Shown: in pieces, positions 1 through 64,000 of the stretch
Position numbering within the stretch: the first letter of the stretch is position 1
Layout: every line of letters begins with the position of its first letter
NCBI RefSeq assembly: GCF_900141915.1
Contig: NZ_FQZG01000017.1
Location: forward strand, 1 to 64,000
Length of the DNA: 64,000 nucleotides
Origin: Tessaracoccus bendigoensis DSM 12906
GTDB lineage: Bacteria; Actinomycetota; Actinomycetes; Propionibacteriales; Propionibacteriaceae
Direction: 5' to 3'
Program-made: the position numbers and the translations under genes
The notes under the pieces: model-generated
What the model was told of the DNA's origin: nothing
Databases searched by the model: none
The model's input: the letters and a program-made list of their open reading frames with translations, nothing else

Positions 1-42
1 TGTGGCCGATACCAGTAGTATCGCTGGACACCAGCTGTATAC

Positions 43-101
43 CGCTGGTGACGAGCCCTTCCACAGGTAACGGCGCCGGATCGCTGGTGACGAGCCTTTC
101 C
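43..101. repeat. 20-bp direct repeat, two copies
   Basis: Two copies of CGCTGGTGACGAGCCCTTCC lie at 43-62 and 82-101, with one mismatch (C to T) and a 39-bp period. A partial CGCTGG also occurs near 22. No convincing gene covers this stretch. It could be a regulatory site for an upstream gene outside the window or degraded repeat DNA. Confidence 0.6.
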
Positions 102-124
102 GCTGGTGTCGACGTCAGAAGTCT

Positions 125-149
125 GGCTCAACCGACCGTCGGTTGAGCC
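125..149. repeat. Inverted pair of the GGTTGAGCC repeat unit
   Basis: GGCTCAACCGAC (125-136) and its exact complement GTCGGTTGAGCC (138-149) form a 12-bp stem with a one-base loop. The arms belong to the same family as the tandem units at 280-384 and the copies at 31082-31127. It may act as a terminator-like hairpin. Confidence 0.75.
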
Positions 150-249
150 GCCTCGTGAGGAACGAACGAGGCGTGGTCGTTACCACCTGGCACACGGTGC
201 AGAATCCCGACCACAGGTTCTTGAGAGACTCAGCGGAGATGGTCACGAT

Positions 250-384
250 GGTTTCGTCACGGTCCCCGGCGCTCCGCGCGGAGGGACCGGCTCAACCGAC
301 GCGCGGCCCGGCTCAACCGACGCGCGGCCCGGCTCAACCGACGCACGACCCTGCTCAACCGACGCTCGACCCCCGCTCGACCCC
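250..384 (-). repeat. Intergenic repeat: palindromic head plus tandem 21-bp units
   Basis: The head (250-285) is a GC-rich palindrome flanked by GGTTTCGTCACGGTCCC. Behind it are about four 21-bp units ending in GGCTCAACCGAC (ends near 300, 321, 342 and 363), the last ones diverged. On the complementary strand it matches the repeat at 31082-31157, so it is a dispersed element present twice in this window in opposite orientations. Bases 1-409 contain these repeats and no credible gene. Confidence 0.75.
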
Positions 385-409
385 GTCCCAACCGACCGCG
401 TGGCCCGCC

Positions 410-1230
410 TCAGACGGGCTGCCGGAGAGCCATTCCCTCGACCGGCCCCTCCCAGTTCGGCTTCCAGCCAAGCGCGGGTGCCACGTGCTTGGCAAACGAC
501 TCGAGCACATGCAGGTTGTAGGCGACCCCCAACTGGTTCGGCACCGTCAGCATGACGGTGTCTGCCGACTGGACCGCCGAGTCGGCGAGCAACTGCTCGA
601 TCAGCCGGTCAGGCTCAGCCGCATAGGTCTTCCCAAACGTCGAGCGGAAACCGTCGATCATCCCGACCTGGTCCGACTCCTCGTCGCGCCCGTCGCCGAA
701 GTAGCGTGCATCCAGTTCGCTCACGATGGGGAAGATGCTGCGGCTGACCGACACCCTCGGAGCACCGGAGTGCCCCGCGTCCCGGTATGCCTGGCGGAAC
801 GCGTCAATCTGCTCAGCCTGCAGTTCATGGAACGGCTTTCCGGTGGCCTCCGTCAGCAAAGTCGAACTCATCAGGTTCAGACCCCTCCCGCCCGCCCACT
901 CGGCCGAAGCCCGGGTCCCGCTCCCCCACCAGACGTGCTTCGGCAGCGTCGTCGACTGCGGCTCGATCCGCAGCCTGGTGCCCGGAGGCGCCATCCGCGG
1001 GTCGGCATCGACCAGCGACCCACCACCCACCGCAGCCCAGAACAGGTCGAACTTCTCGCGTGCGAGGTCGGCGCCTCGCGGGTCCTGCGAACCGGTGTAG
1101 CCGAACGCCTCATAGCCACGCAGCGCGGTCTCCGGCGATCCCCTGCTCATTCCGAGCGCGAGCCGCCCATCTGAAAGGAGGTCGAGCGCGGCGGCCTCCT
1201 CCGCGAGATACAACGGGTTCTCGTAGCGCA
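410..1230 (-). pseudogene. LLM-class flavin oxidoreductase, C-terminal part (split gene)
   Basis: This codes for the C-terminal 271 or so residues of a luciferase-like FMN/F420-dependent monooxygenase. The conserved start of the piece is YENPLYLAEEAAALDLLSDG, followed by GRLALGMSRGSPE, and it ends in a normal stop. The first 82-83 residues of the same protein lie 7.9 kb away at 9145-9396, on the same strand. Joining ...GTGVIDLR to YENPLYLAEE gives the contiguous family motif and a protein of about 354 aa, a normal length for the family. The reading frame runs a few codons into the integrated element (to 1255), but those codons are foreign. The gene was interrupted by the element at 1224-9152. 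The substrate is unknown. Confidence 0.9.
1224..1230. other. Left attachment core (attL)
   Basis: TAGCGCA is shared exactly with 9146-9152 and marks where oxidoreductase coding sequence changes to element sequence. The integrase starts 40 bp inside this end, the usual position next to att. GGTTGCA occurs twice in the arm (1237-1243 and 1264-1270) and could be integrase contacts. The exact crossover dinucleotide cannot be assigned. Confidence 0.75.
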
Positions 1231-1269
1231 ACTCACGGTTGCAACACTCGTTCACGTAAGCTTGGTTGC

Positions 1270-2706
1270 ATGGTTGAACTGGTGTCGCTGAGGAAGACGA
1301 ACGAGGTCGCCGCGTACGTCCGTGCCTCGATGGATCGCAAGGGTGACCGGTGGACGGTCGAGACCCAGTTGCGGAAGATCAGGGCTCTCGCCGAGGCCAA
1401 GGACTGGGAGGTCGTCGAGGTCTACGACGACAACGCCGTCTCGGCGACGAAGAAGCGCCGCGCTGGCACCCGGTGGGCCGAGATGCTGGACGACGCCCGC
1501 GCGGGCCGGTTCTCGATGGTCGTCGCCGTGGACATGGACCGGCTCTTGCGCAGCACGAAGGACCTGAACACGCTGATCGACCTCGGCCTGCGTGTCGTCA
1601 CCGTGGACGGCGAGATCGACCTCTCGACGGCAGACGGCGAGTTCCGGGCGACGATGCTCGCCGCTCTCGCCCGGTTCGAGGCGCGTCGCAAGGCCGAGCG
1701 ACAGATCAGATCGAACGAGCGCCGACGTGCCGAAGGTATCCCCACGTCCGCCTGGAAGGCATTCGGCTGGACGAGGGAGGGTGAGGTGATCGAGGAGGAG
1801 GCCGACGCCGTTCGGCAGGCCTTCGACGCGTTCCTCGGCGAGCCGTCGCTGTCGATCCGGCGAATCCGCGAGGATCTGAACGGTGCCGGTCATCTCACCG
1901 CCCGCGGATCGGAGTTCTCCGTCGATGCCGTGCGCTACCTCCTGGCGAACCCGCTCTACGCTGGCTACATCAAGCACTACGCGTCGGGCGAGTTGTACCC
2001 GGTGCAGGGCGACGCGTTCCCGCCCATCGTCGGCGAGCAGACATGGCGGGCCGCGGTGGCGAAGCTGGAGGACAACGTGCGGAGGTCGGCTAGGCAGGGC
2101 AACCAGCCGAAGTACCTCCTGTCCACGATCGGGCTGTGCGGGAAGTGCGGCGCGACGCTCGTCTCGGGGACGAACAGCCGCAAGCAGGCGACGTACCGCT
2201 GCGGCGAGCTATTCCACCTCACCCGCCAGCGCGAGCCCGTCGATGCGATGGTCACCGAGGCAGTGCTCACCCGCCTGTCCTCGGTGGACGTGCACGACCT
2301 CGTTATGCCGCAGGAGGACGACGGGCCGGACCGCGAGGAGCTGCTGACCGAGCGGAACGCCCTGGTCGAGCGGGTGAAGGAGCTGAGCCCGCTGCTGCGC
2401 GACATCCATCAGCCGGTCCTGGAGATCACGGCGGCGATCAACGACGTGAAGGCCCGCATCGACGATATCGACGCGGAGCTGCTCGACCGCTCGGTGTCGG
2501 TGTCGGCGAAGCTGCTCGCGGACGTGGACGAGCCGGTCGGCACCGCGGAGCGCCGTGAGATGGTCGAGGCGAAGTGGGAAGCGTTGGACATGGACCGCCG
2601 CCGGATGCTCGTGGACGAGCTGGTGACGGTGACCATCGAGCCCATCGCACCCGGTCACGTGAAGTTCGATCCCGACCTCATTCGGATAGAGCCGCGTCGC
2701 GACTGA
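1270..2706 (+). CDS. Large serine recombinase (integrase) of the element
   Basis: This 478-aa large serine recombinase should catalyse integration and excision of the surrounding element. The resolvase-type catalytic domain covers about residues 12-150, with the nucleophile Ser20 in YVRASMD. The conserved helix ARFEARRKAERQ follows, then a recombinase domain (about 180-290, including NPLYAGYIKHY). Next is a shortened zinc ribbon starting CGKCG, and a coiled-coil C terminus. The ATG at 1270 is chosen because the recombinase fold begins just after it; longer open frame upstream crosses into the oxidoreductase gene. A large palindrome directly follows the stop codon. Whether it needs a directionality factor is unknown; none is recognisable nearby, although the two small ORFs downstream are candidates. 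Confidence 0.92.
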   Translation: MVELVSLRKTNEVAAYVRASMDRKGDRWTVETQLRKIRALAEAKDWEVVEVYDDNAVSATKKRRAGTRWAEMLDDARAGRFSMVVAVDMDRLLRSTKDLNTLIDLGLRVVTVDGEIDLSTADGEFRATMLAALARFEARRKAERQIRSNERRRAEGIPTSAWKAFGWTREGEVIEEEADAVRQAFDAFLGEPSLSIRRIREDLNGAGHLTARGSEFSVDAVRYLLANPLYAGYIKHYASGELYPVQGDAFPPIVGEQTWRAAVAKLEDNVRRSARQGNQPKYLLSTIGLCGKCGATLVSGTNSRKQATYRCGELFHLTRQREPVDAMVTEAVLTRLSSVDVHDLVMPQEDDGPDREELLTERNALVERVKELSPLLRDIHQPVLEITAAINDVKARIDDIDAELLDRSVSVSAKLLADVDEPVGTAERREMVEAKWEALDMDRRRMLVDELVTVTIEPIAPGHVKFDPDLIRIEPRRD

Positions 2707-2708
2707 CT

Positions 2709-2748
2709 CATGACTCGACTCGTCATTGCAATGGTGAGTCGAGTCATG
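2709..2748. repeat. 40-bp near-perfect palindrome after the integrase gene
   Basis: CATGACTCGACTC (2709-2721) and GAGTCGAGTCATG (2736-2748) are exact complements, and the centre contains the perfect palindrome CATTGCAATG (2724-2733). Together 18 of 20 pairs match. There is no T-run, so a simple intrinsic terminator is not the best reading. An operator for the downstream rep-mob operon or a single-strand replication origin fits the context better. Confidence 0.8.
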
Positions 2749-2887
2749 GGAGAATAGTTGCAGACAAGAAGATCCCACCGGGGCCGCGACTTAGAAGCGC
2801 GGGGTTCTGCTCCCGGATGAGTAGCCGGTCAAACAGCCCAATTACCGTGGCGGGGAACCGGAAGATACTCATGTCTGAGGACTTCCG

Positions 2888-3100
2888 ATGTCTGTCGTTA
2901 TCGACGTTCCCCGCGCATCCGCGCTGGACCGTCCTGGGCCTGCCCAGGACTCGATCCCCGTTCCGCATGCTGATGGGCTCGATCCCGTCATCGCCGCCGC
3001 CCGCGCCGCCGGTCGCCGAGCCGGTGAGCGTCTGGCTCTCACTCCGCTGAACCCGCGCCAGCGCGCCGCTGTCGCCGCCGTGATGGGCGGTGGTCGCTGA
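2888..3100 (+). CDS. Small protein of unknown function, element operon
   Basis: A 70-aa product, rich in Ala and Arg, that I do not recognise. It starts at an ATG preceded by GAGGA and ends in a TGATG overlap with the next gene, which supports it being a real, translationally coupled operon member. There are no membrane segments or cysteines. It is the first gene after the 40-bp palindrome and so may head the replication-mobilization operon. Small leading proteins of this kind are often copy-control or excision factors, but nothing in this sequence shows that. Confidence 0.6.
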   Translation: MSVVIDVPRASALDRPGPAQDSIPVPHADGLDPVIAAARAAGRRAGERLALTPLNPRQRAAVAAVMGGGR

Positions 3101-3348
3101 TGAGCGCCAACTCCGCCGCCTTCGACCACGTGAACGGCTTCCGCTGGCGACAGGGCGACCCCTCCCTCGCCGAGTCCGAGGCACGTCTCTACGACCTCGG
3201 CGTGCTCCGCTCCGTGCTGGAGGAGTCCGTCGAGATCGCCGTCGCCGACGCCCGCACCGATGGGGTGACCTGGGCGAAGATCGGCGACGCCCTCGGTGTC
3301 ACGCACCAGGCCGTCATCAAGCGCTACAGCAAGGGCGGTGCCCGATGA
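3100..3348 (+). CDS. Small helix-turn-helix protein
   Basis: An 82-aa protein whose C-terminal third, with VTWAKIGDALGVTHQAVIKR, reads as a helix-turn-helix: a W-x-x-I-G-x-x-L-G-V-x-x-Q-A-V pattern typical of small actinobacterial DNA-binding proteins. It overlaps the previous gene by TGATG and the Rep gene by ATGA, so the three are translationally coupled. A likely job is control of rep transcription or a helper role in replication or excision; the palindrome at 2709-2748 is a plausible target. The function is inferred only from the motif and position. Confidence 0.7.
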   Translation: MSANSAAFDHVNGFRWRQGDPSLAESEARLYDLGVLRSVLEESVEIAVADARTDGVTWAKIGDALGVTHQAVIKRYSKGGAR

Positions 3349-5597
3349 GCACCACCGACCGCACCAGCGCCCTCGTGTCCGCCGACCTGACCCTGCCCGG
3401 AGGGCCTGACCTGGCACCCGCCGCAGGCGGGCTGCCCGGTGCCGTTCCGAGCGGTGAGAGCCCGGTTCTCACCGTCGAGGACGATTTCGCAGGAAACGGC
3501 TATACGGCTGCACAGACCGACCCCGACGACTCCGAGGCGACCGTCGATCTCGGCTCTGACCAGGGAACTAACGCCGATCAGCATGCGCGGCCCTCCTTGG
3601 GTGGCCGCGCATCCGTTTCGGAAACGGCTGCACCAGCGCCTACCCCGGTTGCACTCGTGGACTTCGCCGAGCTGGACGTGCCGGGAGCCGATCCCGGCGA
3701 TGAGGTCGAGGCGTTCGTCGTCGAGTCCACGCCCGCGCAGGTCGCCGAGGCAAAGGAGTTCTTCGCCGGGGCGAAGGCTGCCGAGAGCCCGGAACAGGTG
3801 AAGCGCGCCCGGATGCAGTCGCGCGTGTTCTCGGTGATGCAGTACCGGGAGCGCCCCGAGACCGGCGAGGTCATGCTCACGCAGGAGCAGATCGACGAGG
3901 GTCTCGCGGCGCTGGGCGATCGCCTCCACCGCTGGGCCTACGTGTGGCACCCGTATGACCGACTGGTCGAGGTGGACGAGGGCACCGGCGAGACGGTGTG
4001 CTGTGGGATCAAGGGTCTGCACGCTCACATGGTGTTGTGGGTCGCTGATGCCGATGGTCCGCGCCCTACGATCCGCACCGTCTCCGATGCCTTCTCGATC
4101 CCCTCGGCTCGCGTGAAGCCGCCGAAGGAGACCGCCGAGCAGGAGGGCACGGAGCACAAGGGTCGCGGCGCGGCGGAGAGGGCATTCTTCGATCTCGCCG
4201 AGTACCTGCCGCATGAGTCGCGGGGGAAGAACGCCATCCCGGGCATCCACCAGTCGGATCGGCACTATCTCGTGGACAAGACGCAGGAGGGCATGCCCGG
4301 CAAGTATCAGTACGGCCGCGGGCGGATCGTCGCGAACTTCGATTTCGGGCAGGAGCTTGACGCGCACATGGCGATGCGCCGCAACGCCGCGGAGGGTGGC
4401 GGGGGTGCGAAGCTCAGCAAGCTCTTCCAGGCCGTAGGCAAGGGCTCGCTGACGTTGAAGCAGGTTCGTGATCAGGAGCCGGCGATCTATTTCGCGAAGG
4501 GAAACCTGGCTCATTTCCAGAAGCTGCGGGGCGACTTCCTCGCGTATCAGGACGCGCCCGAGTCGGTCATGAACTTCTACGTTTTCGGCGAGGGCGGCAC
4601 GGGCAAGGATCTGCTCGCGAAGGCGCTCGCTCGCGCTCTGGCCCCGGACGCGGATAAGCCGTACTTCAAGGTGGGCGGCGAGAACGTCTCATGGGAGGGG
4701 TACGACGGCGAGCCGGTCGTGATCTGGGAGGACATGCGCGTCGGCGACATGATCCGCACGGCCAAGAGCCGCGGCATGCTCTTCCGCATTCTCAGCCCGT
4801 GGCGCGAGCCGGACGAGAAGCCGATCGTGAACATCAAGGGGTCGAAGACCCAGCTGCTCAACCGGGTGAACATCGTGACGGGGCCGGAGGGCTACGAGGA
4901 GTTCCTCCGGGGCCTGGCTGGCGAGTACGAGTCGATGCAGGGCGGCGTGCGAGTCAAGCACCAGGCGGAGAACCTCGGACAGGGGTTCCGCCGCTTCCCA
5001 GTGATCATCCCGGTCGCCGAGCGCGAGTTCTCGATTTTCGTGAACTCCGGCGTGCTCAACGGCACCCGCGAGTACCAGAGCTACGAGCGGTACGAGCACA
5101 TGCGCCAGGACCTCGAACTGCTGGCTCGCAGGTGCAAGGCGATCAAGGACACCGCAGAGCGGGAGCGCGTACGCGGTGAGATCGAGGCGCGTACGGTCGC
5201 GCCGATCGTGGAGCAGCATGATCGGATCGCCCACCCCGAGCTGGATGCGATCGACGGCGACAACCTGCTCGCGGAGTTCGCCGGGGTCGGCCAGCCGATT
5301 CAGCCGAGCGATGAGGAGATCGCCCTGGCGGAAGAGGCGGCGAAGCGTGACCGTGAGATCGTCGAGGAACAGCAGCGCAAGCGTCTCGCCGAGTTGGAGG
5401 AGCACAACCGTGAGCTGAAGCTGTGCACCTGTTCGACGCCGCAGTCGGGCACCTATGCGCGTCATGGCGACGACTGTCCCGCGCTCTCCGAGGAGGAGCG
5501 CGAGCGTCGTGCCGCCGCCAAGCGGAAGGCCCTCGACGCGAAGGTCGAGCGCCTCCGGGCGAACGGCGGGCTGCTGGTCGCGGGAGGTGCGCGATGA
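3345..5597 (+). CDS. rep: Rolling-circle Rep: HUH endonuclease plus SF3 helicase
   Basis: A 750-aa replication initiator. Residues 1-130 are low-complexity. The endonuclease follows: FSVMQY (motif 1), the metal-binding H226-A-H228 in GLHAHMVLW, and a candidate catalytic region around YLPHES (Tyr287). An SF3-type ATPase comes next, with Walker A GEGGTGKD at 415-422 and an acidic stretch VIWEDMR serving as Walker B. This endonuclease-helicase layout is that of plasmid Reps related to CRESS-DNA virus Reps. The tail contains C-x-C and C-x8-C spacings (LCTCSTPQSG, then GDDCP) and is highly charged. The ATG at 3345 overlaps the previous stop (ATGA). Two perfect hairpins lie inside the 5' part of the gene at 3583-3627. 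The true nicking Tyr needs an alignment. Confidence 0.85.
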   Translation: MSTTDRTSALVSADLTLPGGPDLAPAAGGLPGAVPSGESPVLTVEDDFAGNGYTAAQTDPDDSEATVDLGSDQGTNADQHARPSLGGRASVSETAAPAPTPVALVDFAELDVPGADPGDEVEAFVVESTPAQVAEAKEFFAGAKAAESPEQVKRARMQSRVFSVMQYRERPETGEVMLTQEQIDEGLAALGDRLHRWAYVWHPYDRLVEVDEGTGETVCCGIKGLHAHMVLWVADADGPRPTIRTVSDAFSIPSARVKPPKETAEQEGTEHKGRGAAERAFFDLAEYLPHESRGKNAIPGIHQSDRHYLVDKTQEGMPGKYQYGRGRIVANFDFGQELDAHMAMRRNAAEGGGGAKLSKLFQAVGKGSLTLKQVRDQEPAIYFAKGNLAHFQKLRGDFLAYQDAPESVMNFYVFGEGGTGKDLLAKALARALAPDADKPYFKVGGENVSWEGYDGEPVVIWEDMRVGDMIRTAKSRGMLFRILSPWREPDEKPIVNIKGSKTQLLNRVNIVTGPEGYEEFLRGLAGEYESMQGGVRVKHQAENLGQGFRRFPVIIPVAEREFSIFVNSGVLNGTREYQSYERYEHMRQDLELLARRCKAIKDTAERERVRGEIEARTVAPIVEQHDRIAHPELDAIDGDNLLAEFAGVGQPIQPSDEEIALAEEAAKRDREIVEEQQRKRLAELEEHNRELKLCTCSTPQSGTYARHGDDCPALSEEERERRAAAKRKALDAKVERLRANGGLLVAGGAR
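3583..3627. other. Two adjacent hairpins inside rep, candidate replication origin
   Basis: Hairpin 1: ATGCGCGGCC (3583-3592) pairs with GGCCGCGCAT (3603-3612) across a 10-base loop. Hairpin 2: CCGTTTC (3613-3619) pairs with GAAACGG (3621-3627) with a single-base loop. The sequence GGAAACGGCT also occurs upstream at 3492-3501. They lie in the part of rep that codes for the low-complexity N-terminal extension. Double-strand origins of rolling-circle replicons are commonly such hairpins in or near rep, so this is a candidate dso. Confidence 0.5.
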
Positions 5598-6184
5598 GCA
5601 CCGAACGTGATGCGCTCTTCCAGGGGGTCGAGGGGGCCGGAGGCCCCTCGCAAGCAGGCCTGTCGGACACGAGCGTCAGCGATGTGTCCGACAGGCCTAC
5701 TGCTTGCCACTCTGGCGTACAGGTGGAGCAGCAGATCGACTCCCAGGTGAACACCGGTCGGGCTGATGCGGAGGCTGTGCGTCAGAGTCACGGCGGCGCG
5801 AAGCGTCGTCGTGGGGGCCGCGCGAAGCTCGATACCGACTTCGGAGAGGCCACGCTCGCGGCGCTTCGCACTCGTGCGAAGCGGCTCGGGCTGGCTCCGA
5901 GCACGTGGGTGCGGACCGTCGTCCGGGATGCCCTGCACGCCTCTCGGAGCGAGGAGCTGGACGCCGCCGTGGCCGCGCACCTGCTCGGCGTCGAGGAGCG
6001 CGCGCAGGTGTCGGCGGATGCTCGCGAGCTGGCCGCGCAGATCCGCCCGCTGGCGATCAACGTCAACGACCTGGACCGCCGCGCGCGGGCCGGTGAGGCG
6101 GTGGCGCTGTCGGCGGAGGTGCCCGAGCTGATCGAGCTGCTGCGCGAGGTCCGCGCGCTGCTCGGGGATCGAGTCGTCTCATGA
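5594..6184 (+). CDS. mobC: MobC-like relaxosome accessory protein
   Basis: A 196-aa protein that probably binds the transfer origin and helps the relaxase nick it. The central part has a basic patch (KRRRGGRAKLD) followed by a ribbon-helix-helix-like stretch (RAKRLGLAPSTWVRTVVRDA). The C-terminal region AAQIRPLAINVNDLDRRARA resembles the conserved MobC segment (I-x-x-x-N-N-L-N-Q). It starts at an ATG overlapping the rep stop (ATGA) and ends overlapping the relaxase start. The N-terminal 70 or so residues are low-complexity and their codons contain a 15-bp inverted repeat (5656-5698). A later true start beyond the hairpin is possible, but no good ATG is seen there. Confidence 0.75.
   Translation: MSTERDALFQGVEGAGGPSQAGLSDTSVSDVSDRPTACHSGVQVEQQIDSQVNTGRADAEAVRQSHGGAKRRRGGRAKLDTDFGEATLAALRTRAKRLGLAPSTWVRTVVRDALHASRSEELDAAVAAHLLGVEERAQVSADARELAAQIRPLAINVNDLDRRARAGEAVALSAEVPELIELLREVRALLGDRVVS
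5656..5698. other. 15-bp inverted repeat inside mobC, candidate oriT
   Basis: AGGCCTGTCGGACAC (5656-5670) and its exact complement GTGTCCGACAGGCCT (5684-5698) flank a 13-base spacer. Farther out, GCAAGC (5650-5655) and GCTTGC (5702-5707) also match as complements. The position, at the start of mobC and just upstream of the relaxase, is where transfer origins usually lie. A nic site cannot be assigned from sequence alone. Confidence 0.5.
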
Positions 6185-7467
6185 GCACGACGCACTACAG
6201 CCCGAGCACGAGCGCCGCCGACACCGAGCGCTACATCCGGGGCAAGGAAGATGAGCGGGGCGTCGCGATCACGTGCGATGTGCCGGGAGGCCCCGGCGCG
6301 TTCTCGGCGCGCGCCCGCGCGCTCACGCAGAACACGAAGCGCGACGTTGAGGCGCTGCACTACAGACAGTCGTTCAGCGACGAGGAGTTCGACCCGAACA
6401 ATCCGGAGGACGTGCAGCGGGTCAACGACCTGGGATATCAGCTCGCCAAGAAGATGCATCCGGACTCGGACTGCCTCGTGGTCAGCCATGTGGATGGACG
6501 GGGCAAGAAGCCGCACAACCACATTCTCGTGATCAACCACAACAACCGCACGGGAAAGGCGCTCTCGGACTACCGCACGTTCCACGACCGCAAGGCGGGG
6601 AATCAGCGGGGCGTGCAGTCGGCGAACGACGAGCTGATGCGCGAGCACGGGCTCTCAGTCGTGAAGCGGCTGGAGCACGCGCCGAAGGACTGGGAACTGC
6701 GCCGCGAGGACTTCGTCGAGGGCGGGCTCGACCGCGAGATGGGCGACCGGATGAGCGCCGCACTGGCCGATCCCCGTGCGGTGGACAGGGCCGGTCTCGA
6801 AGCGGTGATCGCGGAGCAGAACCAGCAGCTCGGCGATGACGGGAAGCGCGTGCCACGGATGCGACTGCACAGCCCCGTCAGCAAGAAGGGAAAGCGCGCC
6901 GGTCAGGAGACCTGGACGCTCTACATCGAGGACCGCCGCGGCGAGTCCGGGCGCGCCGAGCGCCGCAAGCGCACGTCTGCGCTCTCGGCGGACTTCACCC
7001 CGGAGGGCGCGCAGGCGTTCTTCGACTACCACCAGCAGCAGAAGGAGCAGGAACATGAGCGCAGCGCTCGACAGGCTGAAGCAGCAGAACGAGCCCGAGC
7101 AGTCGCCGCAGCAGCTCGGCAGCCCGGAGACGATGGAGCTGTTGACCTCGATCCTCGCCGCCGTCGAGGCGCAGAACACGCGGCTCGCCACGCTGACCGA
7201 GCAGCAGAAGAATCTCGCGGGGTTCGTGAAGGTCATGGACGAGGAGACGACGAGGCGGCTGGAGCGGGTCACGGCCCCACCGTCGACCTCCTCGCTCTCC
7301 AGCGACGTGTCCGTGAGGATCGCGAGCGTCGAGAGCAGGCTGAGCGAGATCGAGAGCACGCTCAGCGAGTTCGCGCAGAGTCTCGACGGGAAGCGCTTGA
7401 ACGCCGCGTCGCAGAGCTTGGTCGCAGAAGCGCAGAAGAATCACGCGGCTACGGCCTCGGCGATTGA
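6181..7467 (+). CDS. mobA: MobA/VirD2-family relaxase
   Basis: A 428-aa relaxase that would nick oriT and lead the strand in conjugation. The N-terminal catalytic domain follows the MobA/VirD2 plan: DTERYIRGKED with a candidate nucleophile Tyr18, then LHYRQSFS, a helix, and the metal-binding triad SHVDG (His103) with HNHI (His112 and His114). The C-terminal 150 residues are a charged, Arg/Glu-rich coiled-coil region. The ATG overlaps the mobC stop. From 7055 onward the same DNA also encodes the next gene in another frame, which may explain the biased composition of the relaxase tail. No coupling protein or secretion genes are present, so the element would borrow a helper system. Confidence 0.9.
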   Translation: MSTTHYSPSTSAADTERYIRGKEDERGVAITCDVPGGPGAFSARARALTQNTKRDVEALHYRQSFSDEEFDPNNPEDVQRVNDLGYQLAKKMHPDSDCLVVSHVDGRGKKPHNHILVINHNNRTGKALSDYRTFHDRKAGNQRGVQSANDELMREHGLSVVKRLEHAPKDWELRREDFVEGGLDREMGDRMSAALADPRAVDRAGLEAVIAEQNQQLGDDGKRVPRMRLHSPVSKKGKRAGQETWTLYIEDRRGESGRAERRKRTSALSADFTPEGAQAFFDYHQQQKEQEHERSARQAEAAERARAVAAAARQPGDDGAVDLDPRRRRGAEHAARHADRAAEESRGVREGHGRGDDEAAGAGHGPTVDLLALQRRVREDRERREQAERDREHAQRVRAESRREALERRVAELGRRSAEESRGYGLGD

Positions 7468-7960
7468 GGGGCTGAAGGCGCAGGCCGCGGTGAACCAGAA
7501 GCTCGTGAGCCAGGTCGGCGGCGCGGTCCAGCGGATCGAGAAGCGAACCGAGGAACGGGTCGAGAAGGCCGTCGAGCAGGTCGCCGGGGAGGCATCGGCC
7601 AGGATGACGGCGAACCTCGACGCGTCGAACGAGCGCGCCGAGCGGATCATGCAGGCGACGGCGAAGCTGGAGTCCCGTCAGCTCTGGTCTGCAGCCGCCG
7701 CGATGTGCCTCATCCTCCTGCCGGTGGTCGTGGTCGTCGCTGGGCTCTGGATGGGCGTCGCCGGGCTCATCACGGGTGCGCAGTGGGCTCTCGACGTGGA
7801 CGGGAGCGTGTGGCTCGGCATCGGGCGGTGGCTCGTGGCCGCTGTGGGCCTCGCCGGGGCCGCGTACGCCCTCTTCGCGTCCGTCCGCTGGGTCGCCGGG
7901 CTTGTGGAGACGTGGAGGGGTCGCGGGATGCCGAAGTGGCCTCGCTGGCGCAAGAGGTGA
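7055..7960 (+). CDS. MobB-like coiled-coil membrane protein, overlaps relaxase by 413 nt
   Basis: A 301-aa protein starting inside the relaxase gene in a different frame. The start is well supported by AAGGAG (about 7042-7047) eight bases upstream of the ATG. Residues 1-200 are a long heptad-rich coiled coil (for example SVESRLSEIESTLSEFAQSL). Two hydrophobic segments follow (about 215-240, LILLPVVVVVAGLWMGVAGL, and about 255-280), and the tail is basic. Membrane proteins read from within the relaxase gene (MobB) are known in ColE1/RSF1010-type mobilization modules, where they stabilise the relaxosome at the membrane. That role is inferred by analogy; no sequence homology can be claimed from inspection. 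Confidence 0.75.
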   Translation: MSAALDRLKQQNEPEQSPQQLGSPETMELLTSILAAVEAQNTRLATLTEQQKNLAGFVKVMDEETTRRLERVTAPPSTSSLSSDVSVRIASVESRLSEIESTLSEFAQSLDGKRLNAASQSLVAEAQKNHAATASAIEGLKAQAAVNQKLVSQVGGAVQRIEKRTEERVEKAVEQVAGEASARMTANLDASNERAERIMQATAKLESRQLWSAAAAMCLILLPVVVVVAGLWMGVAGLITGAQWALDVDGSVWLGIGRWLVAAVGLAGAAYALFASVRWVAGLVETWRGRGMPKWPRWRKR

Positions 7961-8040
7961 CCACGATTCCCGAGGGCAAGCGCGCGGAGCGCGTGCGGCA
8001 GTCCGTACAACTGGACGAGTGGTCAGTGCGCACTGTATAG
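7957..8040 (+). CDS. Possible 27-aa coupled peptide
   Basis: A GTG at 7957 overlaps the preceding stop codon (GTGA) and opens 27 codons ending in TAG at 8040. The product is charged with no recognisable motif. The overlap style matches the operon, but the reading frame runs straight through the cmtR promoter and operator, so chance is a real alternative. Confidence 0.25.
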   Translation: MTTIPEGKRAERVRQSVQLDEWSVRTV

Positions 8041-8041
8041 T
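8011..8041 (+). promoter_or_regulatory. cmtR promoter with palindromic operator
   Basis: CAGTGCGCACTG (8024-8035) is a perfect 12-bp palindrome directly abutting a good -10, TATAGT (8036-8041). A weak -35 (CTGGAC, 8011-8016) lies 19 bp upstream of it. The expected start of transcription is at or just before the ATG at 8048, so the mRNA would be leaderless. A repressor bound to the palindrome would block this promoter, fitting CmtR autoregulation. Confidence 0.6.
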
Positions 8042-8047
8042 CATCGT

Positions 8048-8407
8048 ATGCTGACCATTGCTTCACGCCTCGACGTCATGAACCGGCTCGGCCGGGCCAT
8101 GGCCGACCCGACTCGTTCCCGGATCCTGATGTCCCTGCTCGACGGCCCGAGCTACCCGGCCGTGCTCTCGCGCGAGCTGGAGCTCACCCGCTCGAACGTC
8201 TCCAACCACCTGACCTGCCTCCGCGACTGCGGGATCGTCGTTGCCGAGCCCGAGGGGCGACAGACCCGCTACGAGATCGCCGACCCGCACCTCGCCGCGG
8301 CGCTGACGTCCCTGATCGACGTCACGCTCGCGGTGGACGAGGACGCGCCGTGCATCGACCCGGCGTGCTCGGTGCCGGGATGCTGCGGGACGGCGGTGGA
8401 CGCATGA
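8048..8407 (+). CDS. cmtR: CmtR-type ArsR/SmtB metal-sensing repressor
   Basis: A 119-aa winged-helix repressor of the ArsR/SmtB family, expected to release DNA on binding Cd(II) or Pb(II). The recognition helix is TRSNVSNHLTCLRDCG, which contains Cys57 and Cys61. A third cysteine falls at 102 (DEDAPC). These are the same three positions that form the Cd/Pb site of Mycobacterium tuberculosis CmtR. Extra cysteines follow (106, 112 or so, CC near 115), making the tail more thiol-rich than CmtR. The next gene, a CDF transporter, overlaps by ATGA, so regulator and exporter form one operon behind the palindromic operator at 8024-8035. Confidence 0.93.
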   Translation: MLTIASRLDVMNRLGRAMADPTRSRILMSLLDGPSYPAVLSRELELTRSNVSNHLTCLRDCGIVVAEPEGRQTRYEIADPHLAAALTSLIDVTLAVDEDAPCIDPACSVPGCCGTAVDA

Positions 8408-9057
8408 GCGAGACTCTGACCACCGCGCGCCGCGCGACGCTTCACCGCCGCGTCCGATTCATCGTCGGGTTCACGATCACCTACAACGTCATCGAGGCCA
8501 TCGTCGCCGTCTGGGCGGGAGTCCTCGCGTCCTCGGCGGCGCTGATCGGCTTCGGGCTCGACTCGGTGGTCGAGGTGCTCTCGGCTGCAGCGATCGCCTG
8601 GCAGTTCACGCGCAAGCATCCCGAGCGATGGGAGAAGGTCACCGTGAAGGCGATCGGCATCGCCTTCTTCGCGCTGGCCGCCTACGTGTCCGTCGATGCC
8701 GTGCTCGCCTTGGTCGGCCAGGAAGGCCCCGACCATAGCCCTCTGGGCCTCGGCATCACCGCGCTGAGCCTGCTCATCATGCCGCTGCTGGCGTGGTTCG
8801 AGGTGCGGACCGGGCGAGAGCTGGGCTCCAAGAGCGTGATGGCCGACGCCAAGCAGCTCATCCTCTGCGTCTACCTGTCCGGCGCTGTGTTCGTCGGGCT
8901 CATCCTGAACAGCCTGTTCGGCTGGTGGTGGGCCGACTCCGTCGCGGCACTGGTCGTGGCGGTGCTCGCGGTGCGCGAGGGCCTGGAGGCATGGCGCGGC
9001 GACGTCGAGTCGCCGTTCGAGGTACTGGAGGACCTCGAGGACGAGGACGACGACTGA
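8404..9057 (+). CDS. Cation diffusion facilitator family metal exporter
   Basis: A 217-aa membrane transporter predicted to export divalent metal ions. It has about five to six hydrophobic segments. The CDF metal-site region of the second segment is seen as GFGLDSVVEV, the fifth-segment site as SVMADAKQLI, and the sixth as WWWADSVAALV. It ends in a run of acidic residues (EDLEDEDDD) in place of the long cytoplasmic domain of larger CDF proteins. Overlap with cmtR and the cysteine set of that regulator point to cadmium, lead or zinc as substrate. It is the last gene of the mobile element, followed by a terminator. Confidence 0.85.
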   Translation: MSETLTTARRATLHRRVRFIVGFTITYNVIEAIVAVWAGVLASSAALIGFGLDSVVEVLSAAAIAWQFTRKHPERWEKVTVKAIGIAFFALAAYVSVDAVLALVGQEGPDHSPLGLGITALSLLIMPLLAWFEVRTGRELGSKSVMADAKQLILCVYLSGAVFVGLILNSLFGWWWADSVAALVVAVLAVREGLEAWRGDVESPFEVLEDLEDEDDD

Positions 9058-9078
9058 TTCCCACGAGAGGATGACGGA

Positions 9079-9111
9079 GGAGGCCCCCGGAGCTCTGCTT
9101 CTGGGGCCTCC
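9079..9111 (+). terminator. Terminator after the CDF gene
   Basis: GGAGGCCCC (9079-9087) pairs with GGGGCCTCC (9103-9111), 9-bp stem and 15-base loop, 22 bp after the CDF stop codon. There is no T-run, as is common in high-GC genomes. Confidence 0.75.
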
Positions 9112-9144
9112 GCGGTTGCGCCAGTGTCATGACTCCGACATGTG

Positions 9145-9396
9145 CTAGCGCAGGTCGATCACCCCGGTGCCGACCTCGATCCGCCGCGTTCGCGCAGCCA
9201 TCGCGCTCAGCAGCGGCACAGGAGAGGCGGCCTGCCGCGCGAAGTGGTGGACGCGCACGTAAGCACCATTGACGCCCAACTCGTCGGCCCCGACGGCGAG
9301 CTCGACGCTCTGTTTCAGCATGTCTGCGGCGCTCCGGGTCTGAGACCCGGGCTGCGGCGAGTAGTGCCCGAACGACAAAAATCCAAATGCTCTCAC
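9145..9396 (-). pseudogene. LLM-class flavin oxidoreductase, N-terminal part (split gene)
   Basis: This carries the first 83 residues of the oxidoreductase whose remainder is at 410-1230. It begins GTG with MRAFGFLSFGHY and ends RRIEVGTGVIDLR, where the family continues with RYENPLYLAEE. The stop codon TAG is created by the element: the core TAGCGCA joins the Arg codon to foreign bases. The product would be only the first strands of the TIM barrel and not functional. The original promoter and start are still in place, so a truncated peptide could still be expressed unless excision restores the gene. Confidence 0.9.
9146..9152. other. Right attachment core (attR)
   Basis: A second copy of TAGCGCA, at the border between element DNA (ending ...GACTCCGACATGTGC) and the oxidoreductase 5' part. 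With 1224-1230 it defines the reconstructed empty site, in which GACCTGCGCTACGAG codes for D-L-R-Y-E. Confidence 0.75.
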
Positions 9397-9422
9397 AACG
9401 GGATCAACGATCCGGCACCTCG

Positions 9423-9449
9423 GAAGATTCCCGATTTCATAGAATCTTC
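9423..9449. promoter_or_regulatory. 8-bp inverted repeat upstream of the split oxidoreductase
   Basis: GAAGATTC (9423-9430) and GAATCTTC (9442-9449) are exact complements with an 11-base spacer, in an AT-rich island between the end of the PEP-synthase-like gene and the start of the oxidoreductase, both on the minus strand. It could be an operator of the oxidoreductase or a terminator of the preceding gene; the AT richness favours a promoter region. Confidence 0.45.
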
Positions 9450-9472
9450 AATTTCTTTGGCTCGTCGTGGGC

Positions 9473-12049
9473 TCAGACATCTTCGGACTGGCACACCAGC
9501 CTCTGCTCCGCCACATCGGCATACAGCGTCAGACCCGGGACCGCCGCCACGTGAATCACGTCGGCCAGATCGCTGTCGGGATGCAGCAGAGGCAGCAGGT
9601 TCTCCCTCCCGGTCACCTGACCAGGGTGGAACTCGACATCGACGGCCCGCTGGTCGACGGTGACGAAGAACATGTCCAACTCCACCAGTTCCTGGAAGAA
9701 GTGGCTGCCGTAGCTGAGCTCCGGGCTGAACCCGACAGACGGCTCGGTCACCTCGACCAGCACCTTCGCATTGTCGATGTCCGAGAAGTGCACCGGAACG
9801 CCCAGCCCGGTCGTGGTGGTCCCCCACCGGCCCGGCCCGATCAGCATCACCGTGCGGTCGGCAAGGATCGTGTTCAGCGTGCCAAGGTCGCGGGCCACCG
9901 CATAGCGCTGGGGTTGCCCTAGCGCGAGGTACCTGTCAGGGCGCACTAGGACGACGAAGTCGATGTCGAGCCGCGCATTACGCCCCATGAAGGCGCCCTT
10001 CGTCGCGACCAGGCACTTCTCCGGGTCGACCGCGGGAACCGTGACCGCAGCACCGAGGCCAACGCTCTGCAGCGGCCTGCACTGCAGGAGACACACCCGG
10101 AAGTCGCCCTGGGCGGTCAGATTCACGGTGAACTCGATGTCCACGGGATAGTCATAGGCGGCCTGCAGCTTCGCCAGCAGCGCCCGCATGTAAGAGTCGA
10201 ACCCGGCGTGAAGCAGCCCGTCGAAGTCACAGATGAGCGTCGGCCGCTTGGGGCGCCGCCCCATGTCCTCGAGCCGACGCAGGTGGACCCGGTCGACGCT
10301 GAGGAACAGCTTCCAGTCGATCGGCAACTCCTCGACGACAGCCTTCGGCACGGTGACCAACGCATTCTCGCGCAGGTTCAGCACATCGACCTTGCGCTGG
10401 CTGTAGCGCCCGGCCTCCTCATCCGACACCGGATTGCGGTGCGGATGGCTCAGCGCGATGATGCGCGCATAGTCGTCGCTCAGGTGGTCGACCGCCCGCG
10501 TCCCGAGCCCGATAACGACCCGCAGTGCCCCGGCAGCCGGGTCGATGTCGGCCGCGAACACGTACTGGTTGTGGGAGTTACCGACCCCGCCTGCATGGGG
10601 GAAGAAGAGGTCGCCGTGGTGGTCTCCGGAGACCCGCTGCACCAGAACAGACATCTGCTCATCGCTGCTTGTCAGGCCCCGATTCTCGCGGTAACGCAGA
10701 GCCTCTCGGCTCATTGACGAAGCATAGACGGAGCGCACGGCCTCCTCGAAGGCCCGCAACCTGTCCTCGGGGCTACCCTGATTTGCACAGAACGCGGAGA
10801 AATACTTGCCCGCGAAGGCGTTGCCGAAGTTGTCCTCAAGCAGCGAACTGGAACGCACGATCACGGGCGACTGCCCAAAGTACTGCAGCAGCCGCAGGAA
10901 CCTCTCCCTGATGACAGGGGGAAACTGGCCACCACGCAGGCGCTCGCTTAGCCACGCGCCGACTTCGTAGTAGCCCTCCGGGTCCTTCTGCGCCATCCAG
11001 TTCTTCCACCAACCATTGGCGATGATGTAGGTCAGGAAGAGGTCTGAACCGAGGTACGACGAGTCGTGCGCCTCGAGGTGGGGCGCCAGGTCCGGGTCCG
11101 CCTCGGCGATTGCACCCGCGATAAGCATCCCTACGCTCTTGCCGCCGATGTAGCCCGTGCCGATCTCACGGTCGGCGATCGCCAGCAGGTCCTGGAGGCT
11201 CAGATGCTCCAGAGCGAGATCGATCATCCGTCCACCGCGACCTAGGAGCCGGTGCACCAGGTCCCTTCTGACGTCGTCGCGTTCCTCAATGGACCCGCCC
11301 CCGAGCGCGGCGTAGCCACGCTCGACCATCACGCGCCAGCGGTCCTGCGGTTCACGTTGCTGCGCGATCCTGCCGAACAGGCGTGAGGTCTCCTCACTGG
11401 ATGTGACGGGCTCGGCCGTGGTCTCGTCGATGCGGTGCGGGAAGAACATCGTCGGCGAATACCTGCCGAGCACCTTGAGCGGATGGACGTAGACGGCATC
11501 GCCGACGCTGTGGACGTCGAGGAGAAGCTGCGTCGTCTCCCGGATTCCTGCCACGGTCTCGAAGGTGTGCTGCCCCCGCAGGAGGCAGAAGTAGGCGATC
11601 GTGTCGAGTTCGAAAAGGTAAGGACAGGTGACCTTGAAAAAGTTCATCACCATCAGGTCGGACGCCCAGCTGTCCAGCAGATCCGTCAGGGAATCGAACA
11701 CGTAGTAGGCGCCGAGCCCCTCCTCGGTGATGATTCGGTGAACGGCGGTGGCGAAACCCTCGAAACCCGGATCCGGGTCGAGACGATGGACCTGCACCCC
11801 GTCGAGGTCGTCGATCAGCGACCCATGCGTCGCATAGCGCAGATAGACGAGGCGACGCCCCTCAACCCTTGCCCTCTTGACGAAGTGGGCGACGACCACC
11901 CGGAAAGCCGCGATGTCGTCTGTCTGCCAGACCACGTTGTCCCCGAGCCGCAGGCCACCGACGACCTCGTCGATTCCGGGGTGCCCGGTTCCTGGTCGGA
12001 AGTCGACACCTCGCGTGGGGTCGTCAGTGTGCGCGGCTCCTGGGTTCAT
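9473..12049 (-). CDS. PEP/pyruvate-binding (PPDK-N-like) protein with N-terminal KaiC-like region
   Basis: An 858-aa protein. The middle and C-terminal half carry the ATP-grasp-like nucleotide-binding fold of PEP synthase and pyruvate phosphate dikinase: GYIGGKSVGMLIAG near residue 300, then SPVIVRSSSLLEDNFGNAFAGK, and CLLQCRPLQSV. The central His domain and C-terminal PEP/pyruvate barrel of true PEP synthase are absent, so it should not make PEP on its own. The N terminus (GTGHPGIDEVVGGLRLGDNVVWQTDD) looks like a RecA/KaiC module whose Walker A has been lost. A role in phosphotransfer or signalling is possible. It is monocistronic or upstream of the split oxidoreductase; the reaction is unknown. 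Confidence 0.75.
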   Translation of the reverse strand: MNPGAAHTDDPTRGVDFRPGTGHPGIDEVVGGLRLGDNVVWQTDDIAAFRVVVAHFVKRARVEGRRLVYLRYATHGSLIDDLDGVQVHRLDPDPGFEGFATAVHRIITEEGLGAYYVFDSLTDLLDSWASDLMVMNFFKVTCPYLFELDTIAYFCLLRGQHTFETVAGIRETTQLLLDVHSVGDAVYVHPLKVLGRYSPTMFFPHRIDETTAEPVTSSEETSRLFGRIAQQREPQDRWRVMVERGYAALGGGSIEERDDVRRDLVHRLLGRGGRMIDLALEHLSLQDLLAIADREIGTGYIGGKSVGMLIAGAIAEADPDLAPHLEAHDSSYLGSDLFLTYIIANGWWKNWMAQKDPEGYYEVGAWLSERLRGGQFPPVIRERFLRLLQYFGQSPVIVRSSSLLEDNFGNAFAGKYFSAFCANQGSPEDRLRAFEEAVRSVYASSMSREALRYRENRGLTSSDEQMSVLVQRVSGDHHGDLFFPHAGGVGNSHNQYVFAADIDPAAGALRVVIGLGTRAVDHLSDDYARIIALSHPHRNPVSDEEAGRYSQRKVDVLNLRENALVTVPKAVVEELPIDWKLFLSVDRVHLRRLEDMGRRPKRPTLICDFDGLLHAGFDSYMRALLAKLQAAYDYPVDIEFTVNLTAQGDFRVCLLQCRPLQSVGLGAAVTVPAVDPEKCLVATKGAFMGRNARLDIDFVVLVRPDRYLALGQPQRYAVARDLGTLNTILADRTVMLIGPGRWGTTTTGLGVPVHFSDIDNAKVLVEVTEPSVGFSPELSYGSHFFQELVELDMFFVTVDQRAVDVEFHPGQVTGRENLLPLLHPDSDLADVIHVAAVPGLTLYADVAEQRLVCQSEDV

Positions 12050-12111
12050 CGTGTCCGCCCCTCATCTCAGGTGACCCCCCACACGATACCGACGCGGCCA
12101 GGAAACGACCG

Positions 12112-12141
12112 GCGGTCGGCCCCTTTCGGGACCGACCGCCA
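12112..12141 (-). terminator. Terminator after fba
   Basis: GGCGGTCGG (12112-12120) pairs with CCGACCGCC (12133-12141) across a 12-base loop, 33 bp beyond the aldolase stop codon on the minus strand. Confidence 0.75.
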
Positions 12142-12174
12142 GCGGATTGTTTTCAGTTTGCCTCAGGTGTCAGT

Positions 12175-13200
<1,026 letters not shown>

Positions 13201-13301
13201 GGATGCCTCTTTCTCGATGAGTCGTTTCGGCCCTAGCCTATCGCGTGGGCACGCCTCGCGGTATGGCGGGGTGTACTGAATCGCCAGCGTGTAGATCGGC
13301 C

Positions 13302-13850
13302 TCAGAGGACGGCGTCGAGCGCCTCGGTGTCGAGGCTCACGCTGCCGAGCGAATAGGCCCTGGCCGCGGAGTCGATCACCGCAGGGGTCGCATCCAGGAA
13401 GGCGAGCGGGACTCTCGCCATCTCCTGCCCGTCGACCTCCACCGCGACGGCAGGCCCCGTGCCGAGGTTGCGTCCCTTCAGTTTGAATGCCGTCATTTCC
13501 GTCCATGCGACCCGCACGGCCTTCGGATAGACGAACTCGACGCCGTCGTGGTCAAGGTAGAACGCGGCGCCCTCGGGGATCATCGCGAGGTCACGTTTGG
13601 CGTTGCGGAGGCCGAGGGCCGACACGGTGAACCAGAAGGCCGTCGAGATCGACCACAGCACCGCGATCGCGATCGTCCAGCCCACAGACCAGTTTTCCCG
13701 GAACAACACGATGAAGACGATGAGCACCCCGAGCGAGACTATTGAGGAGATCACCCGCATACGCAGGGCGCTACGCTGCTTCGTCACCCGGGCCGCCGTC
13801 GGGAGCGGTGTCAGACCGGCCACGAATCGCGAAGGCTGCATGCGCGTCAC
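13302..13850 (-). CDS. Two-TM membrane protein with PH-like domain, unknown function
   Basis: A 182-aa protein. Residues 30-80 hold two hydrophobic helices (VISSIVSLGVLIVFIVLF and WTIAIAVLWSISTAFWFTVS). The remaining 100 residues look like a compact beta-rich domain of the bacterial PH-like sort (AAFYLDHDGVEFVYPK, VAWTEMTAFKLKG). Such proteins occur widely in Actinobacteria without an assigned role. It lies between fba and the SpoU methyltransferase, on the same strand but with separate spacing, so no operon link is evident. Confidence 0.75.
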   Translation of the reverse strand: MTRMQPSRFVAGLTPLPTAARVTKQRSALRMRVISSIVSLGVLIVFIVLFRENWSVGWTIAIAVLWSISTAFWFTVSALGLRNAKRDLAMIPEGAAFYLDHDGVEFVYPKAVRVAWTEMTAFKLKGRNLGTGPAVAVEVDGQEMARVPLAFLDATPAVIDSAARAYSLGSVSLDTEALDAVL

Positions 13851-13877
13851 TCTAGTGGTCTGCCAAAGGCGTGTTCG

Positions 13878-14534
13878 TCAGGCACCATGCTGCAATGACC
13901 ACTGGTACATGGCGATCGCCGCAGCGGCTCCGGCGTTCATCGAGCGGGTGGAGCCACGCTGGGTGATGGCGACCAACGTCTGACAGCCCGCAACCATCGC
14001 GTCTGTCAACCCGGGCCCCTCCGAGCCGAAGACGAGGCAGCAGTCGGCCGGCAACGTCGTGGTCTCCAAAGGGACGGACCCTGGGAGGTTGTCGACGCCG
14101 ACCGGCGTCACCCCGATCCCCGACAGGTGCGACAGCAGTGACCCCTCATCCTCGTGGTGGTGGACGTGGAGGTAGCGGTCAGTGACCATCGCGCCGCGCC
14201 GGTTCCAGCGGCGACGCCCGACGATGTGTACCGCGGCGACATTGAAGGCGTTGGCAGTGCGCACCATCGACCCGATGTTGAAGTCGTGTTCCCAGTTCTG
14301 GATGGCGACGTGCAGCCTCGAACGGCTGCGGTCGAGGTCGGCGACGATCGCTTCGAGGCGCCAGTAGCGGTACCTGTCGATGACGTTGCGTCGGTCCCCT
14401 TCGAGGAGGAGTTCGGGGTCGAGGCGGTCATCCTCGGGCCACGGCCGCGGATGGGGTCCGACGCCGACGCTCGGCGCGGTGGGGTCAGCAACACTCACCA
14501 GACGAGCGTGCCGCACGCCGGGCCCGGAGTCCAA
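13878..14534 (-). CDS. TrmH/SpoU-family RNA 2'-O-methyltransferase
   Basis: A 218-aa SPOUT methyltransferase that should transfer a methyl group from S-adenosylmethionine to a ribose of tRNA or rRNA. Motif 1 is NIGSMVRTANAF near residue 90, motif 2 is LVFGSEGPGLTDAM, and motif 3 is STRSMNAGAAAAIAMYQW, where the trefoil knot binds the cofactor. The N-terminal 60 residues are an extension without a clear fold. The length is typical for the short TrmH group. Which nucleotide it modifies cannot be told from the sequence. Confidence 0.9.
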   Translation of the reverse strand: MDSGPGVRHARLVSVADPTAPSVGVGPHPRPWPEDDRLDPELLLEGDRRNVIDRYRYWRLEAIVADLDRSRSRLHVAIQNWEHDFNIGSMVRTANAFNVAAVHIVGRRRWNRRGAMVTDRYLHVHHHEDEGSLLSHLSGIGVTPVGVDNLPGSVPLETTTLPADCCLVFGSEGPGLTDAMVAGCQTLVAITQRGSTRSMNAGAAAAIAMYQWSLQHGA

Positions 14535-14547
14535 CCGGAAGCCGGAC

Positions 14548-14573
14548 CGCCCCCGTCCTGAAGGCCGGGGGCG
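14548..14573 (-). terminator. Terminator after yceI
   Basis: CGCCCCCG (14548-14555) pairs with CGGGGGCG (14566-14573) with a 10-base loop, 21 bp downstream of the YceI stop on the minus strand and just upstream of the methyltransferase start. Confidence 0.7.
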
Positions 14574-14594
14574 ATCTACGGTAAGGCAGCAGGA

Positions 14595-15137
14595 TCAGGC
14601 CTGCTGGATGGCCGAGATCTCGACCTCGAGGGTGACCTTGTCAGAGACCAGGAAGCCGCCGGTCTCCAGCGCGGCGTTCCACGTCAGGCCGAAGTCGGAG
14701 CGCAGGATCTGCGTGGCGCCCTCGAAACCGACACGGGTGTTACCGAAGGGGTCCTTGGCGGAGCCCGCGTATTCGAGCGGGAAGGTCACCTCATTGGTGA
14801 CGTCCTTGATGGTCAGGTCACCGGTGACGGCGACCTCATCGCCCGAGATGACGAATCCGGTACCGACGAAACGCATGTTCGGGTACTGCTCAGAGTCGAA
14901 GAAGTCGACCGAACGGATGTGGGCATCACGGTCCGCATTCCGCGTGTTGACCGAGCCGGTGTTGATCGACACCTCAAGTTCCGTGTTCTCGGGGTGGGCA
15001 CCGTCGACGACGGCCTTGCCCTCGAACTCCTCGAACGAGCCGCGCACCTTTGTGACCATCGCGTGACGGGTGACGAAGGAGAAGGTGCTGTGGGTCGGGT
15101 CGAGGACGAAGGTGCCGCTGAGTTCGCTGAGGCTCAT
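14595..15137 (-). CDS. YceI-family lipid-binding protein
   Basis: A 180-aa YceI-like beta-barrel, a fold that binds isoprenoid or amide lipids. Visible family features are the opening GTFVLDPTHSTFSFVTRHAM, SVNTRNADRDAHIRSVDFF, and the closing strand KVTLEVEISAI. There is no signal peptide, so it is a cytoplasmic form as in many Actinobacteria. The ATG at 15137 is chosen because GAAAGGAAAT lies just upstream; the open frame continues 20 codons farther without a better start. Upstream is a short remnant of a DedA gene pointing the other way. Confidence 0.9.
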   Translation of the reverse strand: MSLSELSGTFVLDPTHSTFSFVTRHAMVTKVRGSFEEFEGKAVVDGAHPENTELEVSINTGSVNTRNADRDAHIRSVDFFDSEQYPNMRFVGTGFVISGDEVAVTGDLTIKDVTNEVTFPLEYAGSAKDPFGNTRVGFEGATQILRSDFGLTWNAALETGGFLVSDKVTLEVEISAIQQA

Positions 15138-15220
15138 GGAATTTCCTTTCGGGAGGTCGTTGAAACCGACTCTACACACATTTGATTGATCTTTCAACTA
15201 CAAGGTGCCGATGCGGTCCC

Positions 15221-15316
15221 ATCGACCTTGCGCTGATCCTGATCGTGGTCGTCTCACTCATCCCGATGGGCGCGGAGTACCTGATCCACAAGTTCCGCGC
15301 CCGCCAGGCGGTGTGA
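15221..15316 (+). pseudogene. 3' remnant of a DedA/VTT-family membrane protein gene
   Basis: Thirty-one codons plus a stop read IDLALILIVVVSLIPMGAEY followed by LIHKFRARQAV. This is one hydrophobic helix and a basic tail, the pattern of the C terminus of DedA-family proteins (…SLIPMxxEYLxxRR). No start codon or earlier domain is present upstream, where the yceI promoter lies. It appears to be what is left after a deletion. The identification rests on a short stretch and is moderate. Confidence 0.45.
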
Positions 15317-15325
15317 TCCAGTAGC

Positions 15326-16045
15326 TCAGTTTCCGAAAGGTGGGCGGTCGACCGGTTGCTGCTGCGGCTGGACCTGCGGCTGCGGTGCCTGCACCGGGTT
15401 GTCGACCGACTGCTGGGCGATCTGGGGTGCCTGCTGCGCCTGCGCGGGGCGCTGTGAGATCTCTCCGAAGCTGACGCCCGGGGCCTGCCTGGCGATCGGG
15501 TCGTTCAACTCGAAGTAGGTGGCCTTCTCGAACTTTGCGAAGTTCGCGATGAGGTTGCTCGGCACGGATTCGACCCTCGTGTTGTAGTCACGCACGTTCG
15601 CGTTGTAGTACCTGCGGGACGCGGCGATCCGGTCCTCAGTATCGGTCAGTTCGCGCTGCAATTGCAGGAAATTGGTGTTGGACTTCAGGTCGGGGTAGGC
15701 CTCGACCGTGACGAGCAGGCCACTGACGGCCTGGGACAGTTGCGACTCGATCGCGGCCCGTTCCTGGCTGGGCTGGCCACCGCTCTGCCCCGCAAGGGCA
15801 CGCGCCTGGTTGCGCAGCGCCGTGATCTGTTCGAGCGTGTTCCTCTCGTGCGCCGCGTAGCCGCGGACGGTCTCGACCAGGTTCGGAATGAGTTCGTAGC
15901 GTCGGTTCAGTTCGACGTCGATCTGACGCCAGGATTCCTGAATGACGTTTCGACTTTTCACGAAGCCGTTGTAGGCGCTCACTGCCCAGCCGACGGCTCC
16001 CAGCACCACCAGAAGCAGGACGATCAGGATGATGATGAAGGTCAC
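15326..16045 (-). CDS. LemA-family membrane protein
   Basis: A 239-aa LemA protein: one N-terminal transmembrane helix (FIIILIVLLLVVLGAVGW) and a large helical domain with the family sequences YNGFVKSRNVIQESWRQIDV, ELNRRYELIPNLVETVRGYA and AYPDLKSNTNF. The C-terminal 50 residues are Gln/Pro-rich and probably disordered. The start is the GTG at 16045, seven bases after AGGAG; the longer upstream ATG lacks a ribosome site. The biochemical function of LemA is not established. Confidence 0.92.
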   Translation of the reverse strand: MTFIIILIVLLLVVLGAVGWAVSAYNGFVKSRNVIQESWRQIDVELNRRYELIPNLVETVRGYAAHERNTLEQITALRNQARALAGQSGGQPSQERAAIESQLSQAVSGLLVTVEAYPDLKSNTNFLQLQRELTDTEDRIAASRRYYNANVRDYNTRVESVPSNLIANFAKFEKATYFELNDPIARQAPGVSFGEISQRPAQAQQAPQIAQQSVDNPVQAPQPQVQPQQQPVDRPPFGN

Positions 16046-16112
16046 GATGGGTCTCCTAACGTATCTACCGATCACCGTAGCGGACGAGGCAAGCACGACC
16101 GGGTCCCGACGC

Positions 16113-16784
16113 TCAGCGGATCTGCGTCCCGGTCAGTACCGCGAATCCGACGGCACGGTCTCCCGTCTCGATCACGTCCTCGCCCGTCGTCAAAGTCAGG
16201 AGCGCCTGAGTGGGGATTTCGTCGCTCCTCCCGGGGACCGGGTCCAGCACCCAGCTGTCGCCTTCCTGCACCGTCAGTTCTCCCGGCGCTGAGATCACCT
16301 CGTACGTGAACACCCCCTGAGGCGTCTCGACGACCACCTCGTCACCGACCTTCAGGCCGAACAGGTGACGGAAGGGTTCGCCGTTGCCGAACCGGTATCC
16401 GGCCAAGACGAAGTTGCCGACCTGACCGGGCAACGCAGTTCCCGGGTACCAGCCGACTCCTCTGCGGAGGTCACCTGGCTCGACCCCGGCGATGATCGGC
16501 TGTTCAAGGTCCAGGCTGGGAATCCGCAGTAGCCAGGCCGCCTCGTGCGGCACCGGCTCGGGGACCTTCACCCCACCGTCAGCAGAAGGTGTGGCGCCAT
16601 CCAAAGCGGCATGCACCGCAGCCAGTTCGCCGGGGACGGCCCGGCTGGCCACGATATTGGTGCCGAAGAATTGCCAGGCCACGAACCCCCCGACGCCCAC
16701 CACCGCGACCAGTACGGCGACCAGCATCACCAGCAGCGGGGAGACCCGTCGACCATCTCGTCCGTTCTTCGCCACGGCGCCCAT
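16113..16784 (-). CDS. Sortase-fold protein lacking the catalytic His and Cys
   Basis: A 223-aa protein with the class E/D sortase plan: a basic N terminus, one membrane anchor (LLVMLVAVLVAVVGVGGFVA), then the sortase barrel (WLLRIPSLDLEQPIIAGV, GWYPGTALPGQVGNFVLAG). In active sortases LAG is followed by His (LAGHR); here it is Tyr (LAGYR). The TLxTC active-site cysteine is Gly (LLTLTTGEDV). Both changes are read directly from the codons and the frame is intact, so this is an apparently inactive sortase fold, possibly scaffold or binding protein, not a decayed pseudogene. It starts 9 bp after the spermidine-synthase-like gene and is likely co-transcribed with it. Confidence 0.85.
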   Translation of the reverse strand: MGAVAKNGRDGRRVSPLLVMLVAVLVAVVGVGGFVAWQFFGTNIVASRAVPGELAAVHAALDGATPSADGGVKVPEPVPHEAAWLLRIPSLDLEQPIIAGVEPGDLRRGVGWYPGTALPGQVGNFVLAGYRFGNGEPFRHLFGLKVGDEVVVETPQGVFTYEVISAPGELTVQEGDSWVLDPVPGRSDEIPTQALLTLTTGEDVIETGDRAVGFAVLTGTQIR

Positions 16785-16793
16785 TGTTGCAGG

Positions 16794-17600
16794 TCACCAT
16801 CCTCGCCCGAGTGGCCCGGGCGAGGCCTCGGCGGCGTCGTCGCGCATCGGGGTCGCGCCGCCTGGCCAGGACCTTGACTCGCGTCCCGACATCCAGCGGT
16901 AGCCGACGGTGAGCCTGGCCGACTCGCGTTCGATCCCGGCGACATCCGGCCGGGTGTCGCTGCCGATCAGCAGCAGATTGCCGAACCGTTTGCCCTTCGC
17001 GACGACCGGCTCCATCCCGATCAACACATTCCGCCAGCGGGCAGCCACCCCTCCGGCCAGCCGCTTCGACCATGCGAAGGGCGCCCGGTCGGTCACATTG
17101 AACGCGACGACGGCGCTCCCCCGCACGATCCGCCGCAACTCGTCGAGGGCCTCCTCGGTGGCCAGTTCCCCAGGCACCGTCGCCCCGTCGAACGCGTCGA
17201 CGATGACCACATCGGCCCACTGCTCCGGCATCGCCGCCAGACCAGCCCGGCCATCGACGTCCCGGACCTTGATGCCGGAGCGTGAAGGCAGGGGAATCTT
17301 GCGGCGAACCTCGGCGGTCAGCTCCTTGTCCGGTTCGCACACGATCTGCGCGGTGCCGGGCCGACGCCAGGCGACCCACCTCGGAAGAGACATCCCGGCA
17401 CCACCGATGTGCACCACCCTCAGACGTGTCTCATCCGGTGCACTCAGGACGGTGTGGTCCATCACCATCGCGATGTGTTGAACGTACTCGAAAGCCAGGA
17501 AGTCGGGGCGCGACGGATCCACCCAGGACTGCGAGGTCGGCCCGAACCTGACCCAGAACGCCCCGGGGGTGTCCCGGTCCGGCATCACTCGATCGCTCAT
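16794..17600 (-). CDS. Spermidine-synthase-like methyltransferase-fold protein
   Basis: A 268-aa protein with the Rossmann fold of the spermidine synthase family. The nucleotide loop is VVHIGGAGMSLPRWVAWRRP, the acidic residue at the end of strand 2 is VCEPDKEL, and VVIVDAFDG matches the catalytic-loop DAFD of the family. The polyamine pocket residues are not obvious, so the substrate could be something else; many actinobacterial relatives are of unknown function. It is followed 9 bp later by the inactive sortase-like gene. The last 30 residues, from RESRSWPGG on, are low-complexity. Confidence 0.8.
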   Translation of the reverse strand: MSDRVMPDRDTPGAFWVRFGPTSQSWVDPSRPDFLAFEYVQHIAMVMDHTVLSAPDETRLRVVHIGGAGMSLPRWVAWRRPGTAQIVCEPDKELTAEVRRKIPLPSRSGIKVRDVDGRAGLAAMPEQWADVVIVDAFDGATVPGELATEEALDELRRIVRGSAVVAFNVTDRAPFAWSKRLAGGVAARWRNVLIGMEPVVAKGKRFGNLLLIGSDTRPDVAGIERESARLTVGYRWMSGRESRSWPGGATPMRDDAAEASPGPLGRGW

Positions 17601-17647
17601 CCGGCGAGATTACCGCCCGGGTGGCGGGCGATAGGGTGTCGGTGATC

Positions 17648-18958
17648 ATGTCGTTGACCCGTCGCATCCTCAACCTCGCCGTGCCCGCCTTCGCGGCGCT
17701 CCTCGCGCAACCGCTCATGCTGCTCGCCGACACCTGGATCGTCGGCCGCCTCGGCACCATCCCCCTTGCCGGGCTGAGTATCGGCAGCGGGCTGCTCCTG
17801 ACCGTGGTCGGGCTCTCCATCTTCCTGGCCTACGGCTCGACGGCGGTGGTTGGCAGGTTGATGGGGGCCGGGCAGCGACGGCGCGGGCTGGAGATGGGGG
17901 TGCAGGCGATGTGGGTCGCCGCGGCCCTCGGGGCGCTGTTGGCCGTCGTGATGTGGCCGACCGCGCCATTGCTCGCCTCCGCCCTCGGCGCAAGGGGCGA
18001 AGTGCTCGGCTACGCGGTCGACTATCTGCGCTGGTCGTCGCCGGGGCTGCCTGGCATGTTGGTGATGCTGGCGGCCACCGGCACCTTCCGCGGCCTGGCG
18101 AACGCCCACACCCCCATGGTGTTGTCGCTGACCTCCGCCTTGCTGAACTTCGTGCTCAACATCGTTTTCGTCTTCGGGTTGGGGATGGGCATCGCGGGCG
18201 CCGCCCTCGGCACCGCGCTGGCGGAGACGACGCTCGGGCTGAGCGCGGCGGCACTGGTCACCGTCTCCGCGCGGAGGCAGGGTGCCAGACTCGCGCCGTC
18301 CTGGGCCGACATGCGCCACAGCCTCAAGGTCGGCTTCCCCCTCTGGCTCAGGACGCTGGCACTCCGGGCTGCGATGCTGCTCACCACCTACATCGCCGCG
18401 GCGCAGGGGGCACAGGCGTTGGCAGCGCACCACATCGCAATGAATGTCTGGAACCTGCTCGCCTACGCGCTGGACGCCCTGGCGATCGCAGGGCAGACCA
18501 TCATCGCAACCGCTCTCGGAGGTGGCGATCACGCGGAGGCGCGGGCGTCGACTTCCAAGATGGTGCGCTGGTCCATCGGCGCGGGCATCGTCCTTGGCCT
18601 GGTGGCGATCATCACCCGTGGCCCGGTGGCAGCCGTCTTCAGCACCGACGGCGAGGTGCGCGACATCGTCGGACGGCTGCTGTTGGTGGTCGGCGCCACG
18701 TTGGGCCTCGCAGGATATGTGTACCTCCTGGACGGCGTTCTGATGGGTGCGGGCGACGGCCCGTATCTCGCCCGGGCGGGGCTGATCACCCTTGCGGTGT
18801 ATGCACCGCTCGCGCTCATCGCGCTGCTGCTGCCGAGCGGATGGCCCGCCCTGCTTTGGCTCTGGTTGTCATTCACGGTCGGGTTCATGGGCGCCAGGGC
18901 CGTCACCTTGGGGTGGCGGGCAAGGGGCGACCGCTGGCTCTCTGCCCAGGTCTCCTGA
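17648..18958 (+). CDS. MATE-family (DinF-type) multidrug efflux transporter
   Basis: A 436-aa transporter with about twelve membrane helices in two related halves, expected to export drugs or metabolites using a Na+ or H+ gradient. DinF-branch features are ILNLAVPAFAALLAQPLM at the start, ADTWIVGRLGTIPLAGLS, TGTFRGLANAHTPM and AAHHIAMNVWNLLAYALDAL. The ATG at 17648 is chosen because the first helix begins immediately after it; an in-frame GTG lies 9 bp upstream. It is divergent from the spermidine-synthase-like gene with only a short promoter region in between. Confidence 0.93.
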   Translation: MSLTRRILNLAVPAFAALLAQPLMLLADTWIVGRLGTIPLAGLSIGSGLLLTVVGLSIFLAYGSTAVVGRLMGAGQRRRGLEMGVQAMWVAAALGALLAVVMWPTAPLLASALGARGEVLGYAVDYLRWSSPGLPGMLVMLAATGTFRGLANAHTPMVLSLTSALLNFVLNIVFVFGLGMGIAGAALGTALAETTLGLSAAALVTVSARRQGARLAPSWADMRHSLKVGFPLWLRTLALRAAMLLTTYIAAAQGAQALAAHHIAMNVWNLLAYALDALAIAGQTIIATALGGGDHAEARASTSKMVRWSIGAGIVLGLVAIITRGPVAAVFSTDGEVRDIVGRLLLVVGATLGLAGYVYLLDGVLMGAGDGPYLARAGLITLAVYAPLALIALLLPSGWPALLWLWLSFTVGFMGARAVTLGWRARGDRWLSAQVS

Positions 18959-18971
18959 CCCCTCCGGGGTC
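18957..18971 (+). terminator. Short hairpin after the MATE gene
   Basis: GACCCC and GGGGTC form a 6-bp stem with a 3-base loop overlapping the MATE stop codon. It is short but GC-rich, and separates this gene from the lipoprotein gene 45 bp farther on. Confidence 0.45.
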
Positions 18972-19015
18972 GTGAACCTCGCCCGGATGCCGTTGTCGCC
19001 GGGTAACGTCGACGC

Positions 19016-20233
19016 ATGAGAGCCATCCGAGTCGCCACCGCATCCGCGCTGACCGGGCTGTTGGCCGCCTGCTCCGGGCCCGCTGACCCGACCCCCACCT
19101 CATCATCGATTTCGGCCACGCCCACTTCGTCGTCCCCCGTCGAGGCAAGCCCCTCGGCGACGCCTCTGCCCACCTCCGCAGCCCCGGCCACGCCGAGGGA
19201 ACCGGTCGTCACCCACACCTTCACGATCACGGAGCACGAGAGTTTCGACGAGCCGTGGGCCATGGCCTTCCTCCCGGGAACCGACGTGCTGGCCGTCACC
19301 GAGAAGTCAGGTCGGTTGAAGCTGCGGTCCTCTGACGGGGTGATCCGTGAGGTCTCCGGCGTCCCAGACGTGACGGTCACCAGCCAGGGAGGATTCGCCG
19401 ACATCGTCCCCGGCCCGACCTTCGAACAGGACGGCACCGTCTATCTGAGCTGGGTGGAGGGGAACCAAGGCGACACCGGAGGAGTCGTGGGGAGGGCACG
19501 CCTCGACGTCGACGCGGCCGCACTGAGCGGTCTCGAGACCATATGGCGCCAGGAGCCCCGCGGCGACCGCGAGGGCCACTACTCACTCAGGCTGGCGATC
19601 CACGACGACCACCTCTTCGTGAGTTCGGGCGACAGGCAGGAACGTTCCCCGGCCCAGCGGTTTGACAATGACCTCGGCAAAGTCCTGCGCCTGACGCTTG
19701 ACGGCGCCCCTGCACCGGGCAACCCCTTCCAGGATGAGGGGGCGGAGGCCCGGCAGTTCTGGAGCATCGGGCACCGGAACCCCCTGGGGCTCGCATTCGA
19801 CGCCGACGGCCGACTGTGGTCGAGCGAGATGGGGCCCCAAGGTGGCGACGAGTTCAATCTGATCCAGGCTGGTCTGAACTACGGGTGGCCCAAGGTGTCC
19901 AACGGGTCCGGCTATGACGGCTCCGAGATCCCAGACCATGAGCCCGGTGACGGTTTCGAACCGCCGAAGGTGTTCTGGAACCCGAGCGTCTCCCCCGGCT
20001 CGCTGATGATCTACCAGGGCGACCTCTTCCCGGACTGGGAAGGAGACGCGTTCATCGGCGCCCTCTCCGGGAAAGCGTTGATCCGCATCGACCTGTTCGG
20101 AGAAGACGCCATCCTGGCCGAGACGTGGCCGATGGAGGATCGGATCCGGGAGGTCGAGCAAGGCTCGGACGGCGCGATCTGGCTGCTTGAGGACAGGGCG
20201 GGAGCGAAGCTGCTGGAGTTGCGGCCCTCCTGA
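19016..20233 (+). CDS. Lipoprotein, PQQ-type glucose/sorbosone dehydrogenase family
   Basis: A 405-aa secreted lipoprotein. The signal peptide ends in the lipobox LLAAC with Cys19, followed by a Ser/Thr/Pro-rich tether (residues 20-60). The rest is the six-bladed propeller of soluble aldose sugar dehydrogenases: DEPWAMAFLPG, the active-site loop GHYSLRLAIHDDHLFVSSGD, RNPLGLAFD, SEMGPQGGDEFNLI and LNYGWPKVS. These enzymes oxidise sugars outside the cell with PQQ; no PQQ synthesis genes are in the window, so the cofactor would be taken up or the activity may differ. It is followed by a strong terminator. Confidence 0.9.
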   Translation: MRAIRVATASALTGLLAACSGPADPTPTSSSISATPTSSSPVEASPSATPLPTSAAPATPREPVVTHTFTITEHESFDEPWAMAFLPGTDVLAVTEKSGRLKLRSSDGVIREVSGVPDVTVTSQGGFADIVPGPTFEQDGTVYLSWVEGNQGDTGGVVGRARLDVDAAALSGLETIWRQEPRGDREGHYSLRLAIHDDHLFVSSGDRQERSPAQRFDNDLGKVLRLTLDGAPAPGNPFQDEGAEARQFWSIGHRNPLGLAFDADGRLWSSEMGPQGGDEFNLIQAGLNYGWPKVSNGSGYDGSEIPDHEPGDGFEPPKVFWNPSVSPGSLMIYQGDLFPDWEGDAFIGALSGKALIRIDLFGEDAILAETWPMEDRIREVEQGSDGAIWLLEDRAGAKLLELRPS

Positions 20234-20235
20234 TG

Positions 20236-20271
20236 CGGGTCGGGATGGTCCCCCAACGACATCCCGACCCG
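20236..20271 (+). terminator. Terminator after the sugar-dehydrogenase lipoprotein
   Basis: CGGGTCGGGAT (20236-20246) pairs exactly with ATCCCGACCCG (20261-20271), an 11-bp stem with a 14-base loop, 3 bp after the stop codon. Confidence 0.85.
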
Positions 20272-20366
20272 ACACCAGAGCGTCCGGATCCGAGGACAGC
20301 GGAGCGGCTGGGGGATCCGTTCGGCCATCACGCTAGCCATCCCGGAGCGACGACGGGCGGTTTCGC

Positions 20367-20430
20367 GTGTACGGAGTCGTACGGGGTTGCCTCCTCCTTT
20401 GCGCGTCTCGCCCGTACGGAGTGTGTACGG
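20367..20430 (+). promoter_or_regulatory. Paired GTACGG repeats upstream of the nSTAND gene
   Basis: GTACGG occurs at 20369, 20379, 20414 and 20425. Each pair is spaced 10-11 bp, one helical turn, giving two copies of an element of the form GTACGGAGT(N1-2)GTACGG. They lie 17-80 bp before the ATG at 20447, where a promoter must be. A single inverted copy (CCGTAC) also lies upstream of the gene at 24829. This looks like an operator array, perhaps for the HTH domain of the encoded protein itself. Confidence 0.5.
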
Positions 20431-20446
20431 ATGGTTAGCTACGTTC

Positions 20447-23400
20447 ATGCAGCTACCCGGCACCCGAGAGCGGCTGGTCGACGCGTTGGGCGCGGCACGA
20501 AAGGCGCGCGGAATCTCGATCCGTAGCGCTTCGGCGCTCATCGGCCTCCCGCCGTCCACGATTCAGGGCTGGTTCGAAGGCAAGCACCTGCCCACCCAGG
20601 CGTTGACGCCGAAGTTCCTGGATCTGCTCACCCACCTCGGACTTGCCGCCTCCGACGAGGACCGCCGACTCTGGGCCGATGCGCTGGCTGCGATCCGTTC
20701 GGTCCGGCAGGTTTCGGAATCGCCGTATGCCGGTCTGAATCCGTACAGCGCCGAGCAGGCCCGCCTCTATTTCGGACGCGAACGCTCCCTTGGAAAACTG
20801 GTCGACGCCTGCCTACGCCCATCCGACGACGAGACGTCACGGATAATCATCCTCCTGGGCGAGTCAGGATCGGGGAAGTCGTCACTACTGGCCGCCGGAC
20901 TGATCGGTCGGGAAACCTCCCGCGGCGGGGCCCTGAGTCATCTGAAACCAGTGCAGGTGGCACCCGCCGGGATCGCCGCGCAGGAACTGACCAGCGCCCC
21001 CACACTGCTCGTGATAGACCAGTTCGAAGACCTGGACCAACTACCACCCGAAGAACAACAGGCTGCGATGGAGCGGCTCGGCACCCTGCCGGAGAACACC
21101 ATCTGCGTCCTCGGGTTACGGGCGGATGCCATCGGTTTGGCCATGAGGCATGAGTGGCTGGCGCAGGACCTCACCACACCGGTCGTCCTCGGCCCGATCC
21201 CCGAGGACGCTTTCGTCCGAATCATCGAGCGCCCAGCCCTGCAGCACGGCCGGGCGGTCGCCCCCGAACTGACCCAGCTCTTGATCCGCGACATCTACGC
21301 GTACGGGGAGCCGGCGCCCGGCGTGGTCCTTCCGCTGCTGTCGAACGCGCTGCGGCGCTGCTGGGAGGAATCGAAGGGCGCAACGCTGACGCCTGCGGAC
21401 TATCTGGCGACCGGTGGCCTCTGGGCCGCACTCAACCAGGAAGCCGATGCCATTTTCGATCGCTTCTCGCCTGCCGAGCAGAAGACGGCGCGGCGACTCC
21501 TGCTCTCGCTGTTCAATGTCGACGGCGCCGCCGCCCTACGCCGCCGCATCCCGGTCTCGGCCCTCACCCCGGAAATGGCCGAGGTTTCGGAGCCCTTCGT
21601 GGCGTCCCGCATCCTCGCCCGTGTCGACGACCATCTGATGGTCGCGCACGACGCACTCCTGTTGCACTGGCACCGGCTGGCCTCGTGGGTGGAGGCCGCA
21701 CAGACGACATTGCTGCTTGGGAGGCGCATCCACCTGGCGGCCCAGTTGTGGGACGAGGGGGGCCGCACGAACGACACCCTGATGCCCGCCGAGGCACAGT
21801 TGTGGCGGGCTTGGGCCGACTCCGATGAGGCCACGGTGCTGTCGGCCACGGAGCACGCCTTCATTGACGCCAGCTGTGAACTCGGCGAGGCAACGGTCGT
21901 GGAGCAGCGCCGCACCATCGCCCGGATGCGGGTGCGGCAATACGTCGCCCTGGTCGCCGGTGGTCTCGCCCTGGCCATGTCGGTGGTCACCATCGCGGCC
22001 TCGGCCAGGTCCGAGGATTTCCGCCGCCAGGGCGAGGCAGCGACACGCGCAGCCCAGTCACGGCAGGTGGCGCTGATCAGCGACGAGGTTCGGGGTTCGT
22101 CCCCGAACGTGGCGGGCCAGCTGAGCGTCGCGTCCAGGAGGTTGGACGACAACGTCCAGTCCCGCTCCAGCCTGCTCACCTCGGTGGCGGCCAACCCGCC
22201 GATCCGGGCCACCGGCCCCTCGGGCAACACGATGCTCGCTACCTCTGCGACGGGTCGGCTCATCGTCCGCGGCGACAGTGAAGGAAAGCTGAGCATCTGG
22301 CGCGACGGCGACATCCGGCTCACCCCTCAGAGCCTCGCGTCCGGGGGAGGGCAACTCTTCTCCCTGTCGCTGCGTGAAACCGGATCCCGGATCCTGCTAC
22401 TGGTCGCCGGCCAGAAGACCGCCGCGGTCTGGGACATCACCGGGCAGCCGGAGAAGCTGATCGATTCGGGGGAGAAGACCGTCGGCTACAGCACGACGTG
22501 GCAGGGAGATACCGCACTCATCGGCACCCTGGACGGCCAGATCCACCGCTTCGATCTGACCGACCCGTCACGGCCCCTGAGGTTGCCCGACCTGCAGCTT
22601 GGCGAGGAGACGCAGGTAACCGCGCTAGCGGCGAGCGGGTCCTGGATCCTGGCGGGTGGTCGCCGCGACCGAATCGAGGTGTTCGCCGACGACGGCACCG
22701 CCCGGGGCCCGCTGACTACGTCGGGCACCGTCCGCGCCCTCACAACCTCGCCTGACGAGGCGACCTTCGTGTCAGGCAGCTCGCGGGGGGAAGCGACAAT
22801 CTGGGATGCCACGACACTCGGGAAGAAGCGCTCTCAGACGACCACCACGGCCATCAATGCGGTGGCCTACCAGGGCGACGTCCTCTGGCTCGCGGGCTCA
22901 TTCGGCGCCGTCGAGGCATATTCCGCATCCGGCCTCCTGCTCAGGACCCTGCCGGGGCGCAGCATCGTCACAAGCGTGGTCCCTGCAGGCGACAACATTC
23001 TGACGGGGTCGACAGAGGGCGACACCAGCTTCTGGTCCGCGCCGGGCGACGTTGTCCTTGCATCCGCGCAAGGTGTGAGCCACTACGACGTCATCAGGAG
23101 CACGAACGGACTCCTGATCGGCACCGACACCGGCGCGGTGATGATGGCCTTCACGGATGGGCGCTGGACGGAGCTTCCCCTCGCCCCCGCGCCGGACGGC
23201 TCCGGGTACAACCCCTACTACGCCATCGACCTCGAAGGCGACACGGTGGTCAACCAGACCAACGACGGCTCCCTGGTGACCTTTACCCGAACTGACGGGC
23301 ACTACGAGGTGGCGGGGGAACAACCGATGCCGACCGGCATGGCCGACATCCAACTCTCCCCCGACGGAAGCCAGCTTGCGGTCGCCTACCAGGGGCAGGC

Positions 23401-24058
23401 GGGATACCGGCTCTACACGGAGTCGGATGCCGGTTGGGTGCTCAATTCCACCCTCAATGCGTGGCCCGGCAGATCGGCCTTCAGCGACGACGGCGCGCTC
23501 TTTGCGGCCATGTCGGTCGACGGCAAACAGTTCGGGCTGTGGTCGATGGCGGGAGATGTCCCGGAGGAGCTCGTGATCCACCCGACCAGCGAAGACACCG
23601 TGCCGGTCTCGTTCACCTTCGCTCCGGACGGCACGCTCGCGGTGAGCGACGACGGCGGCTGGATCACTCTGTACGACGTGAGTGCGCCCGACACCCCGGA
23701 GCCCATCCACCGGTTGGGCGACGCGCGGGGGGCGCTCTCCCAGATCCAGTTCACCGAGGATGGGAGCCAACTGCTCGCATCTTCACGCGCCGGCGAGTTG
23801 TGGGTCTGGTCCAAGACGGATTCGGGCTGGCCGCTCGACCTGATGCTCCGTCCCGGTGGCCCGAACGTGACCGGTGTCGACTCCTACGCCGGCTGGTACG
23901 TGATGTCGCTCGACAACGGCACGACCGTCGCATGGGAGGACGACCCGGCGACCGCCCGAAATCAGCTCTGCCGATCGTTCGGCTCCGCCTTGTCTCCGGC
24001 GGAGTGGGAACGGCTCGTCCCCGGGGTCCCGTTCATTGACGGCTGCAAGAAGGCTTGA
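20447..24058 (+). CDS. HTH-nSTAND NTPase-TM-WD40 signalling protein
   Basis: A 1203-aa multidomain protein. Residues 1-70 are an XRE-type helix-turn-helix (SIRSASALIGLPPSTIQGWF). The STAND ATPase starts with SPYAGLNPYSAEQARLYFGR, has Walker A GESGSGKS at about 138-145 and Walker B TLLVIDQFEDL near 186-196, and extends to about 480. One membrane helix is at about 500-521 (LVAGGLALAMSVVTIAASA). The remainder is a run of WD40-like beta-propeller repeats (for example TLDGQIHRFDL, FVSGSSRGEATIWD, LWVWSKTD). Such proteins act as ligand-triggered switches, and relatives occur in bacterial immunity, but no effector domain is visible here, so the role is open. A TTG 60 bp upstream is an alternative start. 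Confidence 0.87.
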   Translation: MQLPGTRERLVDALGAARKARGISIRSASALIGLPPSTIQGWFEGKHLPTQALTPKFLDLLTHLGLAASDEDRRLWADALAAIRSVRQVSESPYAGLNPYSAEQARLYFGRERSLGKLVDACLRPSDDETSRIIILLGESGSGKSSLLAAGLIGRETSRGGALSHLKPVQVAPAGIAAQELTSAPTLLVIDQFEDLDQLPPEEQQAAMERLGTLPENTICVLGLRADAIGLAMRHEWLAQDLTTPVVLGPIPEDAFVRIIERPALQHGRAVAPELTQLLIRDIYAYGEPAPGVVLPLLSNALRRCWEESKGATLTPADYLATGGLWAALNQEADAIFDRFSPAEQKTARRLLLSLFNVDGAAALRRRIPVSALTPEMAEVSEPFVASRILARVDDHLMVAHDALLLHWHRLASWVEAAQTTLLLGRRIHLAAQLWDEGGRTNDTLMPAEAQLWRAWADSDEATVLSATEHAFIDASCELGEATVVEQRRTIARMRVRQYVALVAGGLALAMSVVTIAASARSEDFRRQGEAATRAAQSRQVALISDEVRGSSPNVAGQLSVASRRLDDNVQSRSSLLTSVAANPPIRATGPSGNTMLATSATGRLIVRGDSEGKLSIWRDGDIRLTPQSLASGGGQLFSLSLRETGSRILLLVAGQKTAAVWDITGQPEKLIDSGEKTVGYSTTWQGDTALIGTLDGQIHRFDLTDPSRPLRLPDLQLGEETQVTALAASGSWILAGGRRDRIEVFADDGTARGPLTTSGTVRALTTSPDEATFVSGSSRGEATIWDATTLGKKRSQTTTTAINAVAYQGDVLWLAGSFGAVEAYSASGLLLRTLPGRSIVTSVVPAGDNILTGSTEGDTSFWSAPGDVVLASAQGVSHYDVIRSTNGLLIGTDTGAVMMAFTDGRWTELPLAPAPDGSGYNPYYAIDLEGDTVVNQTNDGSLVTFTRTDGHYEVAGEQPMPTGMADIQLSPDGSQLAVAYQGQAGYRLYTESDAGWVLNSTLNAWPGRSAFSDDGALFAAMSVDGKQFGLWSMAGDVPEELVIHPTSEDTVPVSFTFAPDGTLAVSDDGGWITLYDVSAPDTPEPIHRLGDARGALSQIQFTEDGSQLLASSRAGELWVWSKTDSGWPLDLMLRPGGPNVTGVDSYAGWYVMSLDNGTTVAWEDDPATARNQLCRSFGSALSPAEWERLVPGVPFIDGCKKA

Positions 24059-24700
24059 TCAGCGCCCGAGTTCGCGGTTGAGTGCCCTCACCGTCATGGT
24101 CGCGGTATAGAGGTCGGCCCCGGTCAGTTCACGGTAGCGCTTGATGGCCGCAACCTCGCCGCTCGCGTGGAGCGCGAGGATCACCTCGTCGCGCTCAGCG
24201 TAGGTCAGGGGGCGTGGCGGTGTGGATGCGATCTGACGAGGCTTGCGGGTGTTGTTCATGCTCGGCCAGATCACCCAGATCCAGATCGCGGCCATCGGGA
24301 CGAGGAACCAGAGTCGGCCGTCTGCCGCCCCCGAGACGAACAGCGCGATCAACAACACCCACCACTGGGCGAACCAGGGCCTGACAGGCGCCTTTGCCAC
24401 CTCGTCCGAGTCGTCGCCCCAGTGCGGCACGGCCGGGGGTTCGGCCGGGTATGCCTGGTTCAACCCGTACGGGTCAGGGTAACCCGGTGTGGGCGACTGC
24501 CCGACCGGGGGCTGACCATGACCGGGCAGGTCGTAGAACAGCGCGCTGAGATCCGTCTCGGTGCGTGCCGCGAACGCCTTGTCCATCCGCTCGTTGTACT
24601 CCGCCGGGCTCAGTCGACCGGCGGCCATGTGGTTCTGCAGTTCGGACAGTGCGGCCTCACGCTCCGCATCGCCGATCCGCATGGAGTCATCGCCAGCCAT
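24059..24700 (-). CDS. DUF1707 membrane protein with L7/L12-like tail
   Basis: A 213-aa protein. It opens with a DUF1707 domain (MRIGDAEREAALSELQNHMA, GRLSPAEYNERMDKAFAART), then a Pro/Gly/Tyr-rich linker and two hydrophobic helices around 110-145. It closes with a segment resembling the ribosomal L7/L12 C-terminal helix pair (EVAAIKRYRELTGADLYTAT). DUF1707 proteins are common in Actinobacteria and are thought to be membrane-stress or envelope related; no reaction is known. It converges with the nSTAND gene, their stop codons adjoining. Confidence 0.8.
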   Translation of the reverse strand: MAGDDSMRIGDAEREAALSELQNHMAAGRLSPAEYNERMDKAFAARTETDLSALFYDLPGHGQPPVGQSPTPGYPDPYGLNQAYPAEPPAVPHWGDDSDEVAKAPVRPWFAQWWVLLIALFVSGAADGRLWFLVPMAAIWIWVIWPSMNNTRKPRQIASTPPRPLTYAERDEVILALHASGEVAAIKRYRELTGADLYTATMTVRALNRELGR

Positions 24701-24828
24701 TCCTCAAGACTACCGGCACTTCCACGCCGCGGCTTCTCCGCGGCTACCGACGCGCCTTGACCGGCCCGCGGCCCGGGTGGATGCCATGAAGATTGCGCGC
24801 CGACCGTACGATCATGGTGGGAGGGTAG

Positions 24829-25791
24829 ATGACCAACGACACCGCGAAGTCGGAGCTGGAGACGGCCATGGAGTCGCTGCGCAAGCGCGGCTTCATGCGC
24901 ACAGCCCCGTTGTCGCCTCGACTGATGGAACTGCTCCAACTCGATCCGTCCACCTCTCCGGACACCGCGCGGGAATACGTCCGGCGGAGGCTCATCGCCA
25001 CCGCGGATCAGCTTGACCCCACGCTGCGCACGGCCTTCCTCGTGGTCGGGGGCCTTCGACCCGATGCCCCTCCCGGCACCGGGGAGCGACTCGCCCAGGC
25101 GGCCGCGCAACTGCGGGTCTCAGAACGGACCGCACGCCGCCGCTTCGAGGAGGCCACAGAGCAGATCGTCCCGATCCTGCTCTCGACCGGCCACAGGTCG
25201 GTGCTACCCGAGATCGACTACTCCTTCGTCCACGTCAGGACCAGGTTCGATCTACGTGACGAGACCCCCTACATCGTCAACGAGCGCACGATCAGCGTCC
25301 GCTCGGACGGGATCGACCACGTGGACGAACGCATCGGGTTACCCCGGTTCAACGGCGACAACCTGTTGGTCCGGGCGCTGGAGGGCTGCAAGCTCGACCA
25401 TGCACGCAAGGTCGGGATGGGCATCTGGGACGTGCGGCTCTCGTTTCCACGTCGGCTCCGGACGGGCGACCGGCACTCGTTCGCCACGTCTTTCGAGTTG
25501 CCGGGGCGCGACGCGCTGGACCCGATCGCCGGGTTCCTGCCGCATACCGTCAGCTACGACGCCTCGGTCGAGCTCTTGTTCGGCGACCGACGCCCTGCCG
25601 CCCTTGAACGCTTCGTCTCGCCACCGCTGATGGACAGCTCGACCAGCCTCCCGGATTCGGAGTTGATCGAACCTGTGCAGGCGCACCACGATTTCACCTT
25701 CAACAAGATGCAGCCTGGGCTCTGCTACGGCGTGCGGTGGCGTTGGGACGACCAGGGGACGCAGAGCGCCAGCCTCCAAGCCCGGCAGTAG
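24829..25791 (+). CDS. HTH-containing protein of unknown function
   Basis: A 320-aa protein not recognised as a named family. Residues 50-115 are helical with a likely helix-turn-helix (AAAQLRVSERTARRRFEEAT) following a stretch found in actinobacterial regulators (LRTAFLVVGGLRPDA). The remaining 200 residues are beta-rich, with VHVRTRFDLRDETPYIVNER and a conserved-looking GMGIWDVRLSFPRRL, probably a ligand-sensing or beta-sandwich domain. The ATG at 24829 follows GGGAGGG. It is divergent from the DUF1707 gene; an upstream CCGTAC matches the repeat in front of the nSTAND gene. It could be a transcription factor responding to an internal signal. Confidence 0.7.
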   Translation: MTNDTAKSELETAMESLRKRGFMRTAPLSPRLMELLQLDPSTSPDTAREYVRRRLIATADQLDPTLRTAFLVVGGLRPDAPPGTGERLAQAAAQLRVSERTARRRFEEATEQIVPILLSTGHRSVLPEIDYSFVHVRTRFDLRDETPYIVNERTISVRSDGIDHVDERIGLPRFNGDNLLVRALEGCKLDHARKVGMGIWDVRLSFPRRLRTGDRHSFATSFELPGRDALDPIAGFLPHTVSYDASVELLFGDRRPAALERFVSPPLMDSSTSLPDSELIEPVQAHHDFTFNKMQPGLCYGVRWRWDDQGTQSASLQARQ

Positions 25792-25799
25792 CCGACGCC

Positions 25800-25833
25800 G
25801 TGGCACCGCGGAGTCGATCCTCCACGGTGCCAC
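25800..25833. terminator. Bidirectional terminator between convergent genes
   Basis: GTGGCACCG (25800-25808) pairs with CGGTGCCAC (25825-25833) between the stops of the HTH protein gene (plus strand) and clpB (minus strand). Confidence 0.8.
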
Positions 25834-25842
25834 ACCGGCGGC

Positions 25843-28410
<2,568 letters not shown>

Positions 28411-28439
28411 GTGTGTGTCTCCTAAGGATCATTTTCAAA

Positions 28440-28460
28440 GTTGAGTCTACTACACTCAAC
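28440..28460 (-). promoter_or_regulatory. HAIR operator of clpB
   Basis: GTTGAGT-N7-ACTCAAC (28440-28446 and 28454-28460) has the 7-7-7 layout of the HspR-associated inverted repeat (CTTGAGT-N7-ACTCAAG), differing only in the outermost pair, which keeps the symmetry. It lies directly upstream of clpB and also within the region before tdh. Confidence 0.88.
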
Positions 28461-28544
28461 CTCCCGACAGGAGCCGATATTCCTTCCGGGCGCCATGCGT
28501 ACCCGGCCTCTGACCGGTCCGGACGCTGTGCAAGTATGGGCTCC

Positions 28545-29570
28545 ATGAAGGTTCTCGCGAAGACGCGGCCAGGCCCAGGGCTGGAACTGATCGATGTCCC
28601 GACCCCATCGCCGGGTCCCACCGAGGTGCTGATCAGGGTCAGCCACACGGGCATCTGTGGCACCGATCTCCACATCTCCAACTGGGACGGTTGGGCGCAG
28701 AAGACCGTCGAGACACCCCGGATCATCGGCCACGAGTTCTGCGGCCACATCGTCGAGCTTGGTTCCTCTGTGACGGGCCTCGAGGTCGGCCAGTTCGTCT
28801 CCGGCGAGGGCCACTACGTCTGCGGCCGCTGCCGCGCCTGCCTGGCAGGCAAGCGGCACCTGTGCCGCAACACGCAAGGCATCGGATACAAGGTCGACGG
28901 GGCCTTCGCCGAGTACTTCGCGATGCCCGCAGCCAACGTCTGGGTACACCCGAGCGACCTCAACCCCGAGGTCGCCGCGATCTTCGACCCGTTCGGCAAC
29001 GCCGTACACGCCGCCCTTCAGTTCCCGGCCCTGGCCGAGGACGTCCTGGTCAGCGGTGCAGGGCCGATCGGGATCATGTCCGCGCTGGTGGCGAAGTTCC
29101 AAGGTGCCCGCAACGTCGTCATCACCGACCTGAGCGACGCCCGGTTGGAACTGGCCCGCAGCCTGGGCCTCACCTCGACCGTCAACGTCGGACGGGAGCG
29201 GCTCGAGGACGTCTACGACCGGTTCTCGATGAAGGAGGGCTTCGACATCGGCCTAGAGATGTCAGGCTCGGGTGCGGCACTGTCGTCGATGATCGACAAC
29301 ATGACCCACGGCGGTCGCATCGCGCTGCTCGGCACACCGTCGCGGGAACTCACGGTCGACTTCTCCACGATCATCTTCAACATGCTCACCATCCAAGGCG
29401 TCACCGGCCGACAGATCTTTGAGACCTGGTACGCGATGAGCGCGCTGCTGCGCTCTGGGCTCGACATCTCCGGCGTGATCACCCACCGCTTCCCGGCGGA
29501 GCGCTTCGAGGAAGCGTTCGCCGTGGCGGGCGACGGGCAGTCCGGCAAAGTCATCATGACGTGGCAATGA
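28545..29570 (+). CDS. tdh: L-threonine 3-dehydrogenase
   Basis: A 341-aa zinc-dependent dehydrogenase of the MDR family, oxidising L-threonine with NAD+ to 2-amino-3-ketobutyrate. Catalytic-zinc Cys38 is in [21 protein letters not shown] carries the other zinc ligands, and the structural-zinc cysteines are [15 protein letters not shown]. The NAD loop is [20 protein letters not shown]. The ATG at 28545 ([10 protein letters not shown]) gives exactly the family length; an ATG 9 bp upstream is the alternative. The product goes straight to Kbl, encoded 19 bp downstream, so the pair degrades threonine to glycine and acetyl-CoA. Confidence 0.96.
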
Positions 29571-29589
29571 AACTGATTCGAGGCAGGCA

Positions 29590-30780
<1,191 letters not shown>

Positions 30781-30818
30781 GGCTGTGCTTCCGGGTGTGG
30801 CGAACGTAGGCTCCGGGT

Positions 30819-31094
30819 ATGTGCCGAAACATCCGACCGCTGAACAACTTCGAGCCGCCAGCAACCTCTGATGAGGTCCGCTCCGCCGCGCTCCAGTACG
30901 TCCGTAAGGTCGCGGGGACCACGCGACCGAGCAAAGCGAACGAGGAGGCCTTCAATCGGGCTGTCGAGGAGATCGCCCACATCACGGCGCACCTGCTCGA
31001 CGACCTGGTGACGACGGCGCCGCCGAAGGACCGCGACGAGGAAGCCGCCAAGGCCAGGGCCAGGGCGGCCAAGAGGTACGCAGCCGCCGGTTGA
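30819..31094 (+). CDS. DUF2277 family protein
   Basis: A 91-aa DUF2277 protein: the family opening MCRNIRPLNNFEPPATSDEV is present, followed by helical sequence (AALQYVRKVAGTTRPSKANE). Members are widespread in Actinobacteria and Proteobacteria and have no known function. The last codons (AAAG and the stop) are supplied by the first copy of the intergenic repeat at 31082, so the natural C terminus may have been altered by insertion of that repeat. Confidence 0.9.
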   Translation: MCRNIRPLNNFEPPATSDEVRSAALQYVRKVAGTTRPSKANEEAFNRAVEEIAHITAHLLDDLVTTAPPKDRDEEAAKARARAAKRYAAAG

Positions 31095-31157
31095 GCCGGT
31101 CCCCAGCCGCCGGTTGAGCCGGTCCCCCGCGCGAAGCGCCGGGACCGTGACGAAACC
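31082..31157 (+). repeat. Intergenic repeat: two GGTTGAGCC units plus palindromic tail
   Basis: Two 23-bp units AGCCGCCGGTTGAGCCGGTC plus CCC (31082-31104 and 31105-31127) are followed by a palindromic stretch GCGCGAAGCGCCGGGACCGT ending in GACGAAACC (to 31157). The complement of this whole block matches 250-300 nearly base for base. The first unit provides the stop codon of the DUF2277 gene. This is a dispersed, probably mobile or hairpin-forming, element. Confidence 0.8.
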
Positions 31158-31275
31158 ACTCCCCAACCCGACAAGCAAACCCGGCCAAAGACCCTGAACA
31201 ACAACACCGGGTAACGACCAAGCCAGCTCGCTGGCGCTCGCCGGGCCCAACCAACGGGTCGACCGCGAACGCTGC

Positions 31276-31360
31276 TAGGGTGATTTCTGCCGGGGTGCCC
31301 CACCGATGAGGGCTGAGATCACACCCGCAACACCTGATCTAGGTAGTGCTAGCGAAGGGA
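31276..31360 (+). promoter_or_regulatory. TPP (THI-box) riboswitch of the thi operon, with promoter
   Basis: The conserved THI-box blocks are present in order: CGGGGTGCC, then GGGCTGAGATCACACCC, then ACACCTGATCTAGGTAGTGC and TAGCGAAGGGA (from about 31288 to 31360). The thiM ATG follows 7 bases later, so the GAAGGGA end probably doubles as the ribosome site and control is on translation initiation. TAGGGT at 31276-31281 is a plausible -10. Thiamine pyrophosphate binding would shut off thiM-thiE-thiD-tenA. Confidence 0.92.
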
Positions 31361-31366
31361 GCCCAC

Positions 31367-32161
31367 ATGCAAGCCGTACTCGAAGAGGTCCGCAGATCGA
31401 CGCCACTGGTGCACTGCATGACCAACACCGTCGTCCCCGAGGTCACCGCCAACGTGCTGCTCGCCGTCGGCGCCGCGCCTGCGATGATCGACCTGCCGGA
31501 AGAGGCGGAGATCTTCGCCACAGTCGCCTCGGCCTTGCTGATCAACGTCGGAAACGGGTCGGCCGAACAGCACGAGGGCATGCGGCGCGCCGCCCCTGCC
31601 GCGGTCTCGGCCGGTCGACCGTGGGTACTCGACCCCGTCGCGGTCGGCGCCCTGCCCGTCCGGACGACCCTGGCCCGCGACCTCGTGGCACAGCACCCCG
31701 CGGCGATCCGTGGCAACGCCTCCGAGATCCTCGGCCTGGCGGGCGTCAGCGCCGGCGGCAGGGGGGTCGACGCCACCGACGAAGCAGATTCGGCGCTCGC
31801 GACCGCCCGCGAACTTGCCGCCACCAGCGGGGCAGTGGTCGCGATCTCCGGCCCCGTCGACCTGATCGTCTCCGCCGACCGCGTGACCCGGGTGACCGGC
31901 GGCAGCGACCTGATGCCGCTGGTGATCGGCACCGGCTGTGCCCTGGGCGCCACCGTCGCGGCCTGCCTTGGCGCGGCCCGCGCGGCCGGGTTGGACGAGC
32001 ATGACGCCGTCGTCGCGGCGCATGCGTTGTTCGCCGCGGCTGGCACGGCCGCGGCGCGCACGACGCACGCCCCCGGCAGCTTCCGCACCGCCTGGATCGA
32101 CGCCCTGTATGAGTTGGCCCCGGCGCAGGTCGCCGAGCTTGTGGACATCCAGGAGTCATAG
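31367..32161 (+). CDS. thiM: Hydroxyethylthiazole kinase
   Basis: A 264-aa ribokinase-fold enzyme phosphorylating 4-methyl-5-(2-hydroxyethyl)thiazole with ATP, a thiamine salvage step. Signatures: VHCMTNTVVPEVTANVLLAV near the N terminus, LLINVGNGS, WVLDPVAVGA, AIRGNASEI, and the catalytic IGTGCALGATVAACLG. First gene after the TPP riboswitch; the ATG at 31367 is the one exposed by the riboswitch ribosome site. The stop is immediately followed by the thiE GTG. Confidence 0.96.
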   Translation: MQAVLEEVRRSTPLVHCMTNTVVPEVTANVLLAVGAAPAMIDLPEEAEIFATVASALLINVGNGSAEQHEGMRRAAPAAVSAGRPWVLDPVAVGALPVRTTLARDLVAQHPAAIRGNASEILGLAGVSAGGRGVDATDEADSALATARELAATSGAVVAISGPVDLIVSADRVTRVTGGSDLMPLVIGTGCALGATVAACLGAARAAGLDEHDAVVAAHALFAAAGTAAARTTHAPGSFRTAWIDALYELAPAQVAELVDIQES

Positions 32162-32839
32162 GTGCGCGCCCTTCCCGGGGTTGCCGCCGCCATCGACTGG
32201 CGCCTCTACTACGTGACCGACACCGCGCTCAGCGGCGGCCCAGAAAAGGTCGCGGGCATCGTCGAGCAGGCGGTGCTCGGCGGTGCCGGGGTCATCCAGG
32301 TGCGCGACAAGCAACTCGACGATCCAGCCTTTACCCGCCTCACCCGTGGCTGCCTTGACGCTGTCGAACGCGCCTTCGACGCCACCGGCCGAAGGGCCGC
32401 CGTCTTCGTCAACGACCGGCTCCGCGTCGCAGAAGAGCTCGGGTTGCATTTCCATCAGGGCCAGTCCGACGGCGCCGTCGAGGCCGCCCGCGCGGCGCTC
32501 GGGCGAGACCTCCTGATCGGGCTGTCGATCTCGAACCGGGCCGAACTGCAGGAAGAGCTGGCCGACCCGACCGCCGACGTGCTCGGCCTCTCCCCCATCT
32601 GGGCGACCCCGACCAAGACCGACACCGAACCGGCCCTCGGCCTTGCAGGAGCCCGGGAACTCGTGGCCACCACCGCGGGCCGCGCAGCGACCGTTGCCAT
32701 CGGCGGCATCACCGCGTCCAACGCCCGCGACGTGATCGCCACCGGCGTCGACGGCGTCTGCGTCGTCTCCGCGATCGCGTCCGCGCAAGACCCCCGCGCG
32801 GCCGCGGCCCATCTCCTCTCGCTCTGGAGCAACCGATGA
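32162..32839 (+). CDS. thiE: Thiamine-phosphate synthase
   Basis: A 225-aa TIM-barrel enzyme that joins hydroxymethylpyrimidine diphosphate with thiazole phosphate to give thiamine phosphate. Motifs: [11 protein letters not shown] at the first strand, [62 protein letters not shown] and [18 protein letters not shown] for phosphate binding. It starts at a GTG abutting the thiM stop and overlaps thiD by ATGA. Confidence 0.95.
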
Positions 32840-33678
32840 ACCCCAAGATCGCCCTCACCATCGCAGGCTCGGACCCGAGCGGCGGGGCCGGCATCCAGGC
32901 CGACCTCAAGACGTTCACCGCGCTCGGCGTCTACGGCACCGCCGCGATCGCCGGGCTCACGGTGCAGAACACGCAGGGCGTCCGCGCGGCGGCGCCCGTC
33001 GACCCGGCGCTGGTCCGAGACCAGATCGCCGCGGTCCTGGATGACCTGCCGGTCGCGGCGACCAAGCTGGGGATGCTCTCCAACGCCGCGGTGGCAGGTG
33101 TCGTCGCCGACCTGTTGGAGGAGCGTCGCGCCGACTTCGGGGTCGTCGTCCTCGACCCCGTCATGGTCGCCACCTCCGGTGACCGGCTGTTGCAGGACGA
33201 GGCCGTCGAGACGGTGCGTGACCGCCTGCTGCCGCTGGCCGACCTGATCACCCCGAACATCCCCGAGGCGGCCGTCCTACTCGGTTCGACCCCCGCCGGG
33301 CACCTCGACGAGTCGACGGCGCAGGCGCTGGCCCTGCGCGGCCTCGGAGCGCGCGCGGTCCTCCTCAAGGGCGGGCACCAGAGCGGCGAGGAACTCACCG
33401 ATGTCCTGGCCGACGCGGAAGGCGTCACGCTGTTCACCGACGGGCGCATCGACACGCGCAACACGCACGGCACCGGCTGCACGCTCAGCTCGGCCATCGC
33501 CGCGTTTTCGGCGCTGCACGGCGACACCATCGGCTCCGGCATCTCCCGGGAGGCGATCGGGCAGGCCCGGGGCTATCTGCTGCGCGCCATCGCCTCCGGT
33601 GCCGCCTGGACCCTAAGCCGCTCACCCGGGACGGGCCACGGACCCGTCGACCATCTCGTCGGAAAGGCCCGCCCATGA
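32836..33678 (+). CDS. thiD: Hydroxymethylpyrimidine (phosphate) kinase
   Basis: A 280-aa ribokinase-family enzyme carrying out both phosphorylations of hydroxymethylpyrimidine in thiamine synthesis. Features: [46 protein letters not shown] and the catalytic anion hole [15 protein letters not shown]. It overlaps both thiE (ATGA) and tenA (ATGA), so the four thi genes are translationally coupled. Confidence 0.96.
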
Positions 33679-34358
33679 CCTGGCAGACCCGCAGTTTCAG
33701 CCGGCGCGTCTGGGAGTCGACCGCCTCCCTCCGCGGCGACATCGACGCGCTCCCGCTCCTTACAGAACTGGCCGACGGCACCTTGGCGCCGCACCGGTTC
33801 GTCGAATACCTGGCGCAGGACGACTTCTACCTCCGCGGCTACGCCAGGGCGCTCGCGATGCTGGCCACCAGGGCTCCGACCACCGCGGCCGCCGCCTTCT
33901 GGGCCTCAGGCGCGAGCGGGGCGGTGGCCGCCGAGGTCGAGATGCACGTCGCCTTGCTCAACGATTCCCGCCTCGCCGAGCTGCCACGGGCTGAGGCCCC
34001 CTCCCCGACGACCCGCGCCTACGTCTCGATGCTGCAGACGGCGGCGGCCTATGAGCCGTATGCCGTCGGCGTCGCGGCGGTCCTGCCCTGCTACTGGGTC
34101 TATGCCGACGTCGGGAGGCGGCTCGCGCACACCGCCTCCCTCGTTGACGACCACCCGTACCGCGCCTGGCTCGCCGCCTACGACGACCCGGTGTTCCAGG
34201 CCGCCACGCGCGGCGCGATCACGTTGCTGGACGATGCGGCCGACGCCACAGACGATGCCACGCGGGATGCGATGGCGGAGGTGTTCACGGCGGCGACCTG
34301 GTACGAGCAGCAGTTCTGGGCACGCTCCTATGAGTTGGAGCGGTGGCCGGTCATCTGA
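33675..34358 (+). CDS. tenA: TenA-family aminopyrimidine aminohydrolase (thiaminase II)
   Basis: A 227-aa all-helical TenA protein that salvages the pyrimidine part of degraded thiamine by replacing the amino group of aminopyrimidine with hydroxyl. The nucleophile cysteine is kept in VAAVLPCYWVYADVGRRL, marking the TenA_C group. VEYLAQDDFYLRGYARALA and the C-terminal ATWYEQQFWARSYELE carry conserved aromatic and acidic pocket residues. Its product feeds ThiD, encoded just upstream. It ends 3 bp from the convergent secreted-protein gene. Confidence 0.93.
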   Translation: MTWQTRSFSRRVWESTASLRGDIDALPLLTELADGTLAPHRFVEYLAQDDFYLRGYARALAMLATRAPTTAAAAFWASGASGAVAAEVEMHVALLNDSRLAELPRAEAPSPTTRAYVSMLQTAAAYEPYAVGVAAVLPCYWVYADVGRRLAHTASLVDDHPYRAWLAAYDDPVFQAATRGAITLLDDAADATDDATRDAMAEVFTAATWYEQQFWARSYELERWPVI

Positions 34359-34361
34359 CGC

Positions 34362-35384
34362 TCAGCAGCCGTCAAACGAGACGTCAGTGGTGAACACCCC
34401 CGCAGACATCTCGGCGATCACGTCGGAATCCTTGAGCGGCACGCTCGGCGCGTAGCTGTCGGGGCCTGCCACCCGGAAGATCAGTTCCCGGTTGCCGGTG
34501 CGAACCGAGCCAAAATACTGCATCTCGCCGTAGTTCTCCTTCTGGACCACCTTGAAGGCCGAGCCGTACAACGCCTTGACCTGGCCGACCGTCATACCGA
34601 CCTTCGCCCCCATATCCGTGCGGGTCGTCGTGTTGCTGACCGCAACGTCCGCGCGCCCCATCACGAAGAGCTTGCGGCTGGTGAGCGGTGCCGCCTCAAC
34701 ATAGGAGTCGCAGATGGAGCCCAGCTTGACGTAGCCGAGCCGCGCGTAGTTGACCAGCGTCGCGTTGCGCTGGGCGGTCGTCGAACCGATGATGCCCAGC
34801 GGACCGAGACCGTTGATGGTCAGGACGCTCTGGTCGAGGACGTGCGCCGGAATCTTCGTCACCGGAGGGATGGAACCCTGCGCGAAGCGGACGATGTTGT
34901 TGAACACCCAGCCGGACCGGCTCACGTAGCTGCCGCCCGAGGTGGCGACATAGTTGGTCCAGATGTAGGAGCGACAGCCCCCTCGCCCGGTGGCCGCCGT
35001 GTCGCACTCGGTGCGCCAACGACGACCGTTCGACGTCCAGGCCGCCGTCCCGCCCTCAACGCCGTACGCCCCCAACGGGTTGGTCTTCCACGCCGACCTT
35101 GCCGAGGGGAGGTAGGTGAGGTTGTTGAAGTGCCAACCCGTGACGCTCCTGAATCCGTTTCCGACCTGGACGACCTGCGTCGCCCAGATCCGGGTGGTGC
35201 AGCGCACGACGCTCGACGAGTACTTTTCACACTTCGTGTCCCAAAGTCGTCCGTTCTGGATGTGGCCACCCGGGGTGGTGTAGACGTCGGGCCCGGCCGC
35301 TTCAGCTGGCCGGGCCACCAGCCCGGCCATGGCGGTTGCCGCGGCGACGACACCGATCGCGATCCTGCTGAGACTCCTCATCAT
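34362..35384 (-). CDS. Secreted protein with duplicated Cys/Trp domain, unknown function
   Basis: A 340-aa exported protein with a signal peptide (IGVVAAATAMAGLVARPAEA, cleavage after about residue 29). Two homologous units of about 65 residues follow. The first reads GRLWDTKCEKY, VRCTTRIWATQVV, SVTGWHFNNLTYL. The second reads RRWRTECDTA, GCRSYIWTNYV, SRSGWVFNNIVRF. Each has a Cys pair that could form a disulfide. The C-terminal 150 residues form a separate domain (MTVGQVKALYGSAFKVVQKE) resembling small extracytoplasmic domains of the BLIP/SmpA kind, with Cys near 228 and at the end. It converges with tenA. It may bind cell wall or glycans; nothing shows an enzyme. Confidence 0.8.
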   Translation of the reverse strand: MMRSLSRIAIGVVAAATAMAGLVARPAEAAGPDVYTTPGGHIQNGRLWDTKCEKYSSSVVRCTTRIWATQVVQVGNGFRSVTGWHFNNLTYLPSARSAWKTNPLGAYGVEGGTAAWTSNGRRWRTECDTAATGRGGCRSYIWTNYVATSGGSYVSRSGWVFNNIVRFAQGSIPPVTKIPAHVLDQSVLTINGLGPLGIIGSTTAQRNATLVNYARLGYVKLGSICDSYVEAAPLTSRKLFVMGRADVAVSNTTTRTDMGAKVGMTVGQVKALYGSAFKVVQKENYGEMQYFGSVRTGNRELIFRVAGPDSYAPSVPLKDSDVIAEMSAGVFTTDVSFDGC

Positions 35385-35570
35385 GCTTCCTCCGTAACTA
35401 TTTGGAGCAGGTGGCCTCCAGGGGTCGCGGTCGGGGCGATCAGGCTCCGCCCGCGGGAGGCTTCTTACCCATCTCTACGCCTGGCCCGCGGCGCCGGTTG
35501 CACTTCAGGTAGACGAAATACTGCCGACAAGTAGCCGATAGATAACAATCTGTCGCCAACTTTGGCCACC

Positions 35571-35634
35571 TGAGCGTCTTGAGCGTCCAAGTTCGGGTGT
35601 CGGTGTGGACCAGCTTGGATCGTGCCAATTAGAT
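35571..35634 (+). promoter_or_regulatory. Candidate glgP promoter and tandem 9-bp repeat
   Basis: TGAGCGTCT and TGAGCGTCC sit in tandem at 35571-35588. Farther down, TGGACC (35606-35611) and TTAGAT (35629-35634) form a possible -35/-10 pair with a 17-bp spacer. Transcription would then start at about the glgP ATG (35642), giving a leaderless mRNA. The rest of the 257-bp gap (35385-35570) is AT-richer around 35535-35552 and shows no gene. Confidence 0.45.
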
Positions 35635-35641
35635 TGGTCCC

Positions 35642-38194
35642 ATGCAAGAGCTTAATCAGATCCCGGGGAACGACCCGATCGACGAGGTCAGCGGTCACCG
35701 CACACTTGGCCCGACGTCCACCCCGACCCACCCGTTGGCCACCGCCCCCGTCGGCATGCCGGCGCACTCGGTCGACGGTTTCGTGCGTGAGTTCCTCCAC
35801 GAACTCAACACGAACCAGGGCGTGGCACTCTCCCGGTCCAGCGCCAACGACCAGTACCTGGCCCTGGCCAGCACCGTCAGGAACTACCTGATGGCGCGCT
35901 GGCTGGAAACCAGCCGCAGGACGCGTGAGGCAAAGGCCAAGACGATCGGGTACCTGTCGGCCGAGTACCTGCTCGGTCGCCAACTCGGAAACGCCCTCCT
36001 GGCCACCGACCTCAACGAGATCGCCGAGAAGGGCTTGGCGCTGTGCGGCCTCGACCTGGTGACGTTGCGCAATCAGGAGGTGGAGCCCGGGCTCGGCAAC
36101 GGCGGCCTTGGGCGCCTCGCGGCCTGCTTCATCGATTCGCTCGCAACGATGGATGTCCCCTGCATCGGTTACGGCATCCGCTACGAGTACGGCATCTTCC
36201 GCCAGACCTTCGTCGATGGCCGTCAGGTCGAGGAGACCGACACCTGGCTGGCGCTGGGTTCGCCGTGGGAGTTCCCCCACCCCGAAGCCTCGGTTCAGGT
36301 CGACTTCGGTGGCCACACCGAGAGGTACGTCGACGCGGACGGCGAGGAGCGCACCAGGTGGGTGCCGTCCTGGAACGTGCTGGGCGTCCCGTACAACTAC
36401 ATGGTCCCCGGCTACCTCAACGGTCGGGTGAACACGCTCCGCCTCTGGTCGGCGCAGGCCACCAAGGCGTTCGATCTGCAGATCTTCAACGCCGGCGACT
36501 ACGCTCAGGCCGTCCGTGCCCAGACGTTCGCCGAGAACATCTCGAAGGTGCTCTACCCCGAGGATTCGACGCCTCAGGGCAAGGAACTGCGGCTCCAGCA
36601 GCAGTACTTCTTCGTCGCCTGTTCGCTGCGCGACTTCATCGACAACGAGCTCGAGGAAGGCTTCGATCTGCACAACCTGGCGGATCGGATCACCTACCAG
36701 CTAAATGACACCCACCCCGTGATCGCGGTGCCCGAGCTGATGCGGCTGCTCATCGATGTGCGCGGCTTCTCCTGGGATGAGGCCTGGGAGGTCACCAGCA
36801 AGTGCTTCAACTACACCTGCCACACCCTCCTACCCGAGGCACTTGAGGTGTGGTCAACGGAGTTGCTCGGGAGGCTGCTGCCCCGCCACCTTGAGATCGT
36901 CTACCGGATCAACGACCAGTTCCTCGCAGAAGTGGACAAGACCTTCCCGGGCGACGGCCTCCGCACCCGCAGGATGTCGATCATCTCCGAGTACCCCGAA
37001 AGGGGCGTTCGGATGGCCTACCTTGCCACCGTGGCGGCCGGCAAGGTCAACGGCGTCGCCGCCCTCCACTCCCAACTGCTCCGGGACAAGGTGCTCCCCG
37101 ACTTCTCCGAGTTGTGGCCCGACAAGTTCACGAATGTGACCAACGGGGTGACCCCGCGCCGGTTCGTCAAGCTGGCCAACCCCAAGCTCTCGGACCTGAT
37201 CACCGACGCGATCGGCCCAGGCTGGCTGACCAACCTCGAGCGTTTGAAGGAATTGGAGCCCTACGCGGACGACCCCGAGTTCAAGGCTTCCTTCGCCGCC
37301 GTCAAGGCTTCCAACAAGCAGCGCCTGACCGCCCTGCTGAAGACCCGAGACGACATCGATCTGCCAGATGGCCACCTCCTCGACGTGATGGTCAAGCGGC
37401 TGCACGAGTACAAGCGCCAGTCGCTGAAGCTGTTGCACATCGTCTCCCTCTACGAGCAGGTGCTCTCCGGGAAGCTCCCGGCCTCCGCCCTGACGCCTCG
37501 CACCGTCGTCTTCGGCGCAAAGGCGGCCCCCGGGTACCGGATGGCCAAGGACACCATCCACCTGATCAACAAGGTCGCGATGAAGGTCAACTCGGCCCCC
37601 GAGGTCGAGGGACGGCTGAAGGTCGCGTTCCCTGCCAATTACAACGTCACCCTCGCTGAGAAGCTGATCCCGGCCGCGGACCTGTCCGAGCAGATCTCGT
37701 TGGCGGGTATGGAGGCCTCGGGAACCGGAAACATGAAGTTCGCCCTCAATGGCGCGCTCACCATCGGCACGGACGACGGCGCCAACGTCGAGATCCGCCA
37801 ACTCGTCGGAGACAAGCACTTCTTCCTCTTCGGCATGGATGAGCCTGCGGTAACCGAACTCGGAGCCAAGGGCTACCACCCCGGCGCGTACTACGAGTCG
37901 AACCCGCAACTGCGGGCCACGCTCGACCTGATCCTGTCTGGTCACTTCTCCGACGGTGACCCGCACGCCTTCGACTCGGTCGTCTTCAACCTGCTGCACC
38001 AGGACCGGTTCATGGCCCTGGCGGACTTCCAGTCCTATGTCGACACCCAGGCCCTCGTCGAGCAGCGCTACGCCGATCAGGACGCATGGACCCGTTCCGC
38101 GATCCTAAACGTGGCCAGGACGGGCTACTTCTCGTCCGACCGCTCGATGCGCGACTACCTGCAGCGGATCTGGCACACCTCGCCGATGCTCTGA
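35642..38194 (+). CDS. glgP: Glycogen phosphorylase
   Basis: An 850-aa GT35 enzyme that releases glucose-1-phosphate from glycogen or maltodextrin. The PLP lysine is Lys699 in SGTGNMKFALNGALTIGTDD. Other family blocks: TIGYLSAEYLLGRQLGN, EPGLGNGGLGRLAACF with the substrate loop, GYGIRYEYGIFRQ, TYQLNDTHPVIAVPELMR, VTNGVTPRRF and MVKRLHEYKRQSLK. The N-terminal 45 residues are a variable extension. There is no allosteric site region of the animal enzymes that I can see. It is followed by a strong terminator and faces a trehalose-synthase-like gene, so storage-carbohydrate enzymes cluster here. Confidence 0.96.
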   Translation: MQELNQIPGNDPIDEVSGHRTLGPTSTPTHPLATAPVGMPAHSVDGFVREFLHELNTNQGVALSRSSANDQYLALASTVRNYLMARWLETSRRTREAKAKTIGYLSAEYLLGRQLGNALLATDLNEIAEKGLALCGLDLVTLRNQEVEPGLGNGGLGRLAACFIDSLATMDVPCIGYGIRYEYGIFRQTFVDGRQVEETDTWLALGSPWEFPHPEASVQVDFGGHTERYVDADGEERTRWVPSWNVLGVPYNYMVPGYLNGRVNTLRLWSAQATKAFDLQIFNAGDYAQAVRAQTFAENISKVLYPEDSTPQGKELRLQQQYFFVACSLRDFIDNELEEGFDLHNLADRITYQLNDTHPVIAVPELMRLLIDVRGFSWDEAWEVTSKCFNYTCHTLLPEALEVWSTELLGRLLPRHLEIVYRINDQFLAEVDKTFPGDGLRTRRMSIISEYPERGVRMAYLATVAAGKVNGVAALHSQLLRDKVLPDFSELWPDKFTNVTNGVTPRRFVKLANPKLSDLITDAIGPGWLTNLERLKELEPYADDPEFKASFAAVKASNKQRLTALLKTRDDIDLPDGHLLDVMVKRLHEYKRQSLKLLHIVSLYEQVLSGKLPASALTPRTVVFGAKAAPGYRMAKDTIHLINKVAMKVNSAPEVEGRLKVAFPANYNVTLAEKLIPAADLSEQISLAGMEASGTGNMKFALNGALTIGTDDGANVEIRQLVGDKHFFLFGMDEPAVTELGAKGYHPGAYYESNPQLRATLDLILSGHFSDGDPHAFDSVVFNLLHQDRFMALADFQSYVDTQALVEQRYADQDAWTRSAILNVARTGYFSSDRSMRDYLQRIWHTSPML

Positions 38195-38212
38195 CCCGGA
38201 GCCTCAGAAAGG

Positions 38213-38244
38213 GACGGGCCGTCACCCCAGGGTGGCGGCCCGTC
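38213..38244 (+). terminator. Terminator after glgP
   Basis: GACGGGCCGTCACC (38213-38226) pairs with GGTGGCGGCCCGTC (38231-38244), 13 of 14 bp, four-base loop, followed by TCGTCTTC. It lies between convergent genes and may serve both. Confidence 0.88.
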
Positions 38245-38263
38245 TCGTCTTCATGCTCCAGGC

Positions 38264-40561
38264 TCAGTCGCGCACGATCAGCGCCTGGAGGCCGAACGGG
38301 CCAAGGGTGACCCTGAAACCGGCCTGTCCCTCGGCCACATGGCTGCCGAGCGGTTCCGCCACGGCCACCCGCTGAGACGTGCCCAGATCGAAGACCTCGT
38401 CGCCGAACCTCAGCTCCCGGCTGCACACCACGGTGGAGGCCTCCCTCTCGGCGAAGTTGAACACACAGAGCTGAAGGGCACCGACCGCCAGCCGGTTGAC
38501 CATGATCAACATGGCCGGATCGTCAGGCTCGGGCACCTCCAGCAGCGTTCCGGTGGCGATCCCGTGCGCGGCGCGCAGGTGCAGCATCGACGCCAACCGG
38601 CTCGCGAACGACCCCGGATCGCCCAACTGCTGGGGCAGCGTCCCGTAGAGGGAGCGCGCCTTCGGCAGCCCCGAGGCCGAGCGGTTCGCGTCGGGGTTGT
38701 GACCCATCAGGTCGAATGCGCCGCGCTCGATCCAGCGAGTGTCCCCGGTGGAGATCAGGTCTGCAACCTCATCGCGGTCCACCGGGAGCGCCCCGATCAG
38801 ATCCCAGCCGGACAGCGCGAACACCCCTGGCTGGAGTGCGTTGTACCCGGCGAGCAACAGGTGGGCGTCGCGGATCCGCGCGACGTCGTCGTCGTCGATG
38901 GTCGACAGGTCGCTGATCCCCAGGCTCGCGGTGATCACCGACGCGGTGGTCGAGGCGATGCCATTCTGGGTGAACACCGCGTTGTACGGAGCGGCCGGGC
39001 CCGTGATCCGACGGCGAAGGTCGTCGCGGATCTTATCCGCCAGGTCGGCGCCCGTGTACTCCACGTCACCGAGCCGGTAGATGTCGGCCCGGTGCGTCGT
39101 CGCGAAGTGCACCAGTTCATAGGTGAGCTCATCGTGGTTCTGAAGGGCGTGCACCAGGGCGCCCTGGTTGACGCCGATCTTCAGTCCTTCCCGTAGCGCC
39201 AACCGGAGAAAGCCCGTGTCGCCGGTGGCCAGCGCATGCTGATACGCGGGTCGCGTCACGAAGTCGTACGACAGGTCGGGGCCCGTGACAGACGTGGCAC
39301 GGATCGCGTCCATCGACAGGTTCAGCTCCTGGAACGTGAATCCGCCGACCTTGCGCACCATAGAGCCGATCAGCTGGTTCGCGGCCACGGACAGCGGATG
39401 CCCCTCAGACCAGGCGACGCCCCCCTCGTCATCCTCGCTCGCACGCTCCACCCCGAGGAAGCCGTTCGCGTCGAGCCGTAACCCGCCCGCACCCAGGTCG
39501 GTCAGGGCGTGCAGCGCATCACCCATCACGAGCCGCATCCCGGCGAAGGTCGGGTCCAGCCAGTTGATGGAAGGCTGCCCGTCCTTGAAGTAGTGCAGAT
39601 AGACCCAGCGGTGCGGTTCGCCTCCGGTGTCGAGCACCTCGGCCGTAGCCGACCAGTTGGTCTCCTTGACCCCCGGTTCATAGAAGATGACGCGCTGCAG
39701 CTCGCCGATGATGTAGCCGGCGTCCTTCAGCCTCCGCTCATCCTCGGCGCTGAGGTTGACCGAATCGCGCCCATCGGGAACATCCGGGAGGAGGTGCCAG
39801 GCGTGTCTGGGGATGTCGACCATGTGGTAGATCCCGGGATAATCACGGTAGTTCATCTCCGCGAGCCGGAAGTCAGATCCCTTACCGGTGTGCGCCGGGA
39901 TCAGATCGTCGATGATGGTGCCGCCGCGCGACGAGGCGGTCGCCTGCATCGCACGGTAGTCGTCCTCGGAGCCGAACATCGGATCGATCGTCATGGAGAT
40001 CCGGTCGAAGTGGCCGTCGATCGACGGGGTGCGCGTCCAACCGGAAACGCCGCCCGCGAGTTTCACGGGGCCGGTGTGGATGGCTCGGATGCCCACCCGC
40101 GCGAACGCGTCCCACAGGTCGTCGGCCCCGAGCGCCCGGAGGAAGGATTCCCCCTCTCCCGTGATCTGGGACAGCGGATAGGCTGTGAACCAGACCGATG
40201 CGGTGTCGATGGCGCCGCGGGGATGAGGGCTGGCATAGGCCCTCCCCCACATCTCCGGCTGCCCGGAGAGTTGCCTTGCCAAGGTCTTCGCGTCACCCAG
40301 CATCGAGTGGTTGACGAGCCATTCGACATAGGCCCCGTTCGTCCCCACGGGTTCGAAGGGGGTCGCCAGCGTTCCCGTGAAAGAGAGGTGGCGGCGCGCA
40401 CGGGGGCGCAGCGCCCGCGGGCGTGCGGGGTAGAACGCCTCGTCGAAGTTGATCTCCTGGTCGACGGCGTCCGCCACCGCCGGGTGCGCCTCTGCGACAC
40501 CGGGTGCCGGGATCGGGATCGTGTCGGTGTGCGGCTCGTGCTCCTCGATGGGATCGGTCAA
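38264..40561 (-). CDS. GH13 alpha-glucan enzyme, trehalose-synthase-like
   Basis: A GH13 enzyme of about 765 aa. The catalytic triad is visible: nucleophile Asp364 in [12 protein letters not shown], acid/base Glu in [11 protein letters not shown], and the transition-state Asp in [10 protein letters not shown]. The overall plan ([28 protein letters not shown]-terminal beta domain [12 protein letters not shown]) resembles trehalose synthase, which interconverts maltose and trehalose, but the sequence is divergent and the N terminus carries about 60 extra residues. The start is taken as the TTG at 40561, eight bases after AGGAAGG; the frame stays open to 40612. It converges with glgP. Maltosyl or sucrose-type substrates are possible alternatives. 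Confidence 0.78.
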
Positions 40562-40638
40562 CGCCGAATCCTTCCTGTGCGGGTGGAACCCCAGCCTATT
40601 GCGTGCGCGCACGAGCCGTGGCTACCCCACGAGAGAGA

Positions 40639-41511
40639 TCAGAGCGTGCGGAGCATCCTGTCGGCGCGCGCAATCGTCACGCGCTGCCCCCAGCCGAGGG
40701 TCAGCCGGTCGCTCTCGATCCCATCGCCGAACGCCACCAGGGTGTCCGACTCGACGACCAACGCGAGCTCCGCCCCATCTGCAAGCCCACCCCAGGCCAA
40801 CGAGACCCCTGTCGAGGGTGAGGGCCAGGCCTCCCGCACAAACCAGACGAGTTCCGGGTCACCGGCCCCAGGGAGCGGAAGCGAGGGCTCCGTGCCGCGC
40901 TGAAGCGAGGCGCACCACCCGGTCGATCCCGTCCCGGTCCCGACGATCAGCCCAGACGACGATTGTCGCTCCGTCCGGCCGTCGACCTCGATTCGGTAGC
41001 GGGCCGACTGATGGGTCGGCTGCCCGACGTAGATCTCATTGAGCGCCGTCAATTCCTGGCCGTCGTCGGTGCGGATGATCACCATGGTGCGCTGCATGGT
41101 AGGGGCCCTACCGATGCTCGCCAGCAGCCGGGCACACTCCGAAGGGCGGTGCGGGACGAGGACACCGGCGTGTCGTCCTGGGTTGATGCCGACCACGACC
41201 TGACCGTCCAGGTACTTGGCGACGTTGGCGACGAGCCCGTCCTGGCCGACCACCACGACCACATCCTCAGGGCCGAACACGAAGCGGGCGAGGTCTGCCC
41301 GCTCCACCTCGGCACGCCGCCAGTCCGCGGGGATGGCGGCAGCCACCACGGAGCGGGCCTCCTCCTGGGCGCTCCGCGCGGCCTCAAGGTCGTCGAGGCC
41401 GCGGCCCCGGCCTGCCAGGAAGAACGCCGCCTGGCCGCGGGTGCCATGGCGCGCAAGCAGTTCCTCGTACTCGGTCGTTCGGTGGACCACCACCGCTCTC
41501 GGGCTTGTCAT
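40639..41511 (-). CDS. NAD-kinase-like protein
   Basis: A 290-aa protein with the ATP-NAD kinase fold. The GGDG nucleotide motif appears as VVGQDGLVANVAKYL, a Gly-to-Gln change. The NE/D motif is TALNEIYVGQP, and the glycine-rich loop is GLIVGTGTGSTGW. The C-terminal domain is beta-rich. The motif change and weak similarity to standard PpnK suggest it is a diverged paralogue, possibly acting on another nucleotide or lipid. It begins 19 bp after the SPFH gene in the same direction, and both lie behind the NrtR-like operator, which ties it to NAD-related control. Confidence 0.78.
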   Translation of the reverse strand: MTSPRAVVVHRTTEYEELLARHGTRGQAAFFLAGRGRGLDDLEAARSAQEEARSVVAAAIPADWRRAEVERADLARFVFGPEDVVVVVGQDGLVANVAKYLDGQVVVGINPGRHAGVLVPHRPSECARLLASIGRAPTMQRTMVIIRTDDGQELTALNEIYVGQPTHQSARYRIEVDGRTERQSSSGLIVGTGTGSTGWCASLQRGTEPSLPLPGAGDPELVWFVREAWPSPSTGVSLAWGGLADGAELALVVESDTLVAFGDGIESDRLTLGWGQRVTIARADRMLRTL

Positions 41512-41530
41512 CTTGCGTCTTCCTTCGCCG

Positions 41531-42535
41531 TCAGTCCTGCTGAGCGCCGGTCAGCCTGCCCAGCATCCCGGTCAACAGATCCGGGGTCAACACCAACTGG
41601 TCGACCTGAGGCAGGTTGGCAGCCAGTTCACGCAGGGCAAGGCCGATGAGGACGTCGCGGCCCGCCTCCTGATAGGCCGCCAGCTTGGCCGCCTCAGCCT
41701 CCGCCTCCGCTGCACCGAGGACCCGGGTGGCTTCCGCCTTCGCCTTGGCGAGGGTCGCCGACCGCCCTGCTTCGGCATGCACGCGCACCTCATCGGCCTT
41801 CGCCGCGTCCTCCGCCTCCCGCTTGGAGTTGGCACCCTTCTGCGCGATCAGTTGCTCCTGCCGCCTGGCCAACTCGATCTGATTGGCCAACTCGTTCTCA
41901 CCGATCGCCGCCTCCCTCTCGACGGCAAGCGCCCGACGCTCGAACGTCGCCTTGTCGGCCTCCTGCTGCACCTGCTCGCGCGCAGGCATCTGGAGCGCCC
42001 GCTCGACCTCGGGTTCGGGCCTCAGCAGCGAGAACCGGATGCCGATCACCTCGACGCCGATCGCGACCAGCCGCTCGTCGCCGCGAAGCCCCGCGAGCGT
42101 GTGGGTTGCAAGGTTCGAGGCGTCAAGCGTCAGCACCTCGCGCAGCGACAGACCCGTCAATGTCGCTGTGACGGCGGCGGTGGCGGCCCCGTTGATCATG
42201 GCACCCACCGTCTCGAGCGGGTTCTCCAGCCAGGTCCCGTTGCCAAGGTCGATGGAAAAGTCGACGCGGGCGGCGGCCTGCGCGGGCGCCGCGAAGCGGT
42301 AGGTGATGGTCGCGGGCGCCGTCACCTCCTGGAGGTCCGACGTGCGGACCCGCACCAGCGCCTCCTGTTCGCGATCATCGATCGGAATCTCGCTGATGGC
42401 GGCCGTCATGGGCCGGAACCAGAAGGTGGCACCGACCCCGGCCTCGCGTCGGCGACCGTTGGCCAGGCATTCGATGTGCGTCGTGGCGGTACCGCGCAGG
42501 TGCCGGACGAGGGGGAATCGGGTGATCGTCGCCAT
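41531..42535 (-). CDS. SPFH/Band 7 domain protein
   Basis: A 334-aa SPFH protein. Residues 1-190 are the beta-rich SPFH domain (RVRTSDLQEVTAPATITYRF, LSLREVLTL). Residues 190-300 are an Ala/Glu-rich coiled coil (AKAEATRVLGAAEAEAEAAK) as in flotillins. There is no N-terminal membrane helix, which is unusual, so it may associate peripherally or be soluble. The ATG at 42535 is chosen from the domain start and the GAGGAGAACC just before it. It heads an operon with the NAD-kinase-like gene and is divergent from the NrtR-like regulator, sharing its operator. Confidence 0.85.
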   Translation of the reverse strand: MATITRFPLVRHLRGTATTHIECLANGRRREAGVGATFWFRPMTAAISEIPIDDREQEALVRVRTSDLQEVTAPATITYRFAAPAQAAARVDFSIDLGNGTWLENPLETVGAMINGAATAAVTATLTGLSLREVLTLDASNLATHTLAGLRGDERLVAIGVEVIGIRFSLLRPEPEVERALQMPAREQVQQEADKATFERRALAVEREAAIGENELANQIELARRQEQLIAQKGANSKREAEDAAKADEVRVHAEAGRSATLAKAKAEATRVLGAAEAEAEAAKLAAYQEAGRDVLIGLALRELAANLPQVDQLVLTPDLLTGMLGRLTGAQQD

Positions 42536-42557
42536 CTTGGTTCTCCTCAGAACTTGT

Positions 42558-42612
42558 TTATCGTTGGCATGACGATAACTATTAGAAGGGTCGCGTGTCA
42601 ACCTGACGATAA
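42558..42612. promoter_or_regulatory. Operator region between the SPFH and NrtR-like genes
   Basis: TTATCGT (42558-42564) and ACGATAA (42572-42578) form an inverted repeat with a 7-base spacer, in an AT-rich island. A further ACGATAA half-site lies at 42606-42612, inside GTCAACCTGAC, itself a small palindrome. The two sites sit close to the start of each divergent gene, as expected for control of both by the Nudix-type regulator. Confidence 0.65.
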
Positions 42613-42631
42613 GGGCGGTAGGGTGGGGCCC

Positions 42632-43348
42632 ATGCAGGAGTTCTTCGTCACGGTCGACCTGGTCGTGCTCACCATTCTGGACGGCAGCCTCAACGCCCTC
42701 GTGGTCAAGCGGAAGTACCCACCGTTCGAGGGCAGTTGGGCCCTGCCCGGCGGCTACGTCGCAGCCGACGAGGACCTGCCCGCGGCCGCCTACCGCGAGT
42801 TGGAGGAGGAGACCAACCTGCGCGAAGGGGTTCACCTGGAGCAGTTGGCCTCCTACGGTGCCCCCGGGCGCGACCCCCGCGGCCGCACGGTGACGATCGC
42901 CTGGCTGGCGCTGCTGCCCTCCTCGTCCGATCCCTCGGCCGGGACTGATGCCTCCGACGCCGCTTGGCGCCCCGTCACGGACTTCATGGAAGGCGGGCTA
43001 CCGCTCGCGTTCGATCACGCGCAGATCCTCGCCGACGGTGTCGAACGTGCGCGCGCGAAGCTGGAGTATTCACCGCTGGCTGCGGCGTTCTGCCCTCCGG
43101 AGTTCACCGTCGGCCAGTTGCGGGCGGTGTACGAGGCCGTGTGGGGTGCCCCGATCGACCCCCGGAATTTCCACCGCAAGGTGACGCACGCCCCCGGCTT
43201 TCTGGAGCCAACCAGCCAGGCGAGCAACGTCGACGGCGGCCGCCCGGCACGCCTCTACCGGCGGGGCACCCTCGACTTGCTGAATCCGCCGATCACACGG
43301 GCCACGACTGGCCTCACGGCCCCGCAAGGTTCCACCGATCAATCCTGA
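42632..43348 (+). CDS. NrtR-like Nudix-family transcriptional regulator
   Basis: A 238-aa protein: an N-terminal Nudix domain (residues 1-140) followed by a winged helix-turn-helix (about 150-225, FTVGQLRAVYEAVWGAPIDP then RNFHRKVTHAPGFLEP). This is the NrtR layout, in which the Nudix part binds ADP-ribose-type ligands and the C-terminal part binds DNA. The Nudix box is nearly intact (RELEEETN), with the usual final Gly replaced by Asn, so hydrolysis may be lost. The ATG at 42632 begins the Nudix strand. Its neighbours across the shared operator are an SPFH protein and a NAD-kinase-like protein, suggesting control of NAD(P) or ADP-ribose metabolism. Confidence 0.88.
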   Translation: MQEFFVTVDLVVLTILDGSLNALVVKRKYPPFEGSWALPGGYVAADEDLPAAAYRELEEETNLREGVHLEQLASYGAPGRDPRGRTVTIAWLALLPSSSDPSAGTDASDAAWRPVTDFMEGGLPLAFDHAQILADGVERARAKLEYSPLAAAFCPPEFTVGQLRAVYEAVWGAPIDPRNFHRKVTHAPGFLEPTSQASNVDGGRPARLYRRGTLDLLNPPITRATTGLTAPQGSTDQS

Positions 43349-43383
43349 AACAACGTCACAGACCGCCGTCCGGGCATGCGAAA

Positions 43384-43421
43384 ACGCCGGGGCGACGTGT
43401 TGGGTTCCGCCGCCCCGGCGT
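43384..43421. terminator. Bidirectional terminator
   Basis: ACGCCGGGGCG (43384-43394) pairs with CGCCCCGGCGT (43411-43421), 11-bp stem, 16-base loop, preceded by AAA on the plus strand. It sits between the convergent nrtR-like gene and the acidic protein gene. Confidence 0.85.
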
Positions 43422-43446
43422 CCATTGGCGCCAACTCGGGCAACGC

Positions 43447-43938
43447 CTATTCGGTCTTGTCCTCCACCGCATCGGCTTCAGTGGCTTCGCCGGGGTCAGC
43501 GGCCTCACCCTCGTCGGCATCGTCGGCCTTCGCCTCTGCCCGGCCCCGTTCGACCAGGTCCTGGAAGGTGCGCCCGACATCCCCGACGAACCGGTCGAGC
43601 TGTTCCCCGAACTGGGAGAAGAGGTGCGTCGCATTCGGCTCCTCCTCCATCTCGGGGTGCTGGTCTGCGTAGCGCTTCTTCTGCTCCTCGTAGTACTCCT
43701 TGACCCGGTCGCTCAGAACGCCGACCAGGCCGACGGTCGCGTATGCGGTGTCGGTTGCGGCCTTGGCGATCGCCTCGCCAAGCTTCGCGGCGTCGAGGTC
43801 GAGGTGTAGCGTGTCGAGTTCGGAGCGTTCATCGCCCTGCTGGGTGTCGTCCGCATCGACGAAGGCCTCGTGCTGTGCCTCGGCGTCGATGAACGCCTCC
43901 ACCCGCTCGGGCGCGACGTCCTGCTCGTGCTCACTCAT
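43447..43938 (-). CDS. Acidic protein of unknown function
   Basis: A 163-aa, strongly acidic protein with no recognised family. The N-terminal 45 residues and the C-terminal 30 (EGEAADPGEATEADAVEDKT) look disordered. The middle (LGEAIAKAATDTAYATVGLV, then RVKEYYEEQKKRYADQHPEM and FGEQLDRFVGDVGRTFQDLV) is helical and amphipathic. No cysteines or membrane helices. The ATG at 43938 follows GGGAGGAG. It lies downstream of ldh on the same strand with a 159-bp gap. It might bind membranes or partner proteins through the amphipathic helices. Confidence 0.7.
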   Translation of the reverse strand: MSEHEQDVAPERVEAFIDAEAQHEAFVDADDTQQGDERSELDTLHLDLDAAKLGEAIAKAATDTAYATVGLVGVLSDRVKEYYEEQKKRYADQHPEMEEEPNATHLFSQFGEQLDRFVGDVGRTFQDLVERGRAEAKADDADEGEAADPGEATEADAVEDKTE

Positions 43939-44097
43939 TTCTTGGCACTCCTCCCACGTTTGTCGTTCCTTCCAGTCTGCCCACAACGACGCCCGGGCAG
44001 TAGGGTCAGGCCCCTGGAAACACCCTGGCCGGACCCTTACGACGCCGCCTCGTTGCCGGGCCCGGCCCAGGTTGTCAATCCCGTCGAAGGCCGGGGG

Positions 44098-45048
44098 TCA
44101 GAAGCCGAGCTCGGCTGCGACCGACCTGATGTGTTCGGCGCTGGCCCGCAGGCCGCGCAGTTCCTCGTCCGACACCGGAAGCTCCAACGCCTTGACGACG
44201 CCGGCGCGGCCGATGATCTGCGGCACCGACATGCACACCCCCGAGATGCCGTGCCAGTCGTGCAGCATTGACGAGACAGGCAGGATCGCGTGCTCGTTGC
44301 GCAGGATCGACTGGATGATCCGGGTACCGGCAAGCCCGATGGCGTAGTTCGTGGCGCCCTTCCCGTCGATGACTTCGTAGGCGGCCCCGACGACCCGCTC
44401 GGCGATCTCCTGCCGACGCGCCGTGCTCAGCTGGCCGGTCTGCTTCTCCCAGTCGGCCAGGGGAATACCGCCGATGGTCGAGGTGCTCCACAGGGGAAGC
44501 TCAGAGTCGCCGTGCTCACCGCACATGTAGGCGTGTACGTTGCTCATGGCGATGTCGCATTCCTGCGCCACCAGGTAACGCAGCCGTGAGGAGTCGAGCA
44601 CGGTGCCGGACCCGAAAACCTGCCCGTCCGGCAGCCCGGAGATCTTGACGACGGCCTGGGTTACGACGTCTACCGGATTGGTCACGAGCAGAAAGACCGC
44701 CTCGGGTGACTGCTCGACCAGCGGCGGCACGATCGACTTCATCAACGAGACGGTCTTGTCGGCCAGGTCCATCCGGGTCTCGCCCGGCTTCTGCTTTGCG
44801 CCGGCCGCGATCACGACGATGTCCGAGTCTGCGGTGACAGCGACGTCGTCGGACCCGTCGATCTTCGCCGGGGGCAGGAACTGGCTACCGTGAGCCAGGT
44901 CGAGCGCTTCTGCATGTACCTTCTTGGCGTTGATGTCCTGGAGGGCCACTTCCGATGCCGCTCCGCGGATGAGTGCCGCGTAGGCGAGCGAGGTGCCCAC
45001 CGCCCCGGCTCCGACGATGGACAACTTCGTTCCGGTTCGATTCTTCAC
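44098..45048 (-). CDS. ldh: L-lactate dehydrogenase
   Basis: A 316-aa NAD-dependent lactate dehydrogenase interconverting pyruvate and lactate. The nucleotide loop is SIVGAGAVGTSLAYA, the substrate-specificity loop is AAGAKQKPGETR with the catalytic-loop Arg, NPVDVVTQ is present, and the catalytic His is in CGEHGDSELPLW. GTVLDSSRLRYLVA carries the substrate-binding Arg. Gln in AKQKPGETR is the residue favouring lactate over malate. It starts 53 bp after hspR, on the same strand, and could receive read-through from the heat-shock operon. Confidence 0.95.
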   Translation of the reverse strand: MKNRTGTKLSIVGAGAVGTSLAYAALIRGAASEVALQDINAKKVHAEALDLAHGSQFLPPAKIDGSDDVAVTADSDIVVIAAGAKQKPGETRMDLADKTVSLMKSIVPPLVEQSPEAVFLLVTNPVDVVTQAVVKISGLPDGQVFGSGTVLDSSRLRYLVAQECDIAMSNVHAYMCGEHGDSELPLWSTSTIGGIPLADWEKQTGQLSTARRQEIAERVVGAAYEVIDGKGATNYAIGLAGTRIIQSILRNEHAILPVSSMLHDWHGISGVCMSVPQIIGRAGVVKALELPVSDEELRGLRASAEHIRSVAAELGF

Positions 45049-45101
45049 GTTGATTTCCTGCTCCTAGTTCTCTCCGTTACCTGACCCCCGCCAGGTCACT
45101 C

Positions 45102-45536
45102 TCAGGTGACTTCGGGGGACGCGGGAAGTGCACGCAAGGTGCGGGTCTGGAAACGGCCTGCTTGGACGGCCCCGGAGACCTCTGCGGTGAAAACCCGCGA
45201 GGTGGCCTCGTCCGTCTGAAGCCTGCGCACCACCTCAGCGAGCCGGTCGACCTGCTGGTTCAACTGGTCGACCTCCGCCTCCAGCGCAAGGATCCGGCTG
45301 ACCCCTTCGAGATTGATGCCCTGCTGCGAGAGGCTCTGCACATGGCGGAGCCTCGCGATGTCACGCAGGGAGTATCGACGGCCCCGCCCGGCCGCCCGCT
45401 GAGGGACGACCAGCCCGAGTCTGTCGTAGCCACGCAGGGTCTGCGCGTGCATGTCTGCCAGCGAGGCGGCCACCGAAACGGGAAACACGGCCGCGTCGGG
45501 ATCGAATGGCTGCAGGTGCTGGCTCATCGCCTTCAC
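45102..45536 (-). CDS. hspR: HspR heat-shock repressor (MerR family)
   Basis: A 144-aa MerR-family repressor. The winged helix reads FPVSVAASLADMHAQTLRGY then DRLGLVVPQR and GRGRRYSLRDIARLRHVQSL; a dimerisation coiled coil follows (ALEAEVDQLNQQVDRLAEVV). HspR binds HAIR operators, with DnaK as co-repressor, so that free DnaK falling during heat stress relieves repression. It begins at a GTG overlapping the dnaJ stop (GTGA) and is the last gene of the dnaK-grpE-dnaJ-hspR operon. Targets visible here are the three HAIR sites upstream of dnaK and the one at clpB. Confidence 0.95.
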   Translation of the reverse strand: MKAMSQHLQPFDPDAAVFPVSVAASLADMHAQTLRGYDRLGLVVPQRAAGRGRRYSLRDIARLRHVQSLSQQGINLEGVSRILALEAEVDQLNQQVDRLAEVVRRLQTDEATSRVFTAEVSGAVQAGRFQTRTLRALPASPEVT

Positions 45537-46702
45537 CCGCCGAACAACGCGATGCGCGGGTTTGCTTCGTGTGCCTTGGCGGCATACTCCTTGAGCGCCG
45601 CCTTCGCGTCTTCGCTGAGGTCCTCGGGAACCTCGACCTTGATTGTGACCAATAGGTCTCCCATGGTCCCGTCGCCCTTTCGGACGCCCTTGCCGCGGAC
45701 CCTCATGGTGCGGCCGTTGGGGGTCGAGGCCGGGATCCGCAGCTTGACCCGCGGCCCGTTCAGGGTCGGGATCTCGATCTCCGCCCCCAGCGACGCCTCG
45801 GCGAACGTAACCGGCACGTCGAGGGTCAGGTTCGTGCCACTCCGTCCGAAGAGCTTGTGCGGCGCGACGTGTACCAGGACGTACAGGTCGCCTGAAGCGC
45901 CGCCGTTCTCACCTGCCGCGCCCTTCCCCTTGAGCCGGATCCGTTGCCCGTCCTGCACCCCGGCCGGGATACGGACCTGCATGGTGTTGGAAGACTTGCC
46001 CCGCCCTGAGCCTTCGCAGACCGGGCAGGGATCGTCGACCAGCAGGCCGCGACCGAGACACTCGACACACGGCTCACTCATCGAGAAGACGCCGCCCGAC
46101 TGCGTGGTGTGCATGCCGGAGCCTTCACAGGTCGGGCAGACGCGGGGCAGGGTTCCGGCCTTCGCACCGGTACCACGGCACGCGCTGCACGGCTCGTCGG
46201 AGACGGTGCGCAATGAAATCGTGGCGCCCTCGGCGGCCTGCTCGAAGCTGATCTTCGCCTCACCTTCGACATCCGCGCCCCGACGTGGGCCACGCTGGGT
46301 GGTGCGTCTGCTTGAGGTGGTGGTTCCGCCCCCTTGGAACAGCCCGCCGAAGATGTCGCCGAGCCCTCCGGCGCCGCCCGCATTCGCGCTGGCGTTGCGG
46401 AACAGGTCCTCGAACCCGGCCCCACCACCGCCGGGCTGGGCGCCACGGTTGAACTTGAAACCGCCACCGAACAGGCTCCTGGCCTCGTCGTACTCCTTGC
46501 GCTTGTCAGCATCGCTGAGCACGGCGTTGGCCTCCGAAGCCTCCTTGAAGCGCGCCTCGGCCGCCTTGTCACCCGGGTTCTGGTCTGGGTGGTTGGCGCG
46601 CGCGATCTTACGGAACGCCTTCTTGATCTCGTCGGACGAAGCGCTCTTGGAGACGCCGAGAATCTTGTAGTAGTCCTTTTCGAGCCAGTCCTTCGTACTC
46701 AC
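45533..46702 (-). CDS. dnaJ: DnaJ co-chaperone (HspR-linked)
   Basis: A 389-aa type I DnaJ that stimulates DnaK ATPase and delivers substrates. The J domain is at 8-75 with HPD in ARANHPDQNPGDKAAE. A Gly/Phe region follows, then four zinc-binding CxxCxGxG-like repeats: CSACRGTGAKAG, CPTCEGSG, CVECLGRG, CPVCEGSG. The C-terminal substrate domains complete it. The GTG at 46702 is preceded by GGAGATGAGCGGGA, and the J domain starts just after it. In Actinobacteria this copy, next to hspR, is the DnaJ1 type. Confidence 0.96.
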   Translation of the reverse strand: MSTKDWLEKDYYKILGVSKSASSDEIKKAFRKIARANHPDQNPGDKAAEARFKEASEANAVLSDADKRKEYDEARSLFGGGFKFNRGAQPGGGGAGFEDLFRNASANAGGAGGLGDIFGGLFQGGGTTTSSRRTTQRGPRRGADVEGEAKISFEQAAEGATISLRTVSDEPCSACRGTGAKAGTLPRVCPTCEGSGMHTTQSGGVFSMSEPCVECLGRGLLVDDPCPVCEGSGRGKSSNTMQVRIPAGVQDGQRIRLKGKGAAGENGGASGDLYVLVHVAPHKLFGRSGTNLTLDVPVTFAEASLGAEIEIPTLNGPRVKLRIPASTPNGRTMRVRGKGVRKGDGTMGDLLVTIKVEVPEDLSEDAKAALKEYAAKAHEANPRIALFGG

Positions 46703-46734
46703 TCCCGCTCATCTCCTTTCAAGGAATCGGGTTT

Positions 46735-49256
<2,522 letters not shown>

Positions 49257-49280
49257 CTCTGCGGCGGCTACGATTGGCGC

Positions 49281-49997
49281 ATGGGCCTGGACATCTACGT
49301 CGGATCGTTGAGCCGCTACTACCTCGGCGACTGGCACAGCGTCGTCGCGCAGGCGGCCCGCGCCGAAGGCATCCAATTCTCAACCGCGCGCCCCGAGGCA
49401 CCGGAATCGCCCGGCGATCCGGCCGACCTGGAGGAGGCGGTGGCTGCGTGGCAGTCCGCGCTCGGGGAGGCGCTCGGGCTCAAGGACCTGTGGGCCGACC
49501 GGGCGAACGCCCCCTATGCCACCGACCAGCCACACTGGCTCGGCTACGGGGCGTTGGTGCTGCTGGCGGCCCACCTGGAGCGGCCGGACCTGGCCGATCC
49601 GTCCGACACCCCGCAGGAGTTCGCCTCCAGCACCGCCGTCGAGGCTGTGAAAGCGGCCGGCAGCGACCTCTACCCCAGCCTGATCGGCGGAGCCGAATGG
49701 TGGCTTCCGGCGCCGGGGGTGTCGGCGACCTTCACTGGCACCACCGTCGACGGCGAGACGGTCGCGATGGCCACGCTCGACCTGCTGGAGCGCGAGTTGG
49801 ACCACCTGCGAGAACGCCTGGGCATCGACGGGGCGGCCTTGACCGAGGCGCTGCTGACGGGTGGGCCCGATCCGGATTCCGCCGATCAGGACCCGAAAGG
49901 GTTCCGGGACGGGTGGGTCGTCTTCGGGCTCGCGGTGTTTCTCGAGCTGACCCGCCAGGCGCAGCGGATGCAGCTGCCGCTGCTTCTCGACTACTGA
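49281..49997 (+). CDS. Hypothetical protein next to dnaK
   Basis: A 238-aa soluble protein that I cannot place in a named family. It opens with MGLDIYVGSLSRYYLGDWHS, a pattern seen at the start of some conserved actinobacterial proteins of unknown role. It continues with helical, tryptophan-rich sequence (WLGYGALVLLAAHLER, GGAEWWLPAPG, FLELTRQAQRMQLPLLLDY). No signal peptide, cysteines or membrane helix. It is divergent from dnaK, and its start lies 24 bp from the outermost HAIR site, so it may also be under HspR control; that would make a stress-response role reasonable to test. Confidence 0.75.
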   Translation: MGLDIYVGSLSRYYLGDWHSVVAQAARAEGIQFSTARPEAPESPGDPADLEEAVAAWQSALGEALGLKDLWADRANAPYATDQPHWLGYGALVLLAAHLERPDLADPSDTPQEFASSTAVEAVKAAGSDLYPSLIGGAEWWLPAPGVSATFTGTTVDGETVAMATLDLLERELDHLRERLGIDGAALTEALLTGGPDPDSADQDPKGFRDGWVVFGLAVFLELTRQAQRMQLPLLLDY

Positions 49998-50009
49998 GCG
50001 CGCCCCCCC

Positions 50010-50633
50010 CTACTTCGCGAGCTTCACCTCGTTGCCGGCCCACCACAGAAAACCCTTGAGCACGAGCGTCCCATTCGACCCGTCGCCCATCGCCTCCCGG
50101 TTGATTTCGTTACCCGCCATGATCGCCAGCGACTGGTCGATCACCCGGACCCCCTCCGGCACGAAGATGTCGCTGCCCGCCATGACGGCATCCAGCGTGA
50201 GTTCGACGATCCGGCCGGGCCCCATGGCGTCGCTCAGGTCGTAGTTGTTGCCGCCCCACCAGGCGAAGTTGCGCAGCTTGCGTGTGCCGGACTCGACCCG
50301 GACATCGCGCCCGGACATGATCGACACGCTGAACCCGGCGTCGGGCGGGGCCGTCTCCGGGACGGCGGCACGCCCTTCCCTCTGGGCGGGGAGATCCTGC
50401 CAGTTGTCGGCCGAGACCCCGAGCGGCGCCAACCCACGCCCCTCCGGGAGGTCGGCCACGACGTCTGGCAGTTGGTCGAGGTACCGGGCGCGCAGGACCT
50501 GCTCTTGACGGTCCTTCATCTCGTTCAGGTCCAGCCGACCCGACTCGTAACCCTGCTGAAGGATGGTCAGATACTGATCCCGTTCGGCGTCGCTGGCCCT
50601 CAGACGGCGTTCTGGAAGGTCTGCCTCGCTCAT
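50010..50633 (-). CDS. DUF1707 protein with LiaF-like C-terminal domain
   Basis: A 207-aa protein. The DUF1707 domain comes first (LRASDAERDQYLTILQQGYE, GRLDLNEMKDRQEQVLRARY). After a linker there is a beta-solenoid-like domain typical of LiaF/DUF2154 proteins: GRDVRVESGTRKLRNFAWWG, IVELTLDAVMAGSDIFVPEG, and a final GTLVLKGFLWWAGNEVKL. No membrane helix is evident. LiaF-type proteins sense cell-envelope stress in other bacteria; here that is only suggested by the fold. A second DUF1707 protein occurs at 24059-24700. Confidence 0.82.
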   Translation of the reverse strand: MSEADLPERRLRASDAERDQYLTILQQGYESGRLDLNEMKDRQEQVLRARYLDQLPDVVADLPEGRGLAPLGVSADNWQDLPAQREGRAAVPETAPPDAGFSVSIMSGRDVRVESGTRKLRNFAWWGGNNYDLSDAMGPGRIVELTLDAVMAGSDIFVPEGVRVIDQSLAIMAGNEINREAMGDGSNGTLVLKGFLWWAGNEVKLAK

Positions 50634-50666
50634 GACCCCGACGCTACCAGGCTCCCGGCAGGGCGA

Positions 50667-51815
50667 TCAGCTGTGCGGCGCCGTCACCTTCCTGGGGGTG
50701 CACTGGTTGAGCAGGACATCCCCCGACAATTCGGGGAACATTGCCGCACACCAGGCCTCCGCATCCTCTCGTGAATACAGCCCACCGGGATCGGCGACGC
50801 TGTGCCACAGATCCCTGCCCTGTTTGCCCCAGTCCTCGCGCCGCAGCATCATGACCGGCACATCCGGGAATCTCGCCGCCAGGTCCTCGTGCATCGCGAG
50901 GATGTCGGTGAAGTAGAAGACGTGTGTCCCGTTGGCCGCAACCTGAAGCGGGTCGGAGATCCCAGGCCGTTTGGCCGAGAGTTCGGCGACCCAGCGCTCG
51001 TCATAGGTCAACGGGAGCCATTGCCTGCGGTAGGCCTCCAGCCTGTCCTCCGCCTGCACCTGATCGGCTCCCCCACCGCCAGCGACGTCGATCCTGACGG
51101 TGCCGTTGTCTTCGGTAAGCCAGAATCTCGACTCGGAGGTGGCGACCTTGCCCGCCGGATCGACCGTGGTCAGGTCGCAGTTGAGGGTGCCGAGGACGCT
51201 GTCGAACCGGCAGCCCGTGACGCTCGCAGAGCTCACGGAGGCCCAGAACTCCGAGAAGGAGGCCCAATCCTCGACGGCCTGGCGGCGGGGTGTCAGGTAC
51301 TCCCAGCCTGCGTCAGGGTCGCCGGCGACGACACTCAGGTACCGGTTGAGCGCGGCGACGGCGGTTTCCTCGTTCAGGCCCTCGGCGCTGGGAGGCCGCG
51401 CGACCGCCGAGGTCGCGCCGGAGGTCGGCTCAACCGTCACGAACACGGTCGAGGTTTCCACCGGCTGAGGCGTCTCCATCGCCGTCTCGGACGGTGGCGG
51501 CGTGGTTACCGGCACCGCAGCCGAGTCACCGGAACCCGTGCCGACGATGTACCAGACGCCGAGGCCCGCCAACACCAGTGCCACACCGCCGATGACCGCC
51601 GCCGCGGTCCAGTTGGTGCGCCGCACCGGTGGCGGGGGCGGGGCGGACTGCGGTGACCAGCTCTCGGTCATCAGGTACGGATCGACCGAGCGTCCCTGCG
51701 CCGGCGGCGTCGAAAGCACGGCGTAGGGGTCGTCACCAACGCTCTGCTGTCTGCGCAGGCAATCGACGCAGAGCGCTGAGCCGTCCGTTGGCCGCCCACA
51801 TGTCTTACAGGTCAT
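50667..51815 (-). CDS. Zinc-ribbon membrane protein with extracytoplasmic domain
   Basis: A 382-aa protein. The N terminus is a small zinc ribbon, CKTCGRPTDGSALCVDC (two CxxC knuckles). A proline-rich stretch and one membrane helix follow (AAVIGGVALVLAGLGVWYIV, about residues 72-92). A Thr/Pro linker leads to an outside domain of about 220 residues that begins like an NTF2-type fold (AVAALNRYLSVVAGDPDAGWEYL). The last part contains Cys residues that may pair (EAWCAAMFPE, LLNQCTPRK). Similar layouts occur in actinobacterial membrane sensors of unknown ligand. Function unknown; it lies downstream of thrC without a clear operon link. Confidence 0.75.
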   Translation of the reverse strand: MTCKTCGRPTDGSALCVDCLRRQQSVGDDPYAVLSTPPAQGRSVDPYLMTESWSPQSAPPPPPVRRTNWTAAAVIGGVALVLAGLGVWYIVGTGSGDSAAVPVTTPPPSETAMETPQPVETSTVFVTVEPTSGATSAVARPPSAEGLNEETAVAALNRYLSVVAGDPDAGWEYLTPRRQAVEDWASFSEFWASVSSASVTGCRFDSVLGTLNCDLTTVDPAGKVATSESRFWLTEDNGTVRIDVAGGGGADQVQAEDRLEAYRRQWLPLTYDERWVAELSAKRPGISDPLQVAANGTHVFYFTDILAMHEDLAARFPDVPVMMLRREDWGKQGRDLWHSVADPGGLYSREDAEAWCAAMFPELSGDVLLNQCTPRKVTAPHS

Positions 51816-51867
51816 CGTTTACCCCCATCGGCATGATCTCACACCCCGCACCTGACAATACGGCGGG

Positions 51868-53280
51868 TCAGTGGCTCTCGATCACTTTGCGGACAGCCTC
51901 GGCGTTGCCCGCTACCTCGACGACGTGACGGGGCAGGTCTTCAATACCTCGGAACCGGTCCGGGACGGGCGGCACGACGCCGATCGCCTCGACGATGGTC
52001 TCCGAGAACTTGACGGGCAGCGCCGTCTCCAACACCACGATGGGCCCGTCGACTCCCGATCGGCGGGCGACATGCACGGCGTCGGCCGTGTGCGGGTCGA
52101 TGACGATGCCGTCTGCCTCGAACACGTGCCTGATCTCGGCGAGCCGGTCCGCATGCGTCGAGGTGCCTGCGACGAAGCCGAACCGATCGGCCAGCCCGTC
52201 AAACTCGGCAGTGGCGCCCAGATCGAACTCGCCCTCGTCGGGGAGCCGCTTCCCGAACAGCTCTGCGACCCGTTGCGGGGCACGTCCGTGCAGGTCGAAG
52301 ACGAAGCGTTCGAAGTTGGACGCCTTCGAGATGTCCATCGACGGCGAACTGGTGGCAAGGGTCTCGGCCGAGCCACGCACCCTGTACCGCCCGGTGCGGA
52401 AGAACTCCTCCAGCACGTTGTTCTCGTTGGTGGCAAGGATCAGCCGGTCGATCGGGAGCCCCATCTCGCGGGCCACGTGGCCTGCCGCGATGTTGCCGAA
52501 GTTGCCGGAAGGGACGGCGAAGCTGACGGGCCCGCCGTCGGAGACCTGCAGCCACGCCGCGAAGTAGTAGACGACCTGCGCCATCAGGCGCGCCCAGTTG
52601 ATCGAGTTGACGGCCCCGAGCCGGTGCCTGGCTTTGAACTCGGCGTCGGCGTTGAGTTCCTTGACGATGTCCTGGCAGTCGTCGAACACCCCGTCCACCG
52701 CGATGTTGATGATCGCCGGGTCCTCGATGCTGAACATCTGAGCCTGCTGGAACGGCGTCATCCTTCCGAGCGGCGACAGCATGAACACCTTCACGCCAGG
52801 CTTTCCACCGAGCGCGTACTCGGCGGCCGAACCCGTGTCGCCGCTGGTGGCGCCGAGGATGGTGATCGTCTGGTCCCGGCGTTGCAGTTCGAAGGCGAAC
52901 AGTTCGCCGAGCAGCTGCATCGCCATGTCTTTGAACGCGGCCGAAGGCCCGTTGCTCAGGTGTGCGAGCCAGAGCCCGTCGGAGAGGCGGGTGACGGGCA
53001 CGACCGCCGGGTCGATGAACTTCCCGGGCTCATAGGCCCGCTGCACGATCCCCCGTAGGTCGGCGTCTGCGATGTCGTCGATGAAGAGTCGGAGCACCTC
53101 GAACGCGAGCGCGGCGTAGCCGTCCTCCGCGAGGAGTGTGCGCCACCGCTCGAGGGTTTCAGCGTCGACCGAGGGATAGGTCTCGGGCACGTAGAGACCA
53201 CCGTCGGAAGACAGCCCCTCCAGCAGGATGTCGCTGAACGACTTTCCGGGCGCGGCGGATCGGGTGGAGACGTAACGCAT
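51868..53280 (-). CDS. thrC: Threonine synthase
   Basis: A 470-aa PLP enzyme converting O-phosphohomoserine to threonine. The cofactor lysine is Lys117 in NGPSAAFKDMAMQLLGELF. Other blocks: MRYVSTRSAAPGKSFSDILL with the long-form N terminus, TILGATSGDTGSAAEYAL, VPSGNFGNIAAGHVAREMGL, and NFERFVFDLHGRAP. This is the long (fungal/proteobacterial-like) form of the enzyme. Together with tdh-kbl elsewhere in the window, both threonine synthesis and breakdown are encoded. It lies 29 bp after an ABC permease gene on the same strand. Confidence 0.95.
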   Translation of the reverse strand: MRYVSTRSAAPGKSFSDILLEGLSSDGGLYVPETYPSVDAETLERWRTLLAEDGYAALAFEVLRLFIDDIADADLRGIVQRAYEPGKFIDPAVVPVTRLSDGLWLAHLSNGPSAAFKDMAMQLLGELFAFELQRRDQTITILGATSGDTGSAAEYALGGKPGVKVFMLSPLGRMTPFQQAQMFSIEDPAIINIAVDGVFDDCQDIVKELNADAEFKARHRLGAVNSINWARLMAQVVYYFAAWLQVSDGGPVSFAVPSGNFGNIAAGHVAREMGLPIDRLILATNENNVLEEFFRTGRYRVRGSAETLATSSPSMDISKASNFERFVFDLHGRAPQRVAELFGKRLPDEGEFDLGATAEFDGLADRFGFVAGTSTHADRLAEIRHVFEADGIVIDPHTADAVHVARRSGVDGPIVVLETALPVKFSETIVEAIGVVPPVPDRFRGIEDLPRHVVEVAGNAEAVRKVIESH

Positions 53281-53309
53281 GGCTGGAGTCTAGGCGGTCG
53301 GGCGCCGAC

Positions 53310-54194
53310 TCATCCCTTCACGTCGCGTCGCTGGAACAGGACCGCTGCCACAGCGAAGAGCGCAATCACCACGAAGAGGTGGTAGACGATCGACTGCCCG
53401 CGGCTGATCACCGTCGTGACCTCCCCCACATAGGGGTCGGTCACGACGACGTTGCCCAGCAGCATGGCTTGCCCGGCGTGGATGGGCAGTAGGTGGAACG
53501 CCCACGACGGGAGGTGGTCGATCCCTGACCAGTCGACGAAGGCGTTGACGATGAGCACCCCCGTCGTGGTGGCCATCGCCAGCGGCGCGCTGGGGATGAT
53601 GAATGCCACGAGCGCGGCGATGATCCCCAGGAACGCCCCGTAGACGACGGCACCGCTCACCACGTCGAGCAGGCCCGGCGCCGTCCCGATCGATTCCAGC
53701 CCGTTGAGGGCGAGGAACCCGGTGATCGTGACCGTGGTCGTCGCGATGACCCCGGCCAGCATCAGCAGAGCCCCGAGCACACCGCAGGCCAGGGTGCGGG
53801 CGACGAGCACCGCGCTCCGGCGCGGGGTGAAGGTGAGTTGCGTGGCCATGGCCCCAGAGGAGAAGTCGGACACGACGTAGGCGACCACCACCATGAAAGC
53901 GATCAGTGCGAGGAAGATCGTGCTCCCCCCGATCCCGTCGCGCACCGCGCGCCCGAAGCTCCACCAGCCCTGCACGTCCGCAAGGGTGCACCCCTGGCAC
54001 TCGCCGACCGCGAGCATGCGGGCGAAGTCGACCTCGGTCAGGAGCTGTTCCCGGGGCGTTGGTTCCCGGATACTGCCAACCCAGAACGAGGGCAACACGA
54101 GCCCGACGAGCATCATGAGGATCAGGCTGCCCCAGGCCCGGCGGCGGTATCGCAACCGTGAGAGTTCGCTGCGCATCAGGTTGGCGAACATCAC
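53310..54194 (-). CDS. ABC-2 type transporter permease
   Basis: A 294-aa membrane protein with six hydrophobic segments, the permease half of the ABC exporter whose ATPase is encoded just upstream with an ATGA overlap. A large outside loop between the first two helices contains a Cys pair (VGECQGCTLADVQGWWS). The remaining helices include LALIAFMVVVAYVVSDFSSG and VYGAFLGIIAALVAFIIPSA. The layout resembles bacitracin or lantibiotic exporters and other ABC-2 transporters; the substrate is unknown. Confidence 0.85.
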   Translation of the reverse strand: MMFANLMRSELSRLRYRRRAWGSLILMMLVGLVLPSFWVGSIREPTPREQLLTEVDFARMLAVGECQGCTLADVQGWWSFGRAVRDGIGGSTIFLALIAFMVVVAYVVSDFSSGAMATQLTFTPRRSAVLVARTLACGVLGALLMLAGVIATTTVTITGFLALNGLESIGTAPGLLDVVSGAVVYGAFLGIIAALVAFIIPSAPLAMATTTGVLIVNAFVDWSGIDHLPSWAFHLLPIHAGQAMLLGNVVVTDPYVGEVTTVISRGQSIVYHLFVVIALFAVAAVLFQRRDVKG

Positions 54195-55201
54195 CGCATC
54201 CGCCCCCGTCGACCTTGGGTGGCTGACAGGTCTGCCCCGGAGGTGAGGTGCAGGAAGACCTGTTCGAGGCTGCGCTTCTCCGTCACGAGTTCCCGGGGCC
54301 AGAGGCCGACCCTTCCCAGCGTCTCGGCGATCCCTGCGGCGTCCGGGATGCGACCGTCGCGGCTCGAGACGCGCAGCCCGGATTCGTCGGCCTCGACACG
54401 CCAGCCGTCGCTCCGGAGCAGGTCGGTCGCCTCCAGCGCCCTGTCGAGGCGAATCCGCACATGCGGGGCACTTTCGAGGAGGAACTCGTCGATCCCACCC
54501 TCCGCGACGACTCTCCCATCCGCGACGATCGACACCGAGTCGGCGATCTGCTCGATCTCCGACAGGATGTGCGACGACACCAGGACCGTTCGGCCCGAAT
54601 CGGCCAGCCCCCGCATCGTGGTGCGGATGTCGTGGATCCCGACGGGGTCGAGCCCGTTGGTCGGTTCGTCGAAGATCAGCACCTCGGGCTGTTTGAGCAG
54701 GGTCGCGGCGATCGCCAGGCGTTGCTTCATGCCCAGCGAGTAGGTGGTGAAATGTCGCTCCGCGTCACCGTCCAGCCCGACCTCGAGCAGCACCTCACTG
54801 ACGCGCCGCGGCGGCGCCCCGATTGACTCGGCCAGGACGACGAGGTTGTTCCTGCCCGACATCCGTGGGGAGAACCTGGGCGACTCGACGATGGCCCCGA
54901 CACGGCCGATCACCCGCGGGAGGTTCCGAGGCACGGGTTCCCCCAGGATGTTCGCCTCACCGCCGTCGGCGCGCACCAGGCCGAGCAGGATGCGGATCGA
55001 GGTCGTCTTGCCCGACCCGTTCGGGCCAAGGAGCCCGTGGACCCCACCGCGCGGCACGTGCAGGTTCAGCCCGCGCAACACCGCACGCCCGGAGTACCGC
55101 TTGACGAGCCCCTCAGCCTGGATCGCCCAACCGCCGGGGCGCTGGTGCCAGGGGAGGCTCGACATGCCCGCAAGGCTAGCCTGCGTCGTCGCGCCTGACA
55201 T
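54191..55201 (-). CDS. ABC transporter ATP-binding protein
   Basis: A 336-aa ATPase of the drug/lantibiotic-exporter type. Walker A is GLLGPNGSGKTTSIRIL, the signature is YSLGMKQRLAIAATLL, Walker B is VLIFDEPTNGLDPVG, and the switch His is VSSHILSEIEQ. The C-terminal 100 residues are the accessory domain common in this group. The ATG at 55201 overlaps the stop of the mannosyltransferase gene (TGATG) and is preceded by AAGGTG; an ATG 36 bp downstream (MSSLPWHQ) is the alternative. It overlaps the permease gene (ATGA), so the three are coupled. Confidence 0.9.
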   Translation of the reverse strand: MSGATTQASLAGMSSLPWHQRPGGWAIQAEGLVKRYSGRAVLRGLNLHVPRGGVHGLLGPNGSGKTTSIRILLGLVRADGGEANILGEPVPRNLPRVIGRVGAIVESPRFSPRMSGRNNLVVLAESIGAPPRRVSEVLLEVGLDGDAERHFTTYSLGMKQRLAIAATLLKQPEVLIFDEPTNGLDPVGIHDIRTTMRGLADSGRTVLVSSHILSEIEQIADSVSIVADGRVVAEGGIDEFLLESAPHVRIRLDRALEATDLLRSDGWRVEADESGLRVSSRDGRIPDAAGIAETLGRVGLWPRELVTEKRSLEQVFLHLTSGADLSATQGRRGRMR

Positions 55202-56643
55202 CACACCTTGGTCCGAAACGGGTCGGCCTCCGGGTCGGACGTCGGCAGCGGGTCGTAACCGCGCCGTGCCATCGCCCGCCAGCAGAGCCACAGTGGGACC
55301 CCGACGATGAACATCGACCAGTAGGGGGGCAGCACATCCTGCAGCGTTGCGAGCAGCGCAAACGCCGCCACCACCACCAGCCACACCCGGTTCAGGGCGG
55401 CCCGGCCGCGCGCGAACGCATACAACGGGATAACCCAGGTCAGGTACCAGGGTTGCAGGGCGGGGCCGGCGACGTTGAAGGCCACCAGAACAGCGATCGC
55501 GAACAGCCACGGCTGGCCGATTCCAGAGCCGCGGGGCCCGAACCGGATCCACACGACCAGGATCACCGCGACGATCAGGATGGTAGAGATTGTGGTGACG
55601 ACCGCGTTGGCCACCGGGAACGAGAACACATGGTGGTAGCGGAGGAAAGAGGCCACCCAAGACAGCGGGGCGTTGCTGGTCGCCTCGATCGGGTTACCGG
55701 CCGTCGGGTTGCGCCAGCCGAGCCCCCGGGGCAGCGACAGGAGCAGGAAGGTGCCGACGGTGACCGCACCGGGCACCGCGGCGGTCGCGATCAGTCGCGG
55801 CCAGCCGTTGCCCTGTCGGATCCGAAGCCCCCAGGCGACCGCGACGACCCCGAGGCCGTAAAGGGCGGCCGACTGTTTGATTCCCATCGCGGTGCCGAGC
55901 AGGACACCTGCCACCAGGAGCCCCCGCCAGCCCTTCCAGCCGAGATCCGTCACGGCCAGGAACGCAGCGACGCCGAGCGCGACCATGAGCGCGTCGTTGT
56001 GTACACCACCGACCAACTGGATCAGCATGATCGGGTTGAGGAGGCCGGCCCACAAGACCAGCCTGGGGTCGAGCCCGAACCTGCGGGCGAGAGCGGGCAG
56101 CACGAGTGCCAGAACGGCCAGGGCCAGGAGGCTCGGGAGCCGCAGCGCGACAAGCGTCCAATACAGGTCACCGCCGGTCATCCGAGCGATCGCCCCGAAA
56201 AGCTCGAGCGAGAGCGACGGGTACACCGAGGTCGTCGTGAACCAGTGCACCCCGACCAGGAGCCCGGGAAGATCGGCGTCGCCCAGCGGCGTCACGTATG
56301 GGTTGAGCCCATGGGCCACCTGCCATCCGGTCGCGGCGTAGGCGTAGGCGTCCCTCGAATGCATGGGCAGGGCGAACAACATCGGCAGGGACCACAGGGT
56401 CGCCGTGAGCACCGGATGCTTCCATCTCGGCCCGAGTTGCCACCACGCCAGCAGCAGCATGCAGACTGCCGGCAGCGTGATCAGGGGCCGCCACCAACTG
56501 GCGCGCACCTCAAGGAAACCGTGAAGGTCGGCCGTGAGGCCGGCGATGATCAGCACCACCGCGAGCAACCCGACGAGCACCCAACACCAGGGACGGGCGG
56601 GTTGCCCGCCGTGGCCGGTCCTGACCCAGGAAGGCAGCTTCAC
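55201..56643 (-). CDS. Polyprenol-phosphate-dependent mannosyltransferase, MptB-like
   Basis: A 480-aa integral membrane protein with about eleven or twelve helices, resembling the actinobacterial alpha-(1->6)-mannosyltransferases MptA/MptB, which use polyprenyl-phosphate mannose to build lipomannan cores. The catalytic acidic residue lies in the first outside loop: MHSRDAYAYAATGWQVAHG followed by LNPYVTPLGD. Later loops include GGVHNDALMVALGVAAFLA and ALQPWYLTWVIPLYAFARGR. Mycolic-acid-free Actinobacteria such as Propionibacteriaceae also carry these enzymes for lipoglycans. First gene of the run leading into the ABC transporter; whether the two act together is unknown. Confidence 0.85.
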   Translation of the reverse strand: MKLPSWVRTGHGGQPARPWCWVLVGLLAVVLIIAGLTADLHGFLEVRASWWRPLITLPAVCMLLLAWWQLGPRWKHPVLTATLWSLPMLFALPMHSRDAYAYAATGWQVAHGLNPYVTPLGDADLPGLLVGVHWFTTTSVYPSLSLELFGAIARMTGGDLYWTLVALRLPSLLALAVLALVLPALARRFGLDPRLVLWAGLLNPIMLIQLVGGVHNDALMVALGVAAFLAVTDLGWKGWRGLLVAGVLLGTAMGIKQSAALYGLGVVAVAWGLRIRQGNGWPRLIATAAVPGAVTVGTFLLLSLPRGLGWRNPTAGNPIEATSNAPLSWVASFLRYHHVFSFPVANAVVTTISTILIVAVILVVWIRFGPRGSGIGQPWLFAIAVLVAFNVAGPALQPWYLTWVIPLYAFARGRAALNRVWLVVVAAFALLATLQDVLPPYWSMFIVGVPLWLCWRAMARRGYDPLPTSDPEADPFRTKV

Positions 56644-56762
56644 GCGTATCCCATCTCTCGGCGCAGAGTGGCCAGCCTAGCGTCAGCATGGGGAGATCGT
56701 GTGATGCCGGGTTAGGCTTGCCCAATGCGAAACGACTCTTCCCCCCTGTCGAGGGCCCACGC

Positions 56763-58109
56763 ATGACCGGGCACCGCGTCGTCGTGATCGGTTCTGGTTT
56801 CGGCGGGCTGTTCGCCACGAAGGCGCTCCACCACGCCGAGGTCGACATCACCCTGCTGGCCAAGACCACTACCCACCTGTTCCAACCGCTGCTGTACCAG
56901 GTCGCCACGGGTGTGCTGTCGGAAGGCGAGATCGCCCCCGCCACCCGTGAGATCCTGGCGCATCAGCCCAACGCGCAGGTGTTGCTCGGGCTCGTGGAGG
57001 ACATCGACCTGACGAACCAGGTCGTCAAGTGGCGCTTCCACAACGACTATCACGAGACCCCCTACGATTCGCTGATCGTCGCCGCAGGCGCGGGGCAGTC
57101 CTACTTCGGAAACGACCAGTTCGCGACCTTCGCACCGGGCATGAAGACCATCGATGACGCCCTCGAACTGCGCGCCCGCATCCTCAAGGCGTTCGAGGTG
57201 GCGGAGTTCACCACCGACCCGGAGGAACGCAGCAGGTTGCTGACGTTCGTGGTCGTCGGCGCGGGACCGACCGGCGTCGAAATGGCCGGGCAGATCAGGG
57301 AACTGGCCAGTTCCACCCTCGCCGACGAGTTCCGCTCGATCGACCCCACCACAGCGCGGGTCGTCCTGGTCGACGGTGCCTCGCAGGTCCTCCCCCCGTT
57401 CGGGGCGAGCCTCGGCGCGAAGACCGAGAAGGCCCTGACGAGGTTGGGGGTCGAGGTGGTTCTCGGGGCGATCGTCACCGCTGTGGACGATGACGGCCTG
57501 ACGTTGCGCCACAAGGACGGCAGCACCGAGCGGATCGAGGCGGCCTGCAAGGTGTGGGCTGCGGGTGTGAAGGGCAGCGAACTCGGCGGGATCCTCACGG
57601 AACAGAGCGGAGCGGAACTCGACCGGGCGAACCGTGTCGTGGTCGAACCGGATCTGACGCTCCCAGGGCATCCCGAGGTGTTCGTGATCGGCGACATGGC
57701 GGCTGTGCCAGGCGTGCCGGGAGTCGCGCAGGGCGCGATCCAGGAGGCCCGCCACGCGGCCCGGATCATCAAGGCACGGCTTGCGCACACCGAACCACCC
57801 GGCGCCTTCAAGTACAAGGACAAGGGATCGATGGCGACGATCTCGAAGTACTCGGCGGTCACGAAGATCGGTCGGCTCCAACTCACCGGCATAGTCGCCT
57901 GGTTCGCCTGGCTGTTCCTGCACCTGCTCTACATCGCCGGGTTCAAGCAACGGATCACGACCTTGCTCAGTTGGGCGCTTACCTTCATGACCAACGGACG
58001 TTCCCAGAGGGTTGTCACCAACCAGCAACTGGTTGGAAGATTGGCTCTTGAGCAACTCGGTTCCGGTGTTTCGGGCAAGTTGATCCACGGCGAGGACATC
58101 AAGCCGTAA
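56763..58109 (+). CDS. ndh: Type II NADH dehydrogenase (NDH-2)
   Basis: A 448-aa flavoprotein passing electrons from NADH to menaquinone without pumping protons. The FAD loop is VVVIGSGFGGLFATKAL, the NADH loop is FVVVGAGPTGVEMAGQI, and the second FAD site reads PEVFVIGDMAAVPGVPG with VAQGAIQEARHAARII. The C terminus has a membrane-anchoring helix pair (LTGIVAWFAWLFLHLLYIAGF is 21 long; its core is AWFAWLFLHLLYIAGF). The ATG at 56763 begins the Rossmann fold. Next downstream, 27 bp away, is a DoxX-type protein. Confidence 0.95.
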   Translation: MTGHRVVVIGSGFGGLFATKALHHAEVDITLLAKTTTHLFQPLLYQVATGVLSEGEIAPATREILAHQPNAQVLLGLVEDIDLTNQVVKWRFHNDYHETPYDSLIVAAGAGQSYFGNDQFATFAPGMKTIDDALELRARILKAFEVAEFTTDPEERSRLLTFVVVGAGPTGVEMAGQIRELASSTLADEFRSIDPTTARVVLVDGASQVLPPFGASLGAKTEKALTRLGVEVVLGAIVTAVDDDGLTLRHKDGSTERIEAACKVWAAGVKGSELGGILTEQSGAELDRANRVVVEPDLTLPGHPEVFVIGDMAAVPGVPGVAQGAIQEARHAARIIKARLAHTEPPGAFKYKDKGSMATISKYSAVTKIGRLQLTGIVAWFAWLFLHLLYIAGFKQRITTLLSWALTFMTNGRSQRVVTNQQLVGRLALEQLGSGVSGKLIHGEDIKP

Positions 58110-58136
58110 CAGTGACGGCGAGTGAGGAGAAGGTGC

Positions 58137-58586
58137 GTGGATGGATTCATGAAGGTCGTGCGCGACCTCACCCTCCTCGCTGCCCGGATCGTGGCCGGTG
58201 TGGTCCTGGTCGCGCACGGCTGGCACCGCTGGCAGGTGGCGGGCCTCGAAACACAGGTGGAACTCCTCCGCGACGCCGGCCTGCCCGCCGTGTCCGGCCT
58301 GGCGGTGCTGACCATCCTGTTCGAGGTCGTCGGCGGCACCCTCCTGGTGTTCGGGCTCGGCACCCCTCTGATCGGGCTCGGCATGGTGGCCATGAACGTC
58401 GCCACCATCCTGACCACGAAGGCGGGAAACGGGTTCTACCAGTTCACGAACGGCTGGGAATACAACCTGGTCCTGGCCGCCCTAGGGCTGCTGCTGCTCG
58501 CCTTCGGGTCCGGTCGTCTTGGGCTCGATCCCCTGTTCCGGCGCCCGCCACGCGACGCGGAGAACCTGATCGGCGAGGGCCCCTGA
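58137..58586 (+). CDS. DoxX-family membrane protein
   Basis: A 149-aa protein with four membrane helices of the DoxX family (LTLLAARIVAGVVLVAHGWH, AVSGLAVLTILFEVVGGTL, LIGLGMVAMNVATILTTKAG, NLVLAALGLLLLAFGSGRLG). Actinobacterial DoxX proteins are linked to redox and oxidative stress at the membrane. The GTG at 58137 is chosen because GGAGAAGG lies six bases upstream; an ATG at 58149 is the alternative. Its closeness to ndh suggests co-transcription and a place near the respiratory chain. Confidence 0.85.
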   Translation: MDGFMKVVRDLTLLAARIVAGVVLVAHGWHRWQVAGLETQVELLRDAGLPAVSGLAVLTILFEVVGGTLLVFGLGTPLIGLGMVAMNVATILTTKAGNGFYQFTNGWEYNLVLAALGLLLLAFGSGRLGLDPLFRRPPRDAENLIGEGP

Positions 58587-58684
58587 CTCGCCACCTATGA
58601 GGAATTGGGTCCCTCGCCTATCGAGCGCGCAGCACGAACCCCGGGCGTTCGGCTTGAGCTTCGACTTGAGCATTGTGTGGCGAC

Positions 58685-58708
58685 GACTCGGCCCGCTGTA
58701 GCCGAGTC
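58685..58708. terminator. Hairpin between convergent doxX and the nor operon
   Basis: GACTCGGC (58685-58692) pairs with GCCGAGTC (58701-58708), 8-bp stem with an 8-base loop. It overlaps the stop codon of the small membrane protein gene and can terminate the nor operon on the minus strand. The 120 bp between 58587 and 58706 hold no gene. Confidence 0.6.
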
Positions 58709-59009
58709 AAACGTCCCGTCGCCTGGAATTGACGTACATCGTCCAGCCACCGGAGATGGCGACCAGCACTCCCACCCCTCCGACGGCGAAGCCACCGAAC
58801 AGCGCCAGTTGCAACGGGCTCAGGTTGGCCACCGAATCCCCCACCCCCATCGTGGAACCGATCAGGAAGCCGAACAGCGGACCGAGAAGCGCGAACCCGG
58901 CGCCGAGCAGCATCCGCCACATGCCCGGCGGCGCGGGCACCAGGTCGATGGGACGCCCGGGTTGCGGCGCGGTGTCGACGGCACGGGGATCAGGTGTGGA
59001 TTCGGGCAT
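58707..59009 (-). CDS. Small membrane protein, end of nor operon
   Basis: A 100-aa protein with a proline-rich N terminus of about 30 residues and two or so hydrophobic helices (MLLGAGFALLGPLFGFLIGS and LALFGGFAVGGVGVLVAISG) ending in a basic tail (YVNSRRRDV). No family recognised. It overlaps the slipin gene by 20 bp and is the last gene of the norZ operon, so it is likely made with it. Confidence 0.7.
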   Translation of the reverse strand: MPESTPDPRAVDTAPQPGRPIDLVPAPPGMWRMLLGAGFALLGPLFGFLIGSTMGVGDSVANLSPLQLALFGGFAVGGVGVLVAISGGWTMYVNSRRRDV

Positions 59010-59796
59010 CGTGGTTCATCCCTTTCAGGTTGGGCTGTCTGGCCTGATCGGCCAGGCCGAGCAGCGGGGCGACAATGTCCATCGGCAACGGGAACACTAT
59101 GGTCGAGTTCTGATCCGCCCCCAGTTCCAGCAACGTCTGCAGGTAGCGAAGCTGGAGGGACGCCGGGGATTCGCTCAGCGTTCTGGCCGCGTCCCGGAGC
59201 TCGGTCGAGGCCTGCAACTCGCCCCGGGCGCTGATCACCTTTGCACGACGTTCACGCTCGGCCTCGGCCTCACGCGCCATCGCGCGTTGCATCATCTCGG
59301 GGATCTCGACGTCCTTGATCTCGACGATCTGCGCCTCCACCCCCCATGGTTGAGTCTGCCTGGCGATCGTGTCGGCCAGGTCCTGGTTGAGGTCTGCCCG
59401 GTGCGCGAGCAGGGTGTCGAGTTCGGCCCGCCCGACCACCGAACGCAGAGTCGTCTGCGCGATCTGTGAGGTCGCCACCGCATGGTTCTCCACCTCCATC
59501 ACCGACTTGACCGGGTCGATCACCCTGAACAGCACGACTGCGTTCACCCGCGCGGTGACGTTGTCCCTGGTGATCACCTCCTGCGGCGGGATGGTGAGGG
59601 TCACGACCCTGAGGTCGACCCGCACCAACCGGTCGAGGCCGGGGAAGATGAACAACACACCCGGCCCGAGGGGGCCCCGGAGCCGCCCGAGGCGGAAGAC
59701 CACGGCACGCTCATACTCGCGGATGATCCGCAGGCTCCAGATCACCACCACCAGCAGGAGGGCTGCGACGATGAGCACGATGACGATCGGATGCAT
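58990..59796 (-). CDS. Slipin (stomatin/SPFH-family) protein
   Basis: A 268-aa SPFH membrane protein of the slipin type. One N-terminal helix (PIVIVLIVAALLLVVVIWSL) is followed by the SPFH domain: RAVVFRLGRLRGPLGPGV, VVTLTIPPQEVITRDNVTAR, and the slipin-conserved GVEAQIVEIKDVEIPEMMQR with AMAREAEAERERRAKVISA. It is coupled by ATGA to the cysteine-rich protein gene upstream. Slipins organise or protect membrane proteins; in this operon the obvious client would be the NO reductase. It is a second SPFH gene, unlike the soluble-looking one at 41531. Confidence 0.92.
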   Translation of the reverse strand: MHPIVIVLIVAALLLVVVIWSLRIIREYERAVVFRLGRLRGPLGPGVLFIFPGLDRLVRVDLRVVTLTIPPQEVITRDNVTARVNAVVLFRVIDPVKSVMEVENHAVATSQIAQTTLRSVVGRAELDTLLAHRADLNQDLADTIARQTQPWGVEAQIVEIKDVEIPEMMQRAMAREAEAERERRAKVISARGELQASTELRDAARTLSESPASLQLRYLQTLLELGADQNSTIVFPLPMDIVAPLLGLADQARQPNLKGMNHDARIHT

Positions 59797-60434
59797 CAGA
59801 TCCTCCTGGGCTGGTCTGAACGGTAGACGGTGCGTCTGGTCTGCTGCCGCCTCGCCAGCAGGAGCCGCTCGTCGGCGTTGTCGTCCGACGACTTGAGCAG
59901 CACCCCGGTGGGGTCGGCGGGGGTCCGGCGAAGGTGGGCGAACAGCGGCAAGGTCGCGGCGACCGCCAACACCGCGACCCCGATCAGCACCCAGGCCACC
60001 AGATGGTCCTCGGTAGCGGCGGCCTCGGCCAACGGCCAGGCCGCCCCCAGCACGCCAACGGTGCAGGCGATCCCGCGGTGGAACCGCGCCGATTCGGACG
60101 CGGGCCACGGGTCGACCTGTCGCTGCATCTCTCGCCCGGAGTCGGACACGGTACAGGTGTCCTTCACCGGGCACGTGTTGCACACCGTCGGCAGGGCCTG
60201 GTATCGCATCACCCGGTTCTCGGGATCGAACGACTGGGGCCAGAGCCACTGGTCCTCGGGGCAGAGCCACGCGTCGTGGCTCTCGTGGTAGACGAAACCG
60301 CCGCTGCGTCGCCGCTCCAGGGAATGCGCGGCCCGCCTGGCCAGGGCGTCGATTCCGTAGGCAGTCGCCACCAGCACGGCCGCGTAGCCGATGGCGAACC
60401 ACGTCATGGCGTCCCATGCTCCGGTGAAAGGCAT
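59796..60434 (-). CDS. Cysteine-containing membrane protein of the nor operon
   Basis: A 212-aa protein with one N-terminal helix (WFAIGYAAVLVATAYGIDAL) and two more around 120-170 (ACTVGVLGAAWPLAEAAA, LVAWVLIGVAVLAVAATLPL). Between them is a polar loop of about 80 residues with four cysteines in WLCPEDQWLWP and VCNTCPVKDTC. This set could bind an iron-sulfur cluster or zinc. It lies 3 bp after norZ and overlaps the slipin gene, so it is part of the operon. No family name can be given. A role in delivering electrons to, or sensing NO for, the reductase is a reasonable guess, not shown. Confidence 0.75.
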   Translation of the reverse strand: MPFTGAWDAMTWFAIGYAAVLVATAYGIDALARRAAHSLERRRSGGFVYHESHDAWLCPEDQWLWPQSFDPENRVMRYQALPTVCNTCPVKDTCTVSDSGREMQRQVDPWPASESARFHRGIACTVGVLGAAWPLAEAAATEDHLVAWVLIGVAVLAVAATLPLFAHLRRTPADPTGVLLKSSDDNADERLLLARRQQTRRTVYRSDQPRRI

Positions 60435-60437
60435 GGC

Positions 60438-62780
60438 TCAGCCCTGACCGTCCAGGCCGGTGCGGTCGAACTTCGCCTCTGGATGCTCCTCGACATACAG
60501 CGTCTCGGGTTCGAGCACGTGCGTGCGCTTCGTGATGGCGTGTCTCACACCCGTCCAGGCGATCCACACGAACGGGGCCACTCCGCCGACGAGGAAGATC
60601 ACGTCGCCTGGCATCCTGAGCCATTCGAGGACGGCGTTGCCGGGGGTTGCGATGTAGCCCAGCGTGCGCGCCTCGTAGTAGCCGTCGTTGACCGAGTGCC
60701 AGAGTTGGAGCACCCCGAGCGGTAACAGTGTGGCGAACACCATCCAGGCCAACCCGATGTTGAGTGACCAGAAGGAGAGCTTCGCCAGTCGCTCCGGCCA
60801 CTTCTCCGGTTTGATGATGTATCGAAGGGCGAACAATGCGAGCCCGACCGCGAGCATGCCGTAGACGCCCATCATGGCGGCGTGCGCATGGTTGGCGGTC
60901 AGCGCCGTACCGATCTGGTAGTACGAGACGATCGGCAGGTTGATCAGGAACCCGAAGATACCTGCTCCTACGAAGTTCCAGAAGCCGACTGCCACCAGGA
61001 ACATCACGGCCCACCGGTGCGGGAACGGGGCGCTGCTGCGAGACTCCTGGCGTGCGCCGAGTTGCAGGAACGTCCAGGCTTCAACGGTCAGGAACGTCAG
61101 AGGCACCACCTCCAACGCCGAGAAGAACGCGCCGAGTGCCATGTGCTCAACTGGGGTGCCCGAGAAGTAGAGGTGGTGCATCGTGCCGAGCACGCCGCCG
61201 AGAGAGTAGAGGATGACGTCGAGGAAGATGATCTGGATCGCGATCTTGCGCCGCACCACCCCCAGCATCACGAAGATGTAGGCGACCATGACGGTGGTGA
61301 ACAGTTCCAGGAAATCCTCCACCCACAGGTGGACCACCCAGAACCGCCAGAACTCCGCGACAGTGATGTGTGTCTCGTTGCCGGCGAGCAGCCCGACCGC
61401 ATAGAACGCTGGGATCGCGAGCCCCGAGTAGAAGAACAGCCATGGCATGTTGACCTTGCTCTCGGTCTTGAGCCGGGAGGAGATGGCACGGAAGATGATG
61501 GCGATCCACAGGAACAGCCCGATCACCAGCAGCACCTGCCACACCCTCGGCAGGTCGAGATACTCCCACTGCTGGTCGAAGAAGGGTGAGCCCTTAGCCC
61601 ATTCGGGGCCGAACGCGCTGACGGCGGTACCTACCAGGGTTCCCCCGACGACTATCGCAAGCGCGCCGAGCAGGCCGACCGCCAGCCAGGACTGCTTCTT
61701 CGGTTCGCGGCCTGAGATGATCGGGGCCAGGAAGATGCCTGCGGCCAGGAACGAGGCTGCCGTCCACAGCAGCGACAGTTGCACGTGCCAGGTACGCGCC
61801 AGGTTGAACGGCAGCAGCTGCGCCAGGTCGAGGCCGAAGAAGTCGCTCAACTCGGCACGGTAGTGCTCGATGGCAGCCCCCAATGTCGCCTGGATCGCGA
61901 ACAGGATGGACACCACGAGGAAGAACCAGGCCGTGACCTTCTGGGACGGGGTGATGGCGACATCCCCCGGTTGCAGGAACTGGAGGCTCGGCGCCTCGTT
62001 GGCGTGCCAGCCGATCTTTCGTGACCAGCGGCCGTAGATTGCGAAGAGGCCTCCCATCCCGAAGAGCAGCGCGGTCAGGGACATCGCAGACCAGACGAGG
62101 ATGTCGGCGCTCGGCTGGTTGTCGACACGTCGCTCGGGTGGCCAGTTGTTCGTGTACGAGTAGGAGTGGCCCGGACGTTCAGCCGCCGCAGCCCATGCGG
62201 TCCAGGCGAAGAACGCCGTCAAATCGTGGATTTCGTCCGGGTCGGTGATCAGGTTGGGCAGGAGCCCGTACTTGGTGGTGGGCTCGCCGAAATAGTCAGC
62301 GTAGTGGCCCTTCAGCGCTTCGAACGCTGTCACCTGTTCGGGTGTGAACACCAGCGTGCCGGTGGCCTCGTCGTAGCGGTTGGTGCGCATGAGCTCGACG
62401 AGCGCCTGCGACGGGTCCGCGACGCCTGAGTTCCGAAGCTGTTCGGCGATGTTCTCGGAAGAGAGGCGAAGGTACTCGGCTGTGTAGTCAGGGCCCAGAT
62501 AGCCGCCGTGACCGAGGATCGAGCCGTATTGCTGCAGGCCCCTACGCAGGAAGATCTCCTGCCCGTTGGTGATGTCCTCGCTGGTAAACAGGACATTGCC
62601 GTCCGCGGTCACCACACGCTCCGGCTGAGGCATGCCGTCGCTGTAGGTGCGGTAGGCGAGAATGCCCATCACGAGAAAACCGAAGACGAAGACGAGCGCG
62701 ACGGCCTGCACCCATCCCTTCGAGATGCTGAGGTGGGACCGGCCCTTCGGGTCGGTCTTCTCGGTCTGTTCCAGTGCCAT
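60438..62780 (-). CDS. norZ: Quinol-dependent nitric oxide reductase (qNOR)
   Basis: A 780-aa single-subunit NO reductase reducing NO to nitrous oxide with electrons from the quinol pool. An N-terminal helix and a soluble cytochrome-c-like domain without heme-binding CxxCH (residues about 40-230: GQEIFLRRGLQQYGSILGHG) are followed by a heme-copper-oxidase-like core of about twelve helices. Heme and FeB ligands are in TWHVQLSLLWTAA, VVHLWVEDFLELF, GTMHHLYFSGTP and ANHAHAAMMGVYGM. The Glu in HLWVED is typical of NORs. The ATG at 62780 is preceded by GGAG. It gives protection against NO; a full denitrification set is not seen here. Confidence 0.96.
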   Translation of the reverse strand: MALEQTEKTDPKGRSHLSISKGWVQAVALVFVFGFLVMGILAYRTYSDGMPQPERVVTADGNVLFTSEDITNGQEIFLRRGLQQYGSILGHGGYLGPDYTAEYLRLSSENIAEQLRNSGVADPSQALVELMRTNRYDEATGTLVFTPEQVTAFEALKGHYADYFGEPTTKYGLLPNLITDPDEIHDLTAFFAWTAWAAAAERPGHSYSYTNNWPPERRVDNQPSADILVWSAMSLTALLFGMGGLFAIYGRWSRKIGWHANEAPSLQFLQPGDVAITPSQKVTAWFFLVVSILFAIQATLGAAIEHYRAELSDFFGLDLAQLLPFNLARTWHVQLSLLWTAASFLAAGIFLAPIISGREPKKQSWLAVGLLGALAIVVGGTLVGTAVSAFGPEWAKGSPFFDQQWEYLDLPRVWQVLLVIGLFLWIAIIFRAISSRLKTESKVNMPWLFFYSGLAIPAFYAVGLLAGNETHITVAEFWRFWVVHLWVEDFLELFTTVMVAYIFVMLGVVRRKIAIQIIFLDVILYSLGGVLGTMHHLYFSGTPVEHMALGAFFSALEVVPLTFLTVEAWTFLQLGARQESRSSAPFPHRWAVMFLVAVGFWNFVGAGIFGFLINLPIVSYYQIGTALTANHAHAAMMGVYGMLAVGLALFALRYIIKPEKWPERLAKLSFWSLNIGLAWMVFATLLPLGVLQLWHSVNDGYYEARTLGYIATPGNAVLEWLRMPGDVIFLVGGVAPFVWIAWTGVRHAITKRTHVLEPETLYVEEHPEAKFDRTGLDGQG

Positions 62781-63136
62781 GACAACTCCGTCCTGCCCCC
62801 GGGGGGGCACTTGGGTTGAAGGATGTGAGGGCGCAACAAAGTCGTTGGGATTCTGACCGCTCAGGTGCGGCCGCTTCGGGGCGCGGAGCTACTCACGCGT
62901 CTTGGCGTTTTCTCGGCCCGGTCCGGTCACCGGGCTACCGCCCCGGCCTGGCATGCCAATAAAAAGCGACCTGCCGTCGGGGCATTGGCCCACACTAACC
63001 CCGCCCAGTCGAACGCGCCGGAGTTCTCCCAAATACCTTGGGTTTGAACCCGACACCCTGTCCCCTCCCTGCGACCCACAGCATCCACACAGGGAACGCA
63101 TAGCTTTCACCTGTGTCGAGGTGCCAGGGTTGGATC
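62781..63136. promoter_or_regulatory. 356-bp divergent region between norZ and the two-component system
   Basis: No gene is seen. Small palindromes are present: CCCAA and TTGGG (63028-63042) joined to GGGTTTGAACCC (63040-63051). ACACAGG (63087-63093) and CCTGTGT (63110-63116) flank a possible -10 (CATAGC, near 63099) ahead of the response-regulator gene. An AT-rich patch CCAATAAAAAG is at about 62955-62965. No clear NsrR or FNR-type site was found. Confidence 0.5.
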
Positions 63137-63862
63137 ATGGCCAGCACCGAACCACTCAGCCGCCCTGACGGCACCCCCATCCGCATCCTCACCGTCGACG
63201 ACGAGCCGAGCCTGATCGAACTGCTCTCGATGGCGATGAGGTACGAGGGCTGGGACGTGTACACGGCTACCACCGGCAGCGACGCCGTCAAGGTCGCCCG
63301 CGAGGTGGGCCCGGATGCCCTGGTACTCGACATGATGCTGCCCGACTTCGATGGCATGGAGGTGATGCGCCGCATCCGCACCGAGCAGCCCGATGTGCCG
63401 GTCATCTTCCTGACCGCGAAGGACGGGGTGACCGACCGCATCGCTGGGCTCACCGCGGGCGGCGACGATTACGTCACCAAACCCTTTTCCCTTGAGGAGG
63501 TCATCGCCCGGCTCCGGGGCCTGCTGCGCCGCTCGGGTGCCACCACGGTTCGCCCTGACACGCAGATCATCGTCGGAGACCTGATCCTCGACGAGGACTC
63601 GCACGAAGTGACCCGGGCAGGGAACCAGATCCATCTGACGGCCACCGAGTTCGAGCTGCTGCGGTTCCTCATGCGCAACCCGAAGCGCGTCTTGTCGAAG
63701 GCCCAGATCCTCGACCGGGTCTGGAATTACGATTTCGGTGGCCAGGCCAACGTGGTTGAGCTCTACATCTCGTATCTGCGAAAGAAGATCGATGCGGAAC
63801 GGGAGCCGATGATTCACACCATGCGTGGCGCCGGCTACGTGCTTCGGCCGGCTGGCGCATGA
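63137..63862 (+). CDS. OmpR/PhoB-family response regulator
   Basis: A 241-aa response regulator. The receiver domain (16-130) has acidic residues Asp21/Asp22 (LTVDDEPSLIELL), the phosphorylation site Asp65 in LVLDMMLPDFDG, Thr in VIFLTAKDG, and Lys in DDYVTKPFSLEEV. The winged helix covers 145-240 (LTATEFELLRFLMRN, GGQANVVELYISYLRKKID, TMRGAGYVLRP). It resembles the TcrX/MprA/TrcR group of Actinobacteria. The ATG at 63137 is chosen over a GTG eight codons upstream (at 63113). The stop overlaps the kinase start (ATGA). It is divergent from norZ, but regulation of norZ is only a possibility. Confidence 0.95.
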   Translation: MASTEPLSRPDGTPIRILTVDDEPSLIELLSMAMRYEGWDVYTATTGSDAVKVAREVGPDALVLDMMLPDFDGMEVMRRIRTEQPDVPVIFLTAKDGVTDRIAGLTAGGDDYVTKPFSLEEVIARLRGLLRRSGATTVRPDTQIIVGDLILDEDSHEVTRAGNQIHLTATEFELLRFLMRNPKRVLSKAQILDRVWNYDFGGQANVVELYISYLRKKIDAEREPMIHTMRGAGYVLRPAGA

Positions 63863-64000
63863 ACCCGAGACGACGAGGCTCGCTCGCCTCCCTCGTCCTG
63901 CCCCGGATGATCGTGACGGTCGCCGTGATGGCGATACTGATGTGTCTCGGGACCGTGCTGGCTGCCCGGAGCATCCTGTTCGACCAGCTCACCAACGAGT
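63859..64000 (+). CDS. Sensor histidine kinase, N-terminal part (cut by window end)
   Basis: The first 47 codons of a gene overlapping the response-regulator stop (ATGA). They encode a basic start (MNPRRRGSLASLVLPR), a membrane helix (MIVTVAVMAILMCLGTVLAA) and the start of an outside loop (RSILFDQLTNE). This is the usual N terminus of a two-component sensor kinase, and the gene continues past the window. The kinase core cannot be seen here. Confidence 0.85.
   Translation, partial: MNPRRRGSLASLVLPRMIVTVAVMAILMCLGTVLAARSILFDQLTNE

Follow-up and report, generated by a model that had tools for sequence, protein, structure and literature searches.

The window, a 64,000-nucleotide stretch of the Tessaracoccus bendigoensis DSM 12906 genome, harbors a serine-integrase element that extends from TA to TA (1224-9147) and interrupts a gene for an LLM-type oxidoreductase. 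The C-terminal half of this target gene is located at 410..1223 and the N-terminal half, 83 aa long and ended by a TAG at the junction, at 9148..9396, both on the minus strand. Both halves matched Bac_luciferase (PF00296) in a profile search, and rejoining the flanks without the element yields a single open frame of 354 aa. A first-pass annotation of this DNA had proposed such an element-split gene and had suggested searching relatives for the empty site and for further copies; both were found. In a DNA search of 39 genomes of the genus, G002, G003, G004, G005, G009 and G014 carried the gene unsplit at the same point, as two abutting matches sharing 5-7 bases at the core (in G004 in several frames), and the sequence at the empty site was also read directly in relatives. 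Since the relatives hold the unsplit gene as abutting matches, the split is not a chance arrangement. Integration at a specific site, with precise ends here and empty counterparts in relatives, is characteristic of an integrative mobilizable element (IME).

All genes identified in the element lie on the plus strand, in keeping with the same-strand genes that the annotation described, and its assignments of the serine integrase, the relaxase and the metal cargo are confirmed by profile searches. The integrase (478 aa, 1270..2706) matches PF00239 and PF07508, the Resolvase and Recombinase domains typical of large serine recombinases, as well as phrog_95 (integrase), and its solved structural relatives include the catalytic domain of TP901-1 integrase. 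Its stop codon is followed by a conserved 40-nt inverted repeat (2709..2748), a candidate terminator or regulatory site, which occurs in 20 distinct versions with changes in one arm often matched, as judged by eye, on the opposite arm. A small conserved ORF of 70 aa (2888..3100; 49/54 records including the window) precedes an 82-aa HTH protein (3100..3348; 47/54 records including the window; phrog_686, HTH_23 below cut-off), which is a candidate excision factor or Rep regulator. Downstream of the Rep-like gene follow a conserved MobC-like accessory protein of 196 aa (5594..6184), named by position only and giving no Pfam, NCBIfam or PHROG match, and a MobA/VirD2-type relaxase of 428 aa (6181..7467; PF03432 above cut-off), the element's own relaxase as expected of an IME. 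A conserved hairpin within the start of mobC (5653..5701) may serve as oriT. The MobB-like protein (301 aa, 7055..7960), likewise named by position, contains two hydrophobic stretches discerned by eye, and its ORF overlaps mobA by 413 bp in a different frame; the overlap amounts to 350-416 bp in 40 of 42 records. The cargo comprises a CmtR-type Cd/Pb-sensing repressor (8048..8407; NF047906 above curated cut-off) and a cation diffusion facilitator for metal efflux (8404..9057; PF01545 above cut-off, TIGR01297 CDF just below). The size of the element, initially described as unusually compact, is the family norm, with 6.7-11.0 kb in 36 complete elements.

The Rep-like protein (750 aa, 3345..5597) had been described as CRESS-like, which holds for its helicase part (PF00910 above cut-off); the Rep_OBD part is absent from the Pfam matches of the window Rep, which comprise the helicase family PF00910 only. 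In each of the two sister Rep types, one member matched Rep_OBD (PF01719) in addition to the helicase. HxH, YLxH and Walker A motifs were picked out by eye in the window Rep, the HxH and YLxH motifs being candidate signs of an HUH nuclease domain. The window's own genome has a second Rep-like copy (L041), which is not accompanied by this integrase. The element resembles pCRESS integrated plasmids, as portrayed in parts of PMC6668415, in that a Rep with a helicase domain and a possible nuclease domain occurs in site-specifically integrated elements; the pCRESS-like combination of Rep_OBD and helicase holds for the two sister Reps tested, whereas the window Rep gave no Rep_OBD match.

Comparison of the junctions defines the ends more narrowly than originally proposed. 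The 7-bp core TAGCGCA is indeed present at 1224-1230 and 9146-9152, but it is too long: over 36 complete relatives (loci with TA located at both ends), the two ends have nothing but TA in common, and TA represents the whole direct repeat in 19 of these. The five bases after TA agree between the two ends of this element only because its arm and the host site each start with GCGCA. The direct-repeat intersection over the 36 loci places the crossover dinucleotide at 1224..1225 on the integrase side and at 9146..9147 on the cargo side. Two-base crossovers are a trait of large serine recombinases, and the junctions point to TA as the one used here. The attP arms lie at 1226..1251 (integrase side; 14/26 positions mirror the other arm in the window copy) and at 9120..9145 (cargo side). 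Together they form a pseudo-palindrome that in many members comes close to GACATGCGC-TA-GCGCATGTC and whose halves resemble one attB half. The end search relied on TA lying where expected and on an invariant arm preceding TA at the cargo end, and thereby dropped L071 and L080, whose junctions are visible in raw form outside the 36.

The element belongs to a widespread family, of which we compiled 55 loci: 52 from the integrase search, L027, L032 and the window (L028, L029 and L031 are the same records as L047, L056 and L052 and were dropped). All 52 loci of the integrase search, from 29 named genera, encode an integrase with 86-97% identity over the best segment, and the insertions span 6 named actinobacterial orders. 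Rep, relaxase and cargo have been exchanged among relatives, in which the cargo types include mercury reductase, heavy-metal ATPase and CDF or MFS transporters. In L078, the same site holds an integrase of 86% identity, followed by a restriction-modification-type methylase and a tyrosine integrase. The remaining window proteins gave no match at this locus, and the far end of the element was not located. Broken relatives exist as well, such as G007 with its integrase split over two frames and L083 with a short mobA, and could hint that the window copy is itself a decayed, immobile remnant. We regard this as improbable, as the named genes of the window are open, 8.6-kb copies are 99.9% identical between host families, and such 99.9% identical copies reside in hosts of different orders. 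We rejected a home on plasmids or phages, as no integrase of >=60% identity occurred among 115 matching plasmid and 810 matching phage records. In viral contigs, patterns that detect close relatives only did not find the integrase, and the attP-circle pattern gave one match, in a gene resembling methyltransferases on an AT-rich contig, which we take as chance.

The flank at the integrase end is the same LLM gene in 46 of 49 readable loci. L055 is flanked by a repeat protein on one side and LLM on the other, L085 (with a truncated integrase) has a non-LLM gene at its integrase end, and L091 a transporter-like gene. Because these 3/49 integrase-end flanks are other genes, the LLM site is preferred rather than exclusive. 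Among 35 complete elements with LLM flanks on both sides, the TAG stops the N-terminal half at once in 34. In 31 of the 35, once the element is left out, the reading frame runs uninterrupted over at least 75 codons ahead of the site and at least 255 beyond it. L055 was left out of these counts for its non-LLM left flank; including it gives 34/36 and 32/36, respectively. Two of the remaining four loci, L058 and L072, fall short of the codon limit by 1-3 codons. The target gene has decayed in L048 and L063.

Because the element-free frame is open in 31/35 loci, excision would restore the LLM gene. The annotation had suggested a possible on/off switch of the host gene. As a regulated switch, however, this appears very unlikely. 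The immediate TAG in nearly all loci, the decay of the target in two of them and the lack of any sign of regulated excision speak against it, and nothing was found tying insertion to host physiology. IMEs with site-specific serine recombinases are moreover described, in sections of a review (PMC5704250), as disrupting dispensable genes.

The main new result, missed by the annotation, is that the element inserts at the LLM site both ways around. Over the 55 loci, 30 are in orientation A, 20 in B and 5 untyped, and 30:20 is not different from 1:1 (p 0.20). LLM sequence is present on both sides in 40 loci, and the two orientation calls agree in 40/40; three of these (L087, L092, L093) carry a complete copy of LLM upstream and have lost the integrase-end junction. 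L055 and L086 were typed from the cargo end alone. L076, with 14 LLM residues at a contig edge, is B by eye; it counts as untyped in 30/20/5 and as B in the tree. Nearly identical copies face opposite ways: L046 (B) and L047 (A) are 99.95% identical over 8,579 bp, L054 (B) and L056 (A) 99.87%, and L072 (B) and L088 (A) 99.86%. The characterized large serine recombinases considered here insert in a fixed orientation, with an asymmetric dinucleotide, a trait absent from this family; either-way insertion concerns how the site is used and leaves the enzyme's family assignment unchanged.

Orientation is unrelated to the integrase tree. It changes 13 times on the tree, against a mean of 13.1 for shuffled labels, with 288/500 shuffles as low. 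This quick tree covers 45 of the 55 loci, with 14/36 inner branches starred, and many of its rows are near-copies, so the rows are an uncertain guide to the number of independent insertions. The randomness of orientation on the tree also disfavors the regulated switch discussed above. Two integrase lineages of opposite site polarity could in principle generate two orientations, and integrase variants do exist, though nothing more was found in favor of this explanation. It is extremely improbable given that orientation does not cluster on the tree and that loci of opposite orientation share identical integrase genes, as do L046 (B) and L047 (A), and L075 (A) and L076 (B, typed by eye).

Taken together, we consider it highly likely that this is an IME whose site-specific large serine integrase uses a TA crossover in the LLM gene and inserts the element in either orientation. 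The integrase would recombine attP with attB at the TA inside the conserved DMRYENP-coding stretch of the gene, and joining of the two sites in either alignment would insert the element facing either way, because a self-complementary TA gives no direction to serine integrases, which recognize the polarity of a site solely by its crossover dinucleotide. Excision would probably involve an element-coded directionality factor, the excised circle may replicate by rolling circle, and mobilization is likely to depend on a co-resident conjugative system. The window's genome contains seven coupling-protein matches, candidate helpers, and no mating-pair genes were identified among the eight element proteins searched. 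The ends, the crossover, both orientations, their independence of the tree, module swapping and the occasional other sites are read from sequence comparison.

Published work on A118 and Bxb1 (PMC3556126, PMC3642061, PMC3783163) agrees with either-way integration. There too, the two-base crossover alone sets polarity, and synapsis of attP with attB is possible in both alignments (PMC3783163; PMC3556126). The A118 attP is pseudo-palindromic, as here, and with engineered symmetric cores A118 integrase recombines both ways, with deletion/inversion ratios of 64.5/35.5 and 52.5/47.5 (PMC3556126). The native dinucleotides of these enzymes are asymmetric (GG, GT), whereas the crossover here is natively the self-complementary TA. 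Integration in one direction followed by in-place flipping through attL x attR recombination would presumably leave end products identical in sequence, and a palindromic TA would allow such inversion. We nevertheless find this route unlikely: synapsis of Bxb1 attL with attR in the presence of the directionality factor is described as orientation dependent (PMC3642061), so flipping should be rare, while attP and attB are not restricted in this way. A bolder extension of either-way landing, equally doubtful in our view, is that the integrase is orientation-blind family-wide via its native TA and may also flip the element in place. One widespread target gene would then carry an insertion that is reversible and two-way, with its direction determining how host and cargo genes are read across the junctions.

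Serine-recombinase IMEs, as covered in the review sections cited above (PMC5704250), likewise combine a serine integrase, relaxase and Rep and disrupt a dispensable target gene; mating-pair genes were identified in neither case, which for the present element refers to the eight proteins searched. The present family differs from them by both orientations at one site, the TA crossover and a wide range within Actinomycetes. The IME_Rho_tet family, which we compare by its description in parts of PMC12904643, is similar in size (~10 kb), serine recombinase, relaxase and mobC, inverted end motifs and very wide host range; it differs in that complete elements are found in Bacillota, carry tet cargo and often occupy MAFF2 targets. 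Among openly licensed PubMed Central papers, we found neither a natural serine integrase with a palindromic crossover nor a prior description of this element family.

That the dinucleotide is the sole setter of polarity was learned from engineered sites in the literature cited, as far as its consulted portions describe, and the experiment seems to have been repeated naturally many times in this family, with a natural 60:40 orientation ratio near the engineered one. A single site in a conserved protein motif also acts as an entry port for metal-resistance genes in the 6 named orders. The family offers an orientation-blind integrase, together with a comparison set for the logic of attP and attB and for the search for the excision factor.

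In the window, all genes of the element (1224-9147) lie on one strand, while the flanking halves of the LLM-type oxidoreductase gene, both of which match PF00296 in a profile search, lie on the opposite strand. Rejoining the two flanks gives a single 354-aa frame, in agreement with the first-pass annotation, which had described one gene split in two. A search of 39 genomes of the genus with window positions 410-9400 revealed an unsplit LLM gene in the genus genomes G002, G003, G004, G005, G009 and G014, and same-site elements in G007, G012, G017 and G018, with G008 at a contig edge. In the unsplit genomes, the two matches share 5-7 overlapping bases at the core, and the empty-site sequence is GACATGCGC-TACGAGAACCC or a near variant. 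The accompanying idea of an on/off switch for the host gene is without support. A 21-bp tandem repeat of ~4 copies (287-372) adjoins the LLM gene at its 3' end.

The proposed direct repeat at both ends was retained, but its assignment as a 7-bp core, TAGCGCA, was not: upon extending the repeat outward in the 36 complete loci, the intersection is TA alone. The repeat is exactly TA in 19 of these loci, and TAGCGCA is the form taken in the window by a repeat reaching 0 to 10 bases past TA, rightward in orientation A (integrase end toward the C-terminal half) and mostly leftward in orientation B. As TA was sought at the expected spot during tabulation of the junctions, the real test is the reach of each repeat rather than the presence of TA. 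At the integrase end, the base preceding TA depends on the host: it is A or G in orientation A, and C, G or T in B. The bases following TA track the element type, and the cargo end shows the reverse. Between the two attP arms, 11-23 of 26 positions agree (14 in the window), and between the attB arms 5-11. The N-terminal LLM half stops at once with TAG in 34 of the 35 complete loci having LLM sequence on both sides, in either orientation, because TA opens the motif's Tyr codon and G is the first base of most attP arms.

Orientation was scored over 55 distinct loci: the window, 52 loci from a single scan of genome contigs, and two more from the genus. In 30 the integrase end faces the C-terminal half and in 20 the N-terminal half, with 5 untyped; 30:20 is not significantly different from 1:1 (p 0.20). 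LLM sequence is present on both sides in 40 loci, and in all 40 the two sides indicate the same orientation as each other, including three (L087, L092, L093) in which the integrase-end junction itself is lost. Misassembly is an unlikely explanation for the 50 typed orientations, because 40 of these loci have LLM sequence on both sides inside a single contig. Both orientations occur within Actinomyces, Arachnia, Brachybacterium, Kocuria, Gordonia, Corynebacterium, Leucobacter and the window's genus, and whole elements with only 0.05-0.3% difference face opposite ways (L046/L047, L054/L056, L048/L059, L072/L088, L061/L063). On the integrase tree (45 rows), orientation needs 13 changes, against a shuffled-label mean of 13.1, with 288 of 500 shuffles as low; the starred branches force 10 changes.

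According to PMC3556126, PMC3783163 and PMC3642061, serine integrases read polarity from the two crossover bases only. With symmetric cores engineered into its sites, A118 integrase yielded deletion/inversion ratios of 64.5/35.5 and 52.5/47.5 (PMC3556126). As TA is self-complementary, attP and attB would be joined in either alignment, which would place the element in either orientation and fits the natural orientation spread. In-place inversion of an integrated element would also produce both orientations, but is the less likely route, given that Bxb1 is described as having orientation-dependent attL x attR synapsis (PMC3642061).

The integrase-end flank is readable in 49 loci and is the LLM gene in 46, counting L076 on 14 residues only, so that, as judged from the flanks, the LLM site is strongly preferred by the family, with others used occasionally. 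Of the three exceptions, L055 has its integrase end at TA beside a repeat protein, while its opposite flank is the C-terminal half of the LLM gene, and L085 (integrase truncated) and L091 have theirs at TA in genes that appear transporter-like by eye; secondary attB sites or rearrangements are possible explanations. At L078 (9989-21431), the same site holds an 86% identical integrase, behind which a methylase of restriction-modification type and a tyrosine integrase take the place of the Rep-Mob backbone; the far end of this element was looked for and not found. The metagenome contig of L053 starts (position 1) exactly at the integrase-end TA, as if the assembly forked there.

The integrase is found at 84% identity or more in 6 of the 39 genus genomes, counting the window's own, G008 on a 52-residue fragment and G007 with an integrase in two frames. 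An even sampling of the class (394 genomes) yielded two genomes with a match at E 1e-150 or better, one of them the window's own. The 52 scanned loci, 86-97% identical to the window integrase in the best segment, come from 29 named genera in 15 families and 7 orders, every one of them in class Actinomycetes; loci at the LLM site cover 28 named genera and 6 orders.

Complete elements (n=36) measure 6.7-11.0 kb, and most conserve the gene order running from integrase through two small ORFs, Rep, MobC-like, MobA and MobB-like to cargo. Rep is of the L047 type in 28, the window type in 5 and the L075 type in 3; the relaxase is of the window type in 33 and of the Mob_Pre type in 3 (MobV model below cut-off). 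Cargo comprises a heavy-metal P-type ATPase in 18, mercury reductase in 13 (assigned by TIGR02053, for L047), CDF in 2, MFS in 2 and none of these in 2; L066 carries mercury reductase and CDF together. Among the 36, the window element is the sole one in which the window-type Rep occurs together with MobA, CmtR and CDF. Its mobB-like gene begins within mobA but in a different frame, the two overlapping by 413 bp (7055-7467), and overlaps of 350-416 bp in different frames recur in 40 of 42 records, with L083 and L092 as exceptions; MobB is shortened in L059.

Nuclease-type motifs can be read by eye in the window Rep, in which a nuclease domain is putative. Solved relatives gave weak matches over the P-loop region alone (E 0.02 or worse), and the best plasmid match is a Leptotrichia wadei Rep (32% over 62% of its length). 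A second Rep relative in the same genome (L041, 7529-9628; 53% identity over the main stretch) occurs without this integrase and shares its contig stretch with a CmtR relative (82%).

Directly 3' of the integrase stop lies a near-perfect inverted repeat of 40 nt (2709-2748), with no T-run after it; relatives hold 20 distinct versions, with changes often paired across the arms by eye, despite differing Rep types. A strong hairpin flanked by CAAGCAG/CTGCTTG (5653-5701), inside the mobC start, is a candidate oriT; folding is predicted for each of the 18 distinct versions from blastn. Excision, circle replication and transfer, together with an excision factor, are inferred for the element, and the type IV secretion coupling proteins matched seven times in the strain's own genome might act as its helpers.
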